Source: Chloroflexota bacterium (GTDB taxonomy: Bacteria; Chloroflexota; Ktedonobacteria; Ktedonobacterales; Ktedonobacteraceae). Taken from it: DNA of 64,000 nucleotides. Below are positions 1 to 64,000 of this stretch, one piece after another. Every line of letters begins with the position of its first letter. Within the stretch, counting starts at the first letter, position 1. The notes beneath the pieces are model-generated. The model was not told where the DNA came from and made no database searches. It saw only the letters and a program-made list of their open reading frames with translations. The translations under genes were made by a program, and so were the position numbers. The stretch spans positions 1-64,000 of the forward strand of contig CADDZH010000002.1 in assembly GCA_902812455.1 (NCBI GenBank), read 5' to 3'.

Positions 1-1
1 C

Positions 2-1039
2 GATTATTTTGAGTCCGATTATCTACGGGCGGCCTTTGCAGGGCAGGGAGTGATCGGCACATTCATTGGCCCCAAAACCCCCGGCTCGGTATACGTGATG
101 TGGCATCACATGCTCGGTGAGGTCAATGCCCTGAAAGGCGTATGGGGCTATGTGCGAGGAGGCATGGGCCGCATCAGCTTCGCCATGGCGGCATCCGCCG
201 AAGCGCATGGAGCACTCATTCGCACCAATGCACTAGTTCAGAAGATTCTCGTACATAATGGCCGGGCCGAGGGTGTACGCCTGGAAAATGGCGAGGAGAT
301 AAGGGCAAGCGCCGTTCTTTCCAACGCAGACCCAAAACGCACCTTCCTGCAATTTTGTACGGATGCCGGGCTTGACAAGGGCTTCATCAAGCGCATCTCA
401 GAGTTCAAAACGGAGAGCGCGGTGATCAAGGTCAATGTGGCCCTGAAAGAGCTGCCAAGTTTCACATGCCTGCCGGGCACGACACCAGCCTTGCAGCATT
501 TTGGGTCACTGGAAATCAGCCCGACGCCCGACTGGGTGCAAGAGGCTTACGAGGATGCTGAGCGAGGCGAACTCTCGCAAAAGCCCTACATTGAGGCATA
601 TATGCAGACGGCTACCGACCCAACGGTTGCTCCGCAGGGCTGCCACACGATCTCGATGTTTTGCCAGTACGCCCCGTACCATCTCAAAGGACGAGAATGG
701 ACGGAGGAGCTCAAGAACGAGATGGCCGATCGTATTATTGCTACAGTGACCGAGTTTGCGCCGAATTTTGCGGATGCCGTTATGGACAGGCAGGTGCTCA
801 GCCCGCTTGATATCGAGCAGCGTTATGGCATGCCCAACGGAAACATCTTTCATGGTGAGATTACCCCTGATCAACTCTTCTCGTTCCGCCCAACGCCGGA
901 GTGCTCGCATTACCGCACGCCCATCCAGGGATTATACCTTTGCGGCTCTGGAACCCATCCTGGAGGCGGTGTGATGGGCGCACCGGGACATAATGCGGCG
1001 ATGGCACTGCTAAGCGATTGGCGGAGAACGCAAAAATAA
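2..1039 (+). CDS. Phytoene dehydrogenase-like FAD oxidoreductase, 5' partial
   Basis: The reading frame is open from the left edge of the window, so the N-terminal Rossmann FAD-binding part lies outside and only about 345 C-terminal residues are seen. They match the PYROXD2/CrtI-like amine oxidase superfamily: a middle segment with GGMGRISFAMAASA, a conserved AVLSNADPKRT stretch, and the C-terminal FAD-binding signature GLYLCGSGTHPGGGVMG followed by GHNAA. Such enzymes oxidise or desaturate lipid-like or carotenoid-like substrates with FAD; the substrate here cannot be told. No carotenoid gene (crtB, crtE) is next to it, so a true phytoene desaturase role is not supported. The next gene is on the opposite strand. 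Confidence 0.85.
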   Translation, partial: DYFESDYLRAAFAGQGVIGTFIGPKTPGSVYVMWHHMLGEVNALKGVWGYVRGGMGRISFAMAASAEAHGALIRTNALVQKILVHNGRAEGVRLENGEEIRASAVLSNADPKRTFLQFCTDAGLDKGFIKRISEFKTESAVIKVNVALKELPSFTCLPGTTPALQHFGSLEISPTPDWVQEAYEDAERGELSQKPYIEAYMQTATDPTVAPQGCHTISMFCQYAPYHLKGREWTEELKNEMADRIIATVTEFAPNFADAVMDRQVLSPLDIEQRYGMPNGNIFHGEITPDQLFSFRPTPECSHYRTPIQGLYLCGSGTHPGGGVMGAPGHNAAMALLSDWRRTQK

Positions 1040-1138
1040 GGTCAGGCGCTGGATTTAGCTGCTACTACTAGCGCCGCCATTGTCTCTTCATAGGGAATAA
1101 GTTTTTGCGTAAATTCGCCTGGGGAGCGGAGCGTAGCT

Positions 1139-1240
1139 GTAGGGGCAAGGAGAGGCAGGGTGGCGGCGTGGGGGCCTTGCGCTTGCCCTCGCGCCTCCTG
1201 CTCACTCTCCCCAATCCCAATAAACCTACCTTTGTAAAGC
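1139..1240. repeat. Dispersed repeat family A, copy 1
   Basis: The block starts GTAGGGGCAAGGAG, contains GGGGGCCTTG, CTTGCCCTCG and a GC-rich palindromic core, and ends AAACCTACC plus TAAAGC. The same layout recurs at 8170-8268, and the first part recurs at 31878-31940. The last 19 bases overlap the end of the esterase gene on the minus strand and contain its TAG stop codon. This is a REP-like non-coding element, not a gene. Confidence 0.8.
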
Positions 1241-1885
1241 CATCATCTCCCGCACAAAGCGTACTTCATCAAGATTGATCGTGTGCCCCATGCGAGGATA
1301 AAGGCGCATGGTCACATCACCACCCATGCGCTGCAAGACTTCCGCCGTGAGCTGCACGCGCTCTTTTGGGATATGAGGGTCGTGATCGCTGCACCCAAGA
1401 AAGACAGGCATGCCTGCGAACGAACCCGGATAATCACGAGGCGTACTATCCGGCCCGATCAGGCCTCCACTTAGAGCAACAAGGCCGCCATAGCGCCTGG
1501 CATGGCGAGCTGCATATTCGAGCGACAGGCATGCCCCTTGCGAAAAGCCCAGGAGGATTGTGCGCTCTGCTGGAATCCTAACTTCATTCAGTTGAGCAAA
1601 AAGTGAAGCAATGACTTCTAGCGCGGACGAGAGCCAGGGCTCGTTGCTGTCTATGGGAGCGAGAAAGCTATTGGGATACCATGAATTTGCTGCCGCCTGC
1701 GGGGCCAGGTAGGCGAAACCGGGCGCCGCGAGGTCAGCCACCAGTTCAAGGATATTTTCTGCACTCGCGCCGCGTCCATGCACCATGATCATGGCAGCCC
1801 GGGCATCCTGCACTGGCACCCCAGCCGTTAACACAGGTTGGCCCTGATGTGGGCCTGAAATTTCTCTTGCAAAATCGCTATCCAT
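1226..1885 (-). CDS. Phospholipase/carboxylesterase-type alpha/beta hydrolase
   Basis: The 219-residue protein has the compact fold of the phospholipase/carboxylesterase family (PF02230, as in YpfH or EstB). The oxyanion region MVHGRGAS is near residue 35, the nucleophile elbow is GFSQGACLS, the acid is in CSDHDPHIP and the catalytic histidine is in MGHTIN near the C-terminus. It probably hydrolyses short-chain carboxylic esters in the cytoplasm; there is no signal peptide. The start is supported by AAGGAGAGGAG directly upstream of the ATG at 1885. The final codons and the stop lie in a copy of repeat family A, so the C-terminus may have been redefined by that element. Confidence 0.85.
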   Translation of the reverse strand: MDSDFAREISGPHQGQPVLTAGVPVQDARAAMIMVHGRGASAENILELVADLAAPGFAYLAPQAAANSWYPNSFLAPIDSNEPWLSSALEVIASLFAQLNEVRIPAERTILLGFSQGACLSLEYAARHARRYGGLVALSGGLIGPDSTPRDYPGSFAGMPVFLGCSDHDPHIPKERVQLTAEVLQRMGGDVTMRLYPRMGHTINLDEVRFVREMMALQR

Positions 1886-1965
1886 CTCCTCTCCTTACCC
1901 GCTTTCGGAACTGCATACATCATTAATGAAATTTGACCATCAAGATCGGCAAGGCCAGTGTGTGG

Positions 1966-2065
1966 CATGTCATGTTGAGCGAGTGCAGCCCAGCCCTGAA
2001 CGAAGTGAAGGGGAAACATCCGATGCCCGCCAAGAGAGATCCTTCGCTTCGCTCAGGATGACATG
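1966..2065. repeat. REP/MITE-like repeat, family B, copy 1
   Basis: About 100 bp bounded by CATGTCAT on the left and ATGACATG on the right, an exact 8-bp terminal inverted repeat. Internal blocks GTTGAGCGA, GAAACATCCGATGCC, GAGAGATCCTTCGC and GCTCAGGATG recur in the same order at 31318-31413. No coding potential; it sits between divergently transcribed genes. Confidence 0.8.
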
Positions 2066-2230
2066 TATTACCATTCTGGTTGTTAAAAATCTTAAATTGG
2101 GTGAGGATGTCACTATTGTATCACCTGGTGTTTGTTTGATACGTCTTTGATACACCAATGATATTCTAAAAATGCCCGCCTCAGGCGTACAGTTACAGTA
2201 GAGGCTTGTTATGCGTGCCCTCTAAGGAAA

Positions 2231-2252
2231 GAGAGCAATGTACATTGCTCTC
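2231..2252. promoter_or_regulatory. Perfect 22-bp palindrome upstream of the gene at 2283
   Basis: The half-site GAGAGCAATGT is followed at once by its exact reverse complement. It lies 30 bp before the start of the small membrane protein. There is no run of T after it, so an operator for a dimeric repressor or activator is more likely than a terminator. TTTGATAC occurs twice about 100 bp upstream (near 2136 and 2148). Confidence 0.55.
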
Positions 2253-2282
2253 AATGTAAGAAAATCATAAGGAGGTTCATGA

Positions 2283-2696
2283 ATGACTGTTCGCGATGCG
2301 ATTAATCGAGGCTATAACCTGGTTGGCACGGCGATTGTCGCGATTAGTGGTTTTGCCTTTTTCCCGGAGTTCTTTACAGAAGATGAGTTGACCCATAAGC
2401 TTGATGAAGGCGTGCTCTTCCTGCTCGCACTTGGCTCTATCGCCTGGTACCTGATCGGGAGAAACAAATATTCTCGCACTATCATCCCAATCCTTTTTAC
2501 CACCGCTGCGCTGGTTATGAAACTGCTGGCCTTCTTCTTGCTTGAGACCGGAGATCCAACAGACCTGGGCGACGAGTTCGGCGCGCTAGTTCTCTTTGTG
2601 ATCTCATTAGCCTTCCTGATCTGGCAATACGTGAGTATCAAGCGCCTGGCAGCCAGAGAGGAAGCGGCAGGAGAACTCGTTGGGAGCGCCAGATAA
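2283..2696 (+). CDS. Small four-helix membrane protein of unknown function
   Basis: This 137-residue protein is not one I recognise. Four hydrophobic segments are visible, roughly residues 14-30, 45-62, 67-87 and 99-117, separated by short charged loops; the C-terminus is charged and probably cytoplasmic. The start is firm: AAGGAGG lies seven bases before the ATG. A perfect palindrome just upstream suggests specific regulation. It ends two bases from the end of the convergent gene. Confidence 0.75.
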   Translation: MTVRDAINRGYNLVGTAIVAISGFAFFPEFFTEDELTHKLDEGVLFLLALGSIAWYLIGRNKYSRTIIPILFTTAALVMKLLAFFLLETGDPTDLGDEFGALVLFVISLAFLIWQYVSIKRLAAREEAAGELVGSAR

Positions 2697-2698
2697 GA

Positions 2699-3247
2699 CT
2701 ACAACGAATCGAGCATAGCGCGAATAAAGCCAACGGCAACTGAAAGCCAGTCAAAGGAGTGGGTCCACGCGACCCACTCCTGCTGTGTTGGCCAGGCTGG
2801 CCTGTAGCGAGGGATCATTTCTCGCGGCATGACAATGGCCCACTTTGTCCCTTCACCCAGGCCACCTGGAGTGATGCGCACCGAGATGTTGAAGACGTTC
2901 TCTTGAGGAAGGCGTTGCTTCCAATTGGGCATGGCTTTGAGCAAGGGATCGCGCCGCCAGGCCGTGAATAGAGCGGGGTCTTCGGGCGCCCCACTTTGTG
3001 AGCGCCGCAGCGTGATTACTTGCCCAACGACGGCGGAACGATCCCATTCTGGGAAGCGCAGCCAGACCGAGTAGCGATATTCGTCAAGCCCTGCTGTCTT
3101 GATGAAGGAGCGATAGCCCTCACGCTCGATGCGGCGCTCGCTGTCGCTCTGCCAGAGGGCAACCATAGCATCGAGGCGTTTTTTCTTCTCTTCCTCGCTC
3201 AGGGCAGCGAAAGGGCCGGTATCAGGTGGATATTGCTGCGCAGGCAT
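2699..3247 (-). CDS. Conserved hypothetical protein, 182 residues
   Basis: No family recognised. The protein is soluble, has no signal peptide, and is rich in Trp and Arg, with a charged N-terminal helix (LSEEEKKKRLDAMVALW) and a mixed alpha/beta body. Its ATG lies inside the 3' end of the upstream pseudouridine synthase gene (26-bp overlap), with AGGAGT six bases upstream, so the two are probably translationally coupled. That coupling is the only functional hint. Confidence 0.7.
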   Translation of the reverse strand: MPAQQYPPDTGPFAALSEEEKKKRLDAMVALWQSDSERRIEREGYRSFIKTAGLDEYRYSVWLRFPEWDRSAVVGQVITLRRSQSGAPEDPALFTAWRRDPLLKAMPNWKQRLPQENVFNISVRITPGGLGEGTKWAIVMPREMIPRYRPAWPTQQEWVAWTHSFDWLSVAVGFIRAMLDSL

Positions 3248-4295
3248 CTATGACTCCTGAATCGATAGGAAAGTAAGATTGCAGCCAGGAGACTAAATCA
3301 TCTGCCAGGGGTGCAACGAATGTGCATAAGGCATTATCAGGGTAACGGCGTAGTTGCAGGCTGTAGGCATGCAAGAACTGCCGTTGTAATGCAGCCTGGG
3401 GTGTGCCAGGCTCTGCAGGAGGAGCATAGACCTGGTCGCCTACAATGGTATATCCCAGGGCCGCCAGGTGCGCCCGGATCTGGTGCGTGCGGCCGGTTAG
3501 CGGGCGGGCTTCTAGCAAAGTGAACTCTCCAGAATCAGAGCGGGCCAGCGCTCTTATGATCGTTGTTGCTTCCTGCCCATCCGGGCCAACGATACAGCGG
3601 CGACGATCCGCAGGGTCGCGCTGTAGCGGCCCATCCAGCACAAACTCGCAATGCAAGGGAAGCAATGTGGGTGAGCCTGTCGTAGGGGCGGGAGCGGCGG
3701 GAAGGAGCGGTGGGGACGCTTGCGTCGCCCTCGTCGCCTCAAAGGATGTAGCCCCACCGCCAGGTGTCGTTTGCATTTCCCCGCGCGGATTTGTTATAGT
3801 AATAGTAGTACGGGGACGAGACCAATCATAAGCTCTCTTCTGTACGACGGCCAGGTATCGTTTGACGACGCTATGCTCGTAGAACTGGCGAACAACATGA
3901 CGGCGGGAAGATTCAGTGCGGGCCAGGACTACGACGCCCGAGGTGTCTTTGTCAAGGCGATGCAAGAGCGATGGGCGAGGAAGCAGCCCCTCATCTTTCC
4001 ACTGGCGTTGCCGGCGCCTCTCACGCAGCATGGTCTGGATGTGTTCAGGAGCGCGTGTCCATGCCGGTTCATCGGGCAGATCGGGAGGCTGCCAGTCATC
4101 AGCTCCCTGCTGCTGGACATAGGTCAAGATCATGTCCCACATGGTATCACCAGTATGCTTATAGGTGGGATGGATAACAAGACCAGCCGGTTTGTTGACG
4201 ACAAGCAGGAAATGGTCTTGATAAATGATGGGTATGGTAGTATGATTAGCCAGCATACGGTGAGTATATGGTGTGAGGGAGGTTGATGTCAACAT
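3222..4295 (-). CDS. RluA/RluD-family pseudouridine synthase with a repeat-derived insertion
   Basis: The protein isomerises specific uridines of rRNA or tRNA to pseudouridine. The family signature HRLDKDTSGVVVLART (catalytic Asp in RLDKDTSG) is clear, as are VNKPAGLVIHPT near the N-terminus and RPLTGRTHQIRAHLA near the C-terminus. It is about 357 residues from the ATG at 4295; an ATG at 4256 is an alternative start. No S4 domain is seen. Between the catalytic core and the CEFVLDGPL strand there is a low-complexity Ala/Pro/Thr stretch encoded by a copy of the dispersed GTAGGGGC repeat (3682-3740), which looks like an in-frame insertion into a surface loop. Confidence 0.88.
   Translation of the reverse strand: MLTSTSLTPYTHRMLANHTTIPIIYQDHFLLVVNKPAGLVIHPTYKHTGDTMWDMILTYVQQQGADDWQPPDLPDEPAWTRAPEHIQTMLRERRRQRQWKDEGLLPRPSLLHRLDKDTSGVVVLARTESSRRHVVRQFYEHSVVKRYLAVVQKRAYDWSRPRTTITITNPRGEMQTTPGGGATSFEATRATQASPPLLPAAPAPTTGSPTLLPLHCEFVLDGPLQRDPADRRRCIVGPDGQEATTIIRALARSDSGEFTLLEARPLTGRTHQIRAHLAALGYTIVGDQVYAPPAEPGTPQAALQRQFLHAYSLQLRRYPDNALCTFVAPLADDLVSWLQSYFPIDSGVIDACAAIST
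3682..3740. repeat. Dispersed repeat family A, variant copy inside a coding sequence
   Basis: Starts GTAGGGGCGGGAG and ends ACGCTTGCGTCGCCCTCG, the same plan as the intergenic copies at 1139, 8170 and 31878 but with a different palindromic arm. It is read in frame as Ala/Pro/Thr-rich residues of the pseudouridine synthase. Confidence 0.6.
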
Positions 4296-4569
4296 TCTAT
4301 ATCCTATGGCTATAAGAAAGCCTGTGTAGGAAGGTTAATAAATGAGGGAAAGACAGGGGACAAAAAGTACTATTGTGTACTGGATGCATAGACAAAGGCA
4401 AAGTTGCATTGAAAGCTTACGTAATCTCGCTTTAGACACTCCCTGGAAGAACTTTACAAACTTGCGCCGTTGATTACTATATAAACTCGTGCGAACTGCA
4501 CAAGCATTGCATGTCCCAAACGTTGTTGCCGATAAGAAAAAATGTAACTTTATTAGAAGGTGTTGCAAA

Positions 4570-5934
4570 GTGAAAGTATACCGGCTTTCGGTGCGAGAGC
4601 ACCTGGTGTTAAATGTGTTATGGTTTGCGATTAATGCGCAATCGGCGGCGCTCTTGCCGCTGGTTATTCCGGCACAAATTGCCTTGTTTATCTCCTCGCA
4701 TCAGGTAGGGAGTACAGCGCAGGCAGTTTTTCTAAGCTGGCTCATTATAGGTGCTTCCGCGATTTCGTTACTCATGCCACCCATCATTGGAGCGCTTTCC
4801 GATAAGACCACAGCAGGGTTGGGTCGTCGCCGTCCCTATATACTGGTTGGCGGCCTGGTGTTGCTCCTGAGCACGCCTTTGCTGGTCAGCGCAGGCAATC
4901 TGGCTATTTTCCTGGCAGGGCTTGCCCTATTACTTGTGGGGAAAAATATCCTCACCCCTGCCTATCAAGGGCTGGTGCCGGATTGCGTGCCGGAAAAGCA
5001 ACGAGGGGAAGCTGCCGGATATGTGGGCGTCATGACGCTGCTTGGCAATGTGGTTGGATTGGGCCTGGCGGCATGGTTATTAAGCGGTGTAAACCAGCAT
5101 TCCTTCAACGTGACACTGATCCGCGCCAATGCGGGTATCTACTATATCGTCACAGCCGCTCTCATGCTCATCAGCGTGCTGATTACAGTGCTCTGGGTAC
5201 GCGAGATGCCGTTGTTGACAAAGCCAGGTGATATGGTCAAAGACGGAGAACTTGCCCTATCCAGGCTGGTGAGCAACTTTGTCAAGGATTGGATAGCGCC
5301 CTGGCGCTGCTATAACTTTACGGTCGTGTTTCTGGCGCGGGCAGCCCTGATGCTCGGATTAGCTCTGTTCATGACCTATATCGAGTACTACTTTGCCACC
5401 GTGCAGCATGTTGCCAATTTTGTGCAGGTGACCGGCATCGTAGCCATGCTGGCATTGGGTGGAGCAGTAGTGAGTGGCTTGCTGTCTGGCATTCTCTCAG
5501 ATCGTTTCAAGCGGCGAGCACCGGTCGTCTGCATTGCTACCCTCTGCATGAGCATGGCATCTATAGCCTTTGTGTTTTTCCCCAGCGGTCTGGTAGCATG
5601 GCTCTGGCCGTTAGGCGTGATGTTCGGGCTGGGATTTGGGGCTTATTCGAGCGTAGACTGGGCGCTGTCAATCGATGTACTCCCTTCAAAGGAGAAGGCA
5701 AGCAAAGACCTGGGGCTATGGAATGCGTCAACGACACTGCCGGCAGTACTGGCCCCCTTGTTTGGTAGCCTGATTATCAATGCCGCTGCTGACGCGGGAC
5801 ACATCGTGCTCGGCTACCGGCTGATTTTTGGCGCGGCGGCCCTCTTCCTGCTGCTTGCAGCAATCGGCGTGATGTTTGTGCGTGAACGGGGCAAAATAGA
5901 GCAGATAGCCGAGCAGATAGAAAATATCGCGTAA
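4570..5934 (+). CDS. MFS transporter, SLC45/GPH-like
   Basis: A 454-residue integral membrane protein with about 12 transmembrane segments. The loop-2 motif LSDKTTAGLGRRRPYI is typical of the SLC45/sucrose-transporter branch of the major facilitator superfamily and of GPH sugar:cation symporters; a second such loop, LSDRFKRRAP, begins the C-terminal half. Sugar-proton symport is the likely role, but the substrate is unknown. I choose the GTG at 4570 because AGAAGG lies eight bases upstream and the membrane domain starts soon after; an in-frame ATG at 4489 has no such site. The phosphoesterase gene follows with a one-base gap. Confidence 0.85.
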   Translation: MKVYRLSVREHLVLNVLWFAINAQSAALLPLVIPAQIALFISSHQVGSTAQAVFLSWLIIGASAISLLMPPIIGALSDKTTAGLGRRRPYILVGGLVLLLSTPLLVSAGNLAIFLAGLALLLVGKNILTPAYQGLVPDCVPEKQRGEAAGYVGVMTLLGNVVGLGLAAWLLSGVNQHSFNVTLIRANAGIYYIVTAALMLISVLITVLWVREMPLLTKPGDMVKDGELALSRLVSNFVKDWIAPWRCYNFTVVFLARAALMLGLALFMTYIEYYFATVQHVANFVQVTGIVAMLALGGAVVSGLLSGILSDRFKRRAPVVCIATLCMSMASIAFVFFPSGLVAWLWPLGVMFGLGFGAYSSVDWALSIDVLPSKEKASKDLGLWNASTTLPAVLAPLFGSLIINAAADAGHIVLGYRLIFGAAALFLLLAAIGVMFVRERGKIEQIAEQIENIA

Positions 5935-5935
5935 T

Positions 5936-7063
5936 ATGCACATCAAGGCTATTTGTGCCGGAAAAGCCATTAGCTGGCTTGAGGAATTGAAACACTATAG
6001 ACTCGTATGGATTGCCCTGATTATTGTGCTGGCTAGTTGTGGAGGCTCACCATTTACACAGCCGGCCAGCACAAGTAGCTCACCGCTACCACAGAGTTCG
6101 CCAGTTGCCTTTCCACCGGGCGCAGCTCCGCAGCATATTTTCTATATTATGATGGAGAATCACAGCGCCAGCCAGATTCTCGGAAATACAGCCGATGCTC
6201 CGTACCTGAACCAACTGGCGAACGCATATGGCACGGTCGCTCATTACTACGGCGTAACTCATCCCAGCCTGCCTAACTACCTTGCAGCGATATCCGGCGA
6301 TTTTCAAGGAATCTGGGACGATTGCCAGGCGGGAGCAGATATCACCTGCGCACCGCAATCATTTAGTTCATCACTCACTCAGGCAGAATACACAAACGCT
6401 GCCAATCGCCCGCATATGTTCAATGGAGAGACGATCGTCGATCAACTCGAGGCCCACCACCTGACATGGAAGGCCTATATGCAGTCTATGCCGTCTGCTG
6501 GTTTTACAGGCGCGAGCTACGGGCTGTATGCCGAAAAGCATGATCCTTTCATGTATTTTTCCAGCATTCGCAACAATCCTGCTCGTATTCAGCGTATTGT
6601 GCCCTTTACCGAGTTCCAGCAAGACTTGCAGTCAGGTAACATCGCCAACTTTGTCTGGATTTCGCCCGATCTCTGTAATGATATGCATGGCGCTCCAGAT
6701 TGTTCATCCTATGATAGCCTGATTGCACAGGGCGATAGCTTTATTCGCTCTACTGTGCAGGAGATTATGAGCTCTGCCGCCTGGAAAGAGCGCTCAATCA
6801 TTGTCATCACATGGGATGAAAATGATGGTGGCAACACCGGATGCTGCAACAGCCCAACGGGAGCTAATGGCGTAATGCTGGGAGGCGGAGATGTGCCAAT
6901 CATCATCATTACCTCACATGGGCCGGCGCACACCGTGCTCGCCAATGGATCGTATAACCACTACACGTTGCTCGCCACAATAGAGCAGTTGTGGAATCTG
7001 GGCTGCCTGGCAAATGCCTGCAATTTTAACAATTCGTCGCTCATGAACCCGCTTTTCTCATAA
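5936..7063 (+). CDS. Secreted lipoprotein phosphoesterase (acid phosphatase/phospholipase C type)
   Basis: About 375 residues of the phosphoesterase family PF04185. An N-terminal hydrophobic helix ends in LASC followed by GG, a lipobox, so it is probably an exported lipoprotein. Metal and catalytic signatures are visible: MMENHSASQI (Glu, Asn), THPSLPNYLA, SPDLCNDMHG and the late TWDENDGG and THGP motifs. It would hydrolyse phosphomonoesters or phospholipids outside the membrane. The annotated ATG follows the preceding stop by one base; a TTG just before the hydrophobic segment could also serve. A Ser/Pro-rich linker follows the lipobox. The gene is probably co-transcribed with the MFS transporter. 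Confidence 0.88.
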   Translation: MHIKAICAGKAISWLEELKHYRLVWIALIIVLASCGGSPFTQPASTSSSPLPQSSPVAFPPGAAPQHIFYIMMENHSASQILGNTADAPYLNQLANAYGTVAHYYGVTHPSLPNYLAAISGDFQGIWDDCQAGADITCAPQSFSSSLTQAEYTNAANRPHMFNGETIVDQLEAHHLTWKAYMQSMPSAGFTGASYGLYAEKHDPFMYFSSIRNNPARIQRIVPFTEFQQDLQSGNIANFVWISPDLCNDMHGAPDCSSYDSLIAQGDSFIRSTVQEIMSSAAWKERSIIVITWDENDGGNTGCCNSPTGANGVMLGGGDVPIIIITSHGPAHTVLANGSYNHYTLLATIEQLWNLGCLANACNFNNSSLMNPLFS

Positions 7064-7154
7064 GCGCATAAGCCATACCCCTTCCCAAAAGTGTTAAAAT
7101 GATAGCATGTACAGATTCGGAGAACATGAATAGCCCAAGGGGTAATAGCACAGG

Positions 7155-8138
7155 ATGGACATGGAATTTATACATTATCATAGTACGCCCTACCTCAGAG
7201 ATCCGGTATTGGTCGCGGCCCTCGCCGGGTGGAACGACGCTGCCGATGCTGCAACAACGGCCATCAAATACCTTATCGATCTCTGGAAACCGCCCGTAAT
7301 CGCAGATATTGATATTGAAGATTTCCTGGTTTTTACCGAGAGCCGCCCCACAGTCAAGCTGGTAGATGGCATGCAGCGCTCCATTGTCTGGCCAAGCAAC
7401 CAGTTCCTCTCTCACGCGGCACTTGATCTGCACCATGATATTATTCTCTACCTCGGTGTCGAGCCGCACCTGAAATGGAGGACATTTAGCAACGCATTTC
7501 TCGATGTGTGCAGGCACTACCACGTTTCTGAGGTAATATTACTCGGGGCTTTGCTTGCTGACATTCCACATTCAATTCCGGTTCCCATTTCCGGCACCGT
7601 CACAAATGCGGATATCCAGGAACGGCTCAAGGAAATGGATATTCATGGCTCGCGCTATGAAGGGCCAACCGGTATGATCGGGGTCTTGCAAGATGCCTGC
7701 CGGAAGGCGGCTATACCCGCAACAAGCCTCTGGGCTGCGGTGCCACACTATCTGGCCGCTACGCCGAATGTTAAGGTGACCTCTGCACTGCTGACGTACC
7801 TGAATACCTTTATGTCCCTCGGCCTGGACTTGAGCGATATCCAGGCAGATGCGCTCCGCTTCGAGCAGCAGATCACAGCGCTGGTGGCACGAGATCCGGA
7901 TGCCAGCGAGTATGTACGCAGGCTGGAGGAGCGGGCAAGCGGGCTGGCAGAGTTCGACGAGGACGAAGAGGATGAAGAGGACGAAGAGGAGGATGAAATC
8001 TTCAATCCTGACCGGCCAACAAGTACAGGACCTCTCCCAAGCGCAGAGTCATTGATCCGTGGCGTTGAAGAGCTTTTACGGAAACAGCGCGAGGATGGTC
8101 AACAACAAGACACAGAGGGAGATGAGGAGCACGACTAA
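7155..8138 (+). CDS. PAC2 family protein
   Basis: A 327-residue protein of the PAC2 (proteasome assembly chaperone 2-like) family, widespread in archaea and actinobacteria and of unsettled bacterial function. Visible features are the opening LVAALAGWNDAADAAT, typical of the family, and central segments on GALLADIPH, TGMIGVL and AVPHYLA. The C-terminal 60 residues are a strongly acidic Asp/Glu run (around residues 273-285) and then a charged helix. The ATG at 7155 has AAGGGG about 12 bases upstream; an ATG two codons later is also possible. No proteasome gene is seen nearby. Confidence 0.85.
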   Translation: MDMEFIHYHSTPYLRDPVLVAALAGWNDAADAATTAIKYLIDLWKPPVIADIDIEDFLVFTESRPTVKLVDGMQRSIVWPSNQFLSHAALDLHHDIILYLGVEPHLKWRTFSNAFLDVCRHYHVSEVILLGALLADIPHSIPVPISGTVTNADIQERLKEMDIHGSRYEGPTGMIGVLQDACRKAAIPATSLWAAVPHYLAATPNVKVTSALLTYLNTFMSLGLDLSDIQADALRFEQQITALVARDPDASEYVRRLEERASGLAEFDEDEEDEEDEEEDEIFNPDRPTSTGPLPSAESLIRGVEELLRKQREDGQQQDTEGDEEHD

Positions 8139-8169
8139 CATGAATCCGCCCAGGAAGCGGAACGTACCT

Positions 8170-8268
8170 GTAGGGGCAAGGAGCGGATGTGGAGCGGCGT
8201 GGGGGCCTTGTGCTTGCCCTCGTGCCTCTTCGTTCCTCATACACCCAGCAAACCTACCTCTCTAAAGC
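8170..8268. repeat. Dispersed repeat family A, copy 2
   Basis: Same layout as the copy at 1139-1240: GTAGGGGCAAGGAG, GGGGGCCTTG, CTTGCCCTCG, then about 80 bp from the start AAACCTACC and TAAAGC. The terminal block again overlaps the 3' end of a minus-strand gene and contains its TAG stop. Confidence 0.8.
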
Positions 8269-9516
8269 GGAAGGAGCAACTTGCTCTCGCAAGCGCCTCA
8301 CAGGTGAAAAGAGTATCCACAGGAGCGAGAGGATTTCGCCAACGGATGCCAGAACCAGCGTTTTCTGTAAGCCAATACTCTGCCCAAGTGCACCCCCAAG
8401 CAGGGCACCAATGGTAGGAAGACCATAGACAACAAAGGATATGCTGGCATTCATTCTTCCCTGGAGCCGCTCCGGCGTAATCGCCTGGCGCAAGCTTACC
8501 TGGTTGATGTTGAAAACCGGCTTAGCCAGCCCAAACAGGAGTTGTGCCAGGCCAACCAGAGGAATAGCCAGTAGCGGCACAAGGCCGGCCAGCGGCACCA
8601 GCAGATCAGACCCGCCAATGATGAGGGGAGTAAGCAGCAGCGTAATCCCCATACCGAGCCAAAATGTAAGCTTCGAGGCGAGCAGCGCGCCGAGCACGAA
8701 GCCCACACTGCTGATAGCTAAGATCACGCCGAGCACCACAGGAGAAATACCCAATCCCTTTACCACGTACAATACGGCCACCGCCTCGAGCACACTGTTG
8801 AAGAACGTGAGCGTCGCAAAGCTACTCGTTAAAGCGCGCAGGATCGGCTCACCGAAGACAAAACGCAATCCTTCGGCTATCTCACGGCCTATAAATCTCC
8901 TCTTTGTCTCAACCTGCGGATCGCTTTCAGGAGCGCGAATCCAGGCCAGCGAGATTGCAGAGACCAGGAAGGATAGCGCATCGACGAGGATCGCTCCCGG
9001 AGCAGTAAGGATTTGCACCAGCGCTCCGGCCAGCCCAGGCCCCACGATCTGGCTAACTGACAGGCTGAGTTCCAACCTGCTGTTGCCCTCAACAAGATGC
9101 TCGCGCTTAATCAGAGAGGGTAAGTACGAACGGTAGGCAACATCAAAGAAGATGGTACAGGTACCAACCAGGAAGGCAAGCAAATAGAGGACCCAGATAC
9201 GCAGCATTCCGAGCAGGTACGTGAGCGGAACCAGGCTGAGCAAGACAAAACGAGCTGTATCGGCCACGATAAGTACCGGGCGCCTTCGCAATCGATCCAC
9301 CCATACACCTGCAAGCAGCCCAAAAAGGAGGGTTGGAACTGTTCCTACGGCTGTGAGGATGCCCATCTGCAGCGCCGTGGCATCAAGAACCAGTACAGCG
9401 GTCAGGGGAATGGCCAGCAGGGAAATCTGTGAGCCGAGGATGGAAACGGTCTGACCGGCCCACAGTTTGATGAAGTCGGAGTGATGCCATAATCCGGTCA
9501 ATCGGGTGCATTTCAC
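8254..9516 (-). CDS. MFS exporter (EntS/MFS_3 type)
   Basis: A 420-residue membrane protein with 12 predicted helices. SDFIKLWAGQTVSILGSQIS at the N-terminus and the loop GVWVDRLRRRPVLI are typical of the MFS_3 group, which exports siderophores, macrolides or other small molecules. I choose the GTG at 9516 because AAAAAGG lies six bases upstream; an in-frame TTG at 9537 has no ribosome site. The last codons and the TAG stop are provided by repeat family A. A paralogue lies at 16236-17501. A 15-bp inverted repeat upstream may regulate it. Confidence 0.86.
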   Translation of the reverse strand: MKCTRLTGLWHHSDFIKLWAGQTVSILGSQISLLAIPLTAVLVLDATALQMGILTAVGTVPTLLFGLLAGVWVDRLRRRPVLIVADTARFVLLSLVPLTYLLGMLRIWVLYLLAFLVGTCTIFFDVAYRSYLPSLIKREHLVEGNSRLELSLSVSQIVGPGLAGALVQILTAPGAILVDALSFLVSAISLAWIRAPESDPQVETKRRFIGREIAEGLRFVFGEPILRALTSSFATLTFFNSVLEAVAVLYVVKGLGISPVVLGVILAISSVGFVLGALLASKLTFWLGMGITLLLTPLIIGGSDLLVPLAGLVPLLAIPLVGLAQLLFGLAKPVFNINQVSLRQAITPERLQGRMNASISFVVYGLPTIGALLGGALGQSIGLQKTLVLASVGEILSLLWILFSPVRRLREQVAPSALER

Positions 9517-9560
9517 AGGAAGCCTTTTTCTCAGCAAACAAATAAGCCTGGTAATGATTA

Positions 9561-9614
9561 AGCAGTGCCACTACATTTTACTCTCGAGATGAATACCTGT
9601 GTAGTGGTACTGCT
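9561..9614. promoter_or_regulatory. Large inverted repeat upstream of the MFS exporter
   Basis: AGCAGTGCCACTACA (9561-9575) is matched 24 bases later by its reverse complement with one mismatch (9600-9614). It lies 45 bp before the GTG start of the exporter, where an operator or leader hairpin would be. No T run follows on the minus strand. Confidence 0.45.
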
Positions 9615-9709
9615 TCTAAAGTCCTTCCACAAATCGAGGGCTGGCATCTTCGTCTATAGATAGTAGGAATGACCCTAGTGTTTCTTACCAGGCTTTCTAT
9701 TCTGGTTCT

Positions 9710-10009
9710 CTAATGGAGAACTGTACTGAGCATCATGGCTGCAAGCATAGCCACAACGAGTAAACCTACTAAGAAAGCAAAGAGGCTATGACGGGCATAG
9801 CGCGTTGTCTCGCTTTCCGCCGATCCTGGACTCAGGGAGTATACATCGTTGCTTTCTTCATACACGGGCTTAGCAGCGACAGTATTCAAACGCCGTACAC
9901 GCCTCAGGCTGCGATAGCCAATGGCTCCATGACGATAAAGATAGGAACTCACGCTGACACCAAAAGCGATCAGCAGGACTCCAATTACCAGCGCAAAGAG
10001 CAGTGACAT
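9710..10009 (-). CDS. Small membrane protein with two transmembrane helices
   Basis: A 99-residue protein of unknown function. It has an N-terminal hydrophobic helix (about residues 2-24), a basic linker with RSLRRVRRL, a polar middle, and a second helix near the C-terminus (about 75-96), so both ends would be on the same side of the membrane. Size and codon use look genuine but I recognise no family. It lies between the exporter and the HtrA gene, all on the minus strand. Confidence 0.55.
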   Translation of the reverse strand: MSLLFALVIGVLLIAFGVSVSSYLYRHGAIGYRSLRRVRRLNTVAAKPVYEESNDVYSLSPGSAESETTRYARHSLFAFLVGLLVVAMLAAMMLSTVLH

Positions 10010-10110
10010 CGTCGTCTCATTCCTTCTCTGCTATCTACAGGCTGCCTGACCCTGGCTAGCCTATGATACTTCTCACCTCTATAGAGAGAGACGTATCAGC
10101 AGAAGAAATC

Positions 10111-10188
10111 TCCAATGCAGACTTTCTACCGTATTCTCCATTGAATACGCTTTTCATGGAAAGACACGTATGAAAGTGCCGCATTGGA
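10111..10188. repeat. Imperfect long inverted repeat after the HtrA gene
   Basis: TCCAATGC and GCATTGGA bound a 78-bp segment whose inner arms (ACTTTC and GAAAGT, with TACG-like cores) also pair imperfectly. It lies just downstream of the protease gene on the minus strand. There is no clear T run, so this is a 3' stem-loop or small repeat element rather than a standard terminator. Confidence 0.4.
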
Positions 10189-10199
10189 GACAAAGCTGA

Positions 10200-11171
10200 T
10201 TATAGGACGACTGTCACCTTGCGTTGTTTCCCTTCTCTCAAGAAACCGATGGCTATTTTTTCTCCTGGACGGTGACGCCGCACAATGCGCTGCAAGTCAC
10301 GTGGCTCCATGACAGGTTCACCGGCGGCAGAAAGAATAATATCCAGTCGCTTGAGTCCAGCACGCTCAGCAGGGCTGTCGTGGCGGATTTCCAGCAGCTC
10401 CACAGCAAATTGTTGCCCCAGCTCAAGATTTCGCTGTACAGCGGGATCGATCTGCACGCGCATCCCTCCAACCCCCAGCGATACCCCATCTGGTTTTGCC
10501 TCGCGCCTTTTCGTGATCTGCGCAAGAGTGTTTTTGACCGTATCGAGGGGTATCGAGAAACCCAGCCCTTGAGCCATGGGCATCATGGCAGTGGTAATGC
10601 CAACCACCCGCCCATTACTATCGACCAGAGGGCCACCAGAATTGCCGGGATTGATGGGAGTATCCGTCTGGATCAGGTTGGTCATCTTGCGGCCACCCGG
10701 AAGGTCAAGGGTGCGATCAAGCGCGCTGACGACCCCGGCGGTAACCGTCCAGTTCAAGCCATAGGGATTGCCTACGGCAATGACAAGCTGGCCTACACGC
10801 AGGGGTACGCGCCCTAACTCGGCTACGGGCAAGCGATCGGCGCCGATACGCAAGACTGCAACATCAACGTCTGGATCACTACCAATGAGACCTGCATCAA
10901 ATTTGCGCCCATCTGCCAGGGTCACGCGAATGCGATGCGCGCGCGCAACGACATGGGCGTTGGTGAGAATCTGACCATCGGAGGCAAAGATAAAGCCGGA
11001 ACCGATGCCACCACCGAACTCTGGGACGTAAAATGGGCCAACACGACGGTTATCTCGATCTATATCAATGCGCACGACCGCTGGGCCAACCCGTTCTGCT
11101 GCCGAGGTGACAGCAGTTGAATAGGCATCTAATGCCTGTGTATCTTTCTCATATGTACTCATGCTCAGCAC
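10200..11171 (-). CDS. HtrA/DegP-like S1C serine protease without export signal
   Basis: A 323-residue trypsin-like protease with one PDZ domain. The catalytic triad is visible: His in ILTNAHVVA, Asp in PDVDVAVLRIG, Ser in NPGNSGGPLVD. The C-terminal PDZ domain (about residues 225-320) includes SPAERAGLKRLDIILSA. HtrA proteins degrade or refold damaged envelope proteins, and most have a signal peptide or membrane anchor. Here the N-terminus (STYEKDTQALDAYSTA) is polar, so the enzyme is probably cytoplasmic or exported in an unrecognised way. Start is GTG at 11171 or ATG at 11162. A response regulator gene lies upstream on the same strand. Confidence 0.9.
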   Translation of the reverse strand: MLSMSTYEKDTQALDAYSTAVTSAAERVGPAVVRIDIDRDNRRVGPFYVPEFGGGIGSGFIFASDGQILTNAHVVARAHRIRVTLADGRKFDAGLIGSDPDVDVAVLRIGADRLPVAELGRVPLRVGQLVIAVGNPYGLNWTVTAGVVSALDRTLDLPGGRKMTNLIQTDTPINPGNSGGPLVDSNGRVVGITTAMMPMAQGLGFSIPLDTVKNTLAQITKRREAKPDGVSLGVGGMRVQIDPAVQRNLELGQQFAVELLEIRHDSPAERAGLKRLDIILSAAGEPVMEPRDLQRIVRRHRPGEKIAIGFLREGKQRKVTVVL

Positions 11172-11266
11172 AATACTTTCCCGTGGAACCCAACCACTCA
11201 GAGGACGTGCGTGCGAGGCACCTACTCAATGAGATTGATAGCTATTATATCACATCTGCATAGCGC

Positions 11267-11719
11267 TTATTGTGATGAGGAAGCGAGAGGAGAATTCAAG
11301 GCCGTTGCAATGGCCGTCATCAGCGTCTGGAGCTTAAACGGCTTCTCGACTAAACTGGCATGGGGAGCCACCTGGAGAGCCCTGGCTACCTCGGCAGGGT
11401 GAGCAGCAGTACAGAGGATGATAGGCAAGGATTGCGTATGAGGATGAGCCATGAGATCACGCAGCACATCGACGCCATCGATGCCGGGTAGAAAGAGATC
11501 GAGAATCAGTACTTCCACAGGAAGCTTAGCTACCTTAGCCGGGCCAGGGGAAGCGGGCGAGGCTAACATATCGCTGTGGGTTACTTCATCCATCAGAAGC
11601 GCCTGCAGGCACTGCTGAGGCGTTTCATAGACGGTGACCTGGTGGCCACCATACTGTAATAATGTCACACAAAGTTTTGCGATGCGAAAATTGTCTTCTA
11701 ATAGACCCACATGAGCCAT
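11267..11719 (-). CDS. Single-domain response regulator (CheY-like receiver)
   Basis: A 150-residue receiver domain with no output domain. The acidic pocket is LLEDN, the phosphoacceptor Asp is in LILDLFLPGIDG, the conserved Thr/Ser region is ILCTAAHP and the conserved Lys is in LVEKPFKL. A loop of about 20 extra residues rich in Ser, Pro and Ala lies between alpha-2 and beta-3 (SDMLASPASPGPAKVA). It would relay phosphorylation from a histidine kinase that is not in the window. It lies just upstream of the HtrA gene on the same strand, but about 100 bases separate them. Confidence 0.88.
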   Translation of the reverse strand: MAHVGLLEDNFRIAKLCVTLLQYGGHQVTVYETPQQCLQALLMDEVTHSDMLASPASPGPAKVAKLPVEVLILDLFLPGIDGVDVLRDLMAHPHTQSLPIILCTAAHPAEVARALQVAPHASLVEKPFKLQTLMTAIATALNSPLASSSQ

Positions 11720-11807
11720 AAGCAGGGAATATCCTTTATTTGCTGCTGCAACCTTTACTTTCCAAATTGTAATAGGTACATTGAGTAGCTGTCAAGCAGA
11801 ATAAACT

Positions 11808-12431
11808 TTATTCCTGTTCTCCCTTGCCACCGCTCTTTTCTTCCTCGATGACCCGCTCGACGACCTGCTTCAGTACCTGGTAGGGCTGCGCACCCATGAC
11901 CAGGTAACGATTGGCAAAGATGAGTGCGGGGACGCCGCTCAGCCCATAGGCATACGCCATCTCTTCGTCGGCATCCACCTGCTCATTGAAGGCCTCGCTG
12001 GCCAGGATCTGCTCGAAATCCTTCGTATTGAGGCCGGCCTCCTCGGCGACTGCTCGCAAGACAGCCGTGTCGCCGATATCCTTGCCTTGTTCCCAGTAGG
12101 CACGCATGGCGGTGACGTGAAAGGCAGCCCCCTTGCCCTGCGTCTGGGCGTACTTCTCAAGCACCAGGGCCGGCCGGCTATTGGCGCCAACCGGGCCAGG
12201 ATTCATCTCCAGGCCATATTGCTCGCGCGCCCGTTGCTGCAACAGTGGCCGTCCTGCCATAATCCGCGCCTGGCGTTCCGGCGTGATGGGAGGAGCACCG
12301 GCAGGATGCAATTCAAACGCATGCCACTGGATGGTGACATCATAGTGTTCTTCAAGCTGCTCCAAACTGGAGCCGACCAGGTAGCAAAACGGTCAAACAA
12401 AGTCAGACCAGACATCAATGCGGACGGACAT
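11808..12431 (-). CDS. FrnE/DsbA-family oxidoreductase, probable selenoprotein (UGA at residue 13)
   Basis: A 207-residue thioredoxin-fold protein of the FrnE branch of the DsbA family. Read from the ATG at 12431, which has AGGAAGGA eight bases upstream, it begins MSVRIDVWSDFV, then an in-frame TGA (12393-12395), then PFCYLVG. Family members have Cys at this place (CPFC), so the TGA replaces the nucleophilic redox cysteine and the protein would be U-P-F-C. The frame after the TGA is intact for 194 codons, with the helical insert and cis-proline loop (SGVPALIF). A tRNA-Sec gene is in this window and a stem-loop follows the TGA. The start overlaps the end of the radical SAM gene by 17 bases. 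Alternatives are a fresh nonsense mutation or a sequencing error, but the exact position argues for selenocysteine. Confidence 0.88.
12359..12395 (-). promoter_or_regulatory. Candidate bacterial SECIS element following the in-frame UGA
   Basis: On the minus strand the TGA (12395-12393) is followed by seven bases and then a stem-loop. The lower stem is GCUAC with GGAGC (one A-G mismatch), there is a UUU bulge on the 3' side, and the upper stem is CUGG with CCAG closing a six-base loop UCGGCU. The apical loop starts 17 bases after the UGA and contains G residues, in the range known for bacterial SECIS hairpins. It was folded by eye only. Confidence 0.6.
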
Positions 12432-13404
12432 AGATATGTTCCTTCCTAGTGAAAGCACCAGGGCGATGGCCAGCGTCGCCCCTACCTTCGATCGCAGCCG
12501 GCAGGAGGGTAGGGGCTGGGCTTGCCCCAGCCCTGGAACTCAAGGCGCGAGGCGCGATCCCGCAAAAGCCTGCGCTACTCCAACCAACTGCAAGCCCCTT
12601 TGGTTGCCCACACTCGCACAGATAATCATAGAGCCGGTGAGCACGAGCCGTCTCGTCCCACCCCGGCTCAACTCCGGCGAATGGGCTGCGGCCAGTGCGT
12701 CCACCTCCCGAACCGTCACCATCAACAACCGTATCGACAACCACTCGCTGCGCCCCGCTCTCGAGTAGCCGTTGGCCAAACTCCTCAACGGCAGTATAGG
12801 GAAGACATGGGCTGGCGGTAATCTGGGTATGAATACCGGCGCTACTGGCGGCTCGCACTAGCTCCCAGCGTTTCTCTAACGGCGGCCCACCCTTAAGGCT
12901 TTTCAGGTATGACTGATCGTCAGTCTCGATCGTTATTGAGAGCCAGGCATAAGGGATCTGGGCCAATAATGGCAGGTCGCGCTCCGCCAGCGGGGAGCGG
13001 GTCTGCACAACCAGTAAATCCAGCTCTGGATAGCGGGTGAACACTTCCAGGCATTGTCGCGTGACCTGGTACTTGCGCTCGATTGGCTGGTAGGGATCGG
13101 TTGTGCTGCTCATAAAAATGCGCAGCTTACAGCGTGTTTCTGGCTTCATCCTCGCCAGGGCTTTGTCCAGCAGTTCGGCGGCGTTTACCTTGACCTGCAC
13201 TGCCTTTCCCCAGGAAAGCGCTCCTCCCCTGAAGGACCAGTTGGGCAGAAACTGGGCATAGCAATACATGCCACAGGTCGTCTGCCCAAAGCCACAGCCT
13301 GTATACGGCGACAGCGCGTGTGTGAACGGATACGGGCCGCTAGCCAGGAAGCCACTGGTTTGCGGTGTCAAAATGCTCTTCGCTTCTTGCAACACGATTT
13401 CCAT
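12415..13404 (-). CDS. SPL-family radical SAM protein (Rv2578c-like)
   Basis: About 329 residues. After the start at 13404 (MEIVLQEAKSILT) comes YTGCGFGQTTCGMYCYAQF, the cysteine cluster expected to hold the radical SAM [4Fe-4S] centre; the spacing is C-x6-C-x3-C rather than the usual C-x3-C-x2-C. Later motifs (FMSSTTDPYQPIE, VVQTRSPL, LSITIETDD) are typical of the spore-photoproduct-lyase-like group of unknown substrate. An upstream in-frame start at 13686 would translate a 15-bp hairpin and non-coding DNA, so I reject it. The last 40 or so residues are encoded by GC-rich intergenic repeats and overlap the ribosome site and start of the selenoprotein gene, indicating an operon. Confidence 0.83.
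   Translation of the reverse strand: MEIVLQEAKSILTPQTSGFLASGPYPFTHALSPYTGCGFGQTTCGMYCYAQFLPNWSFRGGALSWGKAVQVKVNAAELLDKALARMKPETRCKLRIFMSSTTDPYQPIERKYQVTRQCLEVFTRYPELDLLVVQTRSPLAERDLPLLAQIPYAWLSITIETDDQSYLKSLKGGPPLEKRWELVRAASSAGIHTQITASPCLPYTAVEEFGQRLLESGAQRVVVDTVVDGDGSGGGRTGRSPFAGVEPGWDETARAHRLYDYLCECGQPKGLAVGWSSAGFCGIAPRALSSRAGASPAPTLLPAAIEGRGDAGHRPGAFTRKEHIYVRPH
12459..12541. repeat. GC-rich hairpin repeats (family C) inside the 3' end of the radical SAM gene
   Basis: Two palindromic units lie close together: GGGCGATGGCCAGCGTCGCC (12459-12478) and GGGGCTGGGCTTGCCCCAGC (12512-12531), separated by CTACC- and GTAGG-type junctions. Similar units lie at 25108-25195 and 30427-30453. They are translated as the tail of the radical SAM protein. 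Confidence 0.65.
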
Positions 13405-13508
13405 ACCGGTAATTCTATCTCGGGAACGAGGGCGAGGGCAAGCACTGCCTCTATCCTCAATGATGATATCAGCATCTGATCGTTGGAAGAAGCTCGTTCC
13501 CAAAAAGG

Positions 13509-13542
13509 GATAAGGGAGAGCGGATACCCGCTCTCCCTTATC
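13509..13542 (-). terminator. Strong hairpin with U run in the leader of the radical SAM gene
   Basis: GATAAGGGAGAGCGG pairs perfectly with CCGCTCTCCCTTATC over 15 bp with a four-base loop. On the minus strand it is followed by CCCTTTTTGGG, so it resembles an intrinsic terminator placed 105 bp before the radical SAM start. As the genes on either side diverge (13404 minus, 13766 plus), it may be an attenuator. The rest of 13405-13765 shows no gene. Confidence 0.55.
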
Positions 13543-13765
13543 GTTCTTTTCCCCCCAAGAAAAGGAGCCTATGCTGAGCCACCAGTGTTGTTGGGATAGA
13601 TGCTTCCCCCCAAACATCCATCCACCAGAACTTTTCTTCCCCCACGAAATATAGTAATCGCTCTCAGGTGATATTATGGTTGACAAACTGTTAAGATATT
13701 ATGAAGATTGATAGAAATATGGCGATACTGGTTAAGATTCCTTTTCCTTCAGAAAGGCATAGCAA

Positions 13766-16087
13766 ATGTTCACAGAAATTACACAACCATCTTACCAGAG
13801 CACTAGCGGAAAAGAACATATCTGGGCCCCAGGAGCAAGCAATGTGCCCGATTGTTTACTGGCAGCAGCACTGCTAGGCAGCGAAGTGATACGCGTGCGT
13901 CTTGTGCGCGGCACACAACTGGATGAAGCACGCTACCAGCTTGTAGATAACGCGCCTGGTACACTCCCCTATCATTCCTGGATCGCCGTCAAAGGAGATG
14001 AGCAATGGCCCGATGTCGCCAGCGAAAGTGAGGCGCGCAGTATCCTGGAACCATACCTCCGGGGTTTTGCCATCTCATCTACCTCGATGCGCCTGTCAAG
14101 ACCACTGGGAAGTAATGAGCGCATCTACGGGCTGGGAGAGCGCACCGGCAGCATGAATAAACGCGGCCAGGCATTCCCTATCTGGAATATCGACCCCCAT
14201 AAGGGACACAATGCGCAAACGCTCACCATGTACACCTCAATCCCTTTCTATCTTAGCCTATCCGTCGCCGATGGCAGGGCTTACGGGGTATTGATCGACC
14301 ATACAGGGCGCATTGAGATGGATATTGGCAAAACTAATCCCTCTGAATTAAGCGCAACATTAGAGGGCGATAGCCTGATTGTATATTTTTTCACAGGGCC
14401 AACAGCGGCAGATGTGCTGCGACAGTATACAGAGCTTACCGGGCGCATGCCGCTTCCCCCGCGCTGGGCAATAGGATATCACCAGTCCCGCTGGGGATAC
14501 CTTTCTGAGCAGTTAGTACGAGCAGTGGCCGGCAAACTGCGCGAGGGGCGCCATCCATGCGATGCCATCTGGCTGGATATCGATTACATGGATGGCTACC
14601 GTGATTTTACATGGAATAGCGAAACATTTCCGGATCCCAGGCGCCTGGCCACAGAACTGCATGGCCAGGGACTGCACCTGGTCACCATCATTGACCCCGG
14701 CATCAAAGTCGATGAGGGCTATAGCGTGTACCGGCAAGGCATGGAGCAGGATAACTTCTGCCGCTACGAAAATGGAGAAATCTTTACCGGCGATGTCTGG
14801 CCAGGAACATGCGTCTTCCCCGATTTCTCACAAGAACGAGTACGCAACTGGTGGGGTAATCTACATCGATCATTGCTCGACCTGGGAGTCGATGCTATCT
14901 GGGATGATATGAACGAGCCAGCTCTCACAAAGTGGAATCCACAAGAAAAACAGGTGTCTGCCCTCGAAGAAAATACCATGCCTGATAATGTCTTGCACAA
15001 GGCAGGCGGTGATCAATCAACCGGACAAGATGGGCCTCCAACACTACATAAGTTTTTCCATAATGCTTACGGTTTAGAGATGGCGCGAGCTACATACGAA
15101 GGATTGCTGCGCCTGCGCCCAGATTCGCGCCCATTTGTCTTGAGCCGTTCGGGCACAGCAGGAATGCAGCGCTACGCTGCCATATGGACGGGAGACAATT
15201 GGAGCCGCTGGGATGATATCCTGATGGCCATTCCGATGTGCCTGAATATCGGGATGAGCGGCCTGCCCTTTGTGGGCGTAGATATTGGGGGGTTCTGGGA
15301 ATCAAGCAATGGAGAGCTGTTAGTACGTTTTGCGCAACTGGGAGCCTTTTTACCCTTTTGCCGCAATCACAGCTCGGCACGCTCTGCCGACCAGGAGCCC
15401 TGGGCCTTTGGTGAGCCATACGAAAGCGCTTACCGCAGCGCCATCGAAACTCGCTACCGGCTCATGCCCTACCTGTATACGCTTTTCCACGAAGCGGCAA
15501 CCACAGGAGCGCCCATTATGCGCCCGCTCTACTACCACTATCCTACGGATGAACAGGCTTACGACTTGGAAGACGAATTCCTCATAGGCGACACGCTGCT
15601 CTCCGCGCCCGTCTACCAGCTTGGGGCCACAAGTAGAAGCGTGTACTTGCCGGCAGGCATCTGGTTCGACTACTGGAGCGGTCAAGAGTATCCAGGCGGC
15701 GGATGGAGCGAAATTGAAGCTCCACTCGATCGCTGGCCCTTGTTGATTCGCGGGAACAGCATTCTACCCAGCGGCCCACTCATGCAGTATGTCGATCAGC
15801 AGCCAACCGATCCGCTGACCTTTACCTGCTATATGGCGACTGAGGATCTCGCCAGCTACACACTCTACGAGGACGATGGCTCATCGCTCGCCTACCTGCA
15901 GGGTGCATTTGCCCAGATACGGATCAGTTGCCGCGTGTCTCAGGACGTTGTGGCAGTAGACATCGAGGAGCAATTCGATGAATTTCGCCCGCAACGGGAA
16001 GCCTACGAGGTGATTGTGTATGCCGGCGGCAGGACATTGCAACAGCGCGTCAAGGCAGGGCAAGGAAATATAGCCTTACGGCTATAA
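13766..16087 (+). CDS. Glycoside hydrolase family 31 alpha-glucosidase
   Basis: A 773-residue cytoplasmic enzyme. The N-terminal beta-sandwich (to about residue 220) includes YGLGERTGSMNKRG. The catalytic barrel carries CDAIWLDIDYMDGYRDFTW, the nucleophile region AIWDDMNEPA and the acid/base Asp in WTGDNWSRWDD. A late FLPFCRNHS and a C-terminal beta domain with YTLYEDDG follow. It should release terminal alpha-linked glucose (or xylose) from oligosaccharides. No signal peptide is present, so substrates would be imported. The single ATG start is clear from the N-terminal domain. It is divergent from the radical SAM operon. Confidence 0.93.
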   Translation: MFTEITQPSYQSTSGKEHIWAPGASNVPDCLLAAALLGSEVIRVRLVRGTQLDEARYQLVDNAPGTLPYHSWIAVKGDEQWPDVASESEARSILEPYLRGFAISSTSMRLSRPLGSNERIYGLGERTGSMNKRGQAFPIWNIDPHKGHNAQTLTMYTSIPFYLSLSVADGRAYGVLIDHTGRIEMDIGKTNPSELSATLEGDSLIVYFFTGPTAADVLRQYTELTGRMPLPPRWAIGYHQSRWGYLSEQLVRAVAGKLREGRHPCDAIWLDIDYMDGYRDFTWNSETFPDPRRLATELHGQGLHLVTIIDPGIKVDEGYSVYRQGMEQDNFCRYENGEIFTGDVWPGTCVFPDFSQERVRNWWGNLHRSLLDLGVDAIWDDMNEPALTKWNPQEKQVSALEENTMPDNVLHKAGGDQSTGQDGPPTLHKFFHNAYGLEMARATYEGLLRLRPDSRPFVLSRSGTAGMQRYAAIWTGDNWSRWDDILMAIPMCLNIGMSGLPFVGVDIGGFWESSNGELLVRFAQLGAFLPFCRNHSSARSADQEPWAFGEPYESAYRSAIETRYRLMPYLYTLFHEAATTGAPIMRPLYYHYPTDEQAYDLEDEFLIGDTLLSAPVYQLGATSRSVYLPAGIWFDYWSGQEYPGGGWSEIEAPLDRWPLLIRGNSILPSGPLMQYVDQQPTDPLTFTCYMATEDLASYTLYEDDGSSLAYLQGAFAQIRISCRVSQDVVAVDIEEQFDEFRPQREAYEVIVYAGGRTLQQRVKAGQGNIALRL

Positions 16088-16235
16088 GAAACCGAAGATG
16101 ACCGCAAGCGTCGCCGCTCTGCGGAACGCATCCTTAAAACCAGCATTGCAACTCTCTTGAAGGAATCAGCAAGATGAGTGAGCTGACCACAGGTTTCTCG
16201 GTGGCTGTCTTTACAAGAGCTTGTGTGACTAGTAG

Positions 16236-17501
16236 TCACAGGTTTTCGCTCCTGTGTTCTTCTTTATGGACTGCTGCAAGCGGTTGCGCCTGGCGAATAG
16301 GTGCGTTGAGTGTTGCTCCTAGCGCTAGAAGGAGAAGCCCAATCCCAAAGATCAGCACTGTCGGCACGGCTCCAAAGCGTTGAAGGAGAACGCCTGTCAG
16401 AGCTTGCCCTAGAGCCATCAAACAATACATGATCAGGCGGAAGGCACTATTCACTCGCCCTTGTAACAGATCAGGGATCAGGGCCAGACGATAGCTCAAT
16501 TGAACAACATCGTAAATCGGACTGATGAAGAAAAAGCCCGTTGTGATAGCCGCGAGAATGATCAGGCTCGGCCCGAAAACATACAAGGCCCAGAGGAAGG
16601 CGTAGAGCCAACAGGCGCTCAGAATCACCTGGCCGAAGCTGAAGCGACGCTGAAAGAACGGGCCGGCCAGCGCGCCGAGAATCCCTCCAACCCCTGCGAT
16701 AGCAAAGATGAACCCAATGGCGAGCGGCGCAGCATGTTGCTGCCGCGCTAAGACAATGACCAGTAATGTTTGCCCCGCAAACACGAAGTTGAATCCTCCT
16801 CCTAGGAGCGCCATGGCACGAATAAGAGGTTGCTGCCAAAGCCAGTGCAGTCCTTCTCCAATCTCTCGATGCAGTTTGCGCCGGCGAACTATCCGTTCCT
16901 GCTGAAACGTGACTCGTATCCAGCATAAAGACAGGGCTGAGCACACATAGGAGATCGCGTCTGCCAGGAAAGGAAGCATTTGCCCGATCTGGTAGAGTAG
17001 TCCTCCCAGGGGAGGACCAAGCAGGAGGGCCGTGTTTTCCATGCCCTCGTTCCAGGCGGTTGCTGTGGGAAGCTGTTCTTGAGGAACCACGCGAGGCAGG
17101 CACGCGGTCTCGGCGAGGTTAAAAAACACAAAGAGGGTTCCTTCAAGCAAGGAGACCAGATAAAGCTGGATCACTGTCAAATAACCGAGCGCGCCTACAA
17201 GGGGGATGCTACCCAGGATTACCGCCCGTCCGAGATCGCACAGGATCATCACACGCTTGCGGTTCCAGCGATCCACAAGCGCACCTGCTGGTAAACTGAG
17301 GAACAGATAGGGGATGGTACGGAGCGCCGTGACGAAACCTGCCTGAGCAGGAGAACCTGTCAATGCAAGCACAAGCAAGGGGAGGGCCAGTTGAGAAGCC
17401 TGGGTGCCTAGCGAAGAGACAGCTTGACCACTCCACAGAAGGAGATAGTCCCTATTCCGCCATAATGCCACTCTGCGGGGAGATGACACTTTCGCACTCA
17501 T
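16236..17501 (-). CDS. MFS exporter (MFS_3 type), second paralogue
   Basis: A 421-residue transporter with 12 helices, related to the one at 8254-9516. LWRNRDYLLLWSGQAVSSLG near residue 12 and GALVDRWNRKRVMI are the family marks. It is probably a drug or siderophore exporter. The start is the ATG at 17501 with AGGAAA upstream; a TTG one codon earlier is in frame. It stands alone between GH31 (convergent) and TauE/SafE (divergent). Confidence 0.87.
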   Translation of the reverse strand: MSAKVSSPRRVALWRNRDYLLLWSGQAVSSLGTQASQLALPLLVLALTGSPAQAGFVTALRTIPYLFLSLPAGALVDRWNRKRVMILCDLGRAVILGSIPLVGALGYLTVIQLYLVSLLEGTLFVFFNLAETACLPRVVPQEQLPTATAWNEGMENTALLLGPPLGGLLYQIGQMLPFLADAISYVCSALSLCWIRVTFQQERIVRRRKLHREIGEGLHWLWQQPLIRAMALLGGGFNFVFAGQTLLVIVLARQQHAAPLAIGFIFAIAGVGGILGALAGPFFQRRFSFGQVILSACWLYAFLWALYVFGPSLIILAAITTGFFFISPIYDVVQLSYRLALIPDLLQGRVNSAFRLIMYCLMALGQALTGVLLQRFGAVPTVLIFGIGLLLLALGATLNAPIRQAQPLAAVHKEEHRSENL

Positions 17502-17829
17502 CAATGGTTTCCTGCCAGCGTATAGAGTTGCACCACGAGTGATTTGCTTCTTCCTCTGAAAGGATACCGGATTCTTCTATAAATGTCCAATACTATTCTT
17601 TCCTCTTCCCCTTGAGCAACCACGTGAACACCTGCTCCTTTGCGGCGGCCGGCAGCTTACGTAGGTCACCTCTTATTGCATGAGATAACTTGCACCATGC
17701 TGAAACATAACGATACATAATGATACATGTATGTAACAGGCATTGCATTTTCTTTTTCTGCCCATTTCGTGGACAAGTTGTGTTTTACATCTGAATGTAG
17801 CTAAAATGGCCAGTTAAAATCATACCCCC

Positions 17830-17858
17830 TTGACAAACATCAATTTACATGGTACTCT
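17830..17858 (+). promoter_or_regulatory. Sigma-70-type promoter for the TauE/SafE gene
   Basis: TTGACA (17830-17835), a 17-base spacer, then TACTCT (17853-17858), about 70 bp before the start codon. A second -10-like TATAAT is at 17904-17909 but its -35 is weak. The remaining part of 17502-17935 shows nothing else. Confidence 0.6.
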
Positions 17859-17935
17859 CTGCTTAGAAATTGTAACAGCAGTTTCAATTACGAAATTGAG
17901 CCTTATAATACACTCTATGCTTTAAGAGGTGTCCA

Positions 17936-18772
17936 TTGGATTATCGTATTTCGATTATTGGATTGTTTATCGGCTTTCTTGTTGGCCTGACAGGGATGGG
18001 CGGGGGAGCTTTGCTCGCCCCTATTATGATCCTTGTCTTACGAGTCCCACCCGTGTGGGCAGTCGGTACCGACAATGCCTATTCCGCAGTAACGAAAGCC
18101 TTTGGCTCTTTTGTCCATATTCAACAGAAAAGCTTCAGCTTAAAAAATCTCAAAATCGCCCTCTGGCTCGCCTGTGGCAGCGTTCCCGCGACCGTCCTCG
18201 GCGTGGAGTTCGTGCAGTATATCCGCAGGCATTATGGTGACCTGATCAACACTATCATTCTTCGTGGCATCGGATTCACTTTGATCCTGGTCGCAGTATT
18301 ACTTGTGGCAAAACCCTATATCATGCGCTGGCTTGACCGCAAACGAGCGGAGGAGCAGAAAGAGGCCGCCTTAAAAGGCGAGACGGTGCCGGTTGAGGAA
18401 AATAGCCGCTGGGAAAAGCGCTATCGCCCTCTTGTCACGGTGCTGGTTGGAGCCATCGTTGGCTTCCTCGTCGGATTAACATCTGTAGGAAGCGGCACGC
18501 TGATTATCGTTGCTCTTGCCTTCCTCTTCCCCCGGCTCTCTTCTAAAGAACTCGTGGGAGCAGATATCGTTCACGCAGTGATGTTGCATATCGCCGGAGC
18601 GGTCGCATACTTTAACGCCGGTACTATCAACTGGACCATTGTAGGGCTGCTGCTTATTGGATCACTGCCAGGGGTCTTCTTTGGCAGCAAGTTGAGCAAG
18701 TACATGCCAGATCGTATCATGCGCCCGGTGCTGGCCACCGTGCTCGTGGTCTCAGGCTGGAAGCTGATTTAG
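17936..18772 (+). CDS. Sulfite exporter TauE/SafE family permease
   Basis: A 278-residue integral membrane protein with about eight helices in two repeated halves. Each half has the glycine-rich motif of the family: GFLVGLTGMGGGALLAP near residue 14 and VGAIVGFLVGLTSVGSGTL near residue 170. The family moves sulfite, sulfoacetate or other organic anions across the inner membrane. The start is a TTG, preceded by AGAGGTG; no ATG or GTG in frame precedes the first helix. A strong terminator follows, so it is a single-gene unit. Confidence 0.88.
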   Translation: MDYRISIIGLFIGFLVGLTGMGGGALLAPIMILVLRVPPVWAVGTDNAYSAVTKAFGSFVHIQQKSFSLKNLKIALWLACGSVPATVLGVEFVQYIRRHYGDLINTIILRGIGFTLILVAVLLVAKPYIMRWLDRKRAEEQKEAALKGETVPVEENSRWEKRYRPLVTVLVGAIVGFLVGLTSVGSGTLIIVALAFLFPRLSSKELVGADIVHAVMLHIAGAVAYFNAGTINWTIVGLLLIGSLPGVFFGSKLSKYMPDRIMRPVLATVLVVSGWKLI

Positions 18773-18817
18773 GAGATATCTTCAAAACGATTCGACTTTC
18801 GGCGCTCTATCAGATAA

Positions 18818-18850
18818 AATAGTCAGGGTTCATCATCCTGACTATTTTTA
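18818..18850 (+). terminator. Intrinsic terminator of the TauE/SafE gene
   Basis: AAATAGTCAGG pairs with CCTGACTATTT over 11 bp with an eight-base loop, and the 3' arm runs into TTTTTA. It lies 45 bp after the stop codon. Confidence 0.85.
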
Positions 18851-18929
18851 TATCAAGTGGTCTGTTGCCCAAACATGTAGTGGCTTCCCTTGTGGGAGCC
18901 AGGGTTCCACCTGGGAAGAGGAAGAGATC

Positions 18930-19721
18930 ATGCGCTGTCCCTATTGTGGCTTTGAAAATGCAAGTTCTGAGGTCTACTGCGAGCAGTGCGGGCTACTTCT
19001 GCAAAATAATACGCAATATGAGGCTGATCAATCAGTATTCATCACCCCTCCGCCGTACTCACCTGAGCAAGTCTCCTATAGGGAGTTTCCAGCGTCTCCA
19101 ACCGAGCAATCAGCATATCAGGATGCTTCGTCTTATACGCCAGATCAGCCCCAATATACATCGCTTGTCTCCAACATTCTCGCTCAACCGCACTACACCG
19201 CTCCGCCCCCTCCACCATCGAATGGACACAATACACCCCTGCCGCCTCCCATTATCTCACGCCCGGCATTTATCCCACCAGACACGGAATATGGAGCGCA
19301 TGAAGCGGAAGCTGAACTGCTCGAGAGCCAGGCAGTCCCTCACCCCGGCGCTCAATCTCTGCTCGCCAGAGTTATCCGGGGCCTTGTTTACTTCCTGGCG
19401 CTCCTCATTGCAGCAACTGGACTACTCATAGCTCTATTCGCATTTCAGGTGCCCCTGCTAGACATCCTGGGACTGGTTCTCTGGCCGGTCATGCTTGTCG
19501 CCGGGATTGTTCTCTTCATAGTTGTCCAGGCAAGGCGCCGGGTACAGCGACTACACTTCCCACAGTTCCTCTTAGGGCTTTTTGCTGCAACATGTGCGGC
19601 ATGTATAGCTTTTGTCGTGGACGCTCTGGCCCTGGTCAATGCAAAACCGCTGTTAGTGTTTGTTGCCGGTCTGATTATCATGCTCTATGGTCTGGGGCTA
19701 GCAGCGATTGCGTTACTGTGA
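18930..19721 (+). CDS. Zinc-ribbon membrane protein
   Basis: A 263-residue protein. The N-terminus is a zinc ribbon with two CxxC pairs (MRCPYCGFENASS and CEQCGLLL). A Pro/Tyr/Gln-rich disordered linker of about 120 residues follows, and then four hydrophobic helices from about residue 150 to the end. Such zinc-ribbon plus membrane architectures are common in Chloroflexota and actinobacteria and have no assigned function. Its 3' end overlaps that of the convergent valyl-tRNA synthetase by 44 bp. Confidence 0.8.
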   Translation: MRCPYCGFENASSEVYCEQCGLLLQNNTQYEADQSVFITPPPYSPEQVSYREFPASPTEQSAYQDASSYTPDQPQYTSLVSNILAQPHYTAPPPPPSNGHNTPLPPPIISRPAFIPPDTEYGAHEAEAELLESQAVPHPGAQSLLARVIRGLVYFLALLIAATGLLIALFAFQVPLLDILGLVLWPVMLVAGIVLFIVVQARRRVQRLHFPQFLLGLFAATCAACIAFVVDALALVNAKPLLVFVAGLIIMLYGLGLAAIALL

Positions 19722-21708
19722 CCAGCACTTCACCTGGGCCTGGCGCATGGTTATCCTCGTTGCCTCTATAATCATCCAGGATGATATGCTTTGCTCGTGT
19801 GGCACTTTTCAGATCGGCCAGTATAGCTTCCAGGGCAGCGCTCTGGGCTGGCGGAGCAGTGACGTGCAGGGTTTCAAGCTCGGCGCCAATAGACAATCCC
19901 CGCTCGGCTTTGTAGCGGCGAACCTGGTGCAATAGCTCCAAGAACGTCTTGCCGATTTCCTCGGCTGCGGGATCAATCCACTCTGGATGCTCCAGCGGCC
20001 ATGAAGAACGATGAATGGATGACGCTCCATCCCACCTGCGGAATAGCCCCTGGTAAATCTCCTCAGTGATATACGGGAGATAGGGCGCCAGCATCTTCAG
20101 AACGCTCAACAGCACATGGTAGAGTGTCCATTGCGCTGCCTGTCGTTCGAGGGTCTTTTGACCATAGAGGCGAGATTTTGCCAGTTCCAGGTAGTTATCA
20201 CACAGGTCAGACCAGAAGAAACGCTCGATGTCCGCCCGGGCAGCCGCGTACTCATAAGCATTCAATGCCGCTGTAGCGCTCGAGATGGTCTGCGCCAGGC
20301 GCGAGAGCAGCCAGCGATCCGTAGGCAGCAGGGTTCCAGGCCCTGCGGCAGGATCAAAGTCCTCCAGGCGACTTCCTGCGAAACGGCTGGCATTCCAGAG
20401 CTTGGTGACCAGGCGCTGGCCAATCGCTATGATCTCAGGGCTGAATGGGCTGTCCATCCCTGTTTTGCCGCTTGTGGCCCAGTAGCGCATGGCATCGGCA
20501 GATTCCTGCTCGATAACTTCCATGGGGGCGACCTCGTGGTGCTCCTTCGACTTGGAGAGCTTGCGCCGATCAGCCGATAGGCCAAAACCGGAGATCATGA
20601 TATCTCGCCAGGGAATATTGCCTGTGTGATAGAGCGACTTGACGATGGTGTAGAAGGCCCACGTGCGAATAATATCATGCGCCTGGGGCCGCATACTGGC
20701 CGGAAAGTGCTGCGCAAACCAGGCAGGATCATCTGGCCAGCGAGCAAGAATCAACGGCGTGCAGGACGAGGTGGCCCAGGTATCCATGATATCCGGCTCC
20801 GGCTCAACATCGGTCGATCCACAGGAGCACGGCGTCATAGGCCTGGATATTTGCGGGTCAACCGGCAATTGCTCCCAGGTAGCCAGGATCGTCTCACCGC
20901 ATGACCGGCATATCCAGGCTGGGAAGGGAACGCCGAAGTAGCGCTGGCGCGAGATGCACCAGTCCCACTGGAGATGCTCAACCCAGTGTTCGTAGCGGAT
21001 ACGCATGTGCTCAGGATGCCAGCGAATCTGGCGCCCGGCCTCCAGGAAGCGCTCTTTCTGATCCAGGATGCGAATAAACCACTGGCGTGTATGCAGGTAT
21101 TCGACAGGCGTCCCACAGCGCTCATGAGTCCCAGCATCGTCCGTGTCATTGACCTCGGCCTGGGCTATCGCAGTCTGGCATTCAGGGCACCAGAGCGTTG
21201 GCGCTTGCTGGGTATAGGCCAGGCCCGCGCGATACAACTGGATGAACGACCATTGTGAGACGCGCCGAGCTTCTGCTGAGATGGTAGAATAGCGATAGCG
21301 CCAGTCAACGCTCAGCCCTAAGCGTCGCCAGAGCGCCTCAAAGCGATCTTCGGTCTGCTGTGTCAGATCGAGGCAAGCGTCGATAAAGGCCTCGCGGCCC
21401 ATCTCAATCGCCTTGTGTTTGATAGTTTTCTCGACAAAGCGCTCTGTGGCCAAGCCATTGTCATCAAAGCCCATTGGATAGAAGACACGGTCACCACGCA
21501 TGCGCCGGTAACGAGCGATGACATCGGCCTGTGTGTAAGAATAGCAGTGGCCGATGTGCAACTGGCCAGAAACGGTTGGCGGCGGCGTATCGATGGTAAA
21601 GATCGGGCCTGAGCCGCCCGGATCAAAGGCGTAGGTGCCGACTTCGGCCCAGAAGCGAGCCCACTTCGGCTCGGCCTCATGGAAGTTGTAACGATTGGGC
21701 AAGATCAT
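19678..21708 (-). CDS. valS: Valyl-tRNA synthetase, short form without CP1 editing domain
   Basis: A 676-residue class I aminoacyl-tRNA synthetase that charges tRNA-Val. The ATP signature is PPPTVSGQLHIGH, the KMSKS loop reads KLSKSK, and DWCISRQRYFGVPFP and MDTWATSSCTP mark it as ValRS of the archaeal-like type. Normal ValRS is about 880 residues, with a CP1 editing domain of about 200-250 residues after the first zinc ribbon. Here the chain goes from CPECQTAIAQAEV through about 15 residues straight to PVEYLHTRQWF, so CP1 and its Thr-hydrolysing site are missing. The anticodon-binding domain is present and the C-terminal coiled coil is short or absent. The start at 21708 has AAGGAG nine bases upstream. 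A T-box leader controls it. Confidence 0.88.
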   Translation of the reverse strand: MILPNRYNFHEAEPKWARFWAEVGTYAFDPGGSGPIFTIDTPPPTVSGQLHIGHCYSYTQADVIARYRRMRGDRVFYPMGFDDNGLATERFVEKTIKHKAIEMGREAFIDACLDLTQQTEDRFEALWRRLGLSVDWRYRYSTISAEARRVSQWSFIQLYRAGLAYTQQAPTLWCPECQTAIAQAEVNDTDDAGTHERCGTPVEYLHTRQWFIRILDQKERFLEAGRQIRWHPEHMRIRYEHWVEHLQWDWCISRQRYFGVPFPAWICRSCGETILATWEQLPVDPQISRPMTPCSCGSTDVEPEPDIMDTWATSSCTPLILARWPDDPAWFAQHFPASMRPQAHDIIRTWAFYTIVKSLYHTGNIPWRDIMISGFGLSADRRKLSKSKEHHEVAPMEVIEQESADAMRYWATSGKTGMDSPFSPEIIAIGQRLVTKLWNASRFAGSRLEDFDPAAGPGTLLPTDRWLLSRLAQTISSATAALNAYEYAAARADIERFFWSDLCDNYLELAKSRLYGQKTLERQAAQWTLYHVLLSVLKMLAPYLPYITEEIYQGLFRRWDGASSIHRSSWPLEHPEWIDPAAEEIGKTFLELLHQVRRYKAERGLSIGAELETLHVTAPPAQSAALEAILADLKSATRAKHIILDDYRGNEDNHAPGPGEVLVTVTQSLLAPDHRA

Positions 21709-22009
21709 GATGATACTCTCCTTCGTGATACTAAAAAACGCTGCCTCCTCGCAAGGACGAGGGCAGCGCTCGTGGTACCACCTTGATTCGACACGTGGCA
21801 CGCCCAACTCACTTCGTGCCAGGTATCCTCACAGCAGCGATAACGGGCTATCCCGGAATACCTTACGACAGGCGTTTTCAGGTATTCGACTTCCGAGCCA
21901 CGTTCGAGGTTCGCTGCTGGAGGAGGCTCGCACCCGGTGACCTCCATTCTCTGGCAGCCCGATTCCCCCTACTCCGCTCGTTCAAAGTCCTTGATTTCTT
22001 TATTCTGTG
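21709..22009 (-). promoter_or_regulatory. T-box riboswitch leader of the valyl-tRNA synthetase gene
   Basis: The leader carries the conserved T-box sequence AAGGTGGTACCACG (21771-21784, minus strand), whose UGGU would pair with the ACCA end of uncharged tRNA-Val. Stem I can be drawn with CGAGC (21976-21980) pairing GCTCG (21894-21898) and an inner GCTGC/GCAGC helix, with AGAGAA inside. A GUG valine codon at 21899-21901, preceded by GAAC, is the best candidate specifier. A terminator that overlaps the T-box region precedes the start codon. Uncharged tRNA-Val would promote read-through. Confidence 0.88.
21733..21768 (-). terminator. Regulated terminator of the T-box leader
   Basis: On the minus strand CGCTGCC pairs with GGCAGCG, with an inner CTCGTCC/GCGAGGA-like helix, and is followed by six T residues. 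It directly follows the T-box sequence, as expected for the terminator/antiterminator switch. Confidence 0.85.
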
Positions 22010-22014
22010 TTAAC

Positions 22015-22044
22015 ACTATACCCTGCTTTAAGGCCATTTGTCAA
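22015..22044 (-). promoter_or_regulatory. Promoter of the valS T-box leader
   Basis: On the minus strand TTGACA (22039-22044) and TATAGT (22015-22020) are 18 bases apart, placing the transcript start near 22008 and giving a leader of about 300 nt. Confidence 0.75.
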
Positions 22045-22061
22045 GGGAAAAGGCTGAGATC

Positions 22062-22173
22062 CACTCATAATTCAGAGGTGCAGGGGACAGAGTCCCCTGC
22101 CGGGGTGCGGGGTGTCCCCGCGCTCACTCTCTCCCCACAGCGGGACGCAGGCCCGCCAAATTAATTATGAGTG
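22062..22173. mobile_element. MITE-like element with 11-bp terminal inverted repeats
   Basis: CACTCATAATT (22062-22072) is matched exactly by its reverse complement at 22163-22173. The 112-bp interior is GC-rich and palindromic (GGGGAC/GTCCCC, CGGGGTGCGGGG, GCGGGACGCAGGCCCGC) and non-coding. It inserted next to the valS promoter. No transposase is in the window. Confidence 0.55.
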
Positions 22174-22268
22174 AATATCAGAAAAGACACTATTGAAACA
22201 CTTTATGGGAGCAGAGCGTCTATGTAATTGTACAGGCATCGCATGAAAGCAAGTATAAGGAGAAACAT

Positions 22269-22604
22269 ATGCCACAGTGGAGTCAAAAGGATGTGCATAA
22301 GCATATGCACGTGGTTTCTGCTGACGATCAGGATGTTGGTCATATAGCAGAGGTTTACGAAGATTCGTTCCTCGTTCACAAGGGATATTTCTTCCCCGCA
22401 GACCGCTACATCCCTTACAGTGCCATTGATAGTGTCCAGAGCGACAAAGTGAGGCTCACGATGAGCGCCGATGAAGTGAAGGATAAGGAGTGGGAGAAGC
22501 GTCCAGATTACGAGGAGCACCCGGGAGACCCATTACAGCTCTTCTATGATAGAGGGCATGGCGTTTCTGATCCATTTGATCCGGCAAACCCGGATCAGCC
22601 ATAA
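22269..22604 (+). CDS. Small protein with PRC-barrel/DUF2171-like features
   Basis: A 111-residue acidic cytoplasmic protein. The first 70 residues (HVVSADDQDVGHIAEVYEDS, then FFPADRYIPYSAIDSV) look like the DUF2171/PRC-barrel group of small beta-barrels, often stress-related; this is a moderate match by eye. The C-terminus is charged and Pro/Asp-rich. The ATG is preceded by AAGGAG at six bases. It is monocistronic. Confidence 0.65.
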   Translation: MPQWSQKDVHKHMHVVSADDQDVGHIAEVYEDSFLVHKGYFFPADRYIPYSAIDSVQSDKVRLTMSADEVKDKEWEKRPDYEEHPGDPLQLFYDRGHGVSDPFDPANPDQP

Positions 22605-22927
22605 AGTCAAACATAACAATCCGTTCCATATCTGCGACCATCCTGTCCTCTCGATACGTATATATATGTGAGAGGCATAAATAGCAGAGCGCATCGCGCA
22701 AAACGGGTTCGATAGAAGATACAGTCAGAACCTGACCTGTTTTAAGGTAATCACCTGATGTGAAGCCTGCCGTCTATTCTTTACAATGTAGGAGGAAAGA
22801 AAGGAATAGATGAGTGGGTTATACATGGCCTAGTATGTAGCTCAGCCTATATATGCTGACCACGATGCCAGGCGGAGTCCGGCAAGCTGATTTTGCCGGC
22901 AAGTTTCCCCGAAGGGAGCGTGGAATT
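22605..22927. other. Intergenic region before the sigma factor, no gene seen
   Basis: No plausible gene, repeat or RNA structure is recognised. The region must hold the sigma factor promoter; no clear -35/-10 pair stands out. The reading frame that runs upstream of 22928 lacks a ribosome site. Confidence 0.4.
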
Positions 22928-24049
22928 ATGGCTATTGCTGAACCTGCCAGCGGCGCACGTGTAGACGTAGCGACCAGGCGCCCTCCAACAACGGCAGTGT
23001 TTTCTCCTGTCCCAGCGCACGATTTTGATATGGATGGAGATTTATCGCCAGGCACAAGGGAACCAGAACGCATTACAGAACCGCTTTCTGCATTCGATTC
23101 ATCGTTAGAGGCTGGCGAAACCCTCCTGCTCGATGAAGCTGACGAAAGCAGCGATTTCGATATCTTAGAAGATGAAATCGAACGGCCAAGACGAACACGA
23201 GCGGCTACGCCACGTCAATCGACAGGCGCTGAAGATGCTTTTCAGAGCTACCTACGTGATATTCGTGGGCTTGGCCTGCTTACACATGCCGAAGAAATTG
23301 ACCTGGCGCAACGAGCCGCCTCAGGAGATGAGCAGGCCAAGCGCAAACTGATCGAGTCGAACTTACGTCTTGTTATTGCCATTGCACGTCGCTACACGAG
23401 CACGGGTGTTCCCTTGATCGATCTCATTCAAGAGGGCAATTTAGGGCTTATGCGCGCTGCCGAGAAGTTTGACTATCGCCGGGGCTGCCACTTTGGCACC
23501 TATGCCACGTGGTGGATCCGCCAGGCCGTGAGCCGGGCAGCCGGAGAGCAATCACGCCTGATTCACTTGCCTGAACACGTAGCTACACGGCTACGCAAAG
23601 TACGGCGCGTGGCAGCACAGCTCTCGCAAGAAAACGGTCTCGATCCTCTACCAGAACAGATAGCTGCGGCATGCAACATCGATGTGAACGAGGTGATTGA
23701 CCTGCTGGGTGTGATCGAGCAACCGGTTTCGCTGGATGCCCCGGTTGATGACGATGCCCGTTATTCACTGGGAGACACACTAGAAGATAGCACCACACCT
23801 GCTCCTGCTGAGACGGCGTCGAAGCACCTACTCGGCGAGGAACTGCACCGGGCACTCGCTCTCCTCACACCACGCGAGCGGGCAGTAATCACGCTGCGCT
23901 ACGGCATTGGTGATGGACGCAGTCGCACCCTGCTTGAAGTTGGTAAAGAATTAGGCATTTCCCGCGAGCGAGTCCGGCAACTCGAGGTGGTAGCCCTGAT
24001 GAAGCTACGCAGCGCCAGCGGCAATGTCACCCTGCGGGAGTGCGTGTAG
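22928..24049 (+). CDS. RNA polymerase sigma-70 family factor (RpoD/SigA-like)
   Basis: A 373-residue sigma factor. After an acidic N-terminus of about 100 residues come region 1.2 ([20 protein letters not shown]), region 2 ([40 protein letters not shown]), region 3, and region 4 with [17 protein letters not shown] and the helix-turn-helix [17 protein letters not shown]. It lacks the large non-conserved insert of proteobacterial RpoD and could be the primary factor or a group 2 factor. I start at 22928 because AGGGAG lies nine bases upstream; an earlier in-frame ATG at 22853 has none. An intrinsic terminator follows. Confidence 0.9.
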
Positions 24050-24104
24050 CAATCCTGTTTCTCTATTATTACCCGCAATCATCTTCTTCTCTTCGACCTT
24101 TCCT

Positions 24105-24130
24105 GACGCCCTTTGCGGGCGTCATTTTTT
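24105..24130 (+). terminator. Intrinsic terminator of the sigma factor gene
   Basis: GACGCCC pairs with GGGCGTC around a short loop and is followed by A and six T residues, 55 bp after the stop. Confidence 0.88.
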
Positions 24131-24245
24131 GTGGAAAAATACCTCGACTAATTTGCCAATCTATGTTACACTTCAACCAGAAGCGTTGGGCAATATTCAT
24201 AAACATTGAGCATCATTTTTAACCATATGAGGGGAGACGATATCT

Positions 24246-25106
24246 ATGGCAACTTGTACATCTTGTGGTAGCGATGTTACGGGTATGAAATTTTGCCAGC
24301 AGTGCGGAACGCCTGTGCAGCAGGCAACAAGCACTCCCACTGCTGCATCGACGAGTTTTTGTCCCAATTGCGGCCAGCAGTTAGCTCCAGGCATGCATTT
24401 CTGCCCTAATTGTGGCAGCCAGGTTGGGGCAGACGCGAATCCGCAGGCATCACAACCACAGCCGCAACCAGGCCAGCCAGATTACACCCAGGCTGGGCAG
24501 TATCCACCGCAGCCACAACCACAACAGCCGTACCAGACACAATATGGGCAGCCAGCCTATGGCCAGCCTGGACAACAACCACCTTATGACCCGTCCCAGT
24601 ACGCGCAGCAGCCGGCCTACGGACAGCCACAGTATCCACAACAGGCATATGGCCAACCACAGCCGCAGTACCCGCAATACCAACAGCAGCCTGCCTATCC
24701 CCAGCAGTATCCTCAAGGAGGGTATGGCTCCCAGCAGCCAATGATGGGACAGCAGCCAATGATCTTGCGCTGCCCAACCTGCATGGCTATGTCGCCGCTG
24801 GGGACAGCATCTTGCCCGAGCTGCCGCACCAGCCTGGCAGGCGTTGTACCTACACCAGCAGTGACCGGCGCACCCGGACAGCAAGGCGGCCTGGGCGGCA
24901 TGTTCCAGGGAAATGCCGGAAATATGGCTATGGGTGCTCTTGGAGGCGCTGCTGCAGTTATTGGAGGCGAAATGCTGCTGGGTGGCCTTGAACGCCGTCT
25001 CGAGGGAGATGAGGGTTATGGATATGGCGAGCATCACCACCATCACCACGAAGAAGGTATGTTAGGCGAACTCGGTGAACTTGGAAGAGATATCGGTCTC
25101 CTTTAA
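24246..25106 (+). CDS. Double zinc-ribbon protein with Pro/Gln/Tyr-rich tract and His cluster
   Basis: A 286-residue protein of unknown function. Two zinc ribbons at the N-terminus (CTSCGSDVTGMKFCQQCG and CPNCGQQLAPGMHFCPNCG) are followed by about 110 residues made almost only of Pro, Gln, Tyr, Gly and Ala. A third CxxC pair follows (LRCPTCMAMSPL, CPSCRTS), then a Gly-rich hydrophobic segment (about residues 215-245) and a C-terminus with six consecutive His residues and two Glu. The prion-like tract suggests a disordered, possibly self-associating region; the His cluster could bind metal. AGGGGAG precedes the ATG. Confidence 0.78.
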   Translation: MATCTSCGSDVTGMKFCQQCGTPVQQATSTPTAASTSFCPNCGQQLAPGMHFCPNCGSQVGADANPQASQPQPQPGQPDYTQAGQYPPQPQPQQPYQTQYGQPAYGQPGQQPPYDPSQYAQQPAYGQPQYPQQAYGQPQPQYPQYQQQPAYPQQYPQGGYGSQQPMMGQQPMILRCPTCMAMSPLGTASCPSCRTSLAGVVPTPAVTGAPGQQGGLGGMFQGNAGNMAMGALGGAAAVIGGEMLLGGLERRLEGDEGYGYGEHHHHHHEEGMLGELGELGRDIGLL

Positions 25107-25107
25107 A

Positions 25108-25195
25108 CACAAGGGCGAGGCTTGTCCTCGCCCCTACCCTCAATTCAATCCTTGAATGCAGCCAGGGCGATGGCGAGCATCGCCCCTGCCCTCAA
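25108..25195. repeat. GC-rich hairpin repeats, family C, two units
   Basis: GGGCGAGGCTTGTCCTCGCC (25109-25128) and GGGCGATGGCGAGCATCGCC (25166-25185) are near-perfect palindromes, each followed by CCT(A/G)CCCTCAATT. They lie between the zinc-ribbon gene and the M16 peptidase and may act as 3' hairpins. Confidence 0.7.
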
Positions 25196-25251
25196 TTATG
25201 TGTCCTCAGACCCAAAATGGCTATTTCTTCTGTCATTCTTCCATAATGTTG

Positions 25252-25280
25252 TTGCGGGGCAACCTGAAACCGTCTATAAT
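25252..25280 (+). promoter_or_regulatory. Probable promoter of the M16 peptidase operon
   Basis: TTGCGG (25252-25257), 17 bases, TATAAT (25275-25280). The start codon lies about 95 bp downstream, giving an untranslated leader of about 88 nt. Confidence 0.55.
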
Positions 25281-25375
25281 ACAACGGTACATACGCTGGA
25301 AATGTTGGCAATAGTATAAACTGTGCAGAGCAGGAAAAACGCATCTCTGGGATAAAGATAAAAACTCACACCTTG

Positions 25376-26653
25376 ATGAATTATACACGAACAACGTTAT
25401 CTAACGGCTTACGCCTGCTTACTAGCTATATGCCTGGCATGCGTTCTGCCAGCATTGCCTTCTTTTTTACTGTAGGTTCACGCTATGAGCCAGACCCTGT
25501 GGCCGGCATATCGCACTTTATCGAGCATATGCTCTTTAAGGGCTCGCAGCATTACCCTACGGCCCGGCATATCTCGGAGGCCATCGAAGGGGTTGGCGGC
25601 TCTTTCAATGGGAGCACGGGGAAGGAACTGACCACCTATGTGGCACGTGTTCCCGGTGAGCACCTTTACACTGTTATGCATGTCATGGCCGATATGATAC
25701 GCTACCCGCTCCTGGAGCCGGCGGAAATAGAAAAAGAGCGTAGCGTAATTGTCGAAGAATTGAGCGCAACACGCGATGAGCCGCAAGAGTGGGTCAATAT
25801 GCTGATCGACGAGGTAATGTGGCCTGGCCTGCCCCTGGGGCGCGATGACGCGGGCTTCATCGAGACGGTGGCGCAGATCCAGCGGCAACAGATGCTCCAG
25901 TACCTGGATGAACACTACCTGCCGAACTCGCTCGTGGTCAGTGTAGCAGGCAATATCGATCATGCAGAGGTACTTGCTGCAACGGAACGGCTCTTTGGCG
26001 ATTGGCAACCAGGTGAACTGCCGCGCTGGAAGGAAAGCTTACCACCACGTGAAGCACTTCCCGTCAGAGTCATTCACAAGGAGACAGAACAAACAAATAT
26101 TTGCCTGGCTACGTTAGGCATAGCCTATTCTTCGCCGGACTATTACCCGATCCTGTTAATCAATGCTCTTTTAGGGGATGGCATGAGTTCCAGGCTGTTC
26201 CAGAGCATCCGGGAGGAGCAAGGCCTGGCTTATGATATCGGCAGTTACTTTAACAGTTATTATGAGACCGGCAGTCTGGTAGTCAACGCGGGGGTTGACC
26301 CTCTACAAACAGGGCCAGCCATCCGGGCCATCGTTGATGAGCTTACACGGCTGTGCGAGCCGCCGGTACCGGCAGATGAACTTGAGCGTACAAAGGCCTA
26401 TGTGCGGGGCGGCATCCTTCTGGGGCTTGAAGGTACCCAGCAGGTGGCTTCCTGGCTAGGAAGCCAGGAGAGCTTGCGCAACGGGATCATCGATGTTGAC
26501 GAGATGATCGCGCATGTTGACGCCGTTACCCCGCAGGATATTCAGCGGGTGGCAGAGCGCTGCTTTGCTCCTGAGTGGCGCCGGTTAGCCATCATTGGAC
26601 CAGATGATCCGGGTCAGGCAGCATACTTCGGCAATTTGCTCAAAGGTGCGTAA
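25376..26653 (+). CDS. M16 family zinc peptidase (mitochondrial-processing-peptidase-like)
   Basis: A 425-residue peptidase. The inverted zinc motif is HFIEHMLFKG (HxxEH) near residue 46, and the third ligand lies about 75 residues later in EIEKERSVIVEELS. The C-terminal half has the R/Y region with SRLFQSIREEQGLAYDIG. This is the single-domain, cytoplasmic form (PqqL/MPP-like) that cuts peptides; partners are unknown. No strong ribosome site precedes the ATG; the TTG one codon earlier is also possible. It is followed by the TPR gene after 24 bases. Confidence 0.9.
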   Translation: MNYTRTTLSNGLRLLTSYMPGMRSASIAFFFTVGSRYEPDPVAGISHFIEHMLFKGSQHYPTARHISEAIEGVGGSFNGSTGKELTTYVARVPGEHLYTVMHVMADMIRYPLLEPAEIEKERSVIVEELSATRDEPQEWVNMLIDEVMWPGLPLGRDDAGFIETVAQIQRQQMLQYLDEHYLPNSLVVSVAGNIDHAEVLAATERLFGDWQPGELPRWKESLPPREALPVRVIHKETEQTNICLATLGIAYSSPDYYPILLINALLGDGMSSRLFQSIREEQGLAYDIGSYFNSYYETGSLVVNAGVDPLQTGPAIRAIVDELTRLCEPPVPADELERTKAYVRGGILLGLEGTQQVASWLGSQESLRNGIIDVDEMIAHVDAVTPQDIQRVAERCFAPEWRRLAIIGPDDPGQAAYFGNLLKGA

Positions 26654-26677
26654 AGCGAGAAGAGGAGAGCAAGTTTT

Positions 26678-28993
26678 ATGGCACAAACAATGCTTCGTGG
26701 TTATTTGCAGGAAACTGAGGATGCTATCAGTGCGGGCCACATTGAGGATGCGCTCGCCAACTGCCAGCATATCCTTGCCCAATATCCAGATTCGTTAGAA
26801 GCGCAACGCCTGCTAGGTGAAGTATACCTGGCACAGGGACAGTTAGAGAAGGCGCAGCAGGCTTTCGACTGGGTTCTGACCAACGATCCTGAGAATGTTA
26901 TTGCCTACTGCTCTCGCGCCCTCATCAGCGAACGCATGCAGGATTACGATACTGCGCTGGATTGCTATCAACAAGCATATGAATTGAGCCGTGGCAACAG
27001 CCAGATACGGCAGGAGTTCAACCAGTTGAGCGTCAAGGTGGGGCAGGAGCATTTTATCTTCTCACGCGCAGGCCTGGCGCGGCTCTATACACGCGGTGAT
27101 CTGCTTCCACAAGCAATTCAAGAATGGGAAACTGTGCTATCCATCACTCCTGAGCGTCTTGATGCCCGCACCGGGCTGCTTGAAGCATACTGGCGTGAGG
27201 GGCTTTACGACAAAGTCGAGGAACTGGCAAGACAGATACTCGACGAGATCCCAGGCTGTTTGAAAGCGCTGCTCCTGCTTGCGCACGTTACCTACGCACA
27301 AAATACACAACAGGCACAACAACTTCTCCAGCGAGCCGAAGCGCTGGACCCGGATATGGTGATGGCGCAAGAACTTTTCAGCGATTTCATGGCCAGCCAG
27401 CCCAATGATCCGTTTCTAGCCCTGCTAAAGAGATCGCCGGCCACTTTGCAAGAACTCATGCCGGAGGAACCAGCGTTACTTGCGACAGCTAACGCTCCAC
27501 ATCTTGTTCCTGATGGAACAAACGGTTCACATGTAACATCGCCTTTTTCAGATTCACTTCTGAGATGGGATAGCCTGGACAGCATCATCGAACCAGAAGA
27601 GCAGGTGCAGGCACCGGATAACATCTCATCAGCAGGCAACGTGCAGGAGCAGGACGTTTCTGGCCAGCTTGCAGGTGACCAGCCAATAGCCTCAGAAGAA
27701 GCTCAAGATGCCGGCGAGGCAGGAGAAGAAGAGCAGCCCTGGTATCAGGTGGAAATGTTTGAGGAACGCGAAGATGATTGGATTGATATTCCCGGTGCCG
27801 CTCCTGGCAGCAGCATGACTTCCTGGGAAGAAGAGGAGCAGGAAGCAGAGCCTCCTTCACCCCCGGCATGGCTTGAAATGCTCACGAGCAGTGGGTGGAG
27901 ACATGCAGGCGAGCCGTCGCAGGAGCCTGAGTACCCAAAGCGCCCGGTGCAATCGCCGGAAAAGCAAGAAATTCCTGCTGTCAATCCAGTTGCGCCAGAA
28001 GCTGTAGAACCGGCGCCCGCAACGTGGGAGGGGGAGGCAGAGCCTCTCATACCTGATTCTTCGTCCAGGACAGGCGAGGATATAGAGGCTTTTGGACCTG
28101 AGTGGCTGCGCTCGCTAGGAGCAACCTTGATGGATGAGGTGGCTCCGCCAGAAACGGATGCAGTAACCCGGCAAGATATGCCAGTGCAACAGGCCGAGCC
28201 AGCCGCATCAACTGTACAGGAAGAATCAGAGAAGCAGGAATCAGCCGGCGAGGACTGGTTAAGCCAGGTAGCAGAGCAGTTGTCACAACCGGGTCAGGAT
28301 GTTTACACAACGCTAGAGGCCCTGGAAAAGCAGTTGCATTCACAAGGGTTCATACCATTAGAGCCAGGAACACTTTCGACTATCGCACATGAACAGGAAC
28401 AGGAGAAAGAAGAGGAACAGGAGCCAACGCTTTCTTCAGCGCTGGCTCAATTCGGCAATCTAAATTCTCAGCCTGCTTCAGAGCACATTTCCACAACGCC
28501 AGTGCAACCGGTAGAACCAGCTTCAAGGGTTTCTTCAGGCCCCACACTATCGTTCGATGCGCTCTCAGATACAGAGCTAGAGACAACGATGAAGCGGCCA
28601 GCCGTCCGGCTCCAGCCCATCCAGCGCTCACCTCTGCCACGTAATTTCCCAGCGGCGAAGGGGCAACCTGGAGAGCGGGAAGCATCAAATGCAGCGCCAG
28701 AAGGCAATTTGACGTACAAAGAGCGCTTGATCAAGGGCTACCAGTATCAATTGGCCGGATCGTATGATGAGGCCATGCAAGAGTACCGCATTATCATACG
28801 CAATGCGCCGGAATTGCTTGCAGAAGTTGTCAGCAACATGAGAGCGCTGCTCAAAGTCGCGCCTAAGTACGCGCCGGGATATCGTGTCCTGGGTGACGCA
28901 TACATGCGGCAGGGAGAATACTTACAGGCCATGGAAGCCTACAACAAGGCGCTGAGTATGGCAAAAAGAGCGAGAGGCCAGAACAGCAGATAG
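26678..28993 (+). CDS. Large TPR-repeat protein with acidic disordered centre
   Basis: A 771-residue protein. Tetratricopeptide repeats fill about residues 1-250 (AHIEDALANCQHILAQYPDS, LGEVYLAQGQLEKAQQAF and further copies) and return at about 690-771 (AGSYDEAMQEYRIII, LGDAYMRQGEYLQAMEAY). The middle 430 residues are rich in Glu, Pro, Ser and Gln and probably disordered. No signal peptide or membrane helix. It should be a scaffold that binds other proteins. GAGGAG lies about 10 bases before the ATG. The roadblock gene follows after 17 bases, so the two products may act in one complex. Confidence 0.85.
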   Translation: MAQTMLRGYLQETEDAISAGHIEDALANCQHILAQYPDSLEAQRLLGEVYLAQGQLEKAQQAFDWVLTNDPENVIAYCSRALISERMQDYDTALDCYQQAYELSRGNSQIRQEFNQLSVKVGQEHFIFSRAGLARLYTRGDLLPQAIQEWETVLSITPERLDARTGLLEAYWREGLYDKVEELARQILDEIPGCLKALLLLAHVTYAQNTQQAQQLLQRAEALDPDMVMAQELFSDFMASQPNDPFLALLKRSPATLQELMPEEPALLATANAPHLVPDGTNGSHVTSPFSDSLLRWDSLDSIIEPEEQVQAPDNISSAGNVQEQDVSGQLAGDQPIASEEAQDAGEAGEEEQPWYQVEMFEEREDDWIDIPGAAPGSSMTSWEEEEQEAEPPSPPAWLEMLTSSGWRHAGEPSQEPEYPKRPVQSPEKQEIPAVNPVAPEAVEPAPATWEGEAEPLIPDSSSRTGEDIEAFGPEWLRSLGATLMDEVAPPETDAVTRQDMPVQQAEPAASTVQEESEKQESAGEDWLSQVAEQLSQPGQDVYTTLEALEKQLHSQGFIPLEPGTLSTIAHEQEQEKEEEQEPTLSSALAQFGNLNSQPASEHISTTPVQPVEPASRVSSGPTLSFDALSDTELETTMKRPAVRLQPIQRSPLPRNFPAAKGQPGEREASNAAPEGNLTYKERLIKGYQYQLAGSYDEAMQEYRIIIRNAPELLAEVVSNMRALLKVAPKYAPGYRVLGDAYMRQGEYLQAMEAYNKALSMAKRARGQNSR

Positions 28994-29010
28994 CTAAGGA
29001 GTATAGTACT

Positions 29011-29358
29011 GTGGAAACTATCCTGCAACGATTGACCGAACTTGCCGAGGTCGCTGGAGCAGTGCTTGTCGGTAAGGATGGCTTGATTGTCACCGGGACG
29101 CTGCACAGCGAGGACGAGGAAGTGATCGGCGCAATGTCGGCAGCGGCATTTGGCTCGATCCAGAGCTTCATCGCCCAGATGAACAGCGGAGCCATGCGCC
29201 ACGTGATCATCGAAACAGAAAACGGGGCGATCCATTTTGAGGAGGTGGGTGACCTCATTCTTGTGGTAACAACGCAGGCCCCGAGCAACCTGGGGCGCGT
29301 TCGCCTGGAAATGAAAAAGGCTTGCCAGCAGATTTTGCAACTGGTGGCCAGCTACTAG
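29011..29358 (+). CDS. Roadblock/LC7 domain protein
   Basis: A 115-residue single-domain protein of the roadblock/LC7 fold (MglB-like), which in bacteria acts with small Ras-like GTPases as GAP or scaffold. Typical features are the N-terminal helix ETILQRLTELAEVAGAVLV, GKDGLIV, AMSAAAFGSIQSF and IIETENGAIHF. The start is GTG with AAGGAG nine bases upstream. No small GTPase gene is next to it; the neighbours are TPR and Ndk. Confidence 0.85.
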   Translation: METILQRLTELAEVAGAVLVGKDGLIVTGTLHSEDEEVIGAMSAAAFGSIQSFIAQMNSGAMRHVIIETENGAIHFEEVGDLILVVTTQAPSNLGRVRLEMKKACQQILQLVASY

Positions 29359-29494
29359 TTTGTTTCAATCCCTCAAGCGGGCTATGAAAGGACGCTGCTC
29401 TCGCCCTCGCAAGGCCAAGTATACACACTCAACCTGCAAAGGTCAAGCGTACAGTACTAAGGCGATTACTACAAACAGGAGCTAAGCCCAGGCA

Positions 29495-29956
29495 ATGGAA
29501 CGTACACTCATCATCGTGAAACCAGAAGGCGTACAGCGCGGGCTGATCGGCAATATCCTCACGCGCTTCGAGCAGCGAGGCCTCAAAATCATTGGCCTCA
29601 AGCTCATCCAGATTACTTCTGAGCTAGCCGAGCAGCACTATGGCGTTCACAAGGGAAAGCCATTCTACGAGGGCCTTGTCAAACATATTGCCTCCGGCCC
29701 GGTTGTCGTGGGTGTCCTGGAAGGCCCACGAGCCATCAGCATTGTGCGAACAACTATGGGCGCGACAAATGCGGCAGAAGCCCTTCCAGGGACAATTCGA
29801 GGGGATTATGCGCTGGAAATTGGCTTCAATATTATTCATGGCTCGGATGGGCCAGAGACGGCTGTCCAGGAGATCAATCTTTTCTTCAAGCCAGAAGAGC
29901 TGGTAGAGTATACGCTTGTCACCGAGCGTTGGGTACACGAGCAAGAGCAGAAGTAG
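29495..29956 (+). CDS. ndk: Nucleoside diphosphate kinase
   Basis: A 153-residue enzyme that moves the gamma-phosphate of ATP to other nucleoside diphosphates through a phosphohistidine. ERTLIIVKPEGVQRG opens the protein, VVVGVLEGPRAI and RGDYALEIGFNIIHGSD follow, and the catalytic His is in NIIHGSD. Length and order are normal for the family. A clear terminator follows. Confidence 0.97.
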   Translation: MERTLIIVKPEGVQRGLIGNILTRFEQRGLKIIGLKLIQITSELAEQHYGVHKGKPFYEGLVKHIASGPVVVGVLEGPRAISIVRTTMGATNAAEALPGTIRGDYALEIGFNIIHGSDGPETAVQEINLFFKPEELVEYTLVTERWVHEQEQK

Positions 29957-29981
29957 CTTGTTTGCAGGGCAGAAAAGCAAA

Positions 29982-30009
29982 GCCGGTAGTCTACCTACCG
30001 GCCTTTTTT
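29982..30009 (+). terminator. Intrinsic terminator of ndk
   Basis: GCCGGTAG pairs with CTACCGGC around TCTAC and is followed by CTTTTTT. Confidence 0.9.
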
Positions 30010-30018
30010 GATTCGATT

Positions 30019-30306
30019 CTAGGAAGAATGCAGCGGCTGATCCTTAGCCACACGCCTCCGCTTAGCAGAAGAAGAGGGGGCCTGCTGCTCCGCCAGCCGC
30101 CAGCAGCACGATTTACTGTGCAAGCAGCGATCTTCCTCTTCCTGGGTAACGGGAGGCGTGCCTTTCATACAAAAGACCTGGTACATCGGCTCGCCGGCCA
30201 TCACGTCATTATCGGGAAACCAGCGCTCCCGGTAAAAGGGGCAGCCATTTTTATGCTTACGCCAGCTTGAGCTTTCAGATGGATTTGTTTCTATGGTATG
30301 TGCCAC
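30019..30306 (-). CDS. Small cysteine-containing hypothetical protein
   Basis: A 95-residue soluble protein I do not recognise. Five Cys are spread as CPFYRERWF, VFCMKG, DRCLHSKSCC, which could hold a metal. The C-terminus is basic (SSSAKRRRVAKDQ). I choose the GTG at 30306 because AGGAAGG lies eight bases upstream; the longer frame to 30408 lacks a ribosome site. It is convergent with ndk. Confidence 0.6.
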   Translation of the reverse strand: MAHTIETNPSESSSWRKHKNGCPFYRERWFPDNDVMAGEPMYQVFCMKGTPPVTQEEEDRCLHSKSCCWRLAEQQAPSSSAKRRRVAKDQPLHSS

Positions 30307-30426
30307 CAGGGCATCCTTCCTAAGTGAACAGTATTTACGGGTAAGAATATTGTGTTGAGGGTAGTATACCATATATTTTCTCGCAGCACACGGGTGCAAT
30401 TCTACCAATTATCAGGCCGGCATCAA

Positions 30427-30453
30427 TGTTGAGGGCGATGCTTGCCATCGCCC
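30427..30453. repeat. GC-rich hairpin repeat, family C, single unit
   Basis: GAGGGCGATGCTTGCCATCGCCC is a near-perfect palindrome like those at 12459 and 25166. Its TTGCCA forms the -35 box of the promoter below. Confidence 0.65.
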
Positions 30454-30471
30454 TGATACTTTCGCTATAAT
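30442..30471 (+). promoter_or_regulatory. Promoter of the CPBP protease gene, within a repeat
   Basis: TTGCCA (30442-30447), 18 bases, TATAAT (30466-30471). Transcription would start near 30478, which is too close to the ATG codons at 30482 and 30485 for a ribosome site and favours the TTG start at 30497. Confidence 0.55.
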
Positions 30472-30496
30472 AAAAAATCGAATGATGGAGGGCGCC

Positions 30497-31267
30497 TTGA
30501 TCGAGCAACAAAAACCTGAGGAAGTTCCCTGGTCGCTACAGCAAACCATACTGGGCCTTGTTGCAACGCTTGTCCCCTGGTTTCTCCTCATGCTTGCCAT
30601 CAGTAGTCTGGGTAGGACAAAGACTGTTCCTACAACTCGACTTAGCCCTCAGGCAGACGTGGCTAGCGCCATCGTGACATTTCTCTTTTCCGCTATCGTC
30701 GAGGCGGCGCTGCTTATTGCCCCGCTCATTATTGCTACCCATGCTTTTCGCGCGCTGGCATCTCGCTTGCACCTGGCGCTGCAATCTCTTGGTCTTAAAG
30801 CATCCAGCACAGGAAGAACCCCCTTCTGGATAGTAACCTTCATGCTAGCAATCGTGCTGGTGAATATTCTCTACCAGTATGCGATTACCGCGCTGCACCT
30901 GAACCTGCAAACAAATGACCAGGTGCTCCTGCAGCAGAGCAAATACGCGCCTATCACGACATACACCATACTCTTCGTAGCTGTGTTCATTGCCCCTTTT
31001 TGCGAGGAAGTATTCTTTCGCGGCTTTGTCTTCATGGGCCTGCTGAAAAGCATACCGGTCGTTTGGGCAATTATCATCAGCTCGCTCATCTTTGCCTTAG
31101 CGCACGGAGACCCTGGCTCATTCGCCGTGCTGTTTATCATCGGCCTGCTGCTCGCCTTCCTGCGCTGGCACACACGATCGCTCTGGCCGGGCATCGCTCT
31201 GCACTGCGTCAATAACGGCCTCGGGGCGCTGCTGATCATTCTCACCATGCAAGGAGCGATTCATTAG
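30497..31267 (+). CDS. CPBP family intramembrane glutamic protease (Abi/Rce1-like)
   Basis: A 256-residue membrane protein with about seven helices. The family motifs are present: FCEEVFFRGFVFMG (EExxxR, catalytic Glu), a later FALAHG and the C-terminal ALHCVNN. Relatives cleave prenylated or bacteriocin-related peptides inside the membrane. I prefer the TTG at 30497, with GGAGGG five bases upstream, over the ATG codons at 30482 and 30485, which fall almost on the predicted transcript start. Confidence 0.85.
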   Translation: MIEQQKPEEVPWSLQQTILGLVATLVPWFLLMLAISSLGRTKTVPTTRLSPQADVASAIVTFLFSAIVEAALLIAPLIIATHAFRALASRLHLALQSLGLKASSTGRTPFWIVTFMLAIVLVNILYQYAITALHLNLQTNDQVLLQQSKYAPITTYTILFVAVFIAPFCEEVFFRGFVFMGLLKSIPVVWAIIISSLIFALAHGDPGSFAVLFIIGLLLAFLRWHTRSLWPGIALHCVNNGLGALLIILTMQGAIH

Positions 31268-31317
31268 GCAAGGGTCAAATGAACGTGGCAATTCTTCAAT
31301 CACCAGAAAGGTCCAGA

Positions 31318-31413
31318 CATGTCATGTTGAGCGAAGCGAAACATCCGATGCCTATCGAGAGAGATCCTTCCCCGTCACTGCGTTAGGTCCTTCGCTGCGC
31401 TCAGGATGACATT
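31318..31413. repeat. REP/MITE-like repeat, family B, copy 2
   Basis: CATGTCAT, GTTGAGCGAAGCGAAACATC, CGATGCC, GAGAGATCCTT, then GCGCTCAGGATGACATT: the same order of blocks as at 1966-2065. Between the CPBP and VOC genes; non-coding. Confidence 0.8.
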
Positions 31414-31460
31414 GCTTCGGCTCACTCGCTCAACATGGCGTGGAAGGAAAGAATCTAACA

Positions 31461-31829
31461 ATGTTGAGAAAAATTGACTGTGTAATGATCCGGGTAGAGG
31501 ATGTAAAGGCGGCTACAGCATACTACGCTGAAGTATTCGGCCTGCGGCCTGTCTGGTGGGGAGAAGACGCGGCAGGGCTTGTCTTCCCGGAAAGCGATGC
31601 CGAAATCGTCGTCCATCGCTATCCAGATATCCCATCAGGAGTGGAAGTTCACTACCTGGTGGCTAACGTGGCAGCAGCGGTGCCAATCCTGGAGTCGAAA
31701 GGATGCAAAATACTTGTTGAGCCATTTGATATTGGGATTGGGAAGTGCGCCGTAATTGAAGATCCATTCGGCACGAGGCTGTGCATCCTGGATATGACGA
31801 AGGGACCACTCAAGCCAGGACCCCAATGA
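31461..31829 (+). CDS. VOC family (glyoxalase/bleomycin-resistance fold) protein
   Basis: A 122-residue single-module protein of the vicinal oxygen chelate superfamily. It has the paired beta-alpha-beta-beta-beta units: KIDCVMIRVEDVKAATAYYA, FGLRPVWWG, a middle strand with VEVHYLVANV, and the end IEDPFGTRLCILD. Such proteins bind metals or sequester drugs; substrate unknown. The start at 31461 has GGAAGGAA about 11 bases upstream; an earlier in-frame GTG at 31440 overlaps that site. Confidence 0.82.
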   Translation: MLRKIDCVMIRVEDVKAATAYYAEVFGLRPVWWGEDAAGLVFPESDAEIVVHRYPDIPSGVEVHYLVANVAAAVPILESKGCKILVEPFDIGIGKCAVIEDPFGTRLCILDMTKGPLKPGPQ

Positions 31830-31877
31830 TGATTTTTAACAACCAAAATTGGTCATTGCGGAAAAGGATCGTAGCCT

Positions 31878-31940
31878 GTAGGGGCAAGGAGAGGAGAGGA
31901 TGCGGCGTGGAGGCCTTGTGCTTGCCCTCGCGGCCTCCTC
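31878..31940. repeat. Dispersed repeat family A, copy 3
   Basis: GTAGGGGCAAGGAGAGGAGA, GGAGGCCTTG, CTTGCCCTCG as in copies 1 and 2, but the terminal AAACCTACC block is absent. It lies upstream of the HAD gene; the in-frame extension of that gene through it is not a real N-terminus. Confidence 0.75.
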
Positions 31941-32004
31941 ACACCAGCCCCTCAACGTCATTACCGGTTTTGGTCGTTACATTTCATGCAAAGGAGCACC
32001 TTTT

Positions 32005-32655
32005 ATGGCAGCAATACAGGCCGTGATCTGGGACTTAGACGGGGTAATCATTGATAGCGCGGAAGAGCACCGCGAGGCATGGCAGCGTATGGCCCGTGAA
32101 GAAGGCCTGAAGATGAGCGACGCGGATTTCTGGGCTACATTTGGGCAGCGCAACGATGATATTATTACGCGCCTCTGGGGGCCTCTCCCTCCTGCGCGCA
32201 TACAACAACTGGCCAATCGCAAAGAAGAGTATTTCCGCGAGCTGATCCGCCAGAAGGCCAAAGCTCTTCCCGGCTCTATCGAACTCATGCGCGGGCTACA
32301 CAAAGCCGGATTTTTGCAGGCGCTGGCCTCCTCGGCACCGCTTGAAAACATCGCGTTGATCAGCGATGTGCTGGGATTGAAACGCTATCTTACCGTCCTG
32401 GTATCGGGCGAGACAGTGCCGCATGGCAAGCCCGCACCGGACATTTACTTGAAGGCTGCTCAAGAGCTGGGGGTAAGCCCGGCAGTGTGCGTTGTGATCG
32501 AAGACGCTGTCGCGGGCGTGCAGGCGGCCCACGCTGCGGGAATGCGCTGCATTGCTGTGGCGGGCAATCGCGATCTGCCAGGGCTGCGCGCAGCCGATCT
32601 GATGGTGAGATCGCTGGTGGATATGAACGTGGAACAGGTGCGTGCGCTGGGTTGA
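32005..32655 (+). CDS. HAD-superfamily phosphatase/phosphoglucomutase-like protein
   Basis: A 216-residue HAD protein of the beta-phosphoglucomutase/phosphatase subfamily (cap type I). Motif I is VIWDLDGVIIDS, motif II is LASSAP, motif III Lys is in GKPAPDIYLKAA, and motif IV is CVVIEDAVAGVQAA. It probably hydrolyses or isomerises a sugar phosphate. The ATG at 32005 has AAGGAG eight bases upstream. The tRNA-Sec promoter overlaps its stop codon. Confidence 0.9.
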   Translation: MAAIQAVIWDLDGVIIDSAEEHREAWQRMAREEGLKMSDADFWATFGQRNDDIITRLWGPLPPARIQQLANRKEEYFRELIRQKAKALPGSIELMRGLHKAGFLQALASSAPLENIALISDVLGLKRYLTVLVSGETVPHGKPAPDIYLKAAQELGVSPAVCVVIEDAVAGVQAAHAAGMRCIAVAGNRDLPGLRAADLMVRSLVDMNVEQVRALG

Positions 32656-32680
32656 CAGGCGATGCCAGGCGTGGGACAAT
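32652..32680 (+). promoter_or_regulatory. Promoter of the tRNA-Sec gene
   Basis: TTGACA (32652-32657), exactly 17 bases, GACAAT (32675-32680). It overlaps the stop of the HAD gene and lies about 25 bp before the tRNA 5' end, giving selC its own transcription unit. Confidence 0.65.
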
Positions 32681-32704
32681 ATGATCACTTGTTCAAAAAC
32701 AGAT

Positions 32705-32803
32705 GGAGGTGTAGGGGCCCCGGCGGGTCTCACCGTCTTCAAAACGGCTGGGGGGTCGCTCGGCGCGGCCCCTGGTGGGTTCGACTCCCATACGCCTCTG
32801 CCA
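32705..32803 (+). tRNA. selC: tRNA-Sec (anticodon UCA)
   Basis: A 99-nt selenocysteine tRNA. The acceptor stem is eight bp (GGAGGTGT with ACGCCTCT), the D stem has six bp around a four-base loop (GGGCCC-CGGC-GGGTCT), and the anticodon loop is CTTCAAA with anticodon TCA at 32739-32741. The long variable arm has an eight-bp stem (GGGGTCGC with GCGGCCCC), the T arm is GTGGG-TTCGACT-CCCAT, and the 3' end is GCCA with the CCA encoded. The 8+5 acceptor/T architecture, long D stem and UCA anticodon are diagnostic and exclude tRNA-Ser or a suppressor. It would deliver Sec to UGA codons such as the one in the gene at 11808-12431. Confidence 0.95.
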
Positions 32804-32842
32804 GGTGTAATTCCCGTTCTCCCAGAATAGTGTCATTTTACC

Positions 32843-32905
32843 CATAGGTTTGGGAGATTTCCAAAACCTATGCTTCCTATTTGGTTCTCCAAAACTATGC
32901 TTCCC
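32843..32905. repeat. Hairpin and CAAAACYATGCTTCC motifs downstream of tRNA-Sec
   Basis: CATAGGTTT (32843-32851) pairs with AAACCTATG (32864-32872), forming a stem-loop 40 bp after the tRNA, with no strong T run. CCAAAACCTATGCTTCC (32861) and CCAAAACTATGCTTCCC (32889) are two copies of a motif found again near 44565-44691. The remainder of 32906-33126 shows nothing else. Confidence 0.45.
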
Positions 32906-33126
32906 ATGCTTTCTCGATATATAATGTATACCGGTCAAGGCTTGAGAAACGTTCAATCTCTATGCAATGTATGCAAAGGAGTAGAATTCAGAGGTGTACT
33001 CAGCTTTCGTTTTTTCCAAAGCTCACTTTTTCACTGTCTATTTATCAGGTACGTAACAATGTGTGTGGAAAAGAGGGGCTCTGGCAGATGGGTTCTGCAC
33101 CATAGACCGTCGGCTTGCCATCATGC

Positions 33127-33813
33127 TCAGACCCCAATCGACATTTCGGCGCTGTCATCGGGGCTATGAAGCTTTTCGTCAGCAGGGCGTAGCTCCTTCT
33201 CATAGGTGACGAACTGCCGCACACTGTAGATGCCTTCGCGATCATAGAGTGGAGTGGTTCCGATCAGTTGACCAGAGTCGACATCGAGATCGAGAGTGAA
33301 CTTTCGGACATCATCGGCGCTGCACTCGCTCGATTCGATCAGTTCCGGCGTCAAGCGCCAGAACTCGCGGCTGGAGAGGTAGCCCTCGTGCTCGAACAGG
33401 CTGCGTGCCCGTGCATTGTTTGCGCATACTACCCCTCGCAGGCTGACGCGTGCGCCCGGACTTGCCTGGGGCATCAGTTCGCGTGCGTGTTGCTCCGCCA
33501 TGCGCAACAGCAGCGTGCCGATACCGCGCTTGCAGTACTGTGGATGCACGCAGATGAAGGTGGAAAACTCCTCGTGATCTCGATGCCAGACGCAGGCGAA
33601 GCCGACGAACTGCTTCCGAGCGTTGACGATCACCCAGGCATCGCTCTCCAACTGAAAGCTGTCATTCCGAAAGCCGGAAGCCAGGTCTCGCGCCCGGCTG
33701 TCGACGATCCCATGTTCAGCACTGTCACAAGTCGCAACCAGTTCCGCTATCACATGGAAGTCTTCCACCGTTGGTCTTCTCGCCACCAGGTGTGATAACA
33801 AGACCGCCATAGC
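33127..33813 (-). CDS. GNAT family N-acetyltransferase
   Basis: About 228 residues. The acetyl-CoA site is FICVHPQYCKRGIGTLLLRMAE (motif A, with the RGxGxx pyrophosphate loop read here as KRGIGT), and NNARARSLFEHEGY is motif B. The N-terminal half has IAELVATCDSAEHG. The substrate is unknown. I place the start at 33813 because GGAG lies nine bases upstream; in-frame starts at 33825 and 33861 are possible. The small gene at 33916 lies just upstream on the same strand. Confidence 0.85.
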   Translation of the reverse strand, partial: AMAVLLSHLVARRPTVEDFHVIAELVATCDSAEHGIVDSRARDLASGFRNDSFQLESDAWVIVNARKQFVGFACVWHRDHEEFSTFICVHPQYCKRGIGTLLLRMAEQHARELMPQASPGARVSLRGVVCANNARARSLFEHEGYLSSREFWRLTPELIESSECSADDVRKFTLDLDVDSGQLIGTTPLYDREGIYSVRQFVTYEKELRPADEKLHSPDDSAEMSIGV

Positions 33814-33915
33814 CAGTATCTCCATTCCATAGTCAACTCGCGAGAAGGAGCGCCAAGGCACCTGCTCCTCGACGGTGATCGCCTGCGTGTTCAGTTCGAT
33901 CGTCGAGTTCCTTGC

Positions 33916-34146
33916 TTATAACTCCAGCTTGCCATTGAGTACTAGGAGCCTGAGGAACTCCAGGTGGCGTACCATCTGAACGCGATCGCTGCCATCCGTT
34001 TGGTACCACTGCCGCAGCCAGAGGAAGGCAACGATTTCCTCAGCGCTAAAGCCGCTCTGGGCAAGCAGGTCTGTTTCCGTTCCAGTCGCCTGTACCTGGG
34101 CCTCCATTTCGAGATGTTCTTCAGCGTGAATGTCCGTATTCATCAT
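33916..34146 (-). CDS. Small acidic protein with MNTxIxxEExLEM N-terminus
   Basis: A 76-residue protein of unknown function. The N-terminal 15 residues (MNTDIHAEEHLEMEA) and the DNA around the start, including TTCGGAAAGG and the ribosome site, closely match the 34-codon ORF at 39644-39748. The C-terminal half (SGFSAEEIVAFLWLRQWYQT, MVRHLEFLRLLVLNGKLEL) looks helical. It lies upstream of the acetyltransferase. Confidence 0.6.
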   Translation of the reverse strand: MMNTDIHAEEHLEMEAQVQATGTETDLLAQSGFSAEEIVAFLWLRQWYQTDGSDRVQMVRHLEFLRLLVLNGKLEL

Positions 34147-34256
34147 ACGTGTCCTTTCCGAACGAGCATGTTCTGTTCCTTCATCAGTATCACTACAGTT
34201 CCTTTTGCAGAGCGGACCTCGTGTAGTTTGCTCCTGGAGGGAGCATAGCAGGAGGA

Positions 34257-34407
34257 GAGTCTTTTCACAGTCCTCAAAAGTGGAGGAAAAGTGTAGGTTT
34301 GCGAGCAGACCGGCTCAGTGTTGGGAGGAATCGGGTTAGAGCAGGGAGCGGGCACGCGCCTGGCTAATCGCTTGCGTGCGATTGCTCGCTCCTAACTTGC
34401 CCAGCAG
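34257..34407. repeat. 151-bp direct repeat, copy A
   Basis: By reading, identical to 41101-41251 except one base (T at 34265, C at 41109). The right part is the 3' end of the large LuxR-type regulator gene; the left part is its 3' flank. It marks a duplication or recombination border. Confidence 0.9.
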
Positions 34408-34450
34408 CATGTTCACGCTCGAAATGAACGCGTGCAAGTTCAAAATGGGC
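34338..34450 (-). pseudogene. 3' remnant of a LuxR-type (MalT-like) regulator gene
   Basis: The minus strand encodes LLGKLGASNRTQAISQARA followed by RSLL and stop, identical to the C-terminus of the regulator at 41180-44392. Upstream of it only a divergent stub (NLHAFISSVNM) remains and the rest of the gene is missing. The DNA-binding helix-turn-helix is incomplete, so it is non-functional. Confidence 0.75.
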
Positions 34451-34475
34451 ATCACTTTCGGCTTCGCCACCAGGA

Positions 34476-35402
34476 TCACACTTCTGGTGATGCTTGTATA
34501 TAAAGAAAGTTATCCTTGGAGAAGGATGGCCTGAAGGTGACGGAAGTGAGACTCTTGCGCTCCCTCCAAGCTCCAGGCGTGATGCCAAAGGTGGCTTTGA
34601 ACATCCGGCTGAAATGCGCTTGATCAGCAAAACCAGCCTCTAGGGCGACCTCGACCAGCGATCGGCCCAGGGCGAGCTGTTCGCGGGCAAAGTCAAGACG
34701 CCGTCTGAGCAAGTAGCGGTAGGGACTGGTCCCACACATGACCCGAAACTGCCGGGCCAGCTCGTAACGAGTAAATCCTGTCACCGCCTCCAACTCCGAT
34801 GAGTGGACGACCCGCGTTTTCTGGGTGTCAAGATACTGGCGTGCTCGTTTCAAGGCAGCCACATCGAGGTGACGAGGAAGGGGAGCTTGCTTGCAACTGG
34901 GATCGGCCTCCAGCAGCCCCTCTGCCACTTGCACGATGAGACTATCGATCGCCAGCGGTTCGCAGGTGTCTTGAAAGGCGCTGCTGATCGCGGCAGACAA
35001 TGTCCGATTCATGGTTACAGGCGAGCGGACAAATGGCAGCGAGCAGGCATGAGGATATATCGCCTGGAGCGCTTCAAAAATCACAGCCGGTTCCACATAC
35101 AACTGACGATATCCGAAGCCCGCTTGCGTGCCGGCATACCCATCATGAACCTCATCGGGGGGCAACACCACCACCTGGCCTGGTGTACTGATCTCCGAGT
35201 TGCCCCGGTAGTCGAAGGCGAGAACGCCAGTGGTCACGAGACAGATCGCGTAGGTATCGTGGCGATGCTTTTGATAGGCATGACCTTGAAACCATGCTTC
35301 GAAAAATTCTACCCCGTATTCCGTCTCCGTACTCTGCACCCAATCCTGTCTGCACAATCGTTCAAGACCGGTGCCGCTGGATTTGTTATGCTTCTCAATC
35401 AT
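34476..35402 (-). CDS. AraC family transcriptional regulator
   Basis: A 308-residue regulator. The N-terminal cupin-like sensing domain has FFEAWFQGHAYQKHRHDTYA and VVVLPPDEVHDGYAG. The C-terminal double helix-turn-helix (about 205-300) has ELEAVTGFTRYELARQFR and VALEAGFADQAHFSRMFKATFG, followed by TPGAWR. It should bind DNA near the divergent LysE exporter gene, 45 bp away, and control it, as is usual for AraC/LysE pairs. I start at the ATG at 35402 (GAGG nine bases upstream); a TTG at 35417 is in frame. Confidence 0.9.
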   Translation of the reverse strand: MIEKHNKSSGTGLERLCRQDWVQSTETEYGVEFFEAWFQGHAYQKHRHDTYAICLVTTGVLAFDYRGNSEISTPGQVVVLPPDEVHDGYAGTQAGFGYRQLYVEPAVIFEALQAIYPHACSLPFVRSPVTMNRTLSAAISSAFQDTCEPLAIDSLIVQVAEGLLEADPSCKQAPLPRHLDVAALKRARQYLDTQKTRVVHSSELEAVTGFTRYELARQFRVMCGTSPYRYLLRRRLDFAREQLALGRSLVEVALEAGFADQAHFSRMFKATFGITPGAWRERKSLTSVTFRPSFSKDNFLYIQASPEV

Positions 35403-35446
35403 ACCGACTGACCTCAAGCGTTCTGGAATGAGGAGGGATCTCTGCC

Positions 35447-36073
35447 ATGTTTCTTTCCAATCTCCTGCTCTTTGCGAGCATTATCATCGTCCTTGCTCTG
35501 ACGCCCGGTCCTGATGTGATCTATATCACGACGCGCGGCATTGCGCAAGGGAGCAAGGCTGCCTTGCTCTCGACGGCGGGAATCTGCCTCGGCTATCTCG
35601 TCTATACCATGCTTGCGGCACTGGGAATATCGGCCTTGCTGCAAACATCAGCCATAGCCTTTGACGTCGTCCGCTACGCAGGAGCAAGCTACCTCGTGTA
35701 TCTGGGCATCCGCGCCCTGCTGAACAAACACGCTGGCCCACTGACTCAGGGCGCGGTGAATCCTCTGCCTGCCGGGCGTCTTCTGCAGCAGGGAATCCTC
35801 ACGAGTCTGCTCAACCCCAAAGGCATCCTGGTCTTCGCCGCCTTACTCCCCCAGTTTGCTACTCCTCGTCTCGGCGGTGTGCCCTGGCAAATGACCGCCC
35901 TTGGCCTCACCTTCACCCTGATCTGTCTGTGCGTGTATGGAGGATATGCCTATCTCTCCGGGAGGTTGGGCGAGAAGTTGGCAACACAGCCCCGCTTCGC
36001 CTCTCTTCTTCGCTGGCTATCGGGAAGTGTGCTCATCGGGTTAGGGGCTCGCTTGTTCTTCCTAGAGCGATGA
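35447..36073 (+). CDS. LysE/RhtB family amino acid exporter
   Basis: A 208-residue membrane protein with about six helices. The family opening ALTPGPDVIYITTRGIAQGS and the central GASYLVYLGIRALL and LLNPKGILVFAALLPQF are present. It exports amino acids such as threonine, homoserine or lysine analogues. AGGAGGG lies before the ATG. Divergent from the AraC gene. Directly after its stop begins the truncated hydrolase remnant, so the cassette's right border is a recombination joint. Confidence 0.9.
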   Translation: MFLSNLLLFASIIIVLALTPGPDVIYITTRGIAQGSKAALLSTAGICLGYLVYTMLAALGISALLQTSAIAFDVVRYAGASYLVYLGIRALLNKHAGPLTQGAVNPLPAGRLLQQGILTSLLNPKGILVFAALLPQFATPRLGGVPWQMTALGLTFTLICLCVYGGYAYLSGRLGEKLATQPRFASLLRWLSGSVLIGLGARLFFLER

Positions 36074-36255
36074 TCCGTCGCGATTGGGGAGAAATCGAAC
36101 AGTCCCAGTCGCCGATCACTCGCCCGGCTGAGGGTGATCCCGTGCGCATAGATGGCAGGGGACCCGCTTCCGGTTTGCGAGTACGCCAGGCGCACTCCAT
36201 TGATCTCGATGAACTCGGTTGCTGGTTTGTCAGGGTGATTAGGGGTAGGTGTCAT
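36070..36255 (-). pseudogene. Truncated alpha/beta hydrolase gene (N-terminal fragment)
   Basis: About 60 codons remain: a good ribosome site (AGAGGAGTTT), the start MTPTPNHPDK, and FIEINGVRLAYSQTGSG plus a damaged AIYAHGITLSR where the oxyanion HG loop belongs. The homology ends at FDFSPIATD, where the LysE gene begins on the other strand; nucleophile, acid and His are all lost. Confidence 0.7.
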
Positions 36256-36259
36256 AAAC

Positions 36260-36337
36260 TCCTCTTTTCGTCATGAGGCCAATTTTTTCGTCGTCGTGCA
36301 GGGTGCGTAGGCTTCGACCAGTCAAACGTGTGGCCTC
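36260..36337 (-). pseudogene. MerR-type regulator remnant
   Basis: The minus strand encodes EATRLTGRSLRTLHDDEKIG, close to the MerR helix-turn-helix and wing (VARLTGxSxRTLxxYDxIGL). Nothing before or after matches the family and no proper start exists. It lies just upstream of the hydrolase fragment, so the two may be relics of one operon. Confidence 0.55.
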
Positions 36338-36466
36338 TCGAGAAAGAAACAGTCCTTGTTGAGAGGTTGTAAGAGCTCGTTTGGTCTCGTCATGCCAACA
36401 GTAGAGCAAACTGAGAGTACTCTCAGTCAATAGGAAAAACAACGAAAAGTTGTAAACTCATCTTCA

Positions 36467-37116
36467 TCAAAGCCGTGTTGAACCCACCCGATGTTCCAAC
36501 CAGTCTTGAATGGTCATCCAGAGGACATGAATGCCAAAATATCCCAACGCAAAGCCACACACTGCATTGAGCAAACGAAACATCCTCGGTTGAATCCAGC
36601 GGCGTCCCCAACGGATCACCACGCTGATTCCGAGACACCAGAGTACAGCCCCGAGAAAGAACCCAGCAAAGAAAAACCCAAACTGCCAGCCGGTTACTCC
36701 CGAGGCGACCACACTGCTTCCCAGACCCGATCAGAACGCGAGTCCGATGGGATTGGCCAGGCCAAACACCACTCCCGTCGCGCGCATCCCCTCGTGTGGT
36801 GGAGACGGATTCTGTGGAAGCGGACCGGCGGGTGAACGCTTCAGAGAGTGCCAGCCATGCCAGGCGGAGCCTGGAAGAATCCACCAGTGATCCCAAGCGC
36901 CATCTGAAGAGCCAGAGAGCGAGTCAGCAGCATCACTCCAGTGAATGCGAGGAGCGCCCACAACGAGTCTCCAAGCAACGAGCCGGTTTCAACGAGCAGA
37001 GCTGAACGTGCCCCCCATCTGACCCCTCGGCGGAGCGCTTCCGTATTGACTGCGCTCGGAGCGGCGGCGTAAGCCATGCCCAATCCAATGGCAGTGGCAA
37101 TCAGAGGGTTTGGCAT
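36467..37116 (-). pseudogene. LysE family transporter broken by a frameshift and a stop
   Basis: The start (ATG at 37116 with GAAGGAGA upstream) and the first about 80 residues (MPNPLIATAIGLGMAYAAA) are in one frame, which ends at 36841. The sequence continues in another frame (HGWHSLKRSPAG, FGLANPIGLAF), then a TGA at 36731-36733 stands where Trp is usual, and the same frame continues with SGVTGWQFGFFFAGFFLGA and the C-terminal helices. One frameshift near 36880 and one nonsense change are enough to explain it. Confidence 0.8.
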
Positions 37117-37366
37117 CGTCTTTCTTTCTCCTTCTCCCTTTCCGTCCATCTCGAGAAGATGTTTGCGTGCTTTCCTTGTCTCACAGAGGTCAACTTTCTG
37201 AACACTGCTGTAGCCGTAGTTTATTGACTTCGGCTTTTTCCTCAAGCTCAAGCAACCGATCTCTACCGCTTCGGGCGTGAAGAATCCTGGCAGAGCGGAT
37301 CTGTTCCATGTCAATGAGAATGCCGCTCAACACTGCTCCGTCCGCCTTTGGTCAACGTCTTGTTTC

Positions 37367-37398
37367 TCAAGGGCGATGTGACTCTACATCGCCCTTGA
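37367..37398. terminator. Perfect 13-bp hairpin after the membrane protein gene
   Basis: TCAAGGGCGATGT pairs with ACATCGCCCTTGA around a six-base loop, 22 bp after the stop of the minus-strand gene at 37420. No T run follows, so it is a 3' stabilising or weak terminator structure. The rest of 37117-37419 shows no gene. Confidence 0.5.
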
Positions 37399-37419
37399 CG
37401 CAACAGAATCTCCCTCGTG

Positions 37420-37935
37420 CTACAGAACTGCACTCGCTCTGCCTGCCTGTGTGGATGGCGCAGCACGCAGCAGGAACCAGAAGACGATGACGTGACTCAC
37501 CAGTAAGAGCGGGACGTACAAGGTCGGGATGTACCAGTAAACACCAAGGTGGAAAAATGGCAGGCCAATCACCACTCCCTGGTACATGGCGAACAAGAGG
37601 TCAGTGATCCCCACAAGGTTGAACAGCCAGACAAACGGGAGCGAGAAGTTGGGCCGGAGCCGGAGCATGAAGGCGGAAAGCCCGGCTAAGCCGGCTGTGA
37701 GGAGATCACCATACGCAGCAGGGACGGCAAAGACCGGCGGGACTGCTCCTCCCATCACCTGTGGAAGCAGGACCACCAGCCCCGCTGACCGAAACGTATG
37801 CAGCAGGACCAGCGGAAGCAGCGCTTGTACACGTGGTTGCTTTGACAAGCGGGGAACCATATACCAGACCATGATGAGTGTGAAGGAAAGCAGACTGACT
37901 CCCACGCTGAGCAGAAATGCCAGTAGAGCATTCAT
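37420..37935 (-). CDS. Six-helix membrane protein of unknown function
   Basis: A 171-residue hydrophobic protein with about five or six helices (for example NALLAFLLSVGVSLLSF and YIPTLYVPLLLVSHVIVF). I recognise no family. AAGGAGG lies before the ATG at 37935. It follows the NmrA-like gene by 14 bases and the carbonic anhydrase gene before that, so it is the last gene of a three- or four-gene operon. Confidence 0.75.
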   Translation of the reverse strand: MNALLAFLLSVGVSLLSFTLIMVWYMVPRLSKQPRVQALLPLVLLHTFRSAGLVVLLPQVMGGAVPPVFAVPAAYGDLLTAGLAGLSAFMLRLRPNFSLPFVWLFNLVGITDLLFAMYQGVVIGLPFFHLGVYWYIPTLYVPLLLVSHVIVFWFLLRAAPSTQAGRASAVL

Positions 37936-37949
37936 AGATGTCCTCCTTT

Positions 37950-39050
37950 TTACGATGTGGCGTGCCACGCCTCTGTTTTCTCTTCCGATGGCTCGCTTCC
38001 TTGCGGCTCATGGCTTTGATACCATTCAGGTGAGTCTGCGCTGAAGGTTGCATGCGATCTCTCGGAAAATTCATCGAGCGCCAGGTAGGAAGCTGTTTTG
38101 GGCGCTGGACGCAGCATCAAGATGATCAGTGCTAACATGAGCTTGAACTTGATGGCGAAGCCGGGCCTGGCTTCCGGGATGCTGGCAGCATAGCGCCTGG
38201 CAATAGTCTCAAAATCCTCCGCCTCTCTCCCCGTGATGCGGCGAACCACATCCGTTGGCGCATTGACGCCAAACGCATTCTTCTGGTAATCGATCACGTA
38301 TTGCGAATACGCGGCAAGCGCGTAAAGAGACAAGCGGCCTCTTAGAATCTTCGCCACCATCTGCATCGGAGCATGGCGGTACATGACCTTGCGCCCAAGG
38401 ACCTTTCCGAGAATTGCCGCGATATCCTGTGGAGAGAGTAGTTGTGGACCGGTGGGCCGATACCTCTTGCCTGCGTGTCCTTCTGGCCTGGCGAGAATCT
38501 CAGCCACCACACGAGCCATATCTTCGTTGGAAGGCGGTGCGTTCTTGCCCGAACCATAGGGCAATCCCAACTGCCCAAATTGCGCGACGAACGGTAAGAC
38601 TTGCATCTCGTTGTCCGCGAAAAACCCAGGGTTGATGAAGGTCACGGCGGTTCCCGGGAGCAACGCAAACAACCGATCCGCCAGCCAGACCTCGCGTGTC
38701 TGGATGGAGGGGTGATTGGGGTTGGAGAGCCACTGGCTCATCGCGACGACGCTTTCCAGTTGCTGCTCAGCCGCGACCACCGTAAAGATCGCGGCTGCTT
38801 TGAGGTAGCCTGCCTCATTGGGCGCACAAAAGTAGGCACGCCGGGCCTCTGCCATGGCTGTTCTCATATCGGTGATGTCCGTCAGCGAGCCGACGACGAT
38901 CTCCGCACCTTTCGCCTTGAGGCGTTCGCTGCGCTGATCGGCTCGATGCACGAAGGCTGTGACGGGAAAGCCTTCTTCTAAAAGCTGTAGCGCCACGGGC
39001 ATGCCCGTTTTTCCAGCGGCGGTCAGCACCAGGATTCTTGGTTTCTGCAT
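37950..39050 (-). CDS. NmrA-like NAD(P)-binding protein
   Basis: A 366-residue atypical short-chain dehydrogenase of the NmrA/HSCARG group. The dinucleotide motif is ILVLTAAGKTGMPVALQL (GxxGxxG-like), and FVHRADQRSERLKAKGAEIV shows basic residues that suggest NADP. FINPGFFADN and the substrate-domain end follow. Such proteins are often redox sensors or reductases. The C-terminal 90 residues extend beyond the usual length and include a hydrophobic helix (LMLALIILML) and a polar tail. The ATG at 39050 has AGAGGAG upstream. It sits between the carbonic anhydrase and membrane protein genes. Confidence 0.82.
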   Translation of the reverse strand: MQKPRILVLTAAGKTGMPVALQLLEEGFPVTAFVHRADQRSERLKAKGAEIVVGSLTDITDMRTAMAEARRAYFCAPNEAGYLKAAAIFTVVAAEQQLESVVAMSQWLSNPNHPSIQTREVWLADRLFALLPGTAVTFINPGFFADNEMQVLPFVAQFGQLGLPYGSGKNAPPSNEDMARVVAEILARPEGHAGKRYRPTGPQLLSPQDIAAILGKVLGRKVMYRHAPMQMVAKILRGRLSLYALAAYSQYVIDYQKNAFGVNAPTDVVRRITGREAEDFETIARRYAASIPEARPGFAIKFKLMLALIILMLRPAPKTASYLALDEFSERSHATFSADSPEWYQSHEPQGSEPSEEKTEAWHATS

Positions 39051-39101
39051 AGGATAGATCTCCTCTGTTTGATAACAAAAGATATGACGCACCAGCGCTG
39101 C

Positions 39102-39647
39102 TTACGCATGTGACGCAACAGGACGCAAGGGAGCCGGTGGCACGACGATTTCGACCAACCCCGTCGTCACGTCATAGACGAGTCCGGAAACCAGCCAGTT
39201 GTCCGGCAGGGCAGGGATCGCCTTGAGGGTCGCCACATCGACCGCCACCGCCGCGTGCGGATCGGTGACCGCTTTGGCCAGGAGGTCTTCCTGGTCGATG
39301 CTAAAGTAGCTCGCCAGCAGGTCGGGGTCCTGATCGAGGTGAGTAATCCCGCATTGGGTGTGGTGAAGAACGACCAGATGAAAGCCCGCGGGAAGGCCCC
39401 CTTCCCCCTGGGCAATCCTCCCCAGCATTCCCATGGTGTCCAACGTCGCTGGAGTGATGCGCCCCCCAACATTGCGGATCACGATCGCCTCTCCGGGACC
39501 CAGCCCGAACACATGAGCCGGATCGACGCGCGGATCAACACAGCCAATGATCATGGCCCTCAACGTCGGCATCATGGATAAATCCTTGGGGAACTGATGG
39601 GCAGCAAACTCCTGGTTACGTTCTATCAATGTGTCAAAAGTGGTCAT
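39102..39647 (-). CDS. Beta-class carbonic anhydrase
   Basis: A 181-residue enzyme that interconverts carbon dioxide and bicarbonate. Zinc ligands are Cys36 and Asp38 in IIGCVDPRVDP and His/Cys in VVLHHTQCGI; IVIRNVGGRI completes the core. AAAGGAG lies eight bases before the ATG. The start overlaps the stop of a 34-codon ORF in an ATGA arrangement. It opens the operon with the NmrA-like and membrane protein genes. Confidence 0.9.
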   Translation of the reverse strand: MTTFDTLIERNQEFAAHQFPKDLSMMPTLRAMIIGCVDPRVDPAHVFGLGPGEAIVIRNVGGRITPATLDTMGMLGRIAQGEGGLPAGFHLVVLHHTQCGITHLDQDPDLLASYFSIDQEDLLAKAVTDPHAAVAVDVATLKAIPALPDNWLVSGLVYDVTTGLVEIVVPPAPLRPVASHA

Positions 39648-39748
39648 AGTGCTTCTCCTTTTCCGCTCCATTTCAGGAACGGTGAGTATCTTGCGCGCTC
39701 ATTTGAGTCCATTTCGAGACGCTCTTCAACATTGATGTGCGTGTTCAT
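39644..39748 (-). CDS. 34-codon ORF coupled to carbonic anhydrase
   Basis: The predicted peptide begins MNTHINVEERLEMDS and has no recognised domain. Its ATG has AAGGGGG eight bases upstream, and its TGA stop overlaps the carbonic anhydrase ATG (ATGA). The N-terminus and start region match the small gene at 33916-34146. It may be a leader peptide, a translational coupler, or the truncated start of that gene. Confidence 0.5.
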   Translation of the reverse strand: MNTHINVEERLEMDSNERARYSPFLKWSGKGEAL

Positions 39749-39800
39749 ACAACATCCCCCTTTCCGAAAGGGGATGCGTGATCTCTCTCCCGCATCGCGC

Positions 39801-40679
39801 TCAGGCGGTGCGTTCGGTCGAGAGGAGCAGGTGGGCGACCTGCTCCGGCTCATCGATCTGCACAAAGTGATTCGCCTCAGGGAGGAGGAAGAGATCAGAC
39901 GTTGGGAACAGGTCGTGAAAGCGCCTGGCAACGCCTGTATTTAAGTACCGGTCTTTCGCACCGAAGATGATGCGCACCGGTCGGCTGAACGCCTTCATCT
40001 GCGGGATGCGCTTCGTCCGATCTCGCACAGTGGAGAGCAGATCCTCATTCAGGCGAAAGAACGCGGGCTGGGCCGAAGGCGTGACCGTAAATTGGCGATA
40101 CAGCACAGGTAAGAACTCCGCGCGAACTTCGGCGTCTCGCATGAAGCCGCCGACCTGCCACCAATACATCTTCCGGAAGAGCCAATTGTCAAAGGCTTGC
40201 AAGACGACGCGCGCCACGTTTCTGACCAGCGGGGTGGAATTGAGCCAGATGGCTTCTGGTGGTCGTAGGGTGGGCATCAGACAATAGTAGGTATTCAACA
40301 ACACGAGCGCGGCGACCCGATCAGGATGGGCCAGCGCCCAATCAATGGCCGGTGGACCAGAAGCATCGTGGGCCACCAGCACCACCTGTTGCAGGTGCAG
40401 CTGCTCAATCACGGCGTCGAGGTCCCCCACTTGATGGGCTGCGGTGTAGGGATAGCCAGCAGGTTTCTCAGATTCTCCCCAGCCGAGAAAATCAAAGGTC
40501 ACGACCCGTCGCGAGGTGATCAGCCAGGGGAGGAGACGATCGTAGAGATGCAGATTGTCTGGAAAGCCATGCATCAAGACGATGGCTGGCTCCTCCCCTG
40601 GATACTCGCGCGCATATATGTGATAGGGACCGCGCTGTACGATGTGTTCAGTGTAGGATACGGTTGGCGATTGTTGCAT
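39801..40679 (-). CDS. Alpha/beta hydrolase, haloalkane dehalogenase/epoxide hydrolase-like
   Basis: A 292-residue hydrolase. IVLMHGFPDN is the oxyanion loop, the nucleophile elbow is VVLVAHDASGPPAIDWA, so the nucleophile is Asp as in haloalkane dehalogenases and epoxide hydrolases, and the late IIFGAKDRYL and EANHFVQID carry the acid and His. A cap region rich in Trp and Phe lies in the middle. The exact substrate is not predictable. I start at 40679 because GAGGAGGAA lies upstream; an ATG at 40724 is weaker. Confidence 0.85.
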   Translation of the reverse strand: MQQSPTVSYTEHIVQRGPYHIYAREYPGEEPAIVLMHGFPDNLHLYDRLLPWLITSRRVVTFDFLGWGESEKPAGYPYTAAHQVGDLDAVIEQLHLQQVVLVAHDASGPPAIDWALAHPDRVAALVLLNTYYCLMPTLRPPEAIWLNSTPLVRNVARVVLQAFDNWLFRKMYWWQVGGFMRDAEVRAEFLPVLYRQFTVTPSAQPAFFRLNEDLLSTVRDRTKRIPQMKAFSRPVRIIFGAKDRYLNTGVARRFHDLFPTSDLFLLPEANHFVQIDEPEQVAHLLLSTERTA

Positions 40680-40769
40680 AAGAGATTCCTCCTCATTCTC
40701 GGCTGTTCTCAATGGTTCTGTCATATGAAGGCGCCTTTCTGGCTGTCCCAGGCGAAAGGAGCCTGCCCA

Positions 40770-41042
40770 TCACTCGATCTCTTGTGACGACTCGGCGTCG
40801 CGTGAGGAGCCGGGTCGTCTGTCTGCGGCCTCTTCGGCACCTTTCGCCTCGCTGGTCTCAAGCGAGAGCAGCACCAGACCGAGCCGAACGATCTGTAAGA
40901 GCAGCCCATGCAGCGCGGCCTGATCTGGTAAAGGCCCAGAGATCAGGGTGGTGCCTGCCTCCTGCGGCTCAATGTGTAGCCCTCCAAAGCGGTCAGACCA
41001 GCTCGGGTCCAGGTGTCCTTGCACCCGCAGAACGTAGTACAT
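40770..41042 (-). CDS. Small conserved ktedonobacterial protein of unknown function
   Basis: A 90-residue protein beginning MYYVLRVQGHLDPSWSDRFG, with SGPLPDQAALHGLLLQIVRL in the middle and a hydrophilic tail. I recognise the pattern (a small alpha/beta protein with QGHLDPSW and PDQAALHGLL) from Chloroflexota genomes, where it often lies near regulators; no function is known. GGAGGAGACAG precedes the ATG. It lies just downstream of the large LuxR gene on the same strand. Confidence 0.75.
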   Translation of the reverse strand: MYYVLRVQGHLDPSWSDRFGGLHIEPQEAGTTLISGPLPDQAALHGLLLQIVRLGLVLLSLETSEAKGAEEAADRRPGSSRDAESSQEIE

Positions 41043-41100
41043 CTGTCTCCTCCCGCGGATCTCGCGTGGTTCGATCCTGGAGCAAGTATAGGAGGAAGGC

Positions 41101-41251
41101 GAGTCTTTCCACAGTCCTCAAAAGTGGAGGAAAAGTGTAGGTTTGCGAGCAGACCGGCTCAGTGTTGGGAGGAATCGGGTTAGAGCAGGGAGCGGGCACG
41201 CGCCTGGCTAATCGCTTGCGTGCGATTGCTCGCTCCTAACTTGCCCAGCAG
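41101..41251. repeat. 151-bp direct repeat, copy B
   Basis: Matches 34257-34407 with one mismatch, same orientation. This copy is at the natural 3' end of the intact LuxR-type gene, so copy A is the duplicate. Confidence 0.9.
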
Positions 41252-44200
41252 ATTGCTGACGTGTTTTTTGACGGTGTCCAGGGAAATCACCAGCGTGTGA
41301 GCGATGTCCTGGTTCGAGGCCCCGGCAGCCAGCAGACGCAAGACCTCTTGCTCGCGCCGGGTGAGGGAGACGGCAGGCACGGAGGAGACGGCAGATGTCT
41401 GCCGCGCAGAAGCAAGCATAGGCGCCCCGGTGGTTGCCGTCACCACGGATGGACCCGCGTCTTGCTTCTCGTGCTCGAAGGCAGCCAGGAGCTTTGAAAG
41501 ATAGGCAGCGGTGGATTGAGCCGGCTCGGGCTTGTGGGAGTGCGGAACGAGCAACGCCAGCAGGGCTTGTCGCATCGGTTCGCCCTCATCCAGGTACACG
41601 CGCAAGTAGCCCTCTGGTTCTGTTAACGCGAAGAGGCGCGCCGCGATCGCACGTGCTCGTTCACTCTGGCCTGCATGGTGCAGCGCTACCAGCGACTGAG
41701 AGAGATAGGTAATGGTGACCGCCAGATTGGCCGGTCGATCCAGGTGCCCGCGAAAGCTGTCCAGCAACTCCAGCGCTTCCCGAAAGCGCTGCTCTGCAAA
41801 ATACACCCGTATCACGACCGGGAAAGCATCATACCAGCGGCCTTCCCATGGCCCCTCTGGAAAAACCACGCTCGCTGCCCACATGGACGCGGCCTCGAGC
41901 TGTCCCTGCGCCAGCCAGCACTGCGCTTGCATCACGGGCAGCCAAGCTGGGTAAACCCCAAAGCGCTCGCGCTGCACCAGCTGTTCCATCTCGTGCAGCG
42001 CAAGCTCGGCCGCTGAACGATCTCTTCTGGCCAGTTCGACCTGGATCAGCTCGGTGTACCCCCACTCCAGTTGCTCGAGCTGCTGCCAGGCGGCGGCGTA
42101 GTGCACGACCATCCGCAGCAGCGCACGCGCCTCCTCCAACCGGTTCCACTGGTAGTACACCTGCGCTAGCGCAATCTGGACATAGCCTTTCAGCAGGGCA
42201 AAGCCCTGCAGGTGTTCGATCTGGGTGAGGGCCTCCCGGCTCTCCTCAGAGGCCAGGTGCAGTTGACCGGCCCTCACCGCCGAGAGCGCCAGCCATTCCC
42301 TGACCCGGATGCTGGCATAGCGGGAGGCCCCCTGGCTCACCCGCTCTTTGACCGAAAGCAGCCGTGGCAATAATTGCGCCCCCTCGCGTCGGACCGAATA
42401 GTGGAAGGTGAAGCTGCCCCCCAGTGGGACCGTCTGCCAGATCGCCTCCTCGCCATGCTCCAGCGCCTCCTCGATCACCTCTTGCATGCTCAAGAGCCGC
42501 TCAACATCCCCGTTGGCGGTCGCTTCGATCACGGCCATCAACCGGCGGAGCACGCGCAGACGCCACTGGAGCAGGGCCTGTTCCGCGGCGGAGGCCTCCC
42601 GCTCGACGTCGCCTGCCTCTGCGCCGGTGGCTCCTAGCTGGAATCTGGGTGCGTCGATCTCGCCCTGCAAGGCGGCTTCGACCCGCGCCATGAGTTGCCG
42701 CGCCTGCTGGTAGCATCTTTCGCGCTGCTCCTGGGTGGTCTCGGCGACCGTATCGAGCAGGTAGAGCGCCGTGGTGAGCAGCAGGCGCGCATGTTCGCGC
42801 ACCTGCACCTCGGGTAGCGTCAGCACCCAGCGCGCCATCGTCGCCGCCTCTCCACGCACCCAAAACTGCTCGACCGTCTGCTCCATCAGGCGTGCCGCGG
42901 TGGAGTAGTCAGCGGCGGCAAGCCGATGGACAATGGCCTCGGCCCACTCTGCGTGTGCCTCATAAAAACTCGCAGCCCGGCGGTGCAAGAGCGGGACCAT
43001 CTCCGGTTGGGTGGTGTGCAAAGCTGCCAGCAGGGCTTCACGAAAGAGATCGTGCAGACGATACCAGCGCCGCTCTTCATCCAGCGGGACCAGGAAGAGG
43101 TTGGCTCGCTCCAGGAACACGAGCATCTGCTGGCTGGCCTCTCTGGTCGGTGCAGCGGTCACCGTCTGGCACACGGGGGCTGACATTTGGGAGAGGATAG
43201 CGGTGTGGAGTAAAAAGTCGCGCACATTGTTGGGCAGGCGTGAGAGGATCTCCTCCTGCACATAGTCCAACAGATAGCGCTGGCTACCGGCAAACGCCTG
43301 GAGGAACGCTGCGCGATCCTCGCGCTTCTGCAGGGTGAGGGCCGCCAGGTGCAAGCCGGCGATCCAGCCCTCGGTCCGGCTCAAAAGCTTCCGCACCTCC
43401 TCTTCGGAGAGCGGGGGGAAGAGCATCTGGCCGAGATACTGGCTGGCCTCGCCCTCCTGGAAGCGGAGATCGTCTGCCCGGATCTCACAGAGCTGTCCGC
43501 GCACCCGCCACCGCGCCAGCGGCAACTCCGGGTCCACGCGGCTGGCGAGGATCAGATGCACGTGAGCAGGCAGATGCTCCAGGAAGAAGCTCATCCCCTG
43601 ATGGATGGCTGGGTCTTCGATCACCTGATAATCATCCACAATGAGCACGACGGGGGTCGGGGTGGCGGAGTGCCCTTCCAGTTCCTGGAGCAACGCGGTG
43701 AGGATGGTGGAAAGCGGCGGCGGCTGGGGTGACTCGAGCAGCGCTACCGCGGTTTCCCCAAAGCCCGGCGCATACCCTCCACCGCGTCGCAGGGCCGCGA
43801 TCAGTGCGACCCAGAAGCGGGTCGGGCTCGTGTCCAACTCCTCCAGCGAGAGCCAGGCGACCTGCGCCTCGTGTCGGCGCGCCCAGGCGGAAAGCAGCGT
43901 GGTTTTGCCAAAGCCTGCCGGGGCCGAGAGCAGCGTCAGCGGAGTGGCAAGCGCGCCATCGAGCGCCGAGAGCAAGAGCTCCCGTTCCACCAGCGCCTTC
44001 GGCAAGCGCGGCGGAGCCAGCCTGCCAGAGAGCAAGAGCGTTCCCTGCTCGAGCGCCTGCCGGGGCTGCTGTTCGCGCAAAAGCGCCTGCGCCGTCTCCT
44101 CCAAATGAGCCAGCGAAAGGGTCTCCGTCCGTCCAAGATAGCGCTTGCGGGTGCGGCCCTCTTTCGTCTGGTAGGCATACCAGTAGGCTCCCCCACGTGG

Positions 44201-44392
44201 CCTGCGCTCCAGGTAGACATTGAGTGAACCTTCTTTGCCGTGGAAGGCAAAAGAAGTGGCCTCCCGGAGCCAGCACTGCCACGTGGCTTCGTCTGTGAGC
44301 TGAAAACGCTGCTCCAGCCGATCCCGTGTATGTAGCTCATACAGGCGCTGCTCCTCGGACCAGATGAGCGCGTGAAGTGGTGTTCTGGACAT
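41180..44392 (-). CDS. Large MalT/LAL-type LuxR family ATP-dependent regulator
   Basis: A 1070-residue transcriptional activator. An N-terminal segment of about 120 residues with WYAYQTKEGRTRKRYLG precedes the STAND ATPase: Walker A in LLSAPAGFGKTTLLSAW (about 170), Walker B in VVLIVDDYQVI, then LASRVDPELPLARWRVRGQL. A long helical TPR-like region follows (about 450-900), and the C-terminal LuxR helix-turn-helix reads SLTRREQEVLRLLAAGASN and HVSNLLGKLGASNRTQAI. Ligand binding to the TPR part would drive ATP-dependent multimerisation. AGGGAAGG precedes the ATG. Its 3' end is duplicated at 34257-34407. Confidence 0.93.
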   Translation of the reverse strand: MSRTPLHALIWSEEQRLYELHTRDRLEQRFQLTDEATWQCWLREATSFAFHGKEGSLNVYLERRPRGGAYWYAYQTKEGRTRKRYLGRTETLSLAHLEETAQALLREQQPRQALEQGTLLLSGRLAPPRLPKALVERELLLSALDGALATPLTLLSAPAGFGKTTLLSAWARRHEAQVAWLSLEELDTSPTRFWVALIAALRRGGGYAPGFGETAVALLESPQPPPLSTILTALLQELEGHSATPTPVVLIVDDYQVIEDPAIHQGMSFFLEHLPAHVHLILASRVDPELPLARWRVRGQLCEIRADDLRFQEGEASQYLGQMLFPPLSEEEVRKLLSRTEGWIAGLHLAALTLQKREDRAAFLQAFAGSQRYLLDYVQEEILSRLPNNVRDFLLHTAILSQMSAPVCQTVTAAPTREASQQMLVFLERANLFLVPLDEERRWYRLHDLFREALLAALHTTQPEMVPLLHRRAASFYEAHAEWAEAIVHRLAAADYSTAARLMEQTVEQFWVRGEAATMARWVLTLPEVQVREHARLLLTTALYLLDTVAETTQEQRERCYQQARQLMARVEAALQGEIDAPRFQLGATGAEAGDVEREASAAEQALLQWRLRVLRRLMAVIEATANGDVERLLSMQEVIEEALEHGEEAIWQTVPLGGSFTFHYSVRREGAQLLPRLLSVKERVSQGASRYASIRVREWLALSAVRAGQLHLASEESREALTQIEHLQGFALLKGYVQIALAQVYYQWNRLEEARALLRMVVHYAAAWQQLEQLEWGYTELIQVELARRDRSAAELALHEMEQLVQRERFGVYPAWLPVMQAQCWLAQGQLEAASMWAASVVFPEGPWEGRWYDAFPVVIRVYFAEQRFREALELLDSFRGHLDRPANLAVTITYLSQSLVALHHAGQSERARAIAARLFALTEPEGYLRVYLDEGEPMRQALLALLVPHSHKPEPAQSTAAYLSKLLAAFEHEKQDAGPSVVTATTGAPMLASARQTSAVSSVPAVSLTRREQEVLRLLAAGASNQDIAHTLVISLDTVKKHVSNLLGKLGASNRTQAISQARARSLL

Positions 44393-44704
44393 GGGACCTT
44401 CCCTGTGTCACCTATGTTCCCCATTCCCCCCCATTCCTCCCAACATGAGAGGAGTATAGCAAAGATGAAGCCACCAGGCAAGGAGTTCATAACTTTGGCC
44501 TTTCGAGGGAAGCGTATACAGGAAAGTAAGATGGGAGGAGATTACTACTATTCCTGAAGTTTTTCTGCAAAACCATGCTTCCCTATCAAGGACGCTAACG
44601 ACCCGTAAACCCAAAAATGCATTGCTCTGACTTTTCCATCACGCTCAGCCCTCTGCAAAACTATGGTATTATGCATCTGCAAAACCATGGGAATAATGCC
44701 ATAG
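44393..44704. other. Intergenic region with recurring CTGCAAAACYATG motif
   Basis: No gene. CTGCAAAACCATGCTTCCCT (44565-44584), CTCTGCAAAACTATGG (44651-44666) and TCTGCAAAACCATGGG (44676-44691) are three forms of one motif that also occurs after tRNA-Sec. The motifs lie upstream of the LuxR-type gene and next to the end of the glycosylase gene; their role is unknown. Confidence 0.45.
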
Positions 44705-45673
44705 CTATACCCTTATCAGTTTTTCCAGCCACGGCACACTTTCATGCTTCCTCCTCCACCAGACATCTTCCCAGATATAATGGACAGCCAGTTGCTTGTA
44801 CTCTCCATATTGCTCGAAATGGTTCAGCAATTGCTCGACCGGTACAGGCTCTTCAGGGTTCGCGTCAAAAAATAGCTTCGAGTAGATTTTCTGCTCCCAG
44901 GGAGAGATATGATCGAAAAAGTCCCAATGATGAAAAACATCAAATAACAGGTACCACACTGTCGCCGGGCCAACGCCATACAACTGGAGTAACACTTTCC
45001 TTTGCACCTGCATATCTTTTCCTCTTAACTCACCCTCATCAATCAAGCCCTGAGCAAACTGATCGTCAATCTTCTTGATCGATCTGGCTCTATACCCCAC
45101 CTTTAAGGCTCTCAACTCTTCTTCCGTGGCGTGTTGCAACCCACCCGACTCCCAAAAACACCACAACTGCTTGCCATCAAATTCGAGTTGCTTCCCATAG
45201 CGCTCCAGCAGAGCCTGAAACATCTGCATAGAACGCCGTACTGTCGCGTTTTGTAGAACGATGCCAATCACCAGATACTCATACAGTGAACTAGGATGTC
45301 CTGGTCTCATCCCTCTCCATCGCTCGATAATCGGGCCGAGCACCGGATCATCCGCGAAAGCCGCATAGAATGCCGATAAATCGCAATCCAGGTTATACCT
45401 GTAGCGAACCTCATCTAGCAGGGTATCGATAAACGCATCATCCAGCGCGTGCTGGTAATACAGTTCCACCAGTATGCCCGGCTCCTCAGTCGTACCATGA
45501 CGCACAAACTTCAAGCCGAGCTGCTTGCCTTGCCAGTTCCACGCCTGCCATCGGATACCCGGTTCCCAGTCATTATCTCCCGAAGTAAAATGATCCGGTT
45601 TATGGAACGTAGCATCAAAATCAAAGGGACTCGTAGGCAGAATTTCTCTCAAGCCAATTTTCTCTAGCTTCAT
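44705..45673 (-). CDS. HhH-GPD DNA glycosylase (AlkA/OGG-like)
   Basis: A 322-residue base-excision repair enzyme. The helix-hairpin-helix is LLQLYGVGPATVWYLLFD (about 230-247), and the catalytic Asp should be in WDFFDHISPW shortly after. LQNATVRRSMQMFQALLERYG is the usual glycosylase entry helix. It would remove alkylated or oxidised bases; the subtype is uncertain and the N-terminal 110 residues resemble the AlkA beta domain only loosely. GGAAGGAGA precedes the ATG. Confidence 0.8.
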   Translation of the reverse strand: MKLEKIGLREILPTSPFDFDATFHKPDHFTSGDNDWEPGIRWQAWNWQGKQLGLKFVRHGTTEEPGILVELYYQHALDDAFIDTLLDEVRYRYNLDCDLSAFYAAFADDPVLGPIIERWRGMRPGHPSSLYEYLVIGIVLQNATVRRSMQMFQALLERYGKQLEFDGKQLWCFWESGGLQHATEEELRALKVGYRARSIKKIDDQFAQGLIDEGELRGKDMQVQRKVLLQLYGVGPATVWYLLFDVFHHWDFFDHISPWEQKIYSKLFFDANPEEPVPVEQLLNHFEQYGEYKQLAVHYIWEDVWWRRKHESVPWLEKLIRV

Positions 45674-45906
45674 AGAGAAGTATCTCCTTCCTTTGCTCAG
45701 CTATAGCATATCATACGACTACCGCCTGATAGCAACTGTTCAGAGCAGAAAAAAAGCTAAAGATACCCGCCTTCCTGCTGTGAGCAAAGCTGATAAATTA
45801 TGTGCGAATTTTACGCAGTCGCAACGTCTAGTTGATGAACCGCCATATCGAGCTTACGATCCGGCGTGGGACCTCTTCAGGAGGTTATAAAAGAGGAGAA
45901 GAACTC

Positions 45907-46347
45907 ATGGCATTAGAAGAAGATAAACGGCTGCGCATTAGCTTTGCGGAAGTCCTCGATATAGCGGACGTGACTGCAGGTAATGAAGGGTGTGCAGAAG
46001 CCGAACATGAGGCGCTGGAAAGAAAGATCTTCGGGCTAGCACTGGCTATCGCCACCGAACCCTCAAAATTGGCACAGGTTCGCCAGATGCTGGTACAGTT
46101 GCAGGAACAAAGAGACCTCCCTGAAGAATTCTCTACCTGGGCGCTGAGGCAAATTGACGAACGAGTGACCTCGATGGCCCTTGAGTACGCTCATAACGCA
46201 GAGCTCCTGCTGCAAATTCTCTCGTTCAAAGGCGGAACCCTCAAAGACCTCATCCAGACGATTGAAGACCTGTACCAGCGCGAGCAAATCTCCCAGCGGG
46301 TCTATGTCGCGGCCAAACTGATGCTCAGGGCAGCCGGACACTGGTGA
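45907..46347 (+). CDS. Helical hypothetical protein, 146 residues
   Basis: No family recognised. The protein is soluble, acidic and almost wholly helical (ERKIFGLALAIATEPSKLAQ, LKDLIQTIEDLYQREQISQ), with no signal peptide. AGAGGAG lies before the ATG at 45907; the longer frame to 45832 has no ribosome site. The next gene starts 24 bases after its stop, so the two are probably co-transcribed. Confidence 0.65.
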   Translation: MALEEDKRLRISFAEVLDIADVTAGNEGCAEAEHEALERKIFGLALAIATEPSKLAQVRQMLVQLQEQRDLPEEFSTWALRQIDERVTSMALEYAHNAELLLQILSFKGGTLKDLIQTIEDLYQREQISQRVYVAAKLMLRAAGHW

Positions 46348-46370
46348 AGAGGACTGGAGAAGGGACTCCT

Positions 46371-47756
46371 ATGGTTGAACTGGCGATCCACCCAAAGGCG
46401 GCACAGGCATGGCAGGCGCGTCTACATGGCCAACTCATCTGCATGGGCGATGATGACTACAACAGTGCCCGCCGGGTCTGGAACGGCATGATTGACAGGT
46501 ACCCGGCTTTGATCGTCCTCTGTGCCAGTGCTGTCGATGTTGTGACTGCTATTGAGTTCGCTCGCGATCATCACCTGCTTGTGGCCGTGCGCAGCGGCGG
46601 GCACAGCATCAGTGGCAGCTCCTCCTGCGATGGTGGCATGGTTATCGATCTCTCGTGCATGAAAGGTATATGGGTCAATCCAGAGAAGAAGACGGCCTGG
46701 GCTCAAGCTGGTCTCACGCTCGGCGAGTTTGTGCAAGCAACGCAGGCATACGGGCTTGCCACGACCACCGGCACCGTCAGCTCCACTGGCCTGGCGGGCC
46801 TGACGCTAGGTGGTGGCCTGGGCTGGTTCATGGGCAAGTACGGCCTGACCATTGATAACCTGCTATCGGTGAACCTCGTCACAGCGGATGGTCGAATGCT
46901 TAGAGCCAGCGCTGCTGAGCACCCCGACCTGTTCTGGGGCGTGCGCGGCGGCGGTGGAAATTTTGGCATCGTGACCGCCTTCGAGTTCCAACTCCACCCG
47001 GTTGGCCCCATGCTGGCGGGTAAGGTTGTGTACCCAATGGAGCATGCACGCGAGGTGCTGCGCTTCTACCGTGAGTACACCCGCACTGCTCCCGATGAAC
47101 TGACGGCCTATGCGTCCCTTTTCATAGCGCCAACTGGTCTCCCTGCGATTGCCATCAGTCTCTGCTACTGTGGATCTCTTGAGGAAGGTGAGAGCGTAAT
47201 CGCGCCGGTACGGCAGTTCGGTAAACCACTTGTCGATCAAATCCGCCTGCGCTCCTACCTCAAGATGATCACCCAGGCCGACTTGGGAGCACCGTCTGGA
47301 CGCTGCTACTACGAGAAGGCCAGCACCCTCTCAAATCTGAGCGACGAAGCCATCGAGGCCTTGGTGGAGTACGGCACAGCCTGCACTTCACCATGCTCGC
47401 AGATCTTGATCCAGCACGTCCACGGCGCAGCGAGCCGGGTGGATCCGTTCGAGACCGCCTTTGTGCTGCGTGGCGACTCCTATGTTATCTGCATGGTGGC
47501 TGCATGGGACGACAGCGAAGCCAGCCAGCCTCACCGGCATATGGCGTGGACCCATGCTTGCTGGAAGGCCTTAGAGCCTTTTGCCAGCAGTGGAGTCTAT
47601 GTCAACTTCCTGGGCCAGGAGGGAGAGGGACGAGTGCGAGCTGCTTACGGTGTCAACTACGAACGGCTGGTTGCCCTCAAGAACACGTATGACCCGGCGA
47701 ACTTTTTTGCACTGAATCAGAACATCAAACCTACCAGGTCTGGCTTATTGCTGTAA
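46371..47756 (+). CDS. Berberine bridge enzyme-like FAD oxidoreductase
   Basis: A 461-residue flavoprotein of the VAO/BBE family. The FAD domain carries AVRSGGHSISGSSSCDGG, where His would bind FAD covalently, LTLGGGLGWFMGKYGLTIDN and GVRGGGGNFGIVTAFEF; the BBE C-terminal element is AAYGVNYERLVALKNTYDPANFFALNQNI. The second covalent residue (Cys after YGLT in bicovalent enzymes) is Ile here, so FAD is probably attached by His only. Such enzymes oxidise sugars, alkaloids or polyketides with oxygen. The start at 46371 has AGAAGGGA upstream. Confidence 0.9.
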   Translation: MVELAIHPKAAQAWQARLHGQLICMGDDDYNSARRVWNGMIDRYPALIVLCASAVDVVTAIEFARDHHLLVAVRSGGHSISGSSSCDGGMVIDLSCMKGIWVNPEKKTAWAQAGLTLGEFVQATQAYGLATTTGTVSSTGLAGLTLGGGLGWFMGKYGLTIDNLLSVNLVTADGRMLRASAAEHPDLFWGVRGGGGNFGIVTAFEFQLHPVGPMLAGKVVYPMEHAREVLRFYREYTRTAPDELTAYASLFIAPTGLPAIAISLCYCGSLEEGESVIAPVRQFGKPLVDQIRLRSYLKMITQADLGAPSGRCYYEKASTLSNLSDEAIEALVEYGTACTSPCSQILIQHVHGAASRVDPFETAFVLRGDSYVICMVAAWDDSEASQPHRHMAWTHACWKALEPFASSGVYVNFLGQEGEGRVRAAYGVNYERLVALKNTYDPANFFALNQNIKPTRSGLLL

Positions 47757-47880
47757 GACGCAAACTTCGCGTCTTCCCGCGATTCTTTTCATGTTTTCAT
47801 GAAGAGAAAATCCGCTTTACTCAATCTGAAGATTTGCGGGATGTGATGCAACGAGCTGGTGTTATTAATCGGCCTGATAT

Positions 47881-48993
47881 CTACTTCCTGGAAGAGGTAG
47901 AACATTTCTCCAGATGAGTGAGAGTTCTCCCCAGTAACTCTGAAGCGTTGTGGATCACATCCGCGACCGTCACTCCTTGCAGGCATGTATAGCCGAGAGG
48001 ACACTGGCTGAGGTAGCAGGGGCGACACGGGACATGTACCGACAGCCAACGGTGCCGCGCCGGGTCGCCGGATGCCCAGTCCTCGACCCTGGCCGCGCCG
48101 AAAATGGTGATGCTGGGTGTGCCGGTGGCAGCGGCGACGTGAGCAGGGCCGGAGTCGTTGGAGATGAAGAGATGCAGGCGTTCGATGAGAGCCGCCAGCG
48201 TGCCCAGGTTCGTCTGCCCCGCTGCGTTTAGCGCAGGGTGATGCATGAGCGCACACACCTGCTCACACATCGCCCATTCATCTTTGCCTCCTGTGATCAC
48301 GACCGCCGCGCCGTACTCCTCGGCAAGATAGTCACCGACTGCAGCGAAGCGGTCGAGCGCCCAGCGCCGCGTCGCTACTCTGGCCCCCGGGTGTATCCCT
48401 ACAAGTGGGCGTCCAGAGGCCAGCCATGCTCCGAGTGCGGGATGCTCCTGGAGTTCTATACGGTCCTCAGGCAAGATAGTTAGTTCCATGTGATCATCGG
48501 TGTCCGGCATCCCAAGCGCCCGCATAAGAGCCAGCAGGCGATGTACCTCCCGTCCCTCGGATGGATATGGGATGGAGAAATCAAGTCCCAGGTTGGTCTC
48601 GTCCGGCCGGGTAAAGCCAACCGTATAGCGGGCACCCAGCAGCACGGTGAACGGGTTACTGAAGACACCGCTGCCATGAAGCTGAATTGCCAGGTCGTAG
48701 CGCTCCTCCTGCATACGAGCGAGAAAGGCCAGCGTGCGCGAAGGGTTGATCTCCTGGTCGGCAATACCCGGATAGCCGGGAAACTCCATGAAGTCGTCGA
48801 GCGCGCGACAGCGGCGCACGAATTCACGGGCCAGTGGCAGTCCGATGAGTGTAATATGGGCTAACGGTAAGCCCGCTCGCAGTGAGCGCAGGGCCGGTGT
48901 GGCGCAAAGCAGGTCGCCCAGGCGTAGAGCGCGCATCACCACCACTCTAGCCGGTTGAGAGGCTAACTGAGCCAGGATAGGCTCACTCTCCAT
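47881..48993 (-). CDS. Glycosyltransferase family 9 (heptosyltransferase-like)
   Basis: A 370-residue GT-B enzyme. VVVMRALRLGDLLCATPALRSL opens the N-terminal domain, VGIHPGARVATRRW starts the C-terminal one, and the donor site is LFISNDSGPAHVAAATG. It adds a heptose or other sugar to a surface glycan; as no LPS genes are here, a wall or exopolysaccharide is likely. The C-terminus has a Cys-rich stretch (CRPCYLSQCPLGYTC) typical of the family. AAGGAGAATTAG precedes the ATG. It stands alone, convergent with the BBE gene. Confidence 0.88.
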   Translation of the reverse strand: MESEPILAQLASQPARVVVMRALRLGDLLCATPALRSLRAGLPLAHITLIGLPLAREFVRRCRALDDFMEFPGYPGIADQEINPSRTLAFLARMQEERYDLAIQLHGSGVFSNPFTVLLGARYTVGFTRPDETNLGLDFSIPYPSEGREVHRLLALMRALGMPDTDDHMELTILPEDRIELQEHPALGAWLASGRPLVGIHPGARVATRRWALDRFAAVGDYLAEEYGAAVVITGGKDEWAMCEQVCALMHHPALNAAGQTNLGTLAALIERLHLFISNDSGPAHVAAATGTPSITIFGAARVEDWASGDPARHRWLSVHVPCRPCYLSQCPLGYTCLQGVTVADVIHNASELLGRTLTHLEKCSTSSRK

Positions 48994-49162
48994 CTAATTC
49001 TCCTTGCCGGGACATCTAAGGGGTTGAAAATGCCTATGGATATGACGAAAGGAGAGCAAAAAAAGAGACTCTGCATTTGAACAGGGCAAGAGATACAACA
49101 GCTTGCATCCCCTGCTACAATTACGACATCGATTCTATCGTTTCCTGAGAAGAGGAGTTAGC

Positions 49163-50149
49163 ATGCGCACCATTGCCATCGAAGAACATTTCCTGTCCCC
49201 TGGGTTCAGGGAGATAATGAATAGAAATGCGTCCAGTCAAGGGAGAGGCCCAGGTAGGACAGTCGCTGACGAACGAGAGGCGAAGCTGAGCGATCTTGGC
49301 TCGCTTCGTCTGAAAGATATGGATGCAAACGGGATCGATCTCCAGGTGATCTCTCACGCAGTGACATATGTGGATGCGCTTCCTGTTGATGAGGAGAAAA
49401 GGTTGACGCGAGAAGCGAACGATCAACTGGCAGCCGCTATCGGGGCTTTTCCCGATCGCTTCGCCGGATTTGCCACCCTGCCAATGACAGATCCAGAGGC
49501 TGCTGCCGGTGAGCTTGAGCGGGCCGTGCATTCGCTTGGATTGAGAGGTGCCATGATCAATGGCACGACAAACGGGCGTTTTCTCGACGATCCTTCCTTC
49601 CTGCCGATTTTGGAGCGGGCCGTTGCTCTCGATGTGCCAATTTATATTCATCCTGCATTGCCGCCCGCTGCTGTGTGTGAAGCATATTACACAGGCTTCG
49701 ACCCGGCGGTAAACTACTTTTTGTCGGCTGGCGGTTGGGGCTGGCACTCAGAGACCGGCATTCACGCCCTGAGACTGATCCTGTCCGGGGTGTTTGATCG
49801 CTTGCCGGCCTTGCAGATCATCATTGGGCATATGGGCGAGATGATCCCTTTTATGCTCGCGCGCATCAATAACACGCTCGCGTCCGTGGCAAAGAACTTG
49901 CAGCGCCCAGTGCCTGATTACTTTTTGCAAAATTTCCATATCACGACCAGCGGCTTCTTCACCAATCCGCCGCTTTTGCTCGCTCTACAGGTCATGGGGG
50001 CCGATCGCATCATATTCGCGGTCGATTATCCCTATAGCAGGAATGAGCAAGGGCGGGCGTTCCTGGATAACGCATCCATCAGCCCTGCTGATAAGGAGAA
50101 GATCAGCCATCTCAATGCCGAGCGGCTCCTGAAGCTTGAGCAAGCATAA
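49163..50149 (+). CDS. Amidohydrolase 2 family protein (ACMSD/resorcylate decarboxylase-like)
   Basis: A 328-residue TIM-barrel metal enzyme. TIAIEEHF near the N-terminus gives the Glu-x-His ligand pair seen in gamma-resorcylate and related decarboxylases; IYIHPALPP, IIIGHMGEM and FAVDYPYS supply the later His and Asp. It probably decarboxylates or hydrolyses an aromatic or dienoic acid. I start at 49163 (AGAGGAG upstream); the longer frame from 49103 has no site. The EamA permease gene follows by 21 bases and may export or import the product. Confidence 0.87.
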   Translation: MRTIAIEEHFLSPGFREIMNRNASSQGRGPGRTVADEREAKLSDLGSLRLKDMDANGIDLQVISHAVTYVDALPVDEEKRLTREANDQLAAAIGAFPDRFAGFATLPMTDPEAAAGELERAVHSLGLRGAMINGTTNGRFLDDPSFLPILERAVALDVPIYIHPALPPAAVCEAYYTGFDPAVNYFLSAGGWGWHSETGIHALRLILSGVFDRLPALQIIIGHMGEMIPFMLARINNTLASVAKNLQRPVPDYFLQNFHITTSGFFTNPPLLLALQVMGADRIIFAVDYPYSRNEQGRAFLDNASISPADKEKISHLNAERLLKLEQA

Positions 50150-50170
50150 GCCTCTTGTAAGGACACAACC

Positions 50171-51010
50171 ATGAGTCGCACCCTTGCTACCGTTATCTTC
50201 GGCCTTGCCGCTTCCCTGTGCTGGGGGAGCGGCGATTTCAACGGCGGGCTTGCTTCCCGGCGCTCCAGCGCCTCGAGCGTCGTTATAGCCGCTTACGCGG
50301 TTGGCTTTGTGCTGCTGGTCGCGCTTGCATTGATCTGGAAAGAGCCGTTTCCCACTTCTACCGACCTGCTCTGGGGAGGGCTGGCCGGACTAGCAGGAGC
50401 GATAGGACTGATATCGTTCTACTCGGCAATGGCAATTGGAAGGATGGGGATTGCCGCTCCCGTTTCTGCCGTGCTGACCGCTGCATTGCCCGTTCTCTTC
50501 AGCACATTCACAGAGGGATTGCCCAGTTCATTCCAGCTTGCCGGCTTCGTCCTGGCCCTGCTCGCCATAGGGCTGATCTCACGTCCAGAGCAAGCAAAAG
50601 GGCGTCCAGAAGGGATCGGGCTGGCCCTGCTGGCCGGCTGTGGCTTTGGCTGCTTCTTCATCTTCATCAGCCGCGTGAACCATACTGCGACCTTCTGGCC
50701 CCTGGCAGCCGCGCGCCTCTCGTCAGTGCTCTTTTTGCTCATCGTCGTTGCAATCCGCCGGCAAGAGATGCTGCCCAAGATGCGGGTCGCCCCTCTTATA
50801 TTGCTTGCCGGGATACTGGATGCCATCGGAAATGCGTTTTTCGTGCTCGCTACCCATAGTGGGCGGCTCGATGTGGCGGCTGTTCTCTCCTCTCTCTACC
50901 CTGCAGCGACAGTGCTGCTGGCAGCGCTCGTGCTGCGTGAGCGTGTAACCCGCGTCCAGGGCATTGGTATTCTACTTGCGCTGGTGGCCGTCCCATTGAT
51001 CTCGGCATAA
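50171..51010 (+). CDS. EamA/DMT family transporter
   Basis: A 279-residue membrane protein with ten helices in two EamA repeats. SLCWGSGDFNGGLASRR starts the first repeat, and LYPAATVLLAALVLRERVT ends the second. Members export amino acids or metabolites. AAGGA precedes the ATG. It is probably co-transcribed with the amidohydrolase gene. The 200 bp that follow hold no gene. Confidence 0.87.
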   Translation: MSRTLATVIFGLAASLCWGSGDFNGGLASRRSSASSVVIAAYAVGFVLLVALALIWKEPFPTSTDLLWGGLAGLAGAIGLISFYSAMAIGRMGIAAPVSAVLTAALPVLFSTFTEGLPSSFQLAGFVLALLAIGLISRPEQAKGRPEGIGLALLAGCGFGCFFIFISRVNHTATFWPLAAARLSSVLFLLIVVAIRRQEMLPKMRVAPLILLAGILDAIGNAFFVLATHSGRLDVAAVLSSLYPAATVLLAALVLRERVTRVQGIGILLALVAVPLISA

Positions 51011-51214
51011 AGGCGCAGCTACTCATGTTGCCGTCCCTTTATCGGGGATGCCCAGATCACTATGCCAACGACCTGCAGTGGGAGCATACCATCTTTGTGA
51101 AACTGCGAAAGCAGAATTCGCTCGACCTCCCCGTTCTTTTGGATGGACAGGGGTGAGTTTTCTTGAATAGAGGTGGAACATGAGAAGTGATTTTTCCGGC
51201 AAATGGCAAAGACA

Positions 51215-54200
51215 CTAGGCAGCTCGTTCGCCGATAGGGATACTGGAGATGCCCACCGGGATCCTCGACTTACGGCGTGACCAGCGACCTGGCAATGCGG
51301 CTATGAAAATAGCGGCGGGTGCCACAAGCTCTGCCCCAAGGGACGCTCTGAGCAAGTGATCCTGAGTGCTTAGAGAAGTGAGCAAGGGAAAAAGTAACAT
51401 CTCCTGGGAGGTATACAGCGCCGCAAGATGTAACGCAACGAGCGCAAGCATAGCCAGGGCTACGCAGAGCTCCGGCTTGCGGCCCCATCGTATCATGAAC
51501 GCCAGCACTGCAAGTAGTGCCAGCCCGGCCAGCACCGGCCCTAATGCATTCAGTGCGGCCAGGGCATAAACGTATAGAGATTGCCGGGCATCATGATAAG
51601 GAGATGGTGTACTGGGCGAAGGGAGAAGTTGCTGGGCCGCCTTTGACATGAAGCCTGTATGGATGAAGGAGATCGGGTCGCCAAACATTGTCCAGCACCA
51701 TAGCATCCATAACGCCATACCCAGCGCACCAAGGATGCCGAAGACCAGAAGGTTGCTGGCAATCTGCTCTCTCCTCTGATGTTTTATCAGACCGGTGAGC
51801 AAAATCAGGAGGCATACTACCGCAAAAAAGAGCCAGGCATCATAGCGTGTGAGCGTTGCCAGGCAGAGGCTTCCTGCCATTGCCAGCAGGTGCGCGAGTC
51901 TATCGCTTTTCGCCCATGCCAGCAAGTAGTAACAGGTCATGGTTAGTGTTGCTATACATATAAGCTCGCTAAGGGGTGTACTTTGCAGGTAAAGAACGGT
52001 TGGATTGAGCAGGAAGATCAGCGAACCGGCGTAGCTTATCAGGCTGCTGCCGGTCAATAAGCGAACAGTCAGAAACACATACAGCGCAGTGACAACGTAA
52101 CAGGCCATCGATGGAATGCTCCCCGCCAGGCCTGTATGCCAGAGGTAGTTGTTCCATACAAACAGGCTCATTGCCAGGTATGGTAATGGCAACTGCGTGC
52201 TGCCCAGCCGCACACCATCGAGCCCTGATGGGCCGCTCACGAAGCGATGGGCCATATTCAACTGCTCGATTGCTTCAGGGAAAAGCAAGAGCTGATTTTG
52301 CTTGAGAAAATATAGACAAGAAGCTATACTGAGCGCAATGGCGGTCAATAGCGTGGCCACGAGCCACATATCCTTCCTGGTTCGCTTGCTGCGCACCAGG
52401 TAGGCTCGTTCCGACGGCGGGAGGGCGGGTTTACGCGGGATAATCATGGACTCGACGCTGTCCTGTACAGAAGCGACGGGAACCTGCTCCAGGCGGGAGT
52501 ATTTCTCAATCCTGGTAGCAAGACCGGCGCCGTGCACCAGCGATGGGTCAACTGATGCGCTAATGGGCGTGAGCGATTCCACCAGTTGCGCCATCTCCTC
52601 CCACTCCTGATCAACTCCAGTCGATTCTTCCGTTGTTTCGCCCGCCTTCTTCAAGTGGAGGCCGTGAATAGTTTTCTGCCAGTAGTGCGGCCTGGTAAAC
52701 AGTTCATACAGGGCCATACAGGCAGCTATGCTTGCCAGAAACCAGTATGCGGGGATGAGTAACATCCACTTCACCAATCGATATTGCTGGCGCTTCATAC
52801 ATCCGAGCAAGTAGATGTAGCCGTAAAAGAAGTTCCCCAGGATGAGCGTGATGGCGCCTATATACAGGATGAAGGACGGAAAGAGCGATGCAAATGCCCT
52901 TGACACCGGCTCGCGAAAGAGCATTGCCAGCGCCAGCAGCGTCCACATGAGCGGATTAATAAGCAGGATAGCCGTTTTGCCACCAATCACCACTTGCAGC
53001 GAAAACAGTTCCCGGAACCGCTTATGGCGCACATAGTGCAGGGGTTCGCGCATATGCACCAGGTAGGTCTGCATATACCCTTTAATCCAGCGGGAGCGCT
53101 GCCGTATCCAGTTCTTGACGCGCGAGTTTGCCTCTTCGTAGGTAGTGGAATCAACAATAACCGTTTTCAGCCGGAACCAGGATAAACGCAATCCCAGGTC
53201 GCAATCCTCGGTTACATTAAAGGCATCCCAGCCGCCTAAGGCGCGAAGCGTTTGAGTCGGGAAATGATTAGAGGTGCCGCCAAGGGGAATAGCCAGTTTC
53301 GCTTTCTGTAATCCCGGCAATATCAGGTCAAACCATAACGAGTATTCGGCTGTGAACCAGCGCGTCAGCAGGTTTTGCTGCGGGTTATAGAAGTTTAACT
53401 TTGCCTGAACGCATGCCAGATCGGGGCCATGATTCGCGAACGTCAAAACAGCCTTCTTTAATTGCAAAGGATCGGGGATATCTTCCGCGTCGTAAATGAC
53501 AACGTACTGGCCGGTTGCCTCTACCAGTCCATAGTTGCAGGCTCGCGGCTTGGTACGCGGCGAGCCATCAGGCACGGTTACAATCTTGAAATGGGGAGGC
53601 AGGTGAAGCGAGGCGATAGCCTTGCGTGTTTCACTATCGTCCTCTTCTGTCAAGAAGAGAATCTGGAGCTTATCCAGCGGGTAATCTATGGCCTTCATGG
53701 CTTCGACAAACTGAGGCACGACGCGTGCTTCTTTATAAAGCGGGCACAGGATGGTATAAGGCGGCCAATCAGCGTCCACCAATGCTGCGAGCAGTGTTTC
53801 ATCGATTCGCTCTTCACCGGGGCTATGGACCGCTCGTAATGCCAGGAAAACATCTAGTACGAGGTGTGACAGGTAACCAAGCGTAATCAAAGAGATCGTC
53901 CATGCGATGGCCACCTTCCAGTTCCATAGCATACCACTGACCCAGACCAGCACGATCAGCACAAAAAAAGCGATCTGTTTGCGCGTGATGGTTTGCAGGG
54001 AAGAATACTTATAGCGAAAGGGAGCGAATGTCTGAATTCGCCTGCCACTGACCTCGACGGCTCTCATGGCCCGCCCGGCATATGCGTGCATCTCGTGATA
54101 CGCCTGGCTTTGATGCTGGCGCACCTGCGCGGCCAGCCATGCCTTGTAGCTGGCAACCTGTCGCTCAAAATGCTCGTCCCTGGGTGCTGCCAGGAGTTTC

Positions 54201-54244
54201 TGACTTCGATCCTCTCCTGTCCCTTTCTCTAAGCTCGTTTGCAT
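51215..54244 (-). CDS. GT2 glycosyltransferase fused to a multi-helix ArnT/PMT-like membrane domain
   Basis: A 1009-residue inner-membrane protein. After two helices (about 85-140) comes a processive GT2 domain (about 155-400) with YDAEDIPDPLQL, GGTSNHFP, VTEDCDLGLRLSW and RQRSRWIKGYMQT (the Q/RxxRW motif), as in cellulose or glucomannan synthases. About four helices and a polar linker (540-630) follow, then 9-11 further helices (about 640-985) resembling GT39/ArnT-type lipid-linked sugar transferases, with NNYLWHTGLAG and TRYDAWLFF. It could polymerise a glycan and transfer or modify it. The GH-like gene lies 13 bases upstream in the same operon. Confidence 0.86.
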   Translation of the reverse strand: MQTSLEKGTGEDRSQKLLAAPRDEHFERQVASYKAWLAAQVRQHQSQAYHEMHAYAGRAMRAVEVSGRRIQTFAPFRYKYSSLQTITRKQIAFFVLIVLVWVSGMLWNWKVAIAWTISLITLGYLSHLVLDVFLALRAVHSPGEERIDETLLAALVDADWPPYTILCPLYKEARVVPQFVEAMKAIDYPLDKLQILFLTEEDDSETRKAIASLHLPPHFKIVTVPDGSPRTKPRACNYGLVEATGQYVVIYDAEDIPDPLQLKKAVLTFANHGPDLACVQAKLNFYNPQQNLLTRWFTAEYSLWFDLILPGLQKAKLAIPLGGTSNHFPTQTLRALGGWDAFNVTEDCDLGLRLSWFRLKTVIVDSTTYEEANSRVKNWIRQRSRWIKGYMQTYLVHMREPLHYVRHKRFRELFSLQVVIGGKTAILLINPLMWTLLALAMLFREPVSRAFASLFPSFILYIGAITLILGNFFYGYIYLLGCMKRQQYRLVKWMLLIPAYWFLASIAACMALYELFTRPHYWQKTIHGLHLKKAGETTEESTGVDQEWEEMAQLVESLTPISASVDPSLVHGAGLATRIEKYSRLEQVPVASVQDSVESMIIPRKPALPPSERAYLVRSKRTRKDMWLVATLLTAIALSIASCLYFLKQNQLLLFPEAIEQLNMAHRFVSGPSGLDGVRLGSTQLPLPYLAMSLFVWNNYLWHTGLAGSIPSMACYVVTALYVFLTVRLLTGSSLISYAGSLIFLLNPTVLYLQSTPLSELICIATLTMTCYYLLAWAKSDRLAHLLAMAGSLCLATLTRYDAWLFFAVVCLLILLTGLIKHQRREQIASNLLVFGILGALGMALWMLWCWTMFGDPISFIHTGFMSKAAQQLLPSPSTPSPYHDARQSLYVYALAALNALGPVLAGLALLAVLAFMIRWGRKPELCVALAMLALVALHLAALYTSQEMLLFPLLTSLSTQDHLLRASLGAELVAPAAIFIAALPGRWSRRKSRIPVGISSIPIGERAA

Positions 54245-54257
54245 ACTTCATCCTCTT

Positions 54258-55592
54258 TTACGATTGTTTGAGCGTGTACCACTTGAGCAGAACCTGCGCT
54301 GCCGGCTGACCGGCAATCGCGAACATGCCCACATTGTCCCAACCCCAGAAAAATATGCCGGCAATATGCGTATCTCCATATACGTTAGAGAGGGCGGCTG
54401 CATACGCTCCAGCCTGCTCTGCTGGATCGGGCAGAGCTTTTGATGTGGCTTCCCAGGTACGATAGAGCGCATCAGCGCTGTTACGATAGCCAATTTCTGA
54501 GATGAGCACCTGTTTGCCTAGCTCGGCAGCAAGCGCGTCAAGCTGCGGTTTGATCTTCTCCCGCCAGAGTGCCTGCATATCTTTTGGATCAACACGTACC
54601 GGTTGATCAACCAGCGGGATGTACGTTGAGACACCAATATAGGTAAGAGCCGGATTCTTGAGCCAGGCAGGCATTGGCATACCCAGCGATGACCAGTTCA
54701 TGTCATAGGTCAGCGTCCCTTTGAAGATGCTGCGTATACGTGAAATCAGTTGGTTCCAGAAAGGATCGGGCACAATTTGTTGCAGCGTTTGCAGCTCTGT
54801 GGCAATGGCCATCTGTTCGACATGTTCGTTTGCGGCGGCCATCACATAAGGCTGGATGGTATGCCAGTAGCCATCGAACCAGGCTTGCTCCTGCGCCGCC
54901 GTTTTGAAGGTAATGCTTCCCGACCAGCCGCCAGGCTCGCGAACCTGCATCAATGGTACGAAGAAGACCTTGTACCCCAGGCTATGCGCTTTCTCTATCC
55001 CCTGTATGAAAGCCTGCACGCCTGACGTGCTCTGCGAAACTTCCACTGTGGTGGAAGTCGATGTAGCCTGGGAAAAGAGTATGGGTATCTCTATCCATTG
55101 CGCTCCTGTTTTGGTTTTCACCGTTCCCAGAGCCTCTTGCCAGGCTACATCCTGATCACCGTAGCCAGCCGGAGACCACTGTGGATAGATGATACCGCGT
55201 TCAAAATCAGGGCGAACCAATGCCAATTGATTAGTTTTGACGGGGGTAGCGCTCGTTCCCGAAAGTCCTTGTGAATAGGAGCGCACAGATAGCAAAAAGA
55301 TGGCAGCGACGAGAGCTACCAGCGCTGGCGCTGCCACCATCGTTAGTAGGCGCTTGCGGCGGTTCGACCCGGCATCCTGCATCCCCATATGCGTAGGTCC
55401 AGGTGATGGCTGCGATTCAGGTAGTAAAGCTGGCGCTACCGGTAATTGCTGGTGCTCAGTTAGAGCTCCAGAACGCGGCTTGCGTGAAAAGAGCAGTATT
55501 TTGATGGCAAGAATGCCTGATAATAGGGCAAGCATTCCCAGGGCGCCATACAGCATAGAAGCGATATCTCGCCGGTAACCAGGTGATTGCAT
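54258..55592 (-). CDS. Membrane-anchored GH113-like glycoside hydrolase
   Basis: A 444-residue protein. It has a helix near the N-terminus (MLYGALGMLALLSGILAIKI), a polar segment, a second helix (about 85-105), and then an extracellular TIM-barrel-like domain (about 125-444). ATELQTLQQI may hold the acid/base Glu and VLISEIGYRNS the nucleophile Glu; FFWGWDNVGMF ends the barrel. The pattern fits GH113 (endo-beta-mannanase) relatives. It probably trims the polysaccharide made by the GT2 fusion encoded next in the operon. I start at 55592 because GGAG lies eight bases upstream; longer in-frame starts exist. Confidence 0.78.
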   Translation of the reverse strand: MQSPGYRRDIASMLYGALGMLALLSGILAIKILLFSRKPRSGALTEHQQLPVAPALLPESQPSPGPTHMGMQDAGSNRRKRLLTMVAAPALVALVAAIFLLSVRSYSQGLSGTSATPVKTNQLALVRPDFERGIIYPQWSPAGYGDQDVAWQEALGTVKTKTGAQWIEIPILFSQATSTSTTVEVSQSTSGVQAFIQGIEKAHSLGYKVFFVPLMQVREPGGWSGSITFKTAAQEQAWFDGYWHTIQPYVMAAANEHVEQMAIATELQTLQQIVPDPFWNQLISRIRSIFKGTLTYDMNWSSLGMPMPAWLKNPALTYIGVSTYIPLVDQPVRVDPKDMQALWREKIKPQLDALAAELGKQVLISEIGYRNSADALYRTWEATSKALPDPAEQAGAYAAALSNVYGDTHIAGIFFWGWDNVGMFAIAGQPAAQVLLKWYTLKQS

Positions 55593-55897
55593 AGCAGTTA
55601 CTCCAGCATTGGCTATTTTCATCCAACAACTCTGCAGCAAATGGTCGCCGCATAATCCTTCCCCAACATGGCCGCCTCCCTCTCAGAAAAAAGCCAGTTC
55701 CCATCGAGTCGATGTTCTGTTCTTGTTCATCGGATAAAATCCGCAAAAGTGAAGTAGCGGCAAAACGTGGCAGCAAGACATGCCAGCCGGTAAGTTGCGC
55801 TTCCTCCATTTCAACGTTACAATGAAAAAGCATATTGTATACACTGCCTGCTTGAAAGCCATGAATTACTGAGGTTCTCTATCCTTCCGGGTGAAGC

Positions 55898-55941
55898 GTA
55901 GGAGCCGATTTATCGCGCCCACGGCCGATTCATCGGCCTCT
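55898..55941. repeat. Dispersed repeat family D, copy 1
   Basis: GTAGGAGCCGATTTATCGCG, CCCACGGCCGATTCATCGG, CCTCT: a 44-bp block with GCCGAT(T)/ATCGGC palindromes, repeated at 57409-57452. It lies upstream of the M24-like gene. The rest of 55593-56008 shows nothing else. Confidence 0.8.
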
Positions 55942-56008
55942 CTCGACAATCACCCTAAAGGATGGAGAGCCATTGCCGGCAGTAGCTACCCCGAAGGAGA
56001 GAAACCAT

Positions 56009-57166
56009 ATGGATACCAACAGCCTGTACCCTCGATTTTCTGATGCAGAGTTTGCCCGGCGATACACCGCTGTGCGAGCAGCGATGGCGGAGGCCGATCT
56101 GGCTGCGCTCATCTTGTATGGCACCCCCGGCCTGGATTCTGAGGTACAGTACCTCTCTAACTTCCCGGTCAGCCGCGAGGCCATGCTCGTTTTCCCCTAT
56201 GAGGGAGAGCCAACGCTGTTTGTCCAGTATTTCAACCATGTCCCTAACGCTCGCAAAGTCGCCTCCCTCAGTGATGTGCGCTGGGGAGGGCCGGAGACGC
56301 CTGCTGCCGTGGCCGAGAATGTGCGTGAGCGCGGCCTGGATGGGAAACGACTCGGCGTAGCAGGTATGATCCCCATGCAGCGATTTGAATCTCTACGAAA
56401 GGAACTTCCAGCAGCTACCCTGGTGGATTTTACATCGCAGTTCCTCCAGCTCCGGCTCGTTAAGAGCGAGGAAGAACTGGCTTTTATGCGCAGAGGCGCG
56501 GAGTTGAGCGACCTTGCCATCGAAGCCCTCGAACAGCAGGTGCGGCCAGGGATTACCGAACACGAGCTTGCAGCTATCGTGGAGGGCGCGTACCTGGGAT
56601 TGGGCGGGAAAACGCACATTCACTACATGGCCACTACACCCATGAGCAACCCCAGCGTCTATGTTCCGGCCCAGCACCTTTCCAATCGCGTCATCCAGAA
56701 AGGCGATGTGCTCATTACTGAGATCAGCGCCACATATCACGGCTACCCTGGGCAGATCCATCGCCCATTTGCCATTGGCACACCTCCTACAGCGGAGTAC
56801 CTGCGGCTCTATGACGTGGCCGTTGAGGCGTTTTCTCGCCTCGCCGCCATACTACGGGACGGTACGACCAGCGAGGAACTGGTGAATGCTGGGGAGTACA
56901 TCCACGAGCAGGGCTTCACTATCTGTGATAGCCTGGCGCATGGGTTCGGGCCAGGCGCCATCTACCCCAGCTTGCAGACACGGCGCACCAGCCAGAGACC
57001 CCCGCAACATTTCGTCTTTCGTGAGAATATGACGGTGGTGATCCAGCCCAACGTAATCACGGAAGATGAACGCATGGGAGTGCAGGTGGGCGAACTGCTA
57101 CGGGTGACGCGCACAGGCACCGAGCGATTACATAGCTATCCCATGCGCTTCATTCAATGTGGCTGA
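56009..57166 (+). CDS. M24 (Xaa-Pro peptidase/creatinase-fold) family protein with altered metal site
   Basis: A 385-residue two-domain protein: a creatinase N-terminal domain (to about 150) and a pita-bread domain. In true M24 peptidases two Asp, one His and two Glu bind metals. Here the first Asp site reads LITEISATYHGYPGQIHRP, the His is in SLAHGFGPGAI, the first Glu site reads VVIQPNVI (Gln in place of Glu) and the last is VGELLRV. With at least two ligands replaced it may be metal-free, like creatinase, and act on a non-peptide substrate. AAGGAG precedes the ATG at 56009. Confidence 0.83.
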   Translation: MDTNSLYPRFSDAEFARRYTAVRAAMAEADLAALILYGTPGLDSEVQYLSNFPVSREAMLVFPYEGEPTLFVQYFNHVPNARKVASLSDVRWGGPETPAAVAENVRERGLDGKRLGVAGMIPMQRFESLRKELPAATLVDFTSQFLQLRLVKSEEELAFMRRGAELSDLAIEALEQQVRPGITEHELAAIVEGAYLGLGGKTHIHYMATTPMSNPSVYVPAQHLSNRVIQKGDVLITEISATYHGYPGQIHRPFAIGTPPTAEYLRLYDVAVEAFSRLAAILRDGTTSEELVNAGEYIHEQGFTICDSLAHGFGPGAIYPSLQTRRTSQRPPQHFVFRENMTVVIQPNVITEDERMGVQVGELLRVTRTGTERLHSYPMRFIQCG

Positions 57167-57362
57167 TTCAGTGCAGGAGCAACTTTCTTCCTATATCGTT
57201 CGTATGTATGTGGTATATTAATAACTTCATAGCCATTCGCACTCCTCCTTTCCGGTTTTTGTCCTCTGTGCGAGAATAGATGAGCACGCCGGGAAATTGG
57301 ACGAGGTATGCTTCCAAAACGTATTAAGGAATGGATGCCTTAACTGCTGCATTCGTTAAATC

Positions 57363-57452
57363 GTAGGGGCCGATTATGCACATTGACGAAATAAGCCACC
57401 AATGGGCTGTAGGGGCCGATTTATCGCGCCCAGCGCCGATTCATCGGCCTCT
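57363..57452. repeat. Dispersed repeat family D, partial copy plus copy 2
   Basis: GTAGGGGCCGATTA (57363-57376) is a truncated copy. The block at 57409-57452 (GTAGGGGCCGATTTATCGCG, then CCGATTCATCGGCCTCT) matches 55898-55941 almost fully. CATTGACG(A/G)AATAA occurs on both sides. The remaining part of 57167-57561 holds no gene. Confidence 0.78.
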
Positions 57453-57561
57453 ATGCTGGTTACACCATTGACGGAATAATTTGTTAAAGCCCATTATCGG
57501 CCTTTCATCAACGTGTTTTCAGAATGTATCAGTAACTCTACAGAATAAAAGGAAGTACAAT

Positions 57562-58566
57562 ATGCTGAATAGACCGGCCATTAAGGCCGAAGGACTTAAA
57601 AAAAATTACGGGAAGACTCAGGCGCTGGTAGGACTTGACCTGGTTGCCGAGGAGGGCAGCGTTCTTGGTCTCCTTGGCCCCAATGGCGCAGGCAAAACCA
57701 CAGCAGTGCGCATTCTGACGACGCTCTTACAGCCTGATGCCGGTCGAGCGGAGGTTGCAGGACTGGATGTCGTCAAAGATGCTGATGCGCTGCGCGCTCT
57801 GATTGGCCTGGCAGGCCAGTATGCCGCCGTTGATGAATACCTGACCGGGTATGAAAACCTGAAGATGTTCGGGCGGCTCTATCACCTGCCAGGGAAAGTG
57901 GCCCGGCGACGGGCAGAAGAACTCCTCGAACGCTTTGACCTGGTTGATGCAGCCGGGCGTATCGTCAAAACCTACTCCGGTGGCATGCGCCGTCGCCTCG
58001 ACCTGGCCGCGAGCCTGATCGTGATGCCGCCAGTGCTCTTCCTGGATGAGCCGACAACCGGCCTCGATCCACGGGGCCGCCTCGCCATGTGGGAAATCAT
58101 CAGTTCGCTCGCCGCCGAGGGAACGACAGTGCTCCTTACCACCCAATACCTGGAGGAAGCGGATCAGCTTGCCAACCAGATCGTCGTGGTCGATCACGGG
58201 AGGGCCATTGCGAAAGGCACTGCCGACGAATTGAAAGCCCAGATCGGTGGCGAGCGGCTCGAACTGACAGTCGCACAGGGAGGCGACCTGGATGCAGCCC
58301 TGGAAGAAGTGCGCCCCTACAGCGCCGGTGAGATCCAGGTCAACGCGGAGCATCGCCACCTCAATGTTCCAGTCAGAAACGGCTCGCAACTCCTGGCGGC
58401 AGTGGTACGCGATCTCGATGCCGCGCAGATCCCCCTGGCCGACCTGGCGCTGCGCCGGCCTACCCTGGATGATGTCTTCCTCACGCTAACCGGACACGCT
58501 GCTGAGGAAGCAGAACAGCCTGAAGAGAGAGCGATCACACAGCCCCTGGCAAGGAGTAGTAGATAA
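57562..58566 (+). CDS. ABC transporter ATP-binding protein (DrrA-like)
   Basis: A 334-residue ATPase of the daunorubicin-resistance type. Walker A is GLLGPNGAGKTTAVRIL, the signature is TYSGGMRRRLDLA, Walker B is VLFLDEPTTGLDPRG and the H-loop is LLTTQYLEEA. The about 100-residue C-terminal extension with RRPTLDDVFLTLTGH is the DrrA family mark. With the permease encoded next it would export a drug or lipid. AAAGGAAG precedes the ATG at 57562; the longer frame to 57481 runs into repeats. Confidence 0.93.
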   Translation: MLNRPAIKAEGLKKNYGKTQALVGLDLVAEEGSVLGLLGPNGAGKTTAVRILTTLLQPDAGRAEVAGLDVVKDADALRALIGLAGQYAAVDEYLTGYENLKMFGRLYHLPGKVARRRAEELLERFDLVDAAGRIVKTYSGGMRRRLDLAASLIVMPPVLFLDEPTTGLDPRGRLAMWEIISSLAAEGTTVLLTTQYLEEADQLANQIVVVDHGRAIAKGTADELKAQIGGERLELTVAQGGDLDAALEEVRPYSAGEIQVNAEHRHLNVPVRNGSQLLAAVVRDLDAAQIPLADLALRRPTLDDVFLTLTGHAAEEAEQPEERAITQPLARSSR

Positions 58567-59381
58567 TGAGCAGTAACAACCTCCGTATGACATTGAAGCC
58601 ACTGGCACGTCCGGCCATCTACTGGACATTCGCCGATGCGCTCGTGCTGGCAAAGCGCCACCTGGTGCAGGTTCCACGCATCCCTGAAGAACTGATCTTC
58701 GCGACGATTCAGCCGGTGATGTTCGTCCTGCTCTTCCGCTACGTGTTCGGTGGGGCAATTGTCGTCACCGGCACCAGCTATGTCAATTACCTGATGGCCG
58801 GCATCTTTACCCAGACCGTCATCTTCGGTGCGACCTCAACCGGCATCGGCCTGGCCAATGACCTGCAGCGCGGGCTGGTTGACCGCTTCCGCTCGCTGCC
58901 AATGGCGAAATCAGCCGTTCTCACGGGTCGCACCATCTCGGACCTGGTGCGCAATACATTCGTTGTGATTGTAATGTGGCTCATCGGCCTGCTGGTCGGC
59001 TTCCAACCACAAGGCTCCGTTCTTTCCTGGCTGGCGGCAGGAGGAATTCTCCTGCTGACGAGCTTTGCTTTCTCGTGGATATCGGCGACAATCGGATTGC
59101 TGGTGAGGAGCGTGGAGGCAGCGCAGTCTGCCGGCTTCATCTGGCTCTTCCCGCTGACTTTTGCCAGCAGTGTGTTTGTGCCGACGCGCAGTATGCCCAC
59201 CTGGCTACGGACATTCGCGGAGCACCAGCCGGTCTCGCTGATCGCCAACGGCGTGCGCGGACTCCTGCTTAATAACCCCGATGCCTCAACGATCTGGCAG
59301 GCGATCGCCTGGTGCGTCGGCATCCTGGTCGTCTTCGTCCCGGTTGCAGTCTGGGCCTATGGACGGCGGACGGCACGGTAA
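58566..59381 (+). CDS. ABC-2 type transporter permease (DrrB-like)
   Basis: A 271-residue membrane protein with six helices. RYVFGGAIVVTGTSYVNYLM, GRTISDLVRN and TFASSVFVPTRSMPTWLR are typical DrrB features. Its ATG overlaps the TAA stop of the ATPase gene by one base, so translation is coupled. It forms the exporter channel. Confidence 0.92.
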   Translation: MSSNNLRMTLKPLARPAIYWTFADALVLAKRHLVQVPRIPEELIFATIQPVMFVLLFRYVFGGAIVVTGTSYVNYLMAGIFTQTVIFGATSTGIGLANDLQRGLVDRFRSLPMAKSAVLTGRTISDLVRNTFVVIVMWLIGLLVGFQPQGSVLSWLAAGGILLLTSFAFSWISATIGLLVRSVEAAQSAGFIWLFPLTFASSVFVPTRSMPTWLRTFAEHQPVSLIANGVRGLLLNNPDASTIWQAIAWCVGILVVFVPVAVWAYGRRTAR

Positions 59382-59391
59382 GGGAAAACTC

Positions 59392-61998
59392 TTAAGCCTT
59401 GCGTTTGACCCAGGCCTCTTCCGGCATCAGCGCCTCATTATCGGCTGGCTGGATTTTGCGATAGACCCGCGCAGGAGGCTGTGGCAGGTCGTCTACGGTG
59501 AGCAGGCGATCCACTGGAATGCCAAAGAGACGCTCGTTTTCTTCCAGATACGGCCGGATGAGCGTCCAGTCATCGAGGGTGAGAGAAGCGAACTTCCCGC
59601 CATTGAGCTGGTCAGCGGTCACCTGATGATATGGGTCACGAATGTAGATTGCCCCGCCAGAGGCGAGCGAGAAAAGATTCCCTCCGGGATAGGGAGTATC
59701 CAGCTCACGAATGGTGCCATCTTCGTCAAAGTGGATGCCGTTGACCACAACGAAGCCACCTCCATTGAGCGGATCGCCTGCCATAAACGACTCGGCTAGG
59801 TAGTCCAGGCATGTGCCATTGATAACGACACGTGGCTTCCCAACGGCATTGATCAACGGCCGACCGGCGGCATTGCCCAGGATGAAGGCCTGCCCGCCCT
59901 TCGCGGCATACATGAAGGTCTGGCCTACGTCGCCATAAACAACCAGCTTGCCTGCCTTCATGATTTGAGCAAGTTGATCCTGCGCGCTGCCGTGAACGAT
60001 TACTTCAGCGCCATCAATGCCGGAAGCCAGGTAATCGCCCGCAGAGCCATACACGTCGATCCGCACGCCTTCTGATCCCGCTCCCAGGCCATTACCAATG
60101 AAGCGCTGCCCCCGAACATTGGCAACCATAAACCGGCGAAAGCCGCGTTGATAGAGTGCCACAATCGCCCTCGCCAGCGATTCATTACCTTCACTCGGAT
60201 AGCCCGTAGCATCGAGAACCAGGATAGTATTGCTATCCTTGAGTTCTGGCAACGGGCTACCAAAACCCGCCCACACGTAACTCTGGGAAGGAGCTTCACG
60301 GATGCTGGCAACCAGGCGCGCAAAGCTCTGATCAAACATGCTGAGCAGGCAACTTCGTTTCATCGATCCTGTTGCATAGCGGCGATCCATGAGCAGGGTC
60401 AGCAGCGTGAATGCCCGATCGCGGTCATCATCGCTGCTGGCCGCTTGTTCCAGGTTCTCCAAGAAGAGGCATACATCGTCATAGTCCCACTCCGGCAACT
60501 GCTGACAAATCTGATTGAACAGGCCGGACGGCGAGAGGTTTTGCCGAATGGGCATGCCAGAGCCTGACGTGGGTTGAACTAGAGGGTGCTCAACGGCATG
60601 GTGGCCGTTCAGCGCGTGTTTCGCCTGGTCAGGAGCGATCACATGCCCGAACTTGTCGGTGCATTGCAAGATCATCTTGCCGGTTTCGCCGGCATGCACT
60701 GTAAAGATGAAGGCGCCGCCATCAGTGTGACTGCCACCACGCGCGTTCCAGTAAAGGTCAGCTCGCGACCAGAAGCATGAGTCTTCACGCGCAAGGCTCT
60801 CCAGCGCAGCATCAATCGCCTGCTTCTCAGAGGCGGCTAGGCCTATGGCTGCCGCTCCCTGCTGCAACGCAAAGACCTGGGGACGCAGCATGGAAGTATC
60901 GGTGATGCCGACCAGGCGATAGGCCTGCTTGCGCACATCCGATTGGGCGAGCAGGAAGAACCAGGGGCCATCGGGAGAGCTATGCAGGTGAACGGCCTGT
61001 AGCAGCCGGTAGAGGCGCTGTTTATCCGGCGGCAGGAGGGTGAAATCGCGCTCGGTTGTTGGCGCCATCGCTTCAATAACATATTCCAGCGGATAGCCAT
61101 AGGTGCGGTGGAGCAGGTCAAAGACGAGGGCAGCCACCTCGGTATCGGTCAGGAAGAGCGGATACATGTTGCGCTGGGCAAGGTAGGAGGAGATGGAGGC
61201 ATAATTGGCGAAATCGCCGTTATGAACCAGGGCCTCGTGCATGCCGATGAAAGGATGGGCCCCGCCGGGATGCCATACTTTGCCCTTTGTCGGATAGCGA
61301 TGATGCCCGATCCAGACGTGAGCGCGCAGGTTTTCCAGTCCGTAATAGCGAACGACGTCATCACCGTAGCCGACCATCTTCAGCACAAGCAGGTTTTTCC
61401 CGTGCGACAGCACGAAGGCTCGCTTCTCACCGGAAGAAGCATAAAACATGCGATTCAACCGGTAGGTGTTTTGATAGACGATCTCATCCTCAATATCCGC
61501 GTCACGGTCAACGGCGATTTCATGCTGTTGTACGAATGCTGCTCGCACATCTGGCCTCACACGGACAAAGTAGCACCACACATCGGGCGGCCTGATCTCC
61601 AGGCCGGGAAGCGAGTGGAAATCCGGCAGCGTGGGTACCTGGAAAGTCGCATCGACAATGAAAGTAGGCTCGATGAAGGCAGATTCTACCTCGGAGCGCG
61701 CGGAGCTATCCAGGGAGGCGACAGCCAGCAGGTAATCGCTGGCAAGCAGCGCTGGCTGGACGCCAAAGAAATCAGGGTCCAGGCCGGCGGCTGCGATCCC
61801 GCCTCCTTTGCCATTGCCTCGATTGCGCATCTGTATGAGCGCCTGGAGCAGGTGCTGTCCTGCAACTGGAACGCTGGCGGCCATGCCAATTACGCCGCAG
61901 CCGCCTTCGGCTTCAGCCTGCTGTGGTGGACTCCATGCTCCCTCTTTGAGCATTCGCCGCGAGGCGATCAACGCTTCAATGAGTTGCTGCCGGTTCAT
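59392..61998 (-). CDS. Glutamate synthase-like protein: class II glutamine amidotransferase plus GXGXG domain
   Basis: An 868-residue fusion. The N-terminal class II amidotransferase has GGCGVIGMAA with the nucleophile Cys near residue 34; in the mature family this Cys becomes residue 1. HHRYPTKGKVWHPGGAHPF, HNGDFANY and LTDTEVAALVFDL follow. The C-terminal third (about 640-820) is the GXGXG beta-helix, with GSAGDYLASG, VVYGDVGQTFMYA and VVNGIHFDEDG. In glutamate synthase the first part frees ammonia from glutamine. The ATG at 61998 (GAAGG upstream) lies inside the preceding gene. It is the last gene of the operon. Confidence 0.88.
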   Translation of the reverse strand: MNRQQLIEALIASRRMLKEGAWSPPQQAEAEGGCGVIGMAASVPVAGQHLLQALIQMRNRGNGKGGGIAAAGLDPDFFGVQPALLASDYLLAVASLDSSARSEVESAFIEPTFIVDATFQVPTLPDFHSLPGLEIRPPDVWCYFVRVRPDVRAAFVQQHEIAVDRDADIEDEIVYQNTYRLNRMFYASSGEKRAFVLSHGKNLLVLKMVGYGDDVVRYYGLENLRAHVWIGHHRYPTKGKVWHPGGAHPFIGMHEALVHNGDFANYASISSYLAQRNMYPLFLTDTEVAALVFDLLHRTYGYPLEYVIEAMAPTTERDFTLLPPDKQRLYRLLQAVHLHSSPDGPWFFLLAQSDVRKQAYRLVGITDTSMLRPQVFALQQGAAAIGLAASEKQAIDAALESLAREDSCFWSRADLYWNARGGSHTDGGAFIFTVHAGETGKMILQCTDKFGHVIAPDQAKHALNGHHAVEHPLVQPTSGSGMPIRQNLSPSGLFNQICQQLPEWDYDDVCLFLENLEQAASSDDDRDRAFTLLTLLMDRRYATGSMKRSCLLSMFDQSFARLVASIREAPSQSYVWAGFGSPLPELKDSNTILVLDATGYPSEGNESLARAIVALYQRGFRRFMVANVRGQRFIGNGLGAGSEGVRIDVYGSAGDYLASGIDGAEVIVHGSAQDQLAQIMKAGKLVVYGDVGQTFMYAAKGGQAFILGNAAGRPLINAVGKPRVVINGTCLDYLAESFMAGDPLNGGGFVVVNGIHFDEDGTIRELDTPYPGGNLFSLASGGAIYIRDPYHQVTADQLNGGKFASLTLDDWTLIRPYLEENERLFGIPVDRLLTVDDLPQPPARVYRKIQPADNEALMPEEAWVKRKA

Positions 61999-63310
61999 GT
62001 TGACCTTCTTTCCTACCATACTTCAACACATCCATGCGGCCTCGCAGATCGCGCACGCTGCGCAGCCCTAAACGGCGCAGGATATCATGGAGCTGCAACT
62101 GGAACGATGCATAGAGATTACCAATGCGCTCGGCTCCCCAATCGGGATCGACCAGTTGCGAAAGCTCCGGGTCGGTTGTGGTCAGGCCAAAGGGGCAGCC
62201 TCGACCGCGCTCGCAGTTACTGCACCGCGTGCAGCCAAGCGCTACTAGCTCGGTCGTGCCCAGAATGCAGCCATCGGCGCCCAGCGCAATGGCTTTAGCA
62301 ATATCGTCAGCCGTGCGGATGCCGCCGCTGGCCATCAAAACCACTTCATCGCGGATGCCTTCCTGAAGGAGAAAGCGATGCACTTTGGGAATGGCAAGCT
62401 CAATCGGCATGGCAATGTTCTTCTTGGCAATTTCAGGCGCTGCCCCCGTGCTGCCGTAGCCGCCATCGATCTGGATGATGTGCGCTCCGGCGTAGTAGCT
62501 GCCGACAGCGACCATGTCAACATCCGTTGGGGTCGAGACCTTAACCGAGATGAGCGCCTCGGGATGAATGGTTTTCACCCAGTCGATATGTTTTTTATGG
62601 TCTTCGACCGAATAGACGCTGTGGAAAGGGAACGGTGAGAAGAGGCTGACCCAGGGCACGCTCTCGCGCATTTTGGCAACCGCCGTCGTCGCCTTATCGC
62701 CAAGCAGGTGACCGCCCAACCCCGGCTTTGCTCCCTGGGCGTACTTGAATTCAATGATCGGTGACCATAAGATCGTCTCTTCGCGCACGCCGAACAGGCC
62801 TGTAGCAACCTGCGTGATCACGTGATCGCGATAGGGGACCAGGGATTCGGGGTAACCGCCTTCGCCGGTAGACGTGAAAGTAGACCACTGCCTGGCGGCT
62901 TTCGCTCGCGCAAGCATGATCTGCTCGCCTATAGATCCATAGGACATACCGGCGCCATACCAGGGAACGGGGATCTGGATATGGCGGTCATACATCCGGC
63001 GATTCAAGGGAATCGAGATATCAGTAGCCTCTTCTTCGGGAGTCCATTCTTCTCGCGGTAGGAACTTGAACTCCAGCATATCGAAGCCACCGCCAGTCCG
63101 GCCTACCCGGTATTCCAGCCCGTTATCTGGGGAACGGCCTGTTTCAGCCTGTACCCAGGTGGCTAGAATAAGGTCAGATGTCCAGCGTGCATCCCCCATG
63201 GCTGGTGGCCGGTTATATACCAGCTCCGGCCAGGTATGAAAGCCCCTGTGCAGAGCCTCGCGATGCTTTTCAATAATGAGTTCTTCTGTCGTTTTGCCAT
63301 TCCACTTCAT
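61976..63310 (-). CDS. Glutamate synthase-like FMN-binding subunit
   Basis: A 444-residue protein matching the FMN-barrel of GltB (PF01645). YGSIGEQIMLARAKAA, EFKYAQGAKPGLGGHL, ISVKVSTPTDVD, QIDGGYGSTGAAP and LMASGGIRTADDIAKAIALG form the barrel; TRCSNCERGRGCPFG is the [3Fe-4S] cysteine loop. It would reduce 2-oxoglutarate plus ammonia to glutamate, or a related imino acid reaction, with electrons from a partner. AGGGAG precedes the ATG. It overlaps the amidotransferase gene start by 23 bp. Confidence 0.9.
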   Translation of the reverse strand: MKWNGKTTEELIIEKHREALHRGFHTWPELVYNRPPAMGDARWTSDLILATWVQAETGRSPDNGLEYRVGRTGGGFDMLEFKFLPREEWTPEEEATDISIPLNRRMYDRHIQIPVPWYGAGMSYGSIGEQIMLARAKAARQWSTFTSTGEGGYPESLVPYRDHVITQVATGLFGVREETILWSPIIEFKYAQGAKPGLGGHLLGDKATTAVAKMRESVPWVSLFSPFPFHSVYSVEDHKKHIDWVKTIHPEALISVKVSTPTDVDMVAVGSYYAGAHIIQIDGGYGSTGAAPEIAKKNIAMPIELAIPKVHRFLLQEGIRDEVVLMASGGIRTADDIAKAIALGADGCILGTTELVALGCTRCSNCERGRGCPFGLTTTDPELSQLVDPDWGAERIGNLYASFQLQLHDILRRLGLRSVRDLRGRMDVLKYGRKEGQHEPAATH

Positions 63311-63313
63311 ACT

Positions 63314-64000
63314 TCAACTCCCTAGCTCGCCGAAGATTTCTCGTTCCAGGTCGCGCTGGAACATGCATCGTCCCAATTCACCTCGTAAACGTCGGACTTC
63401 GCGCAGGCCCATCGCTCCCAGAACTTCCAGCAACTGATCTCGCCATGAGGCCGCAAGATTCTTCACTCGCTGCACACCCCAATCCACGCTCATGCGTGGG
63501 AAGAACAGAGAAGCGGTCTCGCGGTCAATGCATTCGCCGCTAAAGCGTGCCTGAAGGGCAACCGCAAGCACAACATCCAGGGCAACCACGTCCAGGCCGC
63601 AAATGATCGCCTTTGGCACATGCTCGGCCATGACGATGCCACCACTACCGATAAGGGTAACTTCTTCTCGCACACCCGCATCCACCAGGCGCTGGTGAGC
63701 CTTGAGTATGAGATCCATGGCAAACTGATCGCCAGCAAAGCCGTGATAATTGGCAGTAAGGTGAAATACTCTGACACCCTGCTGCACCAGTTCCAGGACA
63801 TCGCTATCCATTGGCATGCGCACACAGATGATGCTATCGGGGAAACGCTGGCGAAGCTCGTTGTAACATTCTTGATCCCAGCCGTCCAGTATGATCATGC
63901 GCGGTGACCATGAAAGCTTGTCCAGCAGCGAGCATGATGATGGGGCAACTACAGGTATAATGTGCTCTCCAGCCAGGGAGAACTGCATGATCGATGAAAC
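63314..64000 (-). CDS. Second glutamate synthase-like FMN-barrel protein, 5' partial
   Basis: The frame is open to the right edge, so the N-terminus is outside the window. The visible 228 residues resemble the C-terminal half of a GltB-type FMN barrel: MIILDGWDQECYNELRQRF, MPMDSDVLELVQQGVRVFHL, LIGSGGIVMAEHVPKAIICG and a C-terminal WGVQRVKNLAASWRDQLLEVL like the end of the neighbouring protein. The Cys-rich Fe-S loop is not seen in this part. Its TGA lies within the ribosome site of the next gene, so the three genes form a tight operon. An ATG at 63988 is in frame, but homology suggests the protein starts earlier. Confidence 0.8.
   Translation of the reverse strand, partial: VSSIMQFSLAGEHIIPVVAPSSCSLLDKLSWSPRMIILDGWDQECYNELRQRFPDSIICVRMPMDSDVLELVQQGVRVFHLTANYHGFAGDQFAMDLILKAHQRLVDAGVREEVTLIGSGGIVMAEHVPKAIICGLDVVALDVVLAVALQARFSGECIDRETASLFFPRMSVDWGVQRVKNLAASWRDQLLEVLGAMGLREVRRLRGELGRCMFQRDLEREIFGELGS

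Follow-up and report, generated by a model that had tools for sequence, protein, structure and literature searches.

A question raised by this locus is whether a UGA codon lying within an otherwise intact gene of a Chloroflexota bacterium acts as a stop or is decoded as selenocysteine (Sec). The window analysed here is the whole stretch of 64,000 nucleotides (contig CADDZH010000002.1, positions 1 to 64,000) from a member of the Ktedonobacteraceae. On its minus strand, positions 11808..12431 hold a reading frame that opens with an ATG (12431-12429) and runs through 12 sense codons, a TGA (12395-12393), and 194 further sense codons to a TAA (11810-11808), giving 207 residues upon read-through. 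A Shine-Dalgarno-like AGGAAGG (12441..12447, minus strand) is located 9 nt 5' of the ATG. A sequence-only reading had described this arrangement and proposed that it encodes a probable selenoprotein. The frame and its upstream site have been confirmed on the minus strand, and the proposal has gained further support from UGA/Cys exchange among relatives, from the open frame, and from a covarying SECIS-like hairpin. The product is very likely a DsbA-family protein of FrnE-like type, with the UGA, at the codon for the first active-site Cys, decoded to give a predicted Sec-Pro-Phe-Cys site.

Assignment of the protein to this family rests on several comparisons. The Pfam DSBA domain (PF01323) covers residues 5-190 of the read-through frame with an E value of 4.5e-39, and the best fold match for a predicted model of the protein is FrnE. 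In the model, the first strand is predicted to span residues 3-9, directly at the protein start. When Deinococcus radiodurans FrnE (DR_0659; 5cnw, 5cp1) is aligned with the window protein, to which it is related by fold and sequence (COG2761 / cd03024), the first Cys of its CPWC motif falls on the TGA residue, as had been supposed from the letters of the DNA. The FrnE active site has the form CP(W/F)C, and the UPFC of the window protein is in register with it; FrnE has Cys where the window gene has the candidate Sec codon. Thus, codon 13 (TGA, 12393..12395, minus strand) is predicted to specify Sec at the first Cys position of the CPxC active site, and codon 16 (TGC, 12384..12386, minus strand) the resolving Cys of the UxxC pair U13-P-F-C16. 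Besides the residue-13 position, Cys16 is the sole further Cys in the protein. The earlier label of a FrnE/DsbA-type protein therefore holds, with the refinement that the protein is best called FrnE-like, because it is set apart in a tree from five canonical FrnE proteins.

Mechanical ORF calling treats the gene differently. The called ORF starts at a TTG (12363..12365, minus strand) that overlaps the hairpin described below, and its product of 185 aa lacks the first strand and the active site, which is the loss that had been foreseen for gene callers. Immediately upstream, a radical-SAM ORF (PF04055; 12415-13686, minus strand) continues well past the domain that is matched and shares 17 bases with the start of the Sec gene. 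A comparison of 18 window ORFs with seven loci (five of them only 3.6 kb long) gave, besides the matches of the Sec gene, a single weak one, to an HtrA-like protein (28% identity) in locus L002, and offered no functional hint. The window has 15 UxxC/CxxU TGA sites followed by at least 60 codons, including the one in the FrnE-like gene; the other 14 read-through candidates looked like wrong frames.

Relatives of the gene reveal how the position of the TGA has been maintained. A scan of a genome collection returned two loci, L001 of Ktedonosporobacter rubrisoli (56% identity) and L002 of a Chloroflexi MAG (35% identity). The same codon is TGA in each of them, and closer kin were reached through L001 (genome G001). 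The class of G001 comprises 47 genomes, 32 of which contain a match at E<=0.001. All six close class orthologues (53-61% identical) have the TGA; the other class matches are distant (25-37% identity), and each of the 24 motifs inspected among them is a stop-free CPWC. The Sec form and the distant stop-free homologue may replace one another within the class. A very weak match in genome G018 (E 3.3e-6) also contains a TGA. Among the class genomes with a Sec form (G001, G021, G022, G023, G044, and G045), only G044 has, in addition, a distant homologue free of stops (E<=0.001).

The comparison was extended to a sample of 400 Chloroflexota genomes, 65 of which gave a match at E<=1e-25. The codon aligned to residue 13 is TGA in 56 of these genomes and TGC or TGT in nine, a proportion that is not a frequency for all FrnE-like proteins because the E-value limit, like the use of a Sec-type query, biases the set toward close kin. 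With the window sequence included, and with L002 dropped as a duplicate of L080, the set consists of 66 sequences, 57 with TGA and nine with Cys, so the UGA/Cys exchange that the sequence-only reading had suggested looking for does occur. Random stops elsewhere in the genes of relatives, which the same reading had named as a concern, are absent, since the frame 3' of the TGA is open to the C-terminal stop in the 66 compared sequences. Recurrence of TGA at the same codon in 56 of 65 genomes, together with the DSBA match, is beyond chance.

The codons around the TGA provide additional evidence. Among seven close sequences (the window and its six class kin), the 10 codons 5' of the TGA show 69 silent versus 28 non-silent changes, and the 30 codons 3' of it show 192 versus 194, these counts being non-independent because they are summed over all sequence pairs. 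That silent changes predominate ahead of the TGA shows that those 10 codons are translated.

A hairpin predicted to serve as a bacterial SECIS element, GCUCCA-GUU-UGGAGC, is located just after the UGA (12359..12373, minus strand). It has 6 bp and a 3-nt loop, lies with the loop 25 nt after the UGA, and has a folding energy of -13.7 kcal/mol. A published bSECIS rule (PMC13188914) describes a loop of 3-9 nt with G in one of its first two positions, an upper stem of at least 4 bp, a location 16-37 nt after the UGA, and an MFE of -7.5 or lower. The window and 56 of the 57 Sec forms satisfy this rule, which is nonetheless unspecific here: two of the nine Cys forms also satisfy it, as do 505 of 684 sites elsewhere in the same genes. 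A stem of at least 6 bp under the rule is present in 49 of 57 Sec forms compared to 132 of the 684 other sites. Plain folding energy 3' of the UGA is a weak signal (mean z -1.06 in the 57 Sec forms and +0.55 in the nine Cys forms), and in the window it is not significant with either dinucleotide shuffles (z -0.77) or synonymous shuffles (z -1.00).

Hairpins were also scored directly, the best one with a G among the first two nucleotides of its loop being sought in each sequence and compared with synonymous-codon shuffles. The 57 Sec forms have a mean score of 17.3 versus 9.7 in the shuffles, and the hairpin reaches p<0.05 in 30 of them versus 2% of 342 control windows from the same genes. Taken alone, the window hairpin has a p value of 0.063. 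The nine Cys forms score 3.3 versus 6.4 in shuffles, and seven of them are without any hairpin. Two registers are apparent among the Sec forms: the loop starts 19-22 nt after the UGA in 48 of them, and 25 nt after it in the window, its six class kin, L071, and L078. Covariation was counted on ungapped alignments of each register. In the 48-sequence set, which contains 45 distinct sequences, 92.7% of cells are paired and 31 cells are changed on both sides; its covariation score is matched by none of 500 shuffles and is far above that of slid structures, but changes on both sides affect only two of seven pairs, no more than in shuffles. In the nine-sequence set, 100% of cells are paired and the score is matched by one of 500 shuffles, with one pair occurring as C-G, U-A, and G-C and three of five pairs invariant. 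This covariation is stronger support for a SECIS element than is agreement with the published rule.

A tRNA-Sec gene with anticodon UCA is present in the window (32705..32803, plus strand), about 20 kb from the FrnE-like gene. Its presence had been noted from the sequence, and it was recovered both by ARAGORN and by the Rfam model RF01852 (62.5 bits versus a gathering score of 47). It is 97% identical to the tRNA-Sec of G001, and 91-97% identical to those of the top 27 of 40 class genomes with a match. Combined with the protein matches, the identity to G001 most likely assigns the window to the class of G001. All six close UGA-bearing genomes have selA, selB, and selD over curated cut-offs, and the source genome of the window presumably carries these sel genes as well. 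Five of the six also have tRNA-Sec over its cut-off, G045 being the exception. In the class, selA is over its cut-off in 41 of 47 genomes, indicating that selenocysteine use is common in this Ktedonobacter class. Many selD matches in the class have one in-frame TGA and others have none, such that Sec- and Cys-type SelD coexist; SelD has already been recognised as a selenoprotein (PMC13188914 Table 1).

In the phylum sample, selA matches at E<=1e-60 in 321 of 400 genomes, 320 of them over the cut-off, and it accompanies the UGA form (54 of 56 UGA genomes versus 267 of 344 others, p 0.0004). No selA match was found in two UGA genomes of this sample, G132 and G239; incomplete assemblies are the likely reason for these gaps and for the missing tRNA-Sec of G045. 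Eight of the nine Cys genomes (not G318) also have selA, and the Cys forms are therefore not accounted for by a lost machinery. Six Chloroflexota Cys orthologues (L067-L070, L072, and L073) are 44-45% identical to the window protein over the full length and have CPFC at the same place. Their codon is TGC or TGT where the window gene has TGA, and the hairpin search found none in them, even though their genomes have selA. A Cys form without the hairpin is used despite the presence of selA in G086, G078, G145, G117, G294, and G138.

Given these observations, other explanations for the UGA can be weighed. It takes one base change to convert TGC or TGT to TGA, and Cys is indeed encoded in nine of the 66 compared sequences, such that the TGA might be a chance nonsense change or a sequencing error in a gene that yields no full-length protein. 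The relatives already contradict this explanation, as the same codon is TGA in 56 independent genomes, the remaining 194 codons are intact, purifying selection acts on the codons that precede the TGA, and the hairpin 3' of it covaries; the probability of a pseudogene or sequencing error is accordingly almost negligible. A second possibility is that a changed code or a suppressor tRNA inserts Trp or Cys at the UGA, and two database proteins (P0031 and P0051) do have Trp at the site. This form of read-through is very improbable. Among 41 selected window ORFs, stops are TGA in 12, TAA in 19, and TAG in 10, and TGA is thus an ordinary stop here; tRNA-Sec is the sole tRNA gene found in the window, and both the sel genes of the six close kin and the SECIS-like hairpin point to Sec instead.

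It could also be argued that the short form starting at TTG 12365 is the real product, which would have no active site, with the upstream ATG acting as a decoy or regulator. Most database entries are annotated in this manner, and 83 of the 120 listed matches start at query residues 14-30, but such starts are choices made by gene callers. Furthermore, the first codons are conserved with mostly silent changes, the Cys relatives have a full N-terminus, and the ATG has its Shine-Dalgarno-like site, leaving the short product with only a slim chance of being the functional one. Finally, the gene might encode a selenoprotein of another type, specifically one that acts with glutathione as an isomerase or transferase, in the manner of HCCA isomerase or kappa GST, which is unlikely. 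A FrnE-like selenoprotein remains the preferred reading.

The consequences for annotation are evident from the database homologues. Among the 120 proteins listed of 544 matches, 110 begin after the active site, eight have Cys at the site, and two have Trp. The truncated product of the window's own gene (P0002) is among the 110, and some of these short entries may have been cut by contig ends. The two Trp entries, P0031 and P0051, read WPFC at the Sec site, as would be expected from a gene caller using UGA=Trp, and they are probably mistranslated Sec genes. The catalytic residue is therefore invisible to ordinary annotation, and the enzyme appears to have no redox centre.

A plausible mechanism can be drawn for the FrnE-like selenoprotein. 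SelA would load the tRNA-Sec of the window with selenium donated by the selenophosphate that SelD produces; SelB would attach to the hairpin directly 3' of the UGA and carry the Sec-tRNA to the ribosome. Fold and family suggest that the protein is a disulfide enzyme, and it may be a cytoplasmic thiol-disulfide reductase or isomerase, in keeping with FrnE biochemistry (PMC8945050 section 2.4). The selenolate of residue 13 would attack a substrate disulfide and Cys16 would resolve the mixed selenide-sulfide. Recharging would have to come from an external reductant, for instance thioredoxin or a small thiol, because the protein has no further Cys and no C-terminal CxxxxC. This tail is present in none of the 57 Sec forms. 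According to PMC8945050, the tail occurs in many FrnE members but not all, and its absence does not exclude FrnE membership.

DsbA-like UxxC selenoproteins are already known as a kind, and the Chloroflexota gene is an additional member. Nine such sequences, assigned to COG2761, were predicted from the Sargasso Sea in 2005 (PMC1088965), and D. radiodurans frnE is assigned to COG2761 as well (PMC1978522). A 'DsbA-like protein form 1' with PF01323 is listed in Table 1 of a 2026 catalogue (PMC13188914), and two DsbA-like UxxC selenoproteins have been reported from Asgard archaea (PMC11227280). Compared by their descriptions, the Sargasso Sea and form 1 proteins share PF01323, the UxxC position, and a bacterial SECIS with the window gene. 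The passages of PMC1088965 and PMC13188914 that describe DsbA-like UxxC selenoproteins name no Chloroflexota member, and the open-licence PMC literature as sampled yielded no description of a FrnE-like selenoprotein family in this phylum, a result that does not prove the family unpublished. Another thioredoxin-fold UxxC selenoprotein family, the Rcas_1661 family thioredoxin-like (seleno)lipoprotein (PMC13188914 Table 1), was considered and rejected, as only residues 121-193 match its DsbG-like model NF041057, with 31 bits versus a cut-off of 190.

A tree of 81 rows, made from the 66 genome sequences, 10 database proteins with an active site, and five of the 24 canonical FrnE loci, indicates how often the two residues have been exchanged. 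It requires nine changes of the Sec label and seven of the Cys label, the former number being raised by the two Trp rows, which are set apart; well-supported branches force at least four changes of each label. The root is a midpoint root, so the direction of change is unsure apart from one case, L102. The five canonical FrnE proteins are split from the Sec sequences by a branch of 100/100 support and length 2.76 (under midpoint rooting only), and it is this separate placement that recommends the term FrnE-like. The window sequence is placed beside the Cys proteins P0083 and P0108 (82/75), although this placement is unsure. Considered together, these data somewhat favour the view that small FrnE-like disulfide enzymes form a Chloroflexota clade that relies mostly on Sec, has undergone several Sec/Cys exchanges, and uses two registers for the hairpin after the UGA; since most database entries of the clade are truncated at the UGA, a selenium-dependent disulfide system spanning the phylum would be largely unannotated. 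The 57 Sec and nine Cys natural versions, with their two hairpin registers, offer a compact system for questions of Sec/Cys swapping.

The case in which direction can be assigned is L102 (genome G284), a Cys form with TGC that is nested in supported Sec clades (100/100 and 97/86) and is best read as a Sec-to-Cys change. A hairpin that is significant (p 0.003) and partly shifted still follows this codon, and the change is possibly a recent one that has left a SECIS remnant behind.
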